Shown piece by piece: positions 1 through 23,425 of a stretch of 23,425 nt of DNA. The translations under genes were made by a program, and so were the position numbers. This stretch comes from a virus. A model generated the notes under the pieces. It was not told the DNA's origin. It was given only the letters and a program-made list of their open reading frames with translations, and ran no database searches. The stretch is taken from positions 1 to 23,425 of IMG/VR virus record IMGVR_UViG_3300021142_000183; one strand, given 5' to 3'. How positions within the stretch are numbered: the stretch's first letter is position 1; each line of letters starts with the position of its first letter.

Positions 1-2
1 CC

Positions 3-1388
3 GATACCATACCGGGCTGGTTCACAATTAATCCAGTTCAGAAAATAGTAGATTATTTAGATTATCTACCAGGAGATGTAGGCGATGTAATTTATGCATC
101 TCTTACTATACCCGGTGAAATTACTATAATACCTGGTGGATCTGAATTATACATAAAATTACGAAATAATACATCCTCTACATCAATTAGTACAGCATCT
201 GGTCCCGCATTAACTCCACAATCGGTATTCCAGCTGAATGATATAGATATCTTAATTGCACAATATCCTTATGGTATAAATGATGTTGTGACCGCTGTAA
301 ATTTCCAGACCAGTTTAACTGGTGTTACAGCATCAACAGTTTTATCTCCATCAATAGTTCAAACGACCAATACGTTATTCTATGGTGAACTTTTATTATG
401 GGTAACAGGTGGGCCATATGCTACAGCTACCATTAATGGTATTCTTGTTACCTTTAACATAGCATCAACTGATCCTGGTGGATATTCTGATTATGCAAGA
501 GGATCGCAGATGGCTCAGGTGATAAATGCAGCAGGTATACCGAATATCGTTGCATCTACTACTAACGCACAGACACTAATAATAACCAATACAGCTGGTG
601 GTCCAATTACAATTATAAATGGAACACTAGACATCAATAGTGTTCCATTTGCAGATTTAAACTCTGGTTCGGGTTTAGCATTAGTAACGCCTGCTTCTAT
701 TACACCAGTTATTAAATTTATAGCAACGGATGCCAGAGCCATAGATTTCCTAGATGTCGTGGGGACGGCTGTCGAAGATTTTGGCCTAATCTCAGTGGAA
801 AATGGTGTGAAGGCTTGTGGTCTTTATATTGAAGAAGGATTAAGAACAGCAACATTAACGGTTGTAACAAATCTAGCTCAATTAAATGCAATGAATCCAC
901 TTATCGGTGATCAGGCATATGTTATTGACAGTGTAGATGCACAAGGAAATAATTCTGGTGAATGGAGTCTGTGGTTATTTAATGGAACTATTTGGATTGA
1001 AACAAGTAATCAGGATAGTTCCACGACAGATGCAAAATCACTTGAATATACCCTTACAACGACCTCATTACCGTCCATAAATATAGGATCAATAAGCACA
1101 GGACGTAGAGTATCTTTAATTACAGTTGAAGTTATAACTCCGTTCAATGGAGCAGCAACCTTGTCAATTGGATATCACGTTAATAATTTAACTACGCCAC
1201 AGCCACCTGTTCCGGCAGGATTAATGACCAATGGATTAATTGATCTGACAGTTGCAGGAACTTACACAACATCTACAGACATACTTTTCGGGATTGATAC
1301 AGTTAGTGGAGATGTAACGATTACATCTGCTTTCGTTAGTGGTGGATCAAGTTTAGGTGAGGCGCAGATCATAGTCTCATATGTGTAA
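3..1388 (+). CDS. Virion structural protein, probably tail/fibre associated (5' end outside window)
   Basis: The frame is open from the first bases of the window to the TAA at 1386-1388, so at least 461 C-terminal residues are visible and the true start lies upstream. A GTG at 288 is in frame but has no convincing ribosome binding site and is probably internal. The protein is rich in Thr, Ser, Ile, Val and Gly with few charged residues, as in beta-rich phage fibre and baseplate proteins. A module around 850-1010 (LNAMNPLIGDQAYVID, then GEWSLWLFNGTIWIE) resembles a small domain seen in many phage tail proteins. The last ~110 residues look related to the C-terminus of the next gene (ATLSIG and ATLSVG, each ending in a beta strand). 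A late promoter follows directly. Exact role unknown. Confidence 0.7.
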   Translation, partial: DTIPGWFTINPVQKIVDYLDYLPGDVGDVIYASLTIPGEITIIPGGSELYIKLRNNTSSTSISTASGPALTPQSVFQLNDIDILIAQYPYGINDVVTAVNFQTSLTGVTASTVLSPSIVQTTNTLFYGELLLWVTGGPYATATINGILVTFNIASTDPGGYSDYARGSQMAQVINAAGIPNIVASTTNAQTLIITNTAGGPITIINGTLDINSVPFADLNSGSGLALVTPASITPVIKFIATDARAIDFLDVVGTAVEDFGLISVENGVKACGLYIEEGLRTATLTVVTNLAQLNAMNPLIGDQAYVIDSVDAQGNNSGEWSLWLFNGTIWIETSNQDSSTTDAKSLEYTLTTTSLPSINIGSISTGRRVSLITVEVITPFNGAATLSIGYHVNNLTTPQPPVPAGLMTNGLIDLTVAGTYTTSTDILFGIDTVSGDVTITSAFVSGGSSLGEAQIIVSYV

Positions 1389-1402
1389 TAATTTGATCTT
1401 TG

Positions 1403-1410
1403 GATAAATA
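1403..1410 (+). promoter_or_regulatory. T4-type late promoter -10 box (GATAAATA)
   Basis: GATAAATA matches the T4 late promoter consensus TATAAATA at seven of eight positions. It lies 40 bases before the ATG of the fibre gene. Transcription would start near 1416. The leader carries a small GGCC-ATGCT-GGCC hairpin (about 1422-1434) before the AGGAG ribosome binding site. Confidence 0.6.
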
Positions 1411-1450
1411 GTTTACTGAAGGCCATGCTGGCCTATTATAGGAGAAAACA

Positions 1451-4405
1451 ATGGCAAACGTAAAGAATTTCGGTCTTATTGGTGTAGGTTCTGACCTACA
1501 ACTAGGTAAGGCAGGTACCCGTCTAATTAATAACGCTGGTACATTTAACTTTAAGGCAGCAAACGGTTCAACCGATGCAGCACTTACCTCAGCTGGCATT
1601 ACGTCATCTGCAGGAAACGTAACTCTAACAACTGGTAATGCAGTTTTAAGTTCGACCTCAGCTACCGTTAGTATCGGTGGCGATACATCACTTAGCCGTC
1701 AGGGCGCAGGTGTATTTCAATTAGACGGAACAAAAGCATTTGTTGCACCAGTAGGTAATAGTGCAGCTCGTGCAGGATTAGCAACAACTGGTATGGTCCG
1801 CGTCAATAACGATGCACCTGCAGCAGCTTATGTAGAATTCTACAACGGTACATCATGGATGGAACTTGCAACTGGCGGTGACGCAGCACAACTACAAATT
1901 GAAGTTGACGCAATCGAAGCTTCGTTAGGTACAATGGTATCCACCGCAGGTGTATGGAATAATGCAGCGTTATCAAACGTAACAGTTTGGCCAACTCCTC
2001 CGACAGATTTAACTAGCGCATTAAACACAATGGCATCAATGATTGTTACTGACAACAATCTAGAAGAAATTTTCCCAGCAACAGGTGCTGGCAATGTCAT
2101 TTATGCAAATGGCACGGCTACAGGGTGGTTACAGGCTGCACCGGGCGCAACTTCAGGCGTTCAATCTTATAGCTCGCATTTAGATGCATTGGCTGCAAAG
2201 ACATCAACTGGATTAATGGTTCAGACAGGTGCTGCAACATATACTTCCACTTCGTTGGTTGCTCCTTCTCGTGGTTTTACTATCACCAACCCAAGTGGCG
2301 TTGCTGCTGCTCCAACTTTTGTACTTGCTAACAACTTAGCAGCACTTGAAGGCTTATCAGCTGCACCGTTCGGATATGCAGTTGTCACAGCAGACGGTGC
2401 TATGGCAATGCGTCAAATTACAGGCACAAGTGGTCAAATTTCTGTATCAGATGGCAATGGTGTTTCTACAAACACAGATATCGGTCTTGCAACAGTTTCG
2501 CAAGCGGCTACAGGTGATTTTGTTAAGGTAACACTTGATAGCTACGGTCGCGTTTCTGGTAATACACCAGTAGTTGCATCCGATGTATACAACTTAGTTG
2601 ATAGCAGATATGTACAATTAGGTGGTTCTACTATGACATCAGCAGCGAATATTACATTCGTTGGTGGCGGACAAGTATTAGGCTTACCAGCTATTGCAGT
2701 TGGTGCTACAGCAGCTACATCGAAAGCATATGTTGATAATTTAATCTCTGGTCTACAATGGAAGCAATCAGTTAACACTATTTCGTTCAGCGATGTTGCT
2801 TTGTTACAGGCGACTCCAGGCGCAGATCTTATTATTGATGGCGAAACAATGCTGGATGGCGAAAGCACATTGTTAACAAATCAAGGTGTAAACTCTCAGA
2901 ATGGTATCTATGTTGCTGCTATCACGGGCACTGCTCCAACATGTACATATGTATTAACACGTCGTGCTGATGCTGATGTATATACTGAATTAGTACACGC
3001 TTCGGTATTCGTAGCAGAAGGTACACATGCAAATTCTGGTTGGACACAAACAAATGAATATCTAACTTCATTCTCCGGTCAGGTATGGGTTCAGTTCTCC
3101 GGTGCTGGTACTTATGTTGCCGGTGATGGTGTTAATATTTCTGGTACAGTTGTTTCGACGGTTATCAGTAACGGTCTTAAGTATGTTACAGTTGGTCTTG
3201 ATCAGGCAATTACACTTGACATCGCTGGTGCACTTGCTCTTAATGATACAGGTGGTCCATTAACATTGGTACTTGACTCTGCAGGTGGGTTAACACAAAC
3301 TGCTGTGGCAGGTCAGTTAGGTATTAAGTCCGGTGGCGTAACAAACGGAATGCTCGCAAATTCTGCAATTACACTGAATGCTGATTCAGGTTCTGGTTCA
3401 GTAAGTTTAGGTGGTACAGTATTAATTCAAGGTACATCTGCACAAGGTATATCAACATCTGCAACTGGTTCGACATATACCATTACAGCAGCAGATGCTA
3501 CAACACTTGCAAAGGGTGTTGCTAGTTTCAATACTGCTTCGTTTACAACAGCTTCTGGTGCAGTTTCACTTAAGACAGTTGATGTAGCACATGGCGGTAC
3601 TGGTGCAACTTCATTCACAGCTAACCAACTATTGTTTGGTAACGGTTCAAGTGCAATACAGTCCGGCGCAGGTTTGACATATACTGTACCTTCATCGAAT
3701 CCTACATTAACACTTGGTGGAGCAACAGGCGGTACATTTGTCGCTAATGGCACAGATTTAACAATTACTTCTACTGCTACTAACTCTAACATTTTACTTA
3801 CACCTAATGGTACTGGTGCAGTTATTATCGGACCAGCAGGCTCAGGCTTGTTACAATCTGATGCAGGTACACCGTTAACTATCCAAGGTAATACATTCTT
3901 AACATTAAAGGCTGTAACAGGTAATGTTGTTTTAGATCTTTCTGGTACAAGTAATTATGTAAATGTAACAGGTCCAACAGCAGCGCAATATTCAACAGCA
4001 ATTGCAGCAGTTCCTTCGGCATTAACTAATAAGTATTATGTTGATCAGGCTATTGCGGCAGGTGCTTCAGCTGGCGCAGTTAAGTCCTTCCAAGCAGTTG
4101 TTGATCTAAGTGCAAACGGTACAACGGCAATTGGTACAGCAATGCCAGCAGGCGCAACAGTACTATCAGTTAAGGTAGTAGTTGGTTTAGCTGATGCATC
4201 AGCAACATTATCGGTTGGTAAGTCAGGTGGCGTTGCAGCTTACATGACAACTGGCGAAAATGATACACAACTTGCAGGAATGTATATGGCAGAAACTTTT
4301 GTTACAGAAGCTGGTTCAGTCCAAGTCAATGCAACAGTTGCTTCTACAGGCGCAACATCTGGTTCTACTGCAACAGTGATTTTCACTTACCAAGTAGCAC
4401 AATAA
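1451..4405 (+). CDS. Long tail-fibre-like protein (984 aa)
   Basis: This is a very long, low-charge, Gly/Ala/Thr/Ser-rich protein typical of phage fibres and host-recognition structures on the virion. Recognisable fibre pieces are: NGTSWMELATGG near residue 130; KAYVDNLISGLQWKQS near 430, a linker common in phage fibres; VDVAHGGTGATSFT near 713, the frequent GGTGAT fibre repeat; and KYYVDQAIAAG near 865, a second copy of the YVDxxI linker. The last ~110 residues form a separate beta-rich tip domain that resembles the C-terminus of the preceding gene. AGGAG at 1440-1444 sets the ATG at 1451, and a GATAAATA late box lies upstream. Expression should be late and the product assembled into the particle. 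Whether it is the distal receptor binder or a shorter side fibre cannot be told. Confidence 0.85.
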   Translation: MANVKNFGLIGVGSDLQLGKAGTRLINNAGTFNFKAANGSTDAALTSAGITSSAGNVTLTTGNAVLSSTSATVSIGGDTSLSRQGAGVFQLDGTKAFVAPVGNSAARAGLATTGMVRVNNDAPAAAYVEFYNGTSWMELATGGDAAQLQIEVDAIEASLGTMVSTAGVWNNAALSNVTVWPTPPTDLTSALNTMASMIVTDNNLEEIFPATGAGNVIYANGTATGWLQAAPGATSGVQSYSSHLDALAAKTSTGLMVQTGAATYTSTSLVAPSRGFTITNPSGVAAAPTFVLANNLAALEGLSAAPFGYAVVTADGAMAMRQITGTSGQISVSDGNGVSTNTDIGLATVSQAATGDFVKVTLDSYGRVSGNTPVVASDVYNLVDSRYVQLGGSTMTSAANITFVGGGQVLGLPAIAVGATAATSKAYVDNLISGLQWKQSVNTISFSDVALLQATPGADLIIDGETMLDGESTLLTNQGVNSQNGIYVAAITGTAPTCTYVLTRRADADVYTELVHASVFVAEGTHANSGWTQTNEYLTSFSGQVWVQFSGAGTYVAGDGVNISGTVVSTVISNGLKYVTVGLDQAITLDIAGALALNDTGGPLTLVLDSAGGLTQTAVAGQLGIKSGGVTNGMLANSAITLNADSGSGSVSLGGTVLIQGTSAQGISTSATGSTYTITAADATTLAKGVASFNTASFTTASGAVSLKTVDVAHGGTGATSFTANQLLFGNGSSAIQSGAGLTYTVPSSNPTLTLGGATGGTFVANGTDLTITSTATNSNILLTPNGTGAVIIGPAGSGLLQSDAGTPLTIQGNTFLTLKAVTGNVVLDLSGTSNYVNVTGPTAAQYSTAIAAVPSALTNKYYVDQAIAAGASAGAVKSFQAVVDLSANGTTAIGTAMPAGATVLSVKVVVGLADASATLSVGKSGGVAAYMTTGENDTQLAGMYMAETFVTEAGSVQVNATVASTGATSGSTATVIFTYQVAQ

Positions 4406-4411
4406 GCTAAT

Positions 4412-4429
4412 AACTAACTTAGGTTAGTT
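4412..4429 (+). terminator. Hairpin after the fibre gene
   Basis: AACTAAC and GTTAGTT flank a TTAG loop just after the fibre stop codon. There is no T run. It may assist the stronger terminator that follows or protect the 3' end. Confidence 0.4.
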
Positions 4430-4435
4430 CAAATC

Positions 4436-4466
4436 AAAAAGCCCAGTTTAATACACTGGGCTTTTT
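4436..4466 (+). terminator. Rho-independent terminator (possibly bidirectional)
   Basis: The stem GCCCAGT/ACTGGGC (4441-4447 with 4455-4461) has a seven-base loop, a 5' A run and a 3' TTTTT. The matching A and T runs would let it work in both directions. It separates the fibre gene from the promoter at 4468. Confidence 0.88.
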
Positions 4467-4467
4467 C

Positions 4468-4475
4468 TATAAATA
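4468..4475 (+). promoter_or_regulatory. Canonical T4-type late promoter -10 box (TATAAATA)
   Basis: Exact match to the T4 late consensus TATAAATA. It lies directly behind a terminator and 23 bases before the ATG at 4499, with TTGGAG as ribosome binding site between them. This is the clearest late promoter in the window and supports a T4-like late sigma system. Confidence 0.8.
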
Positions 4476-4498
4476 CTGCGTTAATTGGAGTAATCAAA

Positions 4499-4741
4499 AT
4501 GGATAAATTAAGTAGAATTTTGGGTGATCTATTCACAGGTCCAGATGGAAAAACACATGATCCTGCAAGATGGTTATGGATATTAGGTATAGTGGCATTT
4601 GTAGCATTTGCCGGATTCGAAGTGTATAAATCAGGTAAATTCGACATGCTTAATTTCGGAATTGCCTACGGTACATTGTTAGGCTCTGGTGCTGCCGGAG
4701 TAAAAATTAAAGAAACCACAGAACCAAAACCACCGGTATAA
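4499..4741 (+). CDS. Small two-helix membrane protein, holin-like
   Basis: 80 residues. A short amphipathic N-terminus is followed by DPARWLW, a hydrophobic helix at about 24-43, a short polar turn (KSGKFD), a second less hydrophobic helix at about 50-67 rich in Gly and Ala, and a charged tail ending in KPPV. Small late phage membrane proteins of this build are often annotated as putative holins or as inner-membrane proteins of unknown role. It has its own late promoter and a terminator downstream, so it is expressed as a single late gene. No endolysin lies next to it, so a lysis role is only a suggestion. Confidence 0.6.
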   Translation: MDKLSRILGDLFTGPDGKTHDPARWLWILGIVAFVAFAGFEVYKSGKFDMLNFGIAYGTLLGSGAAGVKIKETTEPKPPV

Positions 4742-4765
4742 ATTTGAGGCAGATTATTACCAATA

Positions 4766-4789
4766 AAATGTGCGGTCGCAGCATTTTTT
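4766..4789 (+). terminator. Rho-independent terminator after the small membrane protein gene
   Basis: The stem is AAATG-TGCG paired with CGCA-(G)-CATTT, with a two-base loop and one bulged G, followed by a run of six T. It lies 25 bases after the stop codon at 4741. Confidence 0.6.
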
Positions 4790-4790
4790 G

Positions 4791-4879
4791 ATAAGTAATA
4801 CACTATGCAATGTTGCGCTCATGGTGAGGCAACAGATTTGCAATAGTGGCCACAATGGCACTCAATAAGGAAATTAAAA
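4791..4879 (+). promoter_or_regulatory. Structured leader before the 121-aa gene
   Basis: This non-coding stretch has a near late box (GATAAGTA, about 4790-4797) and an imperfect hairpin AGTGgCCA-caa-TGGCACT at about 4845-4862, just before the AAGGA ribosome binding site. No open frame of useful length is present. The promoter assignment is weak. Confidence 0.3.
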
Positions 4880-5245
4880 ATGTTCACAATCCCTAAAACC
4901 CCTCAAGATTTTTTCAAAGCAACAACCGATCTTTTCGCAAATGTCCCAAAGACAGCGGACGAAGCAAAGGTAGTATTTGAAAAAGTACAAACCGTATTCA
5001 AGACTGAATACACAAATAGCCAAGATATGTGGAAGACTTATCAAAAGTCGTTCCAGGGCGAAGCTACACCGAAGGAAATTACCGAAGCAAATAAGAAAGC
5101 AGTTGAATTGCTTAAGGCAACTACTTTTGCTGGTTTAGTTGCTATTCCGGGCGCTGTATTTGTTCTTCCAGCTATTGTAGAAAAAGCTAAAGAATACAAG
5201 ATCGACTTAGTTCCTAAGTCTGTATCAGAACAATTTGATATCTAA
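4880..5245 (+). CDS. Unknown phage protein with LETM1-like PGAxFxLPAI segment
   Basis: 121 residues. The N-terminal ~75 residues are charged, probably helical, and begin like a phasin (MFTIPKTPQDFFKATTDLF). The C-terminal part (about 78-121) holds a hydrophobic stretch TTFAGLVAIPGAVFVLPAIV followed by a basic patch and DLVPKSVSEQF. The order PGxxFxLPxxxxxAKxxxIDLxP recalls the ribosome-binding segment of LETM1-type proteins and also some short bacterial proteins. This is a resemblance only. AAGGA sets the ATG, and the gene stands alone between two terminators. Function unknown; a membrane-associated or structural accessory role is possible. Confidence 0.6.
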   Translation: MFTIPKTPQDFFKATTDLFANVPKTADEAKVVFEKVQTVFKTEYTNSQDMWKTYQKSFQGEATPKEITEANKKAVELLKATTFAGLVAIPGAVFVLPAIVEKAKEYKIDLVPKSVSEQFDI

Positions 5246-5258
5246 AATATCAAACTAA

Positions 5259-5282
5259 TAAAGGGGCTTCGGCCCTTTTATT
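5259..5282 (+). terminator. Rho-independent terminator with TTCG loop
   Basis: The stem AAGGGGC/GGCCCTTTT, with one G-T pair, closes on a TTCG tetraloop and is followed by a T-rich tail. It lies 14 bases after the stop at 5245. Confidence 0.85.
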
Positions 5283-5310
5283 TTGACATTATTTTCAATG
5301 TTAATAAAAT
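5283..5310 (+). promoter_or_regulatory. Possible sigma70-like promoter TTGACA-16-TAAAAT
   Basis: A consensus -35 (5283-5288) and a fair -10 (5305-5310) with a 16-base spacer sit directly after a terminator. A T4-type late box follows at 5313, so the next gene may have both early and late promoters. Confidence 0.45.
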
Positions 5311-5312
5311 TT

Positions 5313-5320
5313 GATAAATA
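5313..5320 (+). promoter_or_regulatory. T4-type late box GATAAATA, five bases before ATG
   Basis: It matches the late consensus except for the first base. If transcription starts the usual six or so bases downstream, the message begins at the ATG at 5326 and is leaderless. No Shine-Dalgarno sequence is visible. Confidence 0.5.
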
Positions 5321-5325
5321 CACAT

Positions 5326-6072
5326 ATGAGAATAGTTGAAATTTTACTACCAAAAGGTCTAACTGACCGTGGCCTATCAGCCCAATCATATAGAACAATT
5401 GATAAATTACAATCACGTATGGATCTATATGTAGATAAACTTTGCCATATGGCCGCAGGCACAGCTAGAGATTTTCTAAAATCAAAGTTAAAAGCTGATT
5501 ATGTATCACTTAAAGATATTATTCAAAAAACTAGTATTGCAGAAAGTGATTTAGCAGAGTTGGGTGCATACGAAGTATACGATACTCGTACAGGATATAA
5601 GGTAGCAGGACCGTACAACAATCTACGGCGCGCATCAAATGCAGCAGATAAACTTGATTTGAAGTTTGGAGCACATAGATATGCCTATCGACCTGTTAAA
5701 CAGTTAAAAGAAGCAGTTTATAAATTACCACTCACTTTAGATGATTTTGAACTCGTTAAGAGATTAATGGAAAAACCTATTCCAGCTATCGTGGCGCCAA
5801 TCTATATAATGGAAATTATAGAAGACGATGAGCTAAACGATCAGCTTAAATCGCTGGAAGAATCGGATCCAGGTCGCGATGTCCGCCCACTTATAGTAGA
5901 ATGGTTTAGAAGGGTCATGCCTGACCAGATGTATCGTTTCGGTCAACCTCGTGCAAGCGAGAATGCACGTAAAGGATTACTTTCCCCGATACATGGATAC
6001 ACTACGGGCACCCATACCGGGTCTTCTTTCACCGGTACCGAATCATCCGGAAATGCATATGGATTTATATAA
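5326..6072 (+). CDS. Unknown phage protein, 248 aa
   Basis: I chose the ATG at 5326 rather than an in-frame TTG at 5311, because the latter lies inside the predicted promoter. The N-terminus MRIVEILLPKGLTDR resembles the short MRI/MKI leader found on many unrelated proteins of large phages. The middle part (about 88-130) holds a repeat-friendly segment, AYEVYDTRTGYKVAGPYNNLRRASNAADKLD, of the kind seen in phage proteins that follow conserved Tyr and Gly spacing. A charged helical region follows (LEESDPGRDVRPLIVEWFRRVMP). The last ~40 residues are Gly/Ser/Thr-rich and look disordered; they overlap the start of the GIY-YIG gene by 20 bases. No function can be assigned. Confidence 0.65.
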   Translation: MRIVEILLPKGLTDRGLSAQSYRTIDKLQSRMDLYVDKLCHMAAGTARDFLKSKLKADYVSLKDIIQKTSIAESDLAELGAYEVYDTRTGYKVAGPYNNLRRASNAADKLDLKFGAHRYAYRPVKQLKEAVYKLPLTLDDFELVKRLMEKPIPAIVAPIYIMEIIEDDELNDQLKSLEESDPGRDVRPLIVEWFRRVMPDQMYRFGQPRASENARKGLLSPIHGYTTGTHTGSSFTGTESSGNAYGFI

Positions 6073-6658
6073 TATATTCTATGTATATGCATATATAGGT
6101 AACTCCGGCAAACCTTACTACATAGGGAAAGGTAAAAACAGGAGAGCCTGGGAAAAGCACACAAATATAAACAGACCTAACGATAAGTCGAAAATTGTGA
6201 TTCTCGAATCTAAATTATCCGAGATAGGTGCCTGGGCGATAGAACGCAGGATGATTTCGTGGTGGGGAAGAAAAGATATTAATACAGGCATATTACAGAA
6301 TAAATCCGATGGCGGCGAAGGTAATGTGGGTAAGATAGGCCATTCTAAGGGTGGGAGAGCCTGGACAGAAGAAGAAAAACGTAAGAAAAGCGAATCTATG
6401 CTCGGGGAGAAGAATGTTTGTTTTGGCAGGATTATGTCTGAAGAACAAAAAACAAGATTAAAACAATTTTCTGGAGAAAAACATCATGGTTATGGTAAAC
6501 CTAGTGTAATGGCGGGTAAAAATCATACTGAAGAATCTAAGAGGAAAATGTCTGAATCTCAGAGAAAAAGGCCTCCCGTCTCCGAAGAAACACGTCTCAG
6601 GAGATCTATATCCATGAAACTTGCTCATGAGAGAAGGAGAACTAAAAATGGCCTATAG
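6053..6658 (+). CDS. GIY-YIG homing endonuclease with NUMOD3 repeats
   Basis: 201 residues from the ATG at 6053; an alternative ATG lies at 6059. The nuclease domain shows YAYI at 12-15, PYYIGKGKNRRAW at 21-33, H36, the catalytic-type Glu in IERRMISWWGR and the conserved DGGEG. The second half is basic and carries NUMOD3-type DNA-binding repeats (HSKGG...WTEEEKRKKSES, NHTEESKRKMSES, VSEETRLRRSIS). This is the layout of free-standing phage enzymes that cut an allele lacking the gene and copy themselves in. Its start overlaps the 3' end of the preceding gene by 20 bases and its stop overlaps the iscU fragment start by 11 bases, so it fills the space between two coding ends exactly. An in-frame upstream ATG at 5951 only adds residues antiparallel to no known domain and is rejected. 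Confidence 0.88.
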   Translation: MHMDLYNIFYVYAYIGNSGKPYYIGKGKNRRAWEKHTNINRPNDKSKIVILESKLSEIGAWAIERRMISWWGRKDINTGILQNKSDGGEGNVGKIGHSKGGRAWTEEEKRKKSESMLGEKNVCFGRIMSEEQKTRLKQFSGEKHHGYGKPSVMAGKNHTEESKRKMSESQRKRPPVSEETRLRRSISMKLAHERRRTKNGL

Positions 6659-6761
6659 CGAGAAAGTGTTGGATCACTACGAAAATCCACGCAACGTGGG
6701 TAAAATGGATAGCGCCGATCTGAATGTAGGCACAGGAATGGTGGGTGCCGCGTCTAATTGA
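6648..6761 (+). pseudogene. iscU: Truncated iscU: N-terminal 37 codons of the Fe-S scaffold protein
   Basis: The 37-residue reading frame begins MAYSEKVLDHYENPRNVG and continues to NVGTGMVGA. This is nearly identical to the N-terminus of proteobacterial IscU, the scaffold on which IscS and its partners build iron-sulphur clusters. Family members continue PACGDVM with the first cluster-binding cysteine; here the frame changes to ASN and stops at a TGA, so none of the three ligand cysteines is present. No later part of IscU is found in the window. AGGAG (6635-6639) is well placed before the ATG, so the peptide may still be made. By hand count 56 of 114 bases are G or C, richer than the neighbouring genes, which suggests recent capture from a host or another phage. 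It is either a relic of a full phage iscU or a retained small peptide. Confidence 0.85.
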
Positions 6762-6786
6762 CTTTCATGAACATAACTGCTACAAT
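6758..6786 (+). promoter_or_regulatory. Strong sigma70-like promoter TTGACT-17-TACAAT
   Basis: The -35 is TTGACT (6758-6763), the spacer is 17 bases and the -10 is TACAAT (6781-6786). The -35 overlaps the TGA stop of the iscU fragment. Transcription should begin near 6793 and run into the dsbA-like and polymerase genes, so this is a likely early promoter read by host RNA polymerase. Confidence 0.75.
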
Positions 6787-6828
6787 AGACTAACCGCTAA
6801 ATAAAGCACTACAAGTTCAAGGAGTCAA

Positions 6829-7080
6829 ATGGCTAAATTATCACCAGAGAATGTTGCACGACTAAAACAGTTGATTGCAGATGGAGTTCAGGTATTACAG
6901 GAATGTGAGGATCTGAAAGAGGGATTGAGCGAGACAGTAAAAGCTATCGCTGAAGAACTAGAAGTAAAACCCGGTCAGTTAAACAAGCTTATCAAAATCT
7001 GCCAGAAGGGAGATATGAATGATAAGAGGGAAGCATTCGACGAACTCGAAGAACTATATAAGGCCGGGGGCTTGGGTTAA
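6829..7080 (+). CDS. dsbA: DsbA-like small DNA-binding/transcription accessory protein
   Basis: 83 residues, mostly helical and charged: N-terminal MAKLSPENVARLKQLI, a central DLKEGLSETVKAIAEELEVKPGQLNKLIKIC, and an acidic C-terminus ending in ELEELYKAGG. The spacing of the central helices, the KPxxLNKxIKI core and the short length resemble the DsbA family of T4 and its cyanophage relatives, a double-stranded DNA binding protein that helps late transcription. The match is by eye, and a related small phage helical protein cannot be excluded. AAGGAG precedes the ATG. The stop overlaps the polymerase start as TAATG, so the two genes are translationally coupled behind the promoter at 6758. Confidence 0.6.
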   Translation: MAKLSPENVARLKQLIADGVQVLQECEDLKEGLSETVKAIAEELEVKPGQLNKLIKICQKGDMNDKREAFDELEELYKAGGLG

Positions 7081-10031
7081 TGTACGTTGACGCCTTATTT
7101 AAACGGGGCGGAGATACTGAAGTAATTAAGATTGTAGAAAGAGTTAACGGTAAGCGTGTTTATCGTGAGTTCCAACCTGATTACCATTTCTTTCTCAGCG
7201 ACCCGAAGGGTTCACACAAGTCTATTTACGGTGACACTGTAAAGAAGATTGTGCCACGTACCTATGTTGAAAAACAAAAACTAATAAAAACACTGTCGGG
7301 TAATGTAAAAAGATGGGAATCAGATGTTGATCCTATTTTTCGTTCACTTGAGCACAACTATCACAACGGTGACGCACCAGCACTAAATGTAGCATTCTTC
7401 GATATTGAAACTAGTTTCGATAAGGATGAGGGGTGGTCAGATGCTGCTGATGCTGACAACTACATTACTGCTATATCGGTTCATCTGCAATGGCTAGATG
7501 AGATTATCTGTTTAGCATTTCCACCAGAAACATTGACATGGGAAGAAGCATCGGCAATTGCTGAAGAAGTAGGTAATACAGTATTATTTAAAACAGAAGC
7601 AGAAATGCTTAATGCCTTTATAGACATTGTCGAAGATGCTGATGTATTATCGGGATGGAACAGTGAACCATATGATATTCCATATGTTGTAAATCGTATA
7701 AAGAAAGTCCTAGGTAAAAACGAAGCTAGACGATTGTGTCTTTGGGAACAGATGCCCAAGGAACGTAAGTTTGAACGTGGCGGTCGTGAAGCGTTTACTT
7801 ATGATTTGATTGGTCGCATTTCTATAGATTACATGGCAATCTATAAAAAGTACAACTACGAAGAACGTCACAGCTATACGCTCAATGCTATTGCAGAAAT
7901 TGAATTAGGCGAAACAAAGATTCAGTACGAAGGCACGCTAGACGAATTGTATAACGATGACTTTAAAAAGTTCTTGGAATACAATTTACAAGATACACGT
8001 CTGCTAGATAAACTAGATAAGAAACTTCAATTCATTGACTTGGCAAATTCTATCGCGCATTCGAGTTGCGTATTAATCCAAACAACAATGGGTGCAGTAG
8101 CAGTTACTGACCAAAATGTCTTAATGGAAGCTCATAACAATAATATGATCTGTCCAGATAAGAAGCATGGTCACGAAGAGACAGCAAGCCGCGCAGCAGG
8201 TGGGTGGGTTGCAACTCCTAGAAAGGGATTCCATAGATGGATAGGTAGTACTGACATGAAGTCACTATATCCATCTGTTATTAGAACTCTAAATATGAGT
8301 CCAGAAATGATTATTGGGCAGATTAGATTAGATCGTACTAATGAAGCAATCGCTATATGGGAGGCAAAGGGTGGTAAGCATACATTCGCATCCTGGTGGA
8401 ATGATAGATTCCACGTATTAGAGATGGAAGATTTCTATAATGAAGATATAGGCTCTAAACTAATATTAGATATGGAAGATGGATCCGAATTTGAAGTGAC
8501 TGGTAAAGAACTGCATGATCTAATATTCGAAAGTGGACAGCCATGGTGTATCAGCGCAAACGGTACAATCTTTAAGACTGATAAGGAAGGTGTAATTCCT
8601 AGTCTATTAACTCGTTGGTACAATGAGCGTAAGGTGCTACAGGGCATTATGGCCAACTATCAGGACATTGAGGACAATGCCAAGATAGCAGGTGTAAAAG
8701 TACCGGCGGAATTGTTCACAAATGATGACATTAGCGACGTGGAGTCAAAGGCTACCCCCTACTTAGACGCCGAGTCATATAGACCTAAAAAATTAAAGGA
8801 AATCATTACCGAAGGCCATAAGAAGCGTGTAATTCAATATATGAATCAACACAACTTAATGGTTAAGGATGGTAAGGCAATATACAGAGATCAAAAGGAT
8901 TTAAAGCGTATTGTCGGTTTCTGGGATAAGCGGCAGTTGGTTAAGAAAATTAACTTAAATTCTGCATACGGCGCTTTATTGAATGCTGGCAGTAGATTTT
9001 TCGACCAGCGTCTTGGTCAATCAACTACTTTAACCGGTAGAACAATTACTAAACACATGGCAGCTAAGACAAACGAAATGATGACAGGTGAATACGATCA
9101 CTACGGTAAATCTATTGTGTATGGAGATACAGACTCTTGTTACTTCTCAGCATATCCGATTCTTAAGGAAGAGATTGAAAAGGGTGATATTTTATGGACC
9201 AAAGAAAGCATTGTGGATCTCTATAATGACCTGGCTAAAGCAGTTTCCGCAACCTTCCCGGAATTCTTATTGGGTAAATTAAATGTCCCAATTAAGCGTT
9301 CAACTGGTGTAATTGCAAGCTCTCGTGAAACTGTTTCAGAGACAGGTATCTGGATTGTTAAGAAGCGTTATGCATGTTTGATGTATGATAAAGATGGCAT
9401 TAGACTTGATGTAGGTGGCAAGGTAGGCAAGGTAAAGGCTATGGGACTCGATTTGAAGCGTGCAGATACCCCGAAATTCGTGCAACAGTTCCTCAGTGAG
9501 ATCCTAATGGATACACTAACGGACAAGGGTGAGAATGCAGTGATCGAAAAGGTACGTTTATTCAAGGAAAAATTTGAAGATATGAAACCATGGCAACAAG
9601 GTACACCCAGAGCAGTTAATAAATTGACGCATTATAGGGATAAACTCGAAGATGCAGGATTTAAGAAACTAAAAGGTATCAATGTCGGAAATCTGCATGT
9701 GCCAGGCCACGTCACGGCAAGCCTAGCATGGAATAGATTAAAAGAAGTTCATATGGATCAACATGCAATGAAGATTATTGATGGACAGAAAGTAATCATA
9801 TGCAAACTTAAAGCAACTACAGAAAATAGACTTACAAGTATCGCATATCCGGTAGATGAAGTACACTTACCAGAATGGTTCTTAACTCTACCATTTGACA
9901 GTGATGATATGATGGCAGGCATTGTTGATAAGAAGGTAGAGAACCTATTAGGTGTTCTTAAATGGGACCTGAGTAGAACCAACAAAGAACATGCTCACTT
10001 AGAAACGCTATTTGACTTCAGCAAGTGCTGA
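7080..10031 (+). CDS. 43: Family B DNA polymerase with 3'-5' exonuclease (T4 gp43-like)
   Basis: 983 residues, somewhat longer than T4 gp43 (898), with all expected motifs in order. The exonuclease part has Exo I FDIET (D108, E110), Exo II GWNSEPYDIPYVVNR near 195-210 and Exo III YNLQDTRLLD near 301-310. The polymerase part has motif A DMKSLYPSV (D392), motif B KKINLNSAYG (622-631), motif C YGDTD (681-685, with both metal-binding Asp) and KKRYA near 760. No residue needed for activity is missing and there is no intein or split. It replicates the phage genome together with the clamp encoded next. The ATG overlaps the preceding stop (TAATG). Gene order dsbA-like, polymerase, clamp differs from T4, where regA, 62 and 44 lie between 43 and 45. 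Confidence 0.97.
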   Translation: MYVDALFKRGGDTEVIKIVERVNGKRVYREFQPDYHFFLSDPKGSHKSIYGDTVKKIVPRTYVEKQKLIKTLSGNVKRWESDVDPIFRSLEHNYHNGDAPALNVAFFDIETSFDKDEGWSDAADADNYITAISVHLQWLDEIICLAFPPETLTWEEASAIAEEVGNTVLFKTEAEMLNAFIDIVEDADVLSGWNSEPYDIPYVVNRIKKVLGKNEARRLCLWEQMPKERKFERGGREAFTYDLIGRISIDYMAIYKKYNYEERHSYTLNAIAEIELGETKIQYEGTLDELYNDDFKKFLEYNLQDTRLLDKLDKKLQFIDLANSIAHSSCVLIQTTMGAVAVTDQNVLMEAHNNNMICPDKKHGHEETASRAAGGWVATPRKGFHRWIGSTDMKSLYPSVIRTLNMSPEMIIGQIRLDRTNEAIAIWEAKGGKHTFASWWNDRFHVLEMEDFYNEDIGSKLILDMEDGSEFEVTGKELHDLIFESGQPWCISANGTIFKTDKEGVIPSLLTRWYNERKVLQGIMANYQDIEDNAKIAGVKVPAELFTNDDISDVESKATPYLDAESYRPKKLKEIITEGHKKRVIQYMNQHNLMVKDGKAIYRDQKDLKRIVGFWDKRQLVKKINLNSAYGALLNAGSRFFDQRLGQSTTLTGRTITKHMAAKTNEMMTGEYDHYGKSIVYGDTDSCYFSAYPILKEEIEKGDILWTKESIVDLYNDLAKAVSATFPEFLLGKLNVPIKRSTGVIASSRETVSETGIWIVKKRYACLMYDKDGIRLDVGGKVGKVKAMGLDLKRADTPKFVQQFLSEILMDTLTDKGENAVIEKVRLFKEKFEDMKPWQQGTPRAVNKLTHYRDKLEDAGFKKLKGINVGNLHVPGHVTASLAWNRLKEVHMDQHAMKIIDGQKVIICKLKATTENRLTSIAYPVDEVHLPEWFLTLPFDSDDMMAGIVDKKVENLLGVLKWDLSRTNKEHAHLETLFDFSKC

Positions 10032-10050
10032 AACGTTTGACATACGTTTC
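10017..10050 (+). promoter_or_regulatory. Two inverted repeats at the polymerase-clamp junction
   Basis: TTCAGC-AAGT-GCTGAA (10017-10032) spans the polymerase stop codon. GAAACG (10030-10035) and CGTTTC (10045-10050) flank the -35 box of the clamp promoter. The first could form an mRNA hairpin without a T run. The second is placed like an operator. No binding protein can be named. Confidence 0.4.
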
Positions 10051-10065
10051 GCAATATTATATACT
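10037..10065 (+). promoter_or_regulatory. Strong sigma70-like promoter TTGACA-17-TATACT
   Basis: A perfect -35 (10037-10042), a 17-base spacer and a near-perfect -10 (10060-10065) lie in the 52-base gap before the clamp gene. The transcript would start near 10072, giving a very short leader that is mostly the ribosome binding site AGAGGAG. Confidence 0.85.
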
Positions 10066-10083
10066 AAACAAAGAGGAGATTTT

Positions 10084-10827
10084 ATGTTAATAGATTCATT
10101 TAAAGATATCATCAAGCACACTAATTCATTAGGCTTCATTGATATGGTAAAAATTGTAGGTACAACAACAGAAGCAAAGATTGAAGCAATCGATGCAGAC
10201 AAAACCGTTGTTATTTTCGGTAGTATGTATCAGCCTATTAAGGATATCGATACTACTGTAGGTTTATCACGTATTGCTATCTTAAAGGGTTGTATTGACT
10301 TCCCTGTATATTCTAGTGCAACAGCGACAACAGACATTGTTACTGAAGTGCGTAATGGCGTGACTGTACCGACTGAAATTAAGTTTGCTAGTGGTGTAGG
10401 TCATACTGCTAACTATCGTTTCATGAGCGAAACAATGGTTAATGAACAGATCAAAGTTCCGCCATTTAAGGGTGCAACATGGAACGTAGTAATCTCTCCC
10501 GAAAAGAAGAAGATTGCTGAACTATCATATTGCTTAGGTGTATTTGGTGGCTTTGAAAAGCGTTTCGTAGTAAGCGTTGATAAGGGTACACTAAACTTTA
10601 GCGTAGGTAACGGTCCTACAGATAGGACAACTGTTCCATTTGCGGATAACGTAACTGGTACACTGAAACATCAATGGTCTTGGCCATTGGCACAGGTTCT
10701 AAGCATTCTAAAATTGACAGAGACTGCAACAGCAACAATGAGCTTCTCAGATATGGGTGCATTGAAGATTGATATTGATAGCGGTATCGGAAAATATACC
10801 TATCTTTTACCAGCAGGCAAGGCTTAA
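10084..10827 (+). CDS. 45: DNA polymerase sliding clamp (gp45-like)
   Basis: 247 residues from the ATG at 10084, set by AGAGGAG. An earlier in-frame start would lie inside the promoter. The sequence has the alternating beta-strand character and even length of T4-like clamps (T4 gp45 is 228 aa). Features supporting this are an early KIEAIDADKTVVIFG strand pair, LSRIAILKGCIDFP in the position of the T4 DLxxFLxxLSLF segment, and a typical C-terminal end MSFSDMGALKIDIDSGIGKYTYLLPA. The clamp is a ring trimer that tethers the polymerase to DNA and, in T4, also activates late transcription with gp33 and gp55. It lies just after the polymerase with its own strong promoter, consistent with need for more clamp than polymerase. 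Confidence 0.8.
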   Translation: MLIDSFKDIIKHTNSLGFIDMVKIVGTTTEAKIEAIDADKTVVIFGSMYQPIKDIDTTVGLSRIAILKGCIDFPVYSSATATTDIVTEVRNGVTVPTEIKFASGVGHTANYRFMSETMVNEQIKVPPFKGATWNVVISPEKKKIAELSYCLGVFGGFEKRFVVSVDKGTLNFSVGNGPTDRTTVPFADNVTGTLKHQWSWPLAQVLSILKLTETATATMSFSDMGALKIDIDSGIGKYTYLLPAGKA

Positions 10828-10841
10828 GATCTAAATACAAT

Positions 10842-12389
10842 ATGACACAAAATAAAGTAAACTTCACAGAGAGACATGACAAAGGTGGTTGGGCGCGATA
10901 CCTGCCGGCTATCAGCGGATTCTATACAACACATCTGGGCAAAGATTTGCTTGATGAGAAGTTTATTCCCAAAGAGCGTGTACCAGAAAAATTCGAACTG
11001 GGTATTCAGGGACTGGACTTTTTAAAGGGTCCCGAAGATGCGTACTTTAGTTACAAGTATGGATTGTATTCAGCAGGTCACGCTGAACGTAAGTTAGATA
11101 AGTGTGATGATAGGGAACCTATGATTCACAAGCGTGATAAAGATACTATCCTTGTCGGTGATTCGGGCGGATTCCAAATTGCAACAGGTGTTATAAAGAT
11201 GGATTGGACCACTGTTATGACCCCGGCAGGTGATAAATTACGTGAAGAAATATTACGCTATCTAGAACACACATCTGATTGGTCAATGACATTAGACGTT
11301 CCAGCTTTTGCTGCATTGCCACCATTGAGTGAGAAGACTGGTTTGACTAAGTTTGAAGATTGCTTAGATGTTACTGAATACAATCTCAAGTATTTTATGG
11401 AACATCGAGTACCTGGTGCAACTAAATTCTTAAATGTACTTTCAGGTAGTTCAAATGAAACATCAAAGACATGGTACGAAAGAGTTATCCCATATAGCAT
11501 CCCGGAAGCAGTAGAGGCACTCGGATACACACCTGATAGAACACTCGAAGGATGGGCATTCGCCGGTGTTAACATGAGAGATATGAAAACTGCGCTCGAA
11601 CGTCTTATTGATCTGCGAGAAGACGGATTACTAGCAACTAAAGATTGGATTCACTTTTTGGGAATTGGTAGATTAGATTGGGCATGTTATCTGACATCGA
11701 TTGAGCGTGAACTAAAGAAGTATAATCCTAACATTAACATTAGCTTCGATGCTGCATCACCGTTTGTTGCAGCTGGCGGTTATGCGTTATCCTATAATTA
11801 TAATAAATTCGACCCCTATCAACTTACCTATGCAATGGGAAGAGGGCTCGATGATAAATCCCTAAAGGGCAGTAAATTAGGTATGACATTCCAAGGTCCT
11901 ATTATGGAACGTTGTACTGTCGGTGATCTATGTGTAATGGGTCCCGGCGATTTAAATAAGCATGGCAAGGAAGGTAAGACAAGTTGGGACACAACTACCT
12001 ATGCTATTGTTATGGGACATAATGTCTATAATCATATCCAGGCCGTACAAGAGATTAATCGGCATGCAGATATCGTATATGCAACTAAGAAGATTGATTA
12101 CCGTGATTGGGTAAAGAAAACAAAGGTACCTATCTGTGATTTCTTACCTAATAATATTTTCTTCTTTAATAGTTTTGTTGAAGAATTATTTTCTAGAGAT
12201 AGAGATGGTGCATACCAGCTATTGAAAGATTATGAAGGCCAACTCAATAGTATTAGTTTCAAGGAAAATAAGATTGTCGATACATACCACTCCTTATTCG
12301 ATCATTCTAGTGCTAATACAAAGAAAGAGATTAAGGCCGAAGATATAGCAAGTCTCGATAATGAAGATCTTATCAACATAGATGAATGA
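10842..12389 (+). CDS. dpdA: DpdA-like DNA guanine transglycosylase (7-deazaguanine insertion)
   Basis: 515 residues with the TIM-barrel signature of tRNA-guanine transglycosylases. GDSGGFQ at 106-112 gives the general acid D107; DWSMTLDVP lies near 145-153; WAFAGVNMRD lies near 238-247, at the position of the substrate-pocket GG loop; HFLGIGRLDW lies near 268-277; and FDAASPF carries D303, which aligns with the nucleophilic Asp of the FDCVMPTR motif. The Zn-binding CxCxxC of bacterial Tgt is absent. The opening (WARYLPAISGFY, then FELGIQGLDFL and YKYGLYSAGHAE) is the pattern of phage and bacterial DpdA, which exchange guanine in DNA for a 7-deazaguanine base and so block restriction enzymes. 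QueE at 21541 and a QueD-like protein at 17841 could supply the base. TAAATA four bases before the ATG and no visible Shine-Dalgarno suggest a poor or leaderless start. A tRNA-modifying role is less likely. Confidence 0.85.
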   Translation: MTQNKVNFTERHDKGGWARYLPAISGFYTTHLGKDLLDEKFIPKERVPEKFELGIQGLDFLKGPEDAYFSYKYGLYSAGHAERKLDKCDDREPMIHKRDKDTILVGDSGGFQIATGVIKMDWTTVMTPAGDKLREEILRYLEHTSDWSMTLDVPAFAALPPLSEKTGLTKFEDCLDVTEYNLKYFMEHRVPGATKFLNVLSGSSNETSKTWYERVIPYSIPEAVEALGYTPDRTLEGWAFAGVNMRDMKTALERLIDLREDGLLATKDWIHFLGIGRLDWACYLTSIERELKKYNPNINISFDAASPFVAAGGYALSYNYNKFDPYQLTYAMGRGLDDKSLKGSKLGMTFQGPIMERCTVGDLCVMGPGDLNKHGKEGKTSWDTTTYAIVMGHNVYNHIQAVQEINRHADIVYATKKIDYRDWVKKTKVPICDFLPNNIFFFNSFVEELFSRDRDGAYQLLKDYEGQLNSISFKENKIVDTYHSLFDHSSANTKKEIKAEDIASLDNEDLINIDE

Positions 12390-12615
12390 GAAACTGCAAA
12401 AACAACTTAGTTGCCTAGAGAACATGATTGGTATACAGTCGGATTCTGTATATGTAGGCGGGATGGGCGTAAACTATATGCATGGCATGCTGAATGGGCT
12501 CATATGTGCCCATTCAGTGTTTGCAGAATGTGAACCACAATTTGTTTCGAGGCCGCCGAGGCGCCACAATCTAAACATTCGCCATAAAAGCCAACAACCG
12601 AAAAGAAGGAAATAA
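12382..12615 (+). CDS. Small unknown phage protein
   Basis: 77 residues. It begins inside the last codons of dpdA (eight-base overlap) and ends directly before the ATG of the DHH protein, so it is part of a tightly coupled run. The first half has an NYMHGMLNGLICAHSVF segment that is likely helical. The last 25 residues are strongly basic with Arg/Pro (SRPPRRHNLNIRHKSQQPKRRK), suggesting nucleic-acid contact. I do not recognise a family. Confidence 0.6.
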   Translation: MNEKLQKQLSCLENMIGIQSDSVYVGGMGVNYMHGMLNGLICAHSVFAECEPQFVSRPPRRHNLNIRHKSQQPKRRK

Positions 12616-13443
12616 ATGACGAAGAAAATATGTATCTATCATGGCAATTGTGCCGATGGATTTACAGCAGCATGGGTAGTACGAAGAGCGTTAGGTGAAG
12701 ACGTTGAATACTATGCAGGAGTATATCAAACACCACCACCAGATGTAACAGGAGCAGATGTCTATATTGTAGACTTTGCGTATAAACGCCCTGTAATGGA
12801 AGAAATCATTGCTAAGGCAAATAGCGTTACACATATCGACCACCACGCAACAGCAATTATCGACTTAGTGGGTTTAGAAAAACAAATGACCACACTTTAT
12901 AGTCTAGAAAATAACTTCAGTGGTGCAATGCTTACCTGGATGTTCTTTTTCCCCGGTGAAGATATTCCCCAAATTATTAAACATGTCGATGATAGAGATC
13001 GTTGGCAATTTAAAATCCCATTCACAAAAGAAATTCAAGCATCAATTTTCAGCTATGGTTACACATTCGAAAATTGGGATATGTTGATGAAGATTGATCT
13101 ACAAGAATTGATTACTGAAGGTAAGGCGATTGATCGTAAGCACCTAAAAGATATTCGGGAATTGATCGGTGTTATGCAGAAAAGAATCACGATTGCAGGA
13201 TACGATGTACCTGTATGTAATCTTCCGTATACAATGAGTTCTGAAGCAGGACATATTATGGCTATCAATGAACCTTTTGCTGCCTGTTATTATGATAAGC
13301 CAGATGGACGCGAATTTAGTTTACGTTCATCTAAAGAAGGTATCGATGTGTCGGCTATTGCTGTAACTTACGGCGGTGGCGGGCATTTCCATGCAGCAGG
13401 ATTTAGAGTACCCTACGAAAATTTGGAAGGACTAGGATTATGA
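12616..13443 (+). CDS. DHH-family phosphoesterase
   Basis: 275 residues with the two-domain DHH/DHHA1 plan. Metal-site motifs are HGNCADGFTAAW (D14), VDFAY (D53), IDHH (75-77) and DDRD (125-128). SGA at 102-104 matches the conserved position between them. The C-terminal DHHA1 substrate loop GGGGH is at 253-257 and is followed by AAGF. All predicted metal ligands are present. The family hydrolyses short nucleic acids or nucleotide phosphodiesters with Mn2+ (RecJ, NrnA/B, cyclic dinucleotide phosphodiesterases). The size and lack of extra domains fit an oligonucleotide or pAp/nanoRNA hydrolase, perhaps scavenging degraded host nucleic acid. AAGAAGGA precedes the ATG. The stop overlaps the next gene as ATGA. 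Confidence 0.85.
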   Translation: MTKKICIYHGNCADGFTAAWVVRRALGEDVEYYAGVYQTPPPDVTGADVYIVDFAYKRPVMEEIIAKANSVTHIDHHATAIIDLVGLEKQMTTLYSLENNFSGAMLTWMFFFPGEDIPQIIKHVDDRDRWQFKIPFTKEIQASIFSYGYTFENWDMLMKIDLQELITEGKAIDRKHLKDIRELIGVMQKRITIAGYDVPVCNLPYTMSSEAGHIMAINEPFAACYYDKPDGREFSLRSSKEGIDVSAIAVTYGGGGHFHAAGFRVPYENLEGLGL

Positions 13444-13877
13444 AAACTAAAGATTTTCCGTGCGTGAAAGAAGCGAAAAAGGTTGTAGAAAAACAACTAG
13501 AGTTTTATAATATGATGATGGCATCTAAACTTAAGAAGGAAGAAAATAAAGTGGCTAAGAAAAAATTATACATCGTTGATACTATTTCTACTTTTAGACA
13601 TCGTTATGTAATTGAAGCGGCAGAGCTTGAACACGCATATGACGAAGTAACAATGATTGATTCCGGTAATGATGACGATTCCTTCGAATCTGTATCACAA
13701 CGTTATCTGGGCGAAACTATTATCGATGGTAGAGAAATCAGCAAGAAAGAATTCGATAAGATGCTAAAGACACTTGAGGCAGATAAGGATGAGAATTGTT
13801 CTTATTGGATGGGAGATAAGCTGATTCGCAGCATCGATTATAAGCACGATAGAGAAGGCAACGTAGTAGAAGAATAA
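13440..13877 (+). CDS. Unknown phage protein, 145 aa, possible internal start
   Basis: A short charged helix (about residues 1-37) is followed by a more compact domain starting KKLYIVDTISTFRHRYVIE, with many acidic residues to the end. An in-frame GTG at 13551 preceded by AAGAAGGA would yield just the second domain (about 108 residues). The motif RYVIEAAELEHAYDEV resembles small phage proteins of unknown role. It is coupled by ATGA to the DHH gene and by TAATG to the next. No function can be assigned. Confidence 0.65.
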   Translation: MKTKDFPCVKEAKKVVEKQLEFYNMMMASKLKKEENKVAKKKLYIVDTISTFRHRYVIEAAELEHAYDEVTMIDSGNDDDSFESVSQRYLGETIIDGREISKKEFDKMLKTLEADKDENCSYWMGDKLIRSIDYKHDREGNVVEE

Positions 13878-14119
13878 TGGCTGCAGAGATAACGCACTTC
13901 GATTTACTAAGCCAAGAGTTAAAAGCAGGCAACTATGTCGTGTCCTCTCGTAGAGGTCAGTACAGTAGCCATATGGTTATATGTCAGATAACAAGAACAA
14001 CAGCCAAAAAAGTATTCCTACTCGAAGTCAAATCAAAGAAGGAGTGGTCGACTTGGCCACACGAAACTGTTAAACTTAGTGGTGAAGATGTTTTACATTA
14101 TATTTTGAAATATGTCTGA
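13877..14119 (+). CDS. Small unknown phage protein
   Basis: 80 residues, with start overlapping the previous stop (TAATG) and end overlapping the next start. The central part (GNYVVSSRRGQYSSHMVICQITRTTAKKVFLLE) reads like a small beta barrel with a basic face. Nothing allows a firm family call. Confidence 0.6.
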   Translation: MAAEITHFDLLSQELKAGNYVVSSRRGQYSSHMVICQITRTTAKKVFLLEVKSKKEWSTWPHETVKLSGEDVLHYILKYV

Positions 14120-14270
14120 ATTTCCAAAATCATTGCAAGATCCGGACAGCGAACAACGGCTGGTGGAAAAGTTATCACTAGACGAGGAAGAAATTGCAAT
14201 GCTTGATTATATACGCAGGGATTTGCGTGCATTGCATATATTGGAACAGAAGTTTAAGGAACAGAAATGA
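14112..14270 (+). CDS. Very small unknown protein (52 aa)
   Basis: The ATG at 14112 lies inside the end of the preceding gene, and the TGA at 14268 overlaps the next ATG (ATGA). The frame is fully open. The product is strongly acidic and helical (LVEKLSLDEEEIAML, DYIRRDLRALHILEQKF). The overlap at both ends and the even fill of an otherwise empty 147-base gap support a real gene. Confidence 0.6.
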   Translation: MSEFPKSLQDPDSEQRLVEKLSLDEEEIAMLDYIRRDLRALHILEQKFKEQK

Positions 14271-14611
14271 CTGTCTATACCGAGCCGGGTGAAGTAGCAA
14301 GCCAAATGATGTGGCATTCGTGCCGCGGTGGTGGTAGTCCGTCTATACATTGCCAGTGCGGTATAGATCATTATATTGAAGCCACTGAAGATGAGTACGA
14401 TACAGGCGATTACGAAAGTATTGGTTATATAGATTTAGACTCACTGATATTTGTAAATGATTGCGAAGGCTGTCAAAAGAAGTTATTAAGGTACGAACGG
14501 TTTATATGGAATAATCGTGATACAATTCGCAGATATCTAAAAACTAGGATTGATCAAGAGAAGATGTGGGCAGACCAGGAAGCATCACTGAATGTGTTAG
14601 CAGGAATTTAA
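14267..14611 (+). CDS. Unknown protein with Cys pairs, possibly zinc binding
   Basis: 114 residues. Cysteines and histidines are grouped as H17-S-C19, then CQCG near 30-33 and CEGC near 65-68, a layout able to hold one zinc ion. A helical C-terminus (RYERFIWNNRDTIRRYLKTRI) follows, rich in Arg and aromatic residues. The start overlaps the preceding stop as ATGA. Role unknown; a small nucleic-acid or protein-interaction module is a guess. Confidence 0.65.
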   Translation: MTVYTEPGEVASQMMWHSCRGGGSPSIHCQCGIDHYIEATEDEYDTGDYESIGYIDLDSLIFVNDCEGCQKKLLRYERFIWNNRDTIRRYLKTRIDQEKMWADQEASLNVLAGI

Positions 14612-14623
14612 TTAAGGAAATAT

Positions 14624-14890
14624 ATGGCATCAAAATTATCAAAAAAGAAAGTTGATGTTTCGTTTTGTGATCCAATGACATTCGAAGTTGTATGTACATT
14701 TAATCAGTGTGTAAATAAATTTACAATTGAAGGTTCAGAAGAAATAAAAAAATTTCCTAAATGGAAAAACGGACAACCAGTTATTTTTACTCAATCATAT
14801 CATCAATGTAGTGAATGTGGAAGAAAAGTAGTTGGCCGCACAGATAAATCAAAAACATATCATAGCTATATGGATAACATACTTAAATAA
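14624..14890 (+). CDS. Small zinc-ribbon-like protein
   Basis: 88 residues with two possible metal-binding pairs: C15 and C24/C29 in the first half, and CSECGRK near 62-68. It is basic at both ends. AAGGA precedes the ATG. It is the last + strand gene before the first antisense homing endonuclease, whose stop codon lies only 11 bases away. Base composition is more AT-rich than the genes upstream. Function unknown. Confidence 0.6.
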   Translation: MASKLSKKKVDVSFCDPMTFEVVCTFNQCVNKFTIEGSEEIKKFPKWKNGQPVIFTQSYHQCSECGRKVVGRTDKSKTYHSYMDNILK

Positions 14891-14901
14891 TATTCTTTAA
14901 A

Positions 14902-15597
14902 TCAAATAACAGAAAGTGAATCAATTAATTCAGTTTTTGTTATACAAGAATTGCCCCATTTGGCTCTATTATCTTTTGCAGATAACATTTGTAAATTTTT
15001 ATAGTGACCAATGATATCGGGTGTTATATTATTTTTGTATCCTTCTATTATTGAAAATTTATGATCCAATTGGAATGCTCTACTACGTTGTATCAGATTA
15101 GGATTTATTATAGATTTATATCTTCTATATGATTTATTTGAATAGCTCCATACTTCTTTTTTGTATTTTAAAAATTCTGTCTGCACATTTATTTCAGATT
15201 TATATCCTGAACAAAATTTACAGCCAAACCCGGCTAAATGGACAGATGGTGTCTGCTCGAAAATTCCGTGCTTGTGGCATTTAATTTTTATATGATCTGT
15301 GTTAAGTGTATAGGTAACAAGGCTATAATCATATAGATTTTTATGTAATATGTTTGCGTCTTTTATAAATTGTTCTGTTGTTTTTGATTTTAATTGTTTA
15401 CGCGATATATTAGCACAAGTTGGGCATCCTGACTTAGATTTGCCTATGTGGTGTAATGGTCTAACCCACCATTCTGTAGAACAGGTGTTACACTTGACAA
15501 GCAATTTTGTTCCGTGATTTATATATTCCGATTTAGAGTAATTGTATTTGGTGCCGTGTATGCTATTGCAATTTATTAAAAATTCATTTGGTGTCAT
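14902..15597 (-). CDS. Homing endonuclease, zinc-ribbon repeats plus HNH-like domain (HEG1)
   Basis: 231 residues on the opposite strand. Two repeats of the type FI..A..IHG.KYDYS (about 5-61 and 76-129) each hold cysteines for a zinc ribbon (C36, C39, C58, C61 and C107, C126, C129). The C-terminal nuclease part has FQLDHKFSIIEG (D178, H179) and the conserved tail IIGHYKNLQMLSAKDNRAKWG found in phage homing endonucleases. It is very AT-rich, unlike its neighbours. It sits tail to tail with the 88-residue gene. Its start lies two bases from the -35 of the promoter of the following glycosyltransferase gene. A leftward AATAAATA box lies 32 bases before its ATG. Confidence 0.82.
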   Translation of the reverse strand: MTPNEFLINCNSIHGTKYNYSKSEYINHGTKLLVKCNTCSTEWWVRPLHHIGKSKSGCPTCANISRKQLKSKTTEQFIKDANILHKNLYDYSLVTYTLNTDHIKIKCHKHGIFEQTPSVHLAGFGCKFCSGYKSEINVQTEFLKYKKEVWSYSNKSYRRYKSIINPNLIQRSRAFQLDHKFSIIEGYKNNITPDIIGHYKNLQMLSAKDNRAKWGNSCITKTELIDSLSVI

Positions 15598-15598
15598 C

Positions 15599-15627
15599 TT
15601 GATTCTTTTATGAAGATATGTTATACT
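15599..15627 (+). promoter_or_regulatory. Sigma70-like promoter TTGATT-17-TATACT
   Basis: The -35 is at 15599-15604 and the -10 at 15622-15627, with a 17-base spacer. It reads rightward into the glycosyltransferase gene (ATG 15653, ribosome binding site AGGGGA). The -35 begins two bases from the start codon of the antisense homing endonuclease. Confidence 0.7.
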
Positions 15628-15628
15628 G

Positions 15629-15636
15629 TATTTATT
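15629..15636 (-). promoter_or_regulatory. Leftward late-type box AATAAATA for HEG1
   Basis: On the minus strand this reads AATAAATA, two mismatches from TATAAATA. It is separated by a single base from the -10 of the rightward promoter. The distance to the ATG of HEG1 is 31 bases. Confidence 0.45.
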
Positions 15637-15652
15637 AATTTTAGGGGATTTT

Positions 15653-16831
15653 ATGGATAAATTGGCGTATATGGGTCTTGAATCATATGAAAGTCGTTAC
15701 ACTTTACAATTGCAAGATTGGAACGAACGTGTGTTCCAACAACGCGGGATTAATTATGAACTCATTACCGGTAATGAGTTAACTACTGATAAGAAAATTG
15801 TAACAGGTAGTGTGCTTGATGCACACGGGCGCACCTATTATAGTATGACACAACACGCCAATCTTATTAAGATGATGAAAGAGGGCAAATTAACTAAAAA
15901 TTCGGTAATCTTTTATGAGGATATGTTTACACCCGGCATCGAAAGCTTACCGTATATCTTAGAACAGGTTCCTAAAAAGTTTCGCCCAAAGGTGTATGTT
16001 CGTTGTTTAGCACAATCTATTGATCCAGATGATTTTGTTAATCGTGAAGGAATGGCACATTGGATGCGTCACTACGAAAAAATGGTAGATGAGTTTGTAT
16101 CAGGAATTCTTGTCGCAAGTGAGGAAATGGTTGCAAATCTGCGTATTGCAGGAATGAAAGCACCTATCTATGTAACAGGATTACCGTTTGGTAAAGAAGA
16201 AGTTAAGAGCAGAGTACCTTTTGTCAAACCAATTACATCACGTGAGCAACGTGTAGGTTTTGCAGCAAGATGGGATGACGAAAAGCAACCAGAATTCTAT
16301 ATGCAATTGGCACAGAGATTTTACAAAACTCGACCAGATGTTGAATTTGCTATATTCTGTGGTCATCCTAAACTAAAGAGTAATAATAAGCAGCATGTCG
16401 AGTTTGCCGAATATTTGACAACCAGCGGAACTGCGAATTTTAAGATCTATACTGGTCTGAAAAAGAATGACTACTATGAATTGCTTGCTGATAGCACCGT
16501 TTTATTTAACTGTGCATTGCAAGACTGGGTAAGTAACACAGTAAGCGAAGCCGATACGTTTGGCACACTAACATTATATCCAGCATATCGCAGTTTTCCG
16601 GAAGTATTTGCTAATAATCCAAAGAATATGTATATTCCGTGGAGCGTAGAAGATGCCGCAGAAAGACTTGAAAAGATGTTTGTGAGTCCGGCATCATATA
16701 AAACAGGTGCAGTAAGTGATTGGCAGAATGGAACAATAGATCGCACACTAGACGTATTTGAAGGCAAAGGCGAAGAGTGGGCACGTAATGGTAATGATTA
16801 TAGAAAACATGTAGCAACAGCAAAGTTTTAA
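15653..16831 (+). CDS. GT-B glycosyltransferase
   Basis: 392 residues with the two-domain build of GT4-like glycosyltransferases. The linker to the C-terminal domain is followed by VGFAARWDDEKQPEFYMQLA near 200-219, the usual first strand and helix of the donor-binding half. Then come EFAIFCGHP, a loop with YTGLKKNDYYELLADSTVLFNC, and the donor-site segment WVSNTVSEADTFGTLTLYPAY near 287-307, with the conserved Glu followed by a Gly-containing turn and YRSFPEVF. It would transfer a sugar from a nucleotide sugar to an unknown acceptor. Phage enzymes of this type modify DNA bases (T4 AGT and BGT have the same fold), virion proteins or host surface sugars. A GalE-like epimerase at 19357 could supply the donor. 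The acceptor cannot be read from the sequence. Confidence 0.75.
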   Translation: MDKLAYMGLESYESRYTLQLQDWNERVFQQRGINYELITGNELTTDKKIVTGSVLDAHGRTYYSMTQHANLIKMMKEGKLTKNSVIFYEDMFTPGIESLPYILEQVPKKFRPKVYVRCLAQSIDPDDFVNREGMAHWMRHYEKMVDEFVSGILVASEEMVANLRIAGMKAPIYVTGLPFGKEEVKSRVPFVKPITSREQRVGFAARWDDEKQPEFYMQLAQRFYKTRPDVEFAIFCGHPKLKSNNKQHVEFAEYLTTSGTANFKIYTGLKKNDYYELLADSTVLFNCALQDWVSNTVSEADTFGTLTLYPAYRSFPEVFANNPKNMYIPWSVEDAAERLEKMFVSPASYKTGAVSDWQNGTIDRTLDVFEGKGEEWARNGNDYRKHVATAKF

Positions 16832-16832
16832 T

Positions 16833-17090
16833 ATGACTTGTAATATTTGTCATAAGGAATATAGTGCTTCATGTGATTATAAACAAGGTCGGTGTCCGGG
16901 ACACCAACCTTTAATTGACTTAGGAAAAATTATGAATCAACCAGATCCAAAATTACATCAACGAATTAGTTTCGTTAAGAGTGCATTACGCATTGTAGCA
17001 GGATGTAGTCTTGCAGCAGGTAACCTATTTTTTGCAGGCACAATGATTGTGGTTGCAGAAATGTTGGGTATTATCGAAGAATTAGTTTAA
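16833..17090 (+). CDS. Zinc-knuckle plus membrane-segment protein, with possible internal start
   Basis: 85 residues. The N-terminal 27 residues hold CNICHKEYSASCDYKQGRCPGH, a small zinc-binding knuckle. From M34 on, the protein is a separate segment with a charged start (NQPDPKLHQRISFVKSALR) and a hydrophobic helix (IVAGCSLAAGNLFFAGTMIVV) ending EMLGIIEELV. An in-frame ATG at 16932 preceded by TAGGA could give the 52-residue membrane part alone. Each half resembles a common stand-alone small phage protein, so this may be a fusion. The start follows the glycosyltransferase stop by one base. Confidence 0.6.
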   Translation: MTCNICHKEYSASCDYKQGRCPGHQPLIDLGKIMNQPDPKLHQRISFVKSALRIVAGCSLAAGNLFFAGTMIVVAEMLGIIEELV

Positions 17091-17100
17091 AGGAAACAAT

Positions 17101-17844
17101 ATGAAAAGAGACGGACATAACAATGTGGCATTCTTCATTGGCCCAGAAGTAGAGCATACACCTGCATACTCAAAGAAGACATTATTTGTGGTTGGTAAAC
17201 AAGATCTTGCTACAATTGTAAAACACGCAACGGAGCATAAGGTCGGGCATATCTTTATGGGTGCCAATCACTCGTTCGATGTCACTGATGCATCTACACC
17301 TTATTGGGATCGGACAATTATGGCATTGCTCGATAAAGGATATTGGGTAACATTAGACTATCAAGCACATCAACACATATCTGTGTTAAAATTACTAAAT
17401 GCAGGTATTTGGCAATCGCGAATTTTTGTCCCATTGTTAAGTGTTAGGATTCCGAGTGTTCAAATGTCGAGTCCTAACCTAACAGTTAAGATTGATGATG
17501 TAGATTTCGAAGCAACTAATCCGGGTGTATGGTGTATGCACTTCCGTGAAGTAACAGATAGCAACCGTTTCACCGATTGGAACGACTATGGCACAGATGT
17601 TGTTATTAAAGAAGACGTACTAGCACCTGTTGCTCATAGGACGACACCTGTAATCAATGATCAGGAAATCGGACTCGATCCGAATGCTGTATCTAAATTA
17701 AAGCCCGAAGATGAAGAAACGAAAATATCGCCGATCCCCTTTATTGCGGGGCCTGTTGATGCAGCTGAAGCGTATGCGGAAGGTGCTAAAACCGACCCGC
17801 TCTCAGCGAAGGAATCTACAAAGAAGGCAAAGGCCAAGAAATGA
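17101..17844 (+). CDS. Conserved-looking unknown protein coupled to the QueD-like gene
   Basis: 247 residues. The first ~180 form an ordered domain with alternating strands and helices (VAFFIGPEVEHTP, TLFVVGKQDL, GHIFMGANHSFD, GYWVTLDYQAHQ, RIFVPLLSVRIPS, LTVKIDDVDF, NPGVWCMHF). The remainder is a low-complexity Lys/Ala/Pro/Glu tail ending KKAKAKK. The strand-helix pattern is compatible with a barrel or Rossmann-like fold, but I see no known catalytic motif. AGGAAA precedes the ATG. The stop overlaps the QueD-like start as ATGA, so it may act in the same pathway. Function unknown. Confidence 0.6.
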   Translation: MKRDGHNNVAFFIGPEVEHTPAYSKKTLFVVGKQDLATIVKHATEHKVGHIFMGANHSFDVTDASTPYWDRTIMALLDKGYWVTLDYQAHQHISVLKLLNAGIWQSRIFVPLLSVRIPSVQMSSPNLTVKIDDVDFEATNPGVWCMHFREVTDSNRFTDWNDYGTDVVIKEDVLAPVAHRTTPVINDQEIGLDPNAVSKLKPEDEETKISPIPFIAGPVDAAEAYAEGAKTDPLSAKESTKKAKAKK

Positions 17845-18215
17845 TTAAAAGATGGATATGGGTTAAATTCTGTAAAGAAGGTATTCATAGATACCCGGCT
17901 GCATTAACTGACCCAATGCTTGCAACAGGTAGCAATGATGATGTTAGTTTTCTAGGATATCCACATCGTCATATTTTTCATTTTAAAGTTTCTATCGAAG
18001 TCGAACATTCAGATAGGGCTATAGAATTTATACAATTCAAACGATGGCTAGAACAACTATACAATGGAACACTTCACCTCAATTTCAAATCATGTGAAAT
18101 GTTAAGTGAAGATCTATATACTGAAATTATTTCTAAATATCCTGATCGCAGTGTAACTATAGAAATCAGTGAGGATAACGAAAACGGTGCCTATATAGAA
18201 TTCATCAAAGAATAA
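17841..18215 (+). CDS. QueD-like T-fold protein lacking the catalytic cysteine
   Basis: 124 residues, the usual length for QueD (6-carboxytetrahydropterin synthase). Family features present are KEGIHRYPAA with H16 (compare FEAAHRL), PHRHIFHFKV with H42 and H44 in the HxH zinc site, AIEFIQFKRWL (compare the IIDFAELK strand-helix), and SCEMLSEDLYTEI followed by a strand with Glu in ISEDNENGA, matching the catalytic-Glu position. The Cys that precedes the HxH in QueD (KCGRLHGH) is replaced by FLGYPHRH, so ordinary QueD chemistry is doubtful. It may be a diverged relative acting on a 7-deazaguanine intermediate, fitting DpdA and QueE nearby. Its last 25 bases overlap the antisense HEG2. Confidence 0.55.
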   Translation: MIKRWIWVKFCKEGIHRYPAALTDPMLATGSNDDVSFLGYPHRHIFHFKVSIEVEHSDRAIEFIQFKRWLEQLYNGTLHLNFKSCEMLSEDLYTEIISKYPDRSVTIEISEDNENGAYIEFIKE

Positions 18216-18790
18216 AGTTCTTCGAATGTAATAGAACATGTATTATATTTTCGTCTATTTGTAGATCTTTCTATTAAATGTAAATTTTTATAACTACCTA
18301 TAAATTCGGCAGGAATATTATCTTTAAATCCTTGCTGTTTACTATATTTGTGATCTAATTCGTAATCTTTGCCTCGTTCTAATCCTAATGGATTAATTAT
18401 AGATTGATTATAAATCCAATTTGTTCTTGTAATTCTATCAACATCATCTTCGTATAATTTCCATGCTGACTTGTTGATAGGATCTATAGCAGAACCATTT
18501 ATTATTTTATTTTTAGATATATTTTCGCCTTTAATTTTACGCCATTCGGGGTCTTGATGTAATTTATGCAATTTAGCATTACCTTTATCACTCATATTTT
18601 TCATATGCTTTTGTCTATCTATTTTGGACATATTCTGTTGACGAGATTCTTCAGCCTTTTTAATAAAACCAGGGCATTGTGTAATCTTCTCAACACATCG
18701 ATATTTCTTAGAATTAAAACTTATATAGGTTGCTTGACTTTCGCATAGAAAACATTTATAATTATTTGAAGGATTTAGTAGTTTGGGCAT
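18191..18790 (-). CDS. Homing endonuclease, HNH-like, zinc-knuckle N-terminus (HEG2)
   Basis: 199 residues on the minus strand. A short zinc knuckle (C13, C16, C32, C39) is followed by a basic helical region. The nuclease domain then shows YELDHKYSKQQGF (D146, H147) and the same tail as HEG1: FIGSYKNLHLIERSTNRRKYNTCS. HEG1 and HEG2 thus share the nuclease part but differ in DNA-recognition part. It overlaps the QueD-like 3' end by 25 bases, tail to tail. Its start is preceded by AGAGAGAT and a GATAAATA late box. High AT content, as in the other antisense genes. Confidence 0.8.
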   Translation of the reverse strand: MPKLLNPSNNYKCFLCESQATYISFNSKKYRCVEKITQCPGFIKKAEESRQQNMSKIDRQKHMKNMSDKGNAKLHKLHQDPEWRKIKGENISKNKIINGSAIDPINKSAWKLYEDDVDRITRTNWIYNQSIINPLGLERGKDYELDHKYSKQQGFKDNIPAEFIGSYKNLHLIERSTNRRKYNTCSITFEELYSLMNSI

Positions 18791-18818
18791 TGTGATTATC
18801 TCTCTGTTATCGTATATT
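18790..18818 (+). promoter_or_regulatory. Sigma70-like promoter TTGTGA-17-TATATT
   Basis: The -35 at 18790-18795 starts at the first base of the HEG2 start codon, and the -10 is at 18813-18818 with a 17-base spacer. It reads rightward to the gene at 18835. The leader would be only about ten bases without a Shine-Dalgarno. Confidence 0.5.
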
Positions 18819-18822
18819 TATC
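18815..18822 (-). promoter_or_regulatory. Leftward late box GATAAATA for HEG2
   Basis: On the minus strand this is GATAAATA, one mismatch from the T4 late consensus. It lies 24 bases before the HEG2 ATG and overlaps the rightward -10 (18813-18818) by four bases. Confidence 0.6.
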
Positions 18823-18834
18823 ATTTTTGAACAA

Positions 18835-19089
18835 ATGTGGCCATTTATTACAAACAAGAAACAGGTGGAGATGATTGGTTATGATGGACCTGTCTTTGAT
18901 AGTAAATTTAAGATAGTAATTAAACGATCATATCACCCTGGTTGGGTACAAATGCTCGAATGGGTAAATTCAAACAGTAACGGATTGGTAGCAGTGAAAT
19001 TTAACAATGGATATGGATCAGAAGCTATCTACATAGGGTTTGTAGATCCCGATGATGCACTATTCTTTAAAATAAAGTATTCAACATGA
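18835..19089 (+). CDS. Small unknown phage protein
   Basis: 84 residues, with an aromatic and beta-rich composition (WPFI, YHPGWVQMLEWV, GLVAVKFNNGYGSEAIYIGFV) and no recognised motif. No ribosome binding site is seen before the ATG, while the promoter at 18790 would give a very short leader. It overlaps the next start as ATGA. Confidence 0.6.
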   Translation: MWPFITNKKQVEMIGYDGPVFDSKFKIVIKRSYHPGWVQMLEWVNSNSNGLVAVKFNNGYGSEAIYIGFVDPDDALFFKIKYST

Positions 19090-19373
19090 GCAGTTTTAAC
19101 GCTTGCGGTGAACCGGGTTTTGGTATTATAGCTCAAACGGTGGGCTCTGTCTTACCGGGCTCGGTGTTGACTTCTGGAGTAAACGGGACATCGTGGTCAC
19201 CTGTATTTACAGAATTCGATCATCAAAAACTTCTTAAACGCATAGAAGCAATAGAAGCACGGTTAGCAATTATCGAGCCCAATCAAGCATTACAGGATAA
19301 GTACCCTGCATTACAAGAGGCATACGAAGCATATAAAATTATCGAAAGGTTAGTAAATGACAAAAAAGCATAA
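19086..19373 (+). CDS. Small phage protein with C-terminal coiled coil
   Basis: 95 residues. The first ~40 are Gly/Ser/Val-rich and poorly ordered. From about 45 on it is a charged helix with regular hydrophobic spacing (LLKRIEAIEARLAII, ALQEAYEAYKIIERLV), likely a short coiled coil. Similar small proteins with the PxLQEAYEAYKxIE ending occur in many T4-like phages. Coupled by overlap on both sides. Role unknown. Confidence 0.65.
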   Translation: MSSFNACGEPGFGIIAQTVGSVLPGSVLTSGVNGTSWSPVFTEFDHQKLLKRIEAIEARLAIIEPNQALQDKYPALQEAYEAYKIIERLVNDKKA

Positions 19374-20331
19374 AATTTTAATTACTGGTGGTAGTGGGTT
19401 TGTTGGTACGCAGGTAGCACATAAACTGCACCAGCAAGGGCACCAAGTAACAATTGTTGATCGCAAGATCAAGAATTGGAATACACCAGCAATTATATTT
19501 GAAGAGGACTATCTTACTTTCCTTCAATCAAATGTTTTTCACTATGATACAATCGTACACTTAGCCGCCGAGCATCTAGTAGAACAAAGCGTAACAGAAC
19601 CGGAGAAGTATTACGCAAATAATGTGGTAAAAATGAAGGGTATGCTCGATATTATGGTCGCTAATGGCATGAAGAACATTGTCTTTAGTTCTAGCGGAAA
19701 TACCTATGGTCGTCAGGGACAAGATGGCCCACTCAAAGAGGCAGGGTTATACTATGATCCAGAGAATCCGTATGCATCAACTAAGGTAGTTGGCGAATTA
19801 ATGATTAAGGATTATGCTAGGGCATACGGCCTGAAGTATGTAAATTTTAGATACTTCAACGCCGCAGGCGCTGATCCAGAAAGTCGTTTTGGATATGTAC
19901 AACGTCCTGCTACGCACGTTATTCCTATCTTGTGTAATAAGATTTTGAATGGAGAATCATTCCCATTATTTGGTAATGACTATCCTACCAAGGATGGTAC
20001 TTGTGTACGTGATTATGTTCACGTTGCAGATTTAGCTGATGCTCATGCTAAGGCAATAGATTTCTTTGATGCCGGCAAAGGCAACGAGGCATTTAATCTA
20101 GGTGGTGGTAGTGAGGGAGTTAGCGTAAAAGAACTAGTTCATTTCGCAGGAGAAGTCGTTGGTGTTGAACCAGTAATCGAATACATGCCCAGGCGAATGG
20201 GAGATCCCGCAGAATTAGTAGCAGATATCTCTAAGGCTAAAGAGCTATTAGGATGGGAACCACAATATAATGTCAAGGATGCGATTAAGCATGCCTGGAC
20301 CTGGGAGCAAAAATTTGAAGCAAGTAAATGA
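19357..20331 (+). CDS. galE: NAD-dependent nucleotide-sugar epimerase (GalE-like)
   Basis: 324 residues, a typical extended short-chain dehydrogenase. It has the NAD-binding GGSGFVG at 11-17, HLAAEH near 68-73, the catalytic SSSGNTYG near 111-118, YASTK with Y139 and K143, NFRYFNAAGADP in the substrate region, and DGTCVRDYVHVADLADAH. These last two segments are characteristic of UDP-glucose 4-epimerases, although the C-terminal choice of sugar cannot be read. It would interconvert UDP-hexoses in the cytoplasm, possibly feeding the glycosyltransferase at 15653. The start overlaps the preceding gene by 17 bases. Slight uncertainty between GalE and another UDP-sugar epimerase or dehydratase. Confidence 0.88.
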   Translation: MTKKHKILITGGSGFVGTQVAHKLHQQGHQVTIVDRKIKNWNTPAIIFEEDYLTFLQSNVFHYDTIVHLAAEHLVEQSVTEPEKYYANNVVKMKGMLDIMVANGMKNIVFSSSGNTYGRQGQDGPLKEAGLYYDPENPYASTKVVGELMIKDYARAYGLKYVNFRYFNAAGADPESRFGYVQRPATHVIPILCNKILNGESFPLFGNDYPTKDGTCVRDYVHVADLADAHAKAIDFFDAGKGNEAFNLGGGSEGVSVKELVHFAGEVVGVEPVIEYMPRRMGDPAELVADISKAKELLGWEPQYNVKDAIKHAWTWEQKFEASK

Positions 20332-20614
20332 TCATCAAGAAGAATGTCTTAACATTCTTCAGGAAGAATGCGCTGAAGTAATTCAAGCCGCATCTAAGAT
20401 TAAGAGATTTGGTGTTGTTGGTAAGAATCCTGCTTCTACCACGACTAATCTCGAAAATTTAGAAATGGAGTTGGGTGATGTATTAGCATTAGTTGATCTG
20501 GTTACAAATGCCGGACTAGGTGTTACCGCAGAAGGCATAGAAAAAGCCCGTGTTAATAAGATGGTAAGGCTGTCTAAATATATGCATACGTGGGGCGATT
20601 CATCCGGGGTTTAA
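20315..20614 (+). CDS. mazG: MazG-like NTP pyrophosphohydrolase
   Basis: 99 residues using a TTG start at 20315, set by GGGAG at 20303-20307. A longer frame from 20270 would overlap the epimerase without a ribosome binding site; a GTG at 20324 is also possible. The all-alpha MazG core is visible: EECAEVIQAASKIKRFG with the EExxE metal site and ELGDVLALVDL with the ExxD second site. Such phage proteins remove (d)NTPs or ppGpp-like nucleotides to keep host metabolism open, or clean up modified nucleotides. It overlaps the epimerase 3' end by 17 bases, so the two are coupled. Confidence 0.75.
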   Translation: MKQVNDHQEECLNILQEECAEVIQAASKIKRFGVVGKNPASTTTNLENLEMELGDVLALVDLVTNAGLGVTAEGIEKARVNKMVRLSKYMHTWGDSSGV

Positions 20615-20615
20615 T

Positions 20616-21185
20616 GTGTTTAAGAAATGGTTTTCTAAAAAGGGTAAAATTAAAATGCCTACTACAGTAACAGTGCCTGCTTCTTTTCCTACAAATGGAC
20701 CCGTAGGTGCCACAGGAAATATCACTATATCAGCAGGAACAAATGTGCCTGTATATACAATGAACAGCAGTATGATCACAGGATCAACTATGGCTGCAGG
20801 CAGCAACTATAATACAATAACATCATCTCCCTATCAGGGATCTACCAGTTTTACAATTGGCACCAATTTACATAATTCTACTTCGGTAGTTACATTTTAT
20901 AACCAGTCTAACACAGAAATTGTTCGTCTCAATTGAGATGGTACAATAACGTGGGGTAATGGTATCGAAGTAAACGAAGCAGCAGCAGCCTTTGCTAGAT
21001 CTATATCGCTGGGCGCAGAAATGCAAGCTGGTATTACTCATGGTGTGAAGCTTAGAATGAGAGACAGTGTATTTGCTGATCTAATAGAGATTGCCAAGGA
21101 AAAAGGATCCCTAACAGCAGATGACTTGACTTATTTGTTGGAAGCTAGTAAAATAGTGGAAAAGCTAAAAGGTGGACGCGAATGA
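20616..21185 (+). pseudogene. Phage protein gene interrupted by one in-frame TGA (readthrough or decay)
   Basis: The frame starts at GTG 20616, or at ATG 20655, and gives 106 residues to the TGA at 20934-20936. It then continues open in the same frame for 82 more codons to a TGA at 21183-21185. The sequence across the stop reads EIVRLN-stop-DGTITWGNGIEVNEAAAAFARSISLG, where related phage proteins have one ordinary residue at the stop position (LNxDGxITW). The second part (MRDSVFADLIEIA, GSLTADDLTYLLEASKIVEKL) has the same even coding quality as the first, and its end is ATGA-coupled to the next gene. No start codon with a ribosome binding site follows the stop. The first part is low-charge and Thr/Ser-rich and looks virion-associated. 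TGA is a normal stop elsewhere here, so this is either a fresh nonsense change or programmed readthrough giving short and long forms. Confidence 0.75.
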
Positions 21186-21541
21186 CCAAATGGTATACAG
21201 GTATTACTGAACAAGAATTTACAGATGCAGTCAATGATGCTGTAATTGATGCACTTAAAAATGGGGTAAATGCTCATACAGCAGATTATGAAGATTATGT
21301 CCGAGCACACTTGAAATTTTGGGCAGAATCGGGAATCCCGGCACCAGAGAGTGAGATTAAATCACTACAAGCATGGCTCTACTATAGTAGTGGACATACC
21401 ATGGAAGAAATGCAAGATACACTTCGGGCACGTTTATCCTTATTAATGGATGCTGCCGTTGCGGTATACGAAGAAGGGCCGGAAGCAGAGGACCGAATCG
21501 GCATATATGATAATCGTCCTGATATAGAAAGAGGTAGATAA
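21182..21541 (+). CDS. Unknown phage protein, helical, acidic
   Basis: 119 residues that overlap the previous frame as ATGA and the QueE start as TAATG. The sequence is helical and acidic, with TEQEFTDAVNDAVIDALKNG near the N-terminus and MEEMQDTLRARLSLLMDAAVAVYE in the second half. No motif is recognised. Its position between a virion-like protein and QueE gives no clear role. Confidence 0.6.
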   Translation: MTKWYTGITEQEFTDAVNDAVIDALKNGVNAHTADYEDYVRAHLKFWAESGIPAPESEIKSLQAWLYYSSGHTMEEMQDTLRARLSLLMDAAVAVYEEGPEAEDRIGIYDNRPDIERGR

Positions 21542-22428
21542 TGTTCGGAACTAATACAATAACAGGAAAAAAGTTTTTCGATAATGCACCCAAAGACAGC
21601 CTGTATGTTACAAGCATGTTTTTCACACTTCAGGGGGAGGGTCCATATGCCGGAATGCCCGCACTCTTCATCCGCTTGACAAAGTGTAATCTAACCTGCA
21701 ACTTCTGCGATACATTCTTCGATGATGGCGAATGGATGACATATAATGAAATCTTTGCAAAAGCATATCATACCATTTGCGATTATTGGAATAATAAAGG
21801 GCAACCTGTACCATTGTGGGCATTGCCTATTTCAGTTATGTCTGATAAACAATATGACTTTCCAAATATTGTATTGGTAATGACAGGTGGTGAACCACTG
21901 TTACAAGAAAACATAGGGCCATTTTTGGATAGAGCAAGTCACATATTTGGTAAGACACAAATTGAAAGCAATGGTATTCCTGATACAGTTGTACCAGAAT
22001 GTACTATGCTTGTATGTAGTCCTAAGTGTGCAGAGAAGGAAGGTAAACCAACAAAATATCTGAAGCCGAGCAAGACTATTTTAGAACGTGCTGATTGTTT
22101 GAAATTTGTTATGTCTGCTGATCCAGAAAGCCCATACCATACTATCCCTGATTGGGCAATTGAATGGTCAGAAACAAAGGGCGATGTATATTGCAGCCCA
22201 ATGAATATATACAATACCTTTCCGCAGAAGATTAAATTACTCCGTGCAGAGAAGGGTGAGATTACAATGGCAGAACGTAGCACGGTAGACGAGACCATAG
22301 ATTTTTGGGAGCCAGGGCTGCTCAATCTAGCAGAGAATGAAGCAAATCACAAATATACAGCACGATATTGTATGGATCACGGATTTAGATTAAATCTGCA
22401 GATGCATCTTTACGCCGGCCTTGCATAG
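21541..22428 (+). CDS. queE: 7-carboxy-7-deazaguanine synthase QueE (radical SAM)
   Basis: 295 residues. The radical-SAM cluster motif CNLTCNFC (C49, C53, C56, CxxxCxxC) follows the family opening FTLQGEGPYAGMPALFIRL. GGEPLLQ at 116-122 is the usual second motif that contacts SAM, followed by the QueE-type CSPKCAEKEG region. QueE converts 6-carboxytetrahydropterin into 7-carboxy-7-deazaguanine, the step that builds the 7-deazapurine ring. In phages it supplies precursors for DpdA. It is longer than many bacterial QueE (about 220), with an insertion between the cluster motif and GGEP (residues 60-110). Start by TAATG overlap with the preceding gene. Its last 44 bases overlap the antisense HEG3. 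Confidence 0.92.
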   Translation: MFGTNTITGKKFFDNAPKDSLYVTSMFFTLQGEGPYAGMPALFIRLTKCNLTCNFCDTFFDDGEWMTYNEIFAKAYHTICDYWNNKGQPVPLWALPISVMSDKQYDFPNIVLVMTGGEPLLQENIGPFLDRASHIFGKTQIESNGIPDTVVPECTMLVCSPKCAEKEGKPTKYLKPSKTILERADCLKFVMSADPESPYHTIPDWAIEWSETKGDVYCSPMNIYNTFPQKIKLLRAEKGEITMAERSTVDETIDFWEPGLLNLAENEANHKYTARYCMDHGFRLNLQMHLYAGLA

Positions 22429-23173
22429 AACATTCTCTACAGCAATATTTTTTATTTTCCCAAGGAACTGAACTAAAGGATGTATTGCATATAGGGCAAA
22501 TGGTGGTTATGCGTTTGCAGTTATCACCGTGATGTCTTGCATAGTTTCCGGGATCTACCACTTTAAGGCAATGCGGACATTCTGTTTTAGGAAGTTGACC
22601 ATTAGTCTGCATAAATCGTTGCCAGGGATTAGTTTGATGTCTTTCCTTCATACGAGTAGATGCTGCCAGTGTTTCTTCGGTAGAATTGGGTCCGCGTGAT
22701 TTCCTGGTTAACATATTTGCCTTTATCTCTGCTGCACGCTCTTCGCCATACAGTTCAATAAAGGATTTATTTTTACGATCAGAAGATAAAGATGCCTGCA
22801 TTTTTAACTTATAAGTAGTATAGAGATTAGATTGAAATCGACTTTGGTGTTTATTGGCTTGGTTGGTCATTGTCCATAATGCATATACCATCTTATTTTT
22901 ATCAGAGCTCGATAGCATTTTGGTAAGAAGTAGATGACAAATAAAGTGTTCTTTTGGGGTCAGTAATACTTTATTCCAGGAATTGAGTTTTAAATCTTTA
23001 AATTCCGGTTTAATAGATTTAGGTATAATGTGGTGCGATTCGTAATAAACATAGTCCTTATTATTTTTAGGTAGTTTATTGCGTTTCACTTGTAATGCAT
23101 TATTGATTATGTTATAATAGCATTTAGAATATTTATTAGAGAGAAAAGTTGAGGTAAAGTATTTGTTTAGCAT
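22385..23173 (-). CDS. HNH homing endonuclease (HEG3)
   Basis: 262 residues on the minus strand. The HNH core shows YYESHHIIPKS (H47, H48) followed by LNSWNKVLLTPKEHFICHLLLTKM, the pattern of phage HNH homing endonucleases. A basic middle region and two zinc-binding clusters follow (CPHC with a downstream HH...C; CPIC with CC..C). It is not closely related in sequence to HEG1 and HEG2. Its final 14 or so residues (to DASADLI) are encoded antisense to the QueE 3' end (44-base overlap), suggesting a lost stop after insertion. A GATAAATA box lies four bases before the ATG. Confidence 0.85.
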   Translation of the reverse strand: MLNKYFTSTFLSNKYSKCYYNIINNALQVKRNKLPKNNKDYVYYESHHIIPKSIKPEFKDLKLNSWNKVLLTPKEHFICHLLLTKMLSSSDKNKMVYALWTMTNQANKHQSRFQSNLYTTYKLKMQASLSSDRKNKSFIELYGEERAAEIKANMLTRKSRGPNSTEETLAASTRMKERHQTNPWQRFMQTNGQLPKTECPHCLKVVDPGNYARHHGDNCKRITTICPICNTSFSSVPWENKKYCCRECSMQGRRKDASADLI

Positions 23174-23178
23174 ATACT
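23149..23178 (+). promoter_or_regulatory. Sigma70-like promoter TTGAGG-18-TATACT
   Basis: The -35 is at 23149-23154, the spacer is 18 bases and the -10 is at 23173-23178. It reads rightward to the small genes at 23213. The -35 lies within the HEG3 coding sequence. Confidence 0.5.
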
Positions 23179-23185
23179 ATTTATC
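23178..23185 (-). promoter_or_regulatory. Leftward late box GATAAATA for HEG3
   Basis: On the minus strand this is GATAAATA. It lies four bases before the HEG3 ATG, which would make the message leaderless, and overlaps the last base of the rightward -10 TATACT. Confidence 0.55.
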
Positions 23186-23212
23186 TTTTACATTAGTTTT
23201 TGGGAGCCTTAT

Positions 23213-23284
23213 ATGAACGAACGAATTAAAGAACTTGCTGACCAGGCTAAGTGGTTAAGAGAAAGATTCGGAGTAGAAGAATGA
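23213..23284 (+). CDS. Tiny ORF, 23 residues
   Basis: The ATG at 23213 has a good ribosome binding site (GGGAG, 23202-23206). The frame encodes an amphipathic helix, MNERIKELADQAKWLRERF, ending VEE, and its TGA overlaps the next ATG (ATGA). The ribosome binding site and the coupling make translation plausible. It could be a short peptide or simply a leader that brings ribosomes to the next gene. Confidence 0.5.
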   Translation: MNERIKELADQAKWLRERFGVEE

Positions 23285-23425
23285 GCAACCTCTGGGTTAA
23301 TATTAGATTTGGTGCATACCATTTTCAGGTAGGTCGAGATCGCCCATGGGTAAGTTGGTCATTTAATCAATGCCATGCTAAAGAAAATAGACAGTGGAAC
23401 TTCAAATGGTTTGCTATCTATCAAT
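23281..23425 (+). CDS. Small protein, 3' end outside window
   Basis: It starts ATGA-coupled to the tiny ORF and is open to the end of the window (48 codons). The visible part is rich in aromatic residues (LWVNIRFGAYHFQVG, WVSWSFNQ, WNFKWFAIY), as in small phage beta proteins. No function can be assigned. Confidence 0.55.
   Translation, partial: MSNLWVNIRFGAYHFQVGRDRPWVSWSFNQCHAKENRQWNFKWFAIYQ

Follow-up and report, generated by a model that had tools for sequence, protein, structure and literature searches.

Predicted leaderless late starts and antisense homing endonuclease genes in a clade of T4-related jumbo phages

Three antisense homing endonuclease genes in a jumbo phage fragment

The window analysed here is a whole IMG/VR record of 23,425 bases and covers part of a jumbo phage genome. 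It encodes a family-B DNA polymerase that shares about 40% identity with the polymerases of Sinorhizobium phage Phosso, Agrobacterium phage Atu_ph07 and Klebsiella phage RaK2, and relatives of this polymerase were located at 66 loci in IMG/VR. Statistics were drawn from five large relatives, G001 (385 kb), G002 (369 kb), G003 (363 kb), G004 (238 kb) and G005 (210 kb); the relatives are metagenomic contigs, and the gene calls behind the statistics are simple open reading frame calls. T4, RaK2, Phosso and PA5oct served as outgroups for the box counts. Scanning the window against Rfam and for tRNAs gave no hits. The gene at 10012-10827 matches relatives' records annotated as sliding clamp/PCNA, and its own PHROG carries no function.

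Three minus-strand genes encode endonuclease-like proteins: HEG1 (14902-15597), an HNH endonuclease matching phrog_559/681; HEG2 (18191-18790), which is HNH-like; and HEG3 (22385-23173), a homing endonuclease of phrog_655 (E=1.4e-34). HEG1 and HEG2 have a C-terminal block in common (41% identity over 71 aa, E=9e-16), and this shared domain, together with a match to phrog_5104, provides the family assignment of HEG2. A comparison of the HEG3 and HEG2 proteins gave no significant match. This bears out the initial annotation, in which two of the endonucleases shared a nuclease tail and the third was of another type.

Occupied and empty alleles exist for all three genes and, with the family matches of HEG1 (phrog_559) and HEG3 (phrog_655), point to free-standing homing endonucleases. 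The genes flanking the empty HEG1 site are 18 nt apart in the relative L035, those flanking the empty HEG3 site abut in L126, and in many relatives those flanking the empty HEG2 site overlap each other and leave no spacer. A scan of viral contigs found no homologues of HEG1. The HEG2 site is also filled in L003, by an identical copy, and in L029 of G002, by a homologue of 64-70% identity; a further homologue (61%) lies at a different location in L068. HEG3 has homologues in L195 (60%) and L069 (57%), both with the box and ATG arranged as in the window, and a 67% homologue at the same site in L070 with a degenerate box.

The initial annotation had placed two opposed promoters at the start of each endonuclease gene, a leftward T4-type late box and a rightward sigma70-like promoter, and all the strings it quoted are present where it had put them. 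Of the leftward boxes, those of HEG2 and HEG3 look real and that of HEG1 is weak. The HEG3 box, GATAAATA, lies at 23178-23185 (minus strand), 4 nt ahead of the ATG, and the inferred +1, at 23173/23172, falls on the start codon itself. HEG2 has the same box, GATAAATA, at 18815-18822 (minus strand), followed by a Shine-Dalgarno-like GAGAGAT at 18798-18804 (minus strand); both elements are retained in L003, L029 and L068. The DNA match between the HEG2 region and L029 stops 1 nt past the box, which therefore marks the outer edge of the conserved block and travels with the endonuclease. The candidate box of HEG1, AATAAATA at 15629-15636 (minus strand), is 31 nt from the ATG and is followed by a poor Shine-Dalgarno sequence; it may be a late promoter, but the case is weak.

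Late boxes across the clade

T4 late promoters depend on gp55, gp33 and gp45 and carry TATAAATA at -13 to -6 (PMC1524935). The boxes of this clade resemble them in their ATAAATA core, in their inferred distance to +1 and in the presence of a gp55-family sigma in relatives, and differ in that the first base of the clade box is mostly G. This first base varies even at conserved promoters: the MINLEEIQ family has G, C, A and T there.

When 8-mers were counted de novo in the 60 bases ahead of predicted starts, GATAAATA was the most start-enriched (73 of 121 occurrences upstream of genes, 3.9 expected), and it ranked top upstream of genes in each of the five relatives. As for T4-type late promoters, the box, here NATAAATA, is enriched shortly upstream of genes. 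The raw number of KATAAATA copies in the window is background (5, versus 5.3 by chance), but all five sit 4-40 nt upstream of sense-strand starts, a placement well above chance. Plus-strand boxes in the window are GATAAATA at 1403-1410, upstream of a 984-aa structural gene at 1451; TATAAATA at 4468-4475, upstream of a gene at 4499 with a leader of about 17 nt; and GATAAATA at 5313-5320, 5 nt ahead of the ATG at 5326. In the relatives, a start-proximal box accompanies 17 of 36 homing-endonuclease-type genes versus 206 of 1538 other genes (p=1.5e-6).

A phage-encoded gp55-type late sigma is found in relatives, the window itself being a fragment. One copy of phrog_234, the gp55 family, is present in each of G001, G002, G003 and G005 (E 3e-19 to 5e-22), and members also occur in G007, RaK2, PA5oct, Phosso and Atu_ph07; the family is absent from all 14 control genomes. 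No member was detected in G004, whose 238-kb contig may be incomplete. The gp55 gene lies outside the 23-kb fragment analysed here.

Judged by box sequence and position, the leftward boxes of HEG2 and HEG3 are probably the endonuclease genes' own late promoters, of the T4 type.

Rightward sigma70-like elements

The rightward elements, all on the plus strand, are TTGATT-17-TATACT with a TG extension at HEG1 (15599-15627), TTGTGA-17-TATATT at HEG2 (18790-18818) and TTGAGG-18-TATACT at HEG3 (23149-23178). Each matches 9 of the 12 sigma70 consensus positions. Sites of this quality are background in the window, with 71 in 19.4 kb and 69.7 in shuffled sequence. The HEG2 element is missing from HEG2 homologues: in L029 and L068 the late box persists without a rightward -10 or -35. 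It is probably a chance match, as is that of HEG3. We accordingly favour, as the other half of a single explanation that we consider probable as a whole, that the rightward hexamers are chance matches in A+T-rich spacers.

The HEG1 element is the most plausible of the three, and it could be the one real promoter among them, gained as a rescue for the glycosyltransferase gene (15653), which the insertion had isolated. Its TTGATT-17-TGTTATACT is followed by a leader of about 19 nt and an AGGGGA Shine-Dalgarno sequence, and other relatives have different putative promoters before the glycosyltransferase gene, for example TTGACA-17-TAAAAT (L033) and TATAAATA in rightward orientation (L047). However, this is a single occurrence, and 9-of-12 sites are equally common in shuffled sequence, so that we entertain such a rescue only tentatively and lean towards chance at all three junctions.

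A class of boxes placed 4-7 nt ahead of the start codon

The distance from box to ATG is bimodal. Among 407 boxes in the five relatives, an ATG opening a frame of at least 80 codons follows at 4-7 nt in 63 cases and at 16-27 nt in 107, with 11 cases in the interval between (8-15 nt). Starts in the 16-27 nt class have a Shine-Dalgarno sequence; those in the 4-7 nt class lack one and are nearly all ATG (63, versus 2 GTG and 3 TTG). In the short class the box fills the upstream space where a Shine-Dalgarno sequence would be, the downstream enrichment of G is missing and alternative in-frame ATGs are few.

T4 geometry (PMC1524935) and base composition together yield the inferred position of the transcription start. 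In Shine-Dalgarno-led genes, positions 5 and 6 downstream of the box, the inferred +1, are each A in 66%. In the short class, the A of the ATG lies on the 5th or 6th base in 71 of 91. This predicts leaderless late mRNAs for the short class, their AUG lying where transcription is expected to begin, and the late mRNA of HEG3 is predicted to be leaderless as well.

The arrangement is conserved: orthologue families at about 55-85% protein identity retain it, many with equal spacing across genomes. One such gene in the window is the core gene at 5326-6072 (plus strand; MRIVEILLPKG...), predicted to be leaderless, whose orthologues in G002, G003, G004 and G005 are arranged alike. The mechanical ORF list had started this gene at 5311. 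ATG starts 4-7 nt after a box number 89 in the five clade genomes, versus none in T4, RaK2 or Phosso and 2 in PA5oct; in further clade contigs the pattern is well above a reversed-pattern control. Homing endonucleases make up about 25 of 91 genes in the short class versus 5 of 97 in the long class, where 25 and 5 are sums of the phrog_655 and phrog_314 tallies and not of individually tagged proteins. The genomes compared show directly that the box is enriched, that its spacing is bimodal, that the arrangement is conserved and that it is nearly absent from other T4-like phages.

Two other accounts of the short class were considered and set aside. Misassigned start codons are contradicted by the bimodal spacing, the ATG-only use and the orthologue conservation. 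Phage ribosomal protein S21, as a cause of a leaderless preference, is encoded by 4 of the 5 clade genomes but also by Phosso and PA5oct, which have no leaderless class, and by Atu_ph07.

Translation initiation without a Shine-Dalgarno sequence exists. The ATGs 4-7 nt after a box could then be translated in this way from longer transcripts made elsewhere, with the overlap of the box having some other cause. We consider this improbable, since ATG is used nearly exclusively, starts are depleted at 8-15 nt, the A of the AUG falls on the inferred +1 and spacing is conserved among orthologues. The 4-7 nt peak also depends on the box itself: where its last base is altered (GATAAATC), only 2 starts lie at 4-7 nt per 113 sites, versus 61 per 318, and the peak is removed. 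Leaderless late mRNAs starting at the AUG remain the reading that we prefer for the short class.

Overlap of divergent promoters

The initial annotation had interpreted the three junctions as a recurrent back-to-back switch, in which host sigma70 polymerase would transcribe the neighbour early, gp55 polymerase would transcribe the endonuclease gene late, and binding of the two would be mutually exclusive. The presence of 9-of-12 sigma70-like pairs at all three junctions, the TG extension and suitable leader of the HEG1 element, and the empty sites, where no spacer promoter preceded the downstream genes until the insertion and a new one could have helped, speak for such a switch. With the box and the composition around it taken as given, an overlap has a chance of 0.078, 0.067 and 0.088 at the three sites; jointly this is about 5e-4 at face value, a figure valid if the sites were chosen beforehand. 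The divergent starts are only 40-55 bp apart at the three junctions, however, and any two promoters placed there must overlap.

Beyond the window, this coincidence is not repeated: antisense sigma70-like sites overlap 14 of 188 late boxes in the relatives (11.6 expected from shuffled flanks), and overlaps occur at 4 of 52 divergent gene pairs outside the window (3.5 expected). A search for further fixed junctions was likewise unproductive. The motif TATAYTATTTATC has its only exact match in the window at HEG3, with counts near those in shuffles, and TATACTATTTATC with up to 2 mismatches is about as frequent in the relatives as a reversed-pattern control. Another idea was that TATACT just reflects a longer late consensus read on the opposite strand; downstream of the box the sequence is rich in A+T without being fixed, and the contribution is slight.

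A switch of overlapping promoters would have a fixed geometry, occur in excess over chance and have both halves conserved, and none of these is observed. The offset from -10 to box differs at each site (-7, -2 and -5), and the rightward half is absent from L029 and L068. In G002, late boxes precede both an antisense GIY-YIG gene and the gene divergent from it (186871-186888, minus strand; 186907-186922, plus strand), a late/late pair which indicates that such a neighbour is not necessarily early. With variable geometry, loss in homologues, chance-level overlap and a late/late pair against it, we regard the switch as very unlikely. What recurs across endonuclease families is the leftward late promoter, at HEG2, at HEG3 and possibly at HEG1, and not the back-to-back module.

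Discussion

The three homing endonuclease genes would have been inserted antisense into strings of co-directional genes, and because of this orientation they would need a promoter of their own. We propose that they obtain it from an 8-bp gp55-type box carried at the border of the insert. The clade appears to use two promoter builds: a box followed by about 17-25 nt and a Shine-Dalgarno-led start, as in HEG2, and a box followed by 4-7 nt and an ATG, as in HEG3 and tens of other genes. The second build would place the AUG at the first transcribed base and yield a leaderless late mRNA. Because such an AUG has no Shine-Dalgarno sequence, it should be silent in read-through RNA, so that only RNA initiated late would be translated. 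Where transcription starts, that translation is leaderless and that such a late-only lock operates are what we infer from the sequences.

T4 offers the closest parallels. Its homing endonuclease genes I-TevI, I-TevIII and, by prediction, segB have late promoters of their own that limit expression to late times (PMC2988022), and HEG2, HEG3 and possibly HEG1 are predicted here to do likewise. T4 endonuclease genes run in the orientation of their neighbours except for segD, which has no identified promoter (PMC2988022); unlike segD, the antisense genes described here carry boxes. In T4, hairpins hide the ribosome site of endonuclease genes in early transcripts (PMC2988022, PMC3014915), whereas genes of the HEG3 type would use a leaderless start instead. 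T4 also has neighbour-gene promoters embedded in endonuclease genes, such as segG/gene 32 and others (PMC2988022). The proposed rightward promoters would similarly overlap an endonuclease gene and serve its neighbour, but the rightward elements are unconserved and at background frequency. The large class with the AUG at the inferred +1 also sets the clade apart from T4, where this is seen at 0 of 65 boxes.

The lambda cI mRNA is leaderless. Leaderless mRNAs are also described in mycobacteria (PMC4633059). Other bacteria make them too. The short class resembles all of these in its predicted 5'-terminal AUG, its lack of a Shine-Dalgarno sequence and its preference for AUG. It differs in being deduced from sequence and in forming a phage late-sigma promoter class that covers tens of genes across a jumbo-phage clade. 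The open-licence literature that was searched yielded no description of leaderless late mRNAs for phages related to T4, and novelty is provisional.

On balance, we favour the view that, in many genes of this clade of T4-related jumbo phages, the late-sigma promoter has become fused to the start codon, giving leaderless late mRNAs, and that homing endonuclease genes use the result as a self-contained start cassette of about 16 bp, which would work in any orientation and be untranslatable from read-through. The double-promoter switch, being non-recurrent, would matter less. Gene starts would be corrected as well: callers that seek a Shine-Dalgarno sequence misplace the starts of this class. If the proposal is true, late-only expression of mobile endonuclease genes would have a simple account without RNA hairpins, and an entire class of promoters in a large group of phages would give leaderless mRNAs, providing a natural system for leaderless translation in infected cells.

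Gene content around the endonuclease insertions

The insertion carrying HEG1, a minus-strand homing endonuclease gene, is larger than the endonuclease itself. A small zinc-ribbon-like gene (14624-14890, plus strand) is located between HEG1 and the flank common to the window and L035, a relative with an empty HEG1 site. Because this gene lies on the HEG1 side of the shared flank, the insertion relative to L035 comprises both the zinc-ribbon-like gene and HEG1.

The site of HEG3 adjoins queE, whose 3′ end overlaps HEG3 in the window. The window queE is without an insert, and the homolog in the related contig G005 (L126, 6637-8487, minus strand) contains an in-frame insertion of some 320 residues, which has intein-like ends and interrupts the gene within the radical-SAM cysteine motif.

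A fourth endonuclease-like ORF, with NUMOD3 and a GIY-YIG-like N-terminus, is found in sense orientation at 5951-6658 (plus strand). It has no T4-type late promoter box of its own and is located downstream of the box at 5313.

The gene at 20616-21185 (plus strand) has its frame broken by an in-frame TGA at about 20935-20937; the frame is unbroken in homologs from L057, L044, L047 and other loci. Either the window copy has been inactivated, or the stop reflects a sequencing difference or is read through.

Endonuclease genes are highly abundant in the related jumbo-phage contigs G001 and G002: matches to phrog_655, the family of HEG3, number 15 in the single contig of G001 and 12 in that of G002, and the frames of several are broken. 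Ribosomal protein S21 homologs are phage-encoded in G001-G004, as well as in Phosso, PA5oct and Atu_ph07.

Inside the plus-strand gene 16833-17090, the minus strand carries a 12-bp hairpin at 16885-16911 with a T-rich stretch after it. Leftward antisense transcripts from HEG2 could be stopped at this hairpin.
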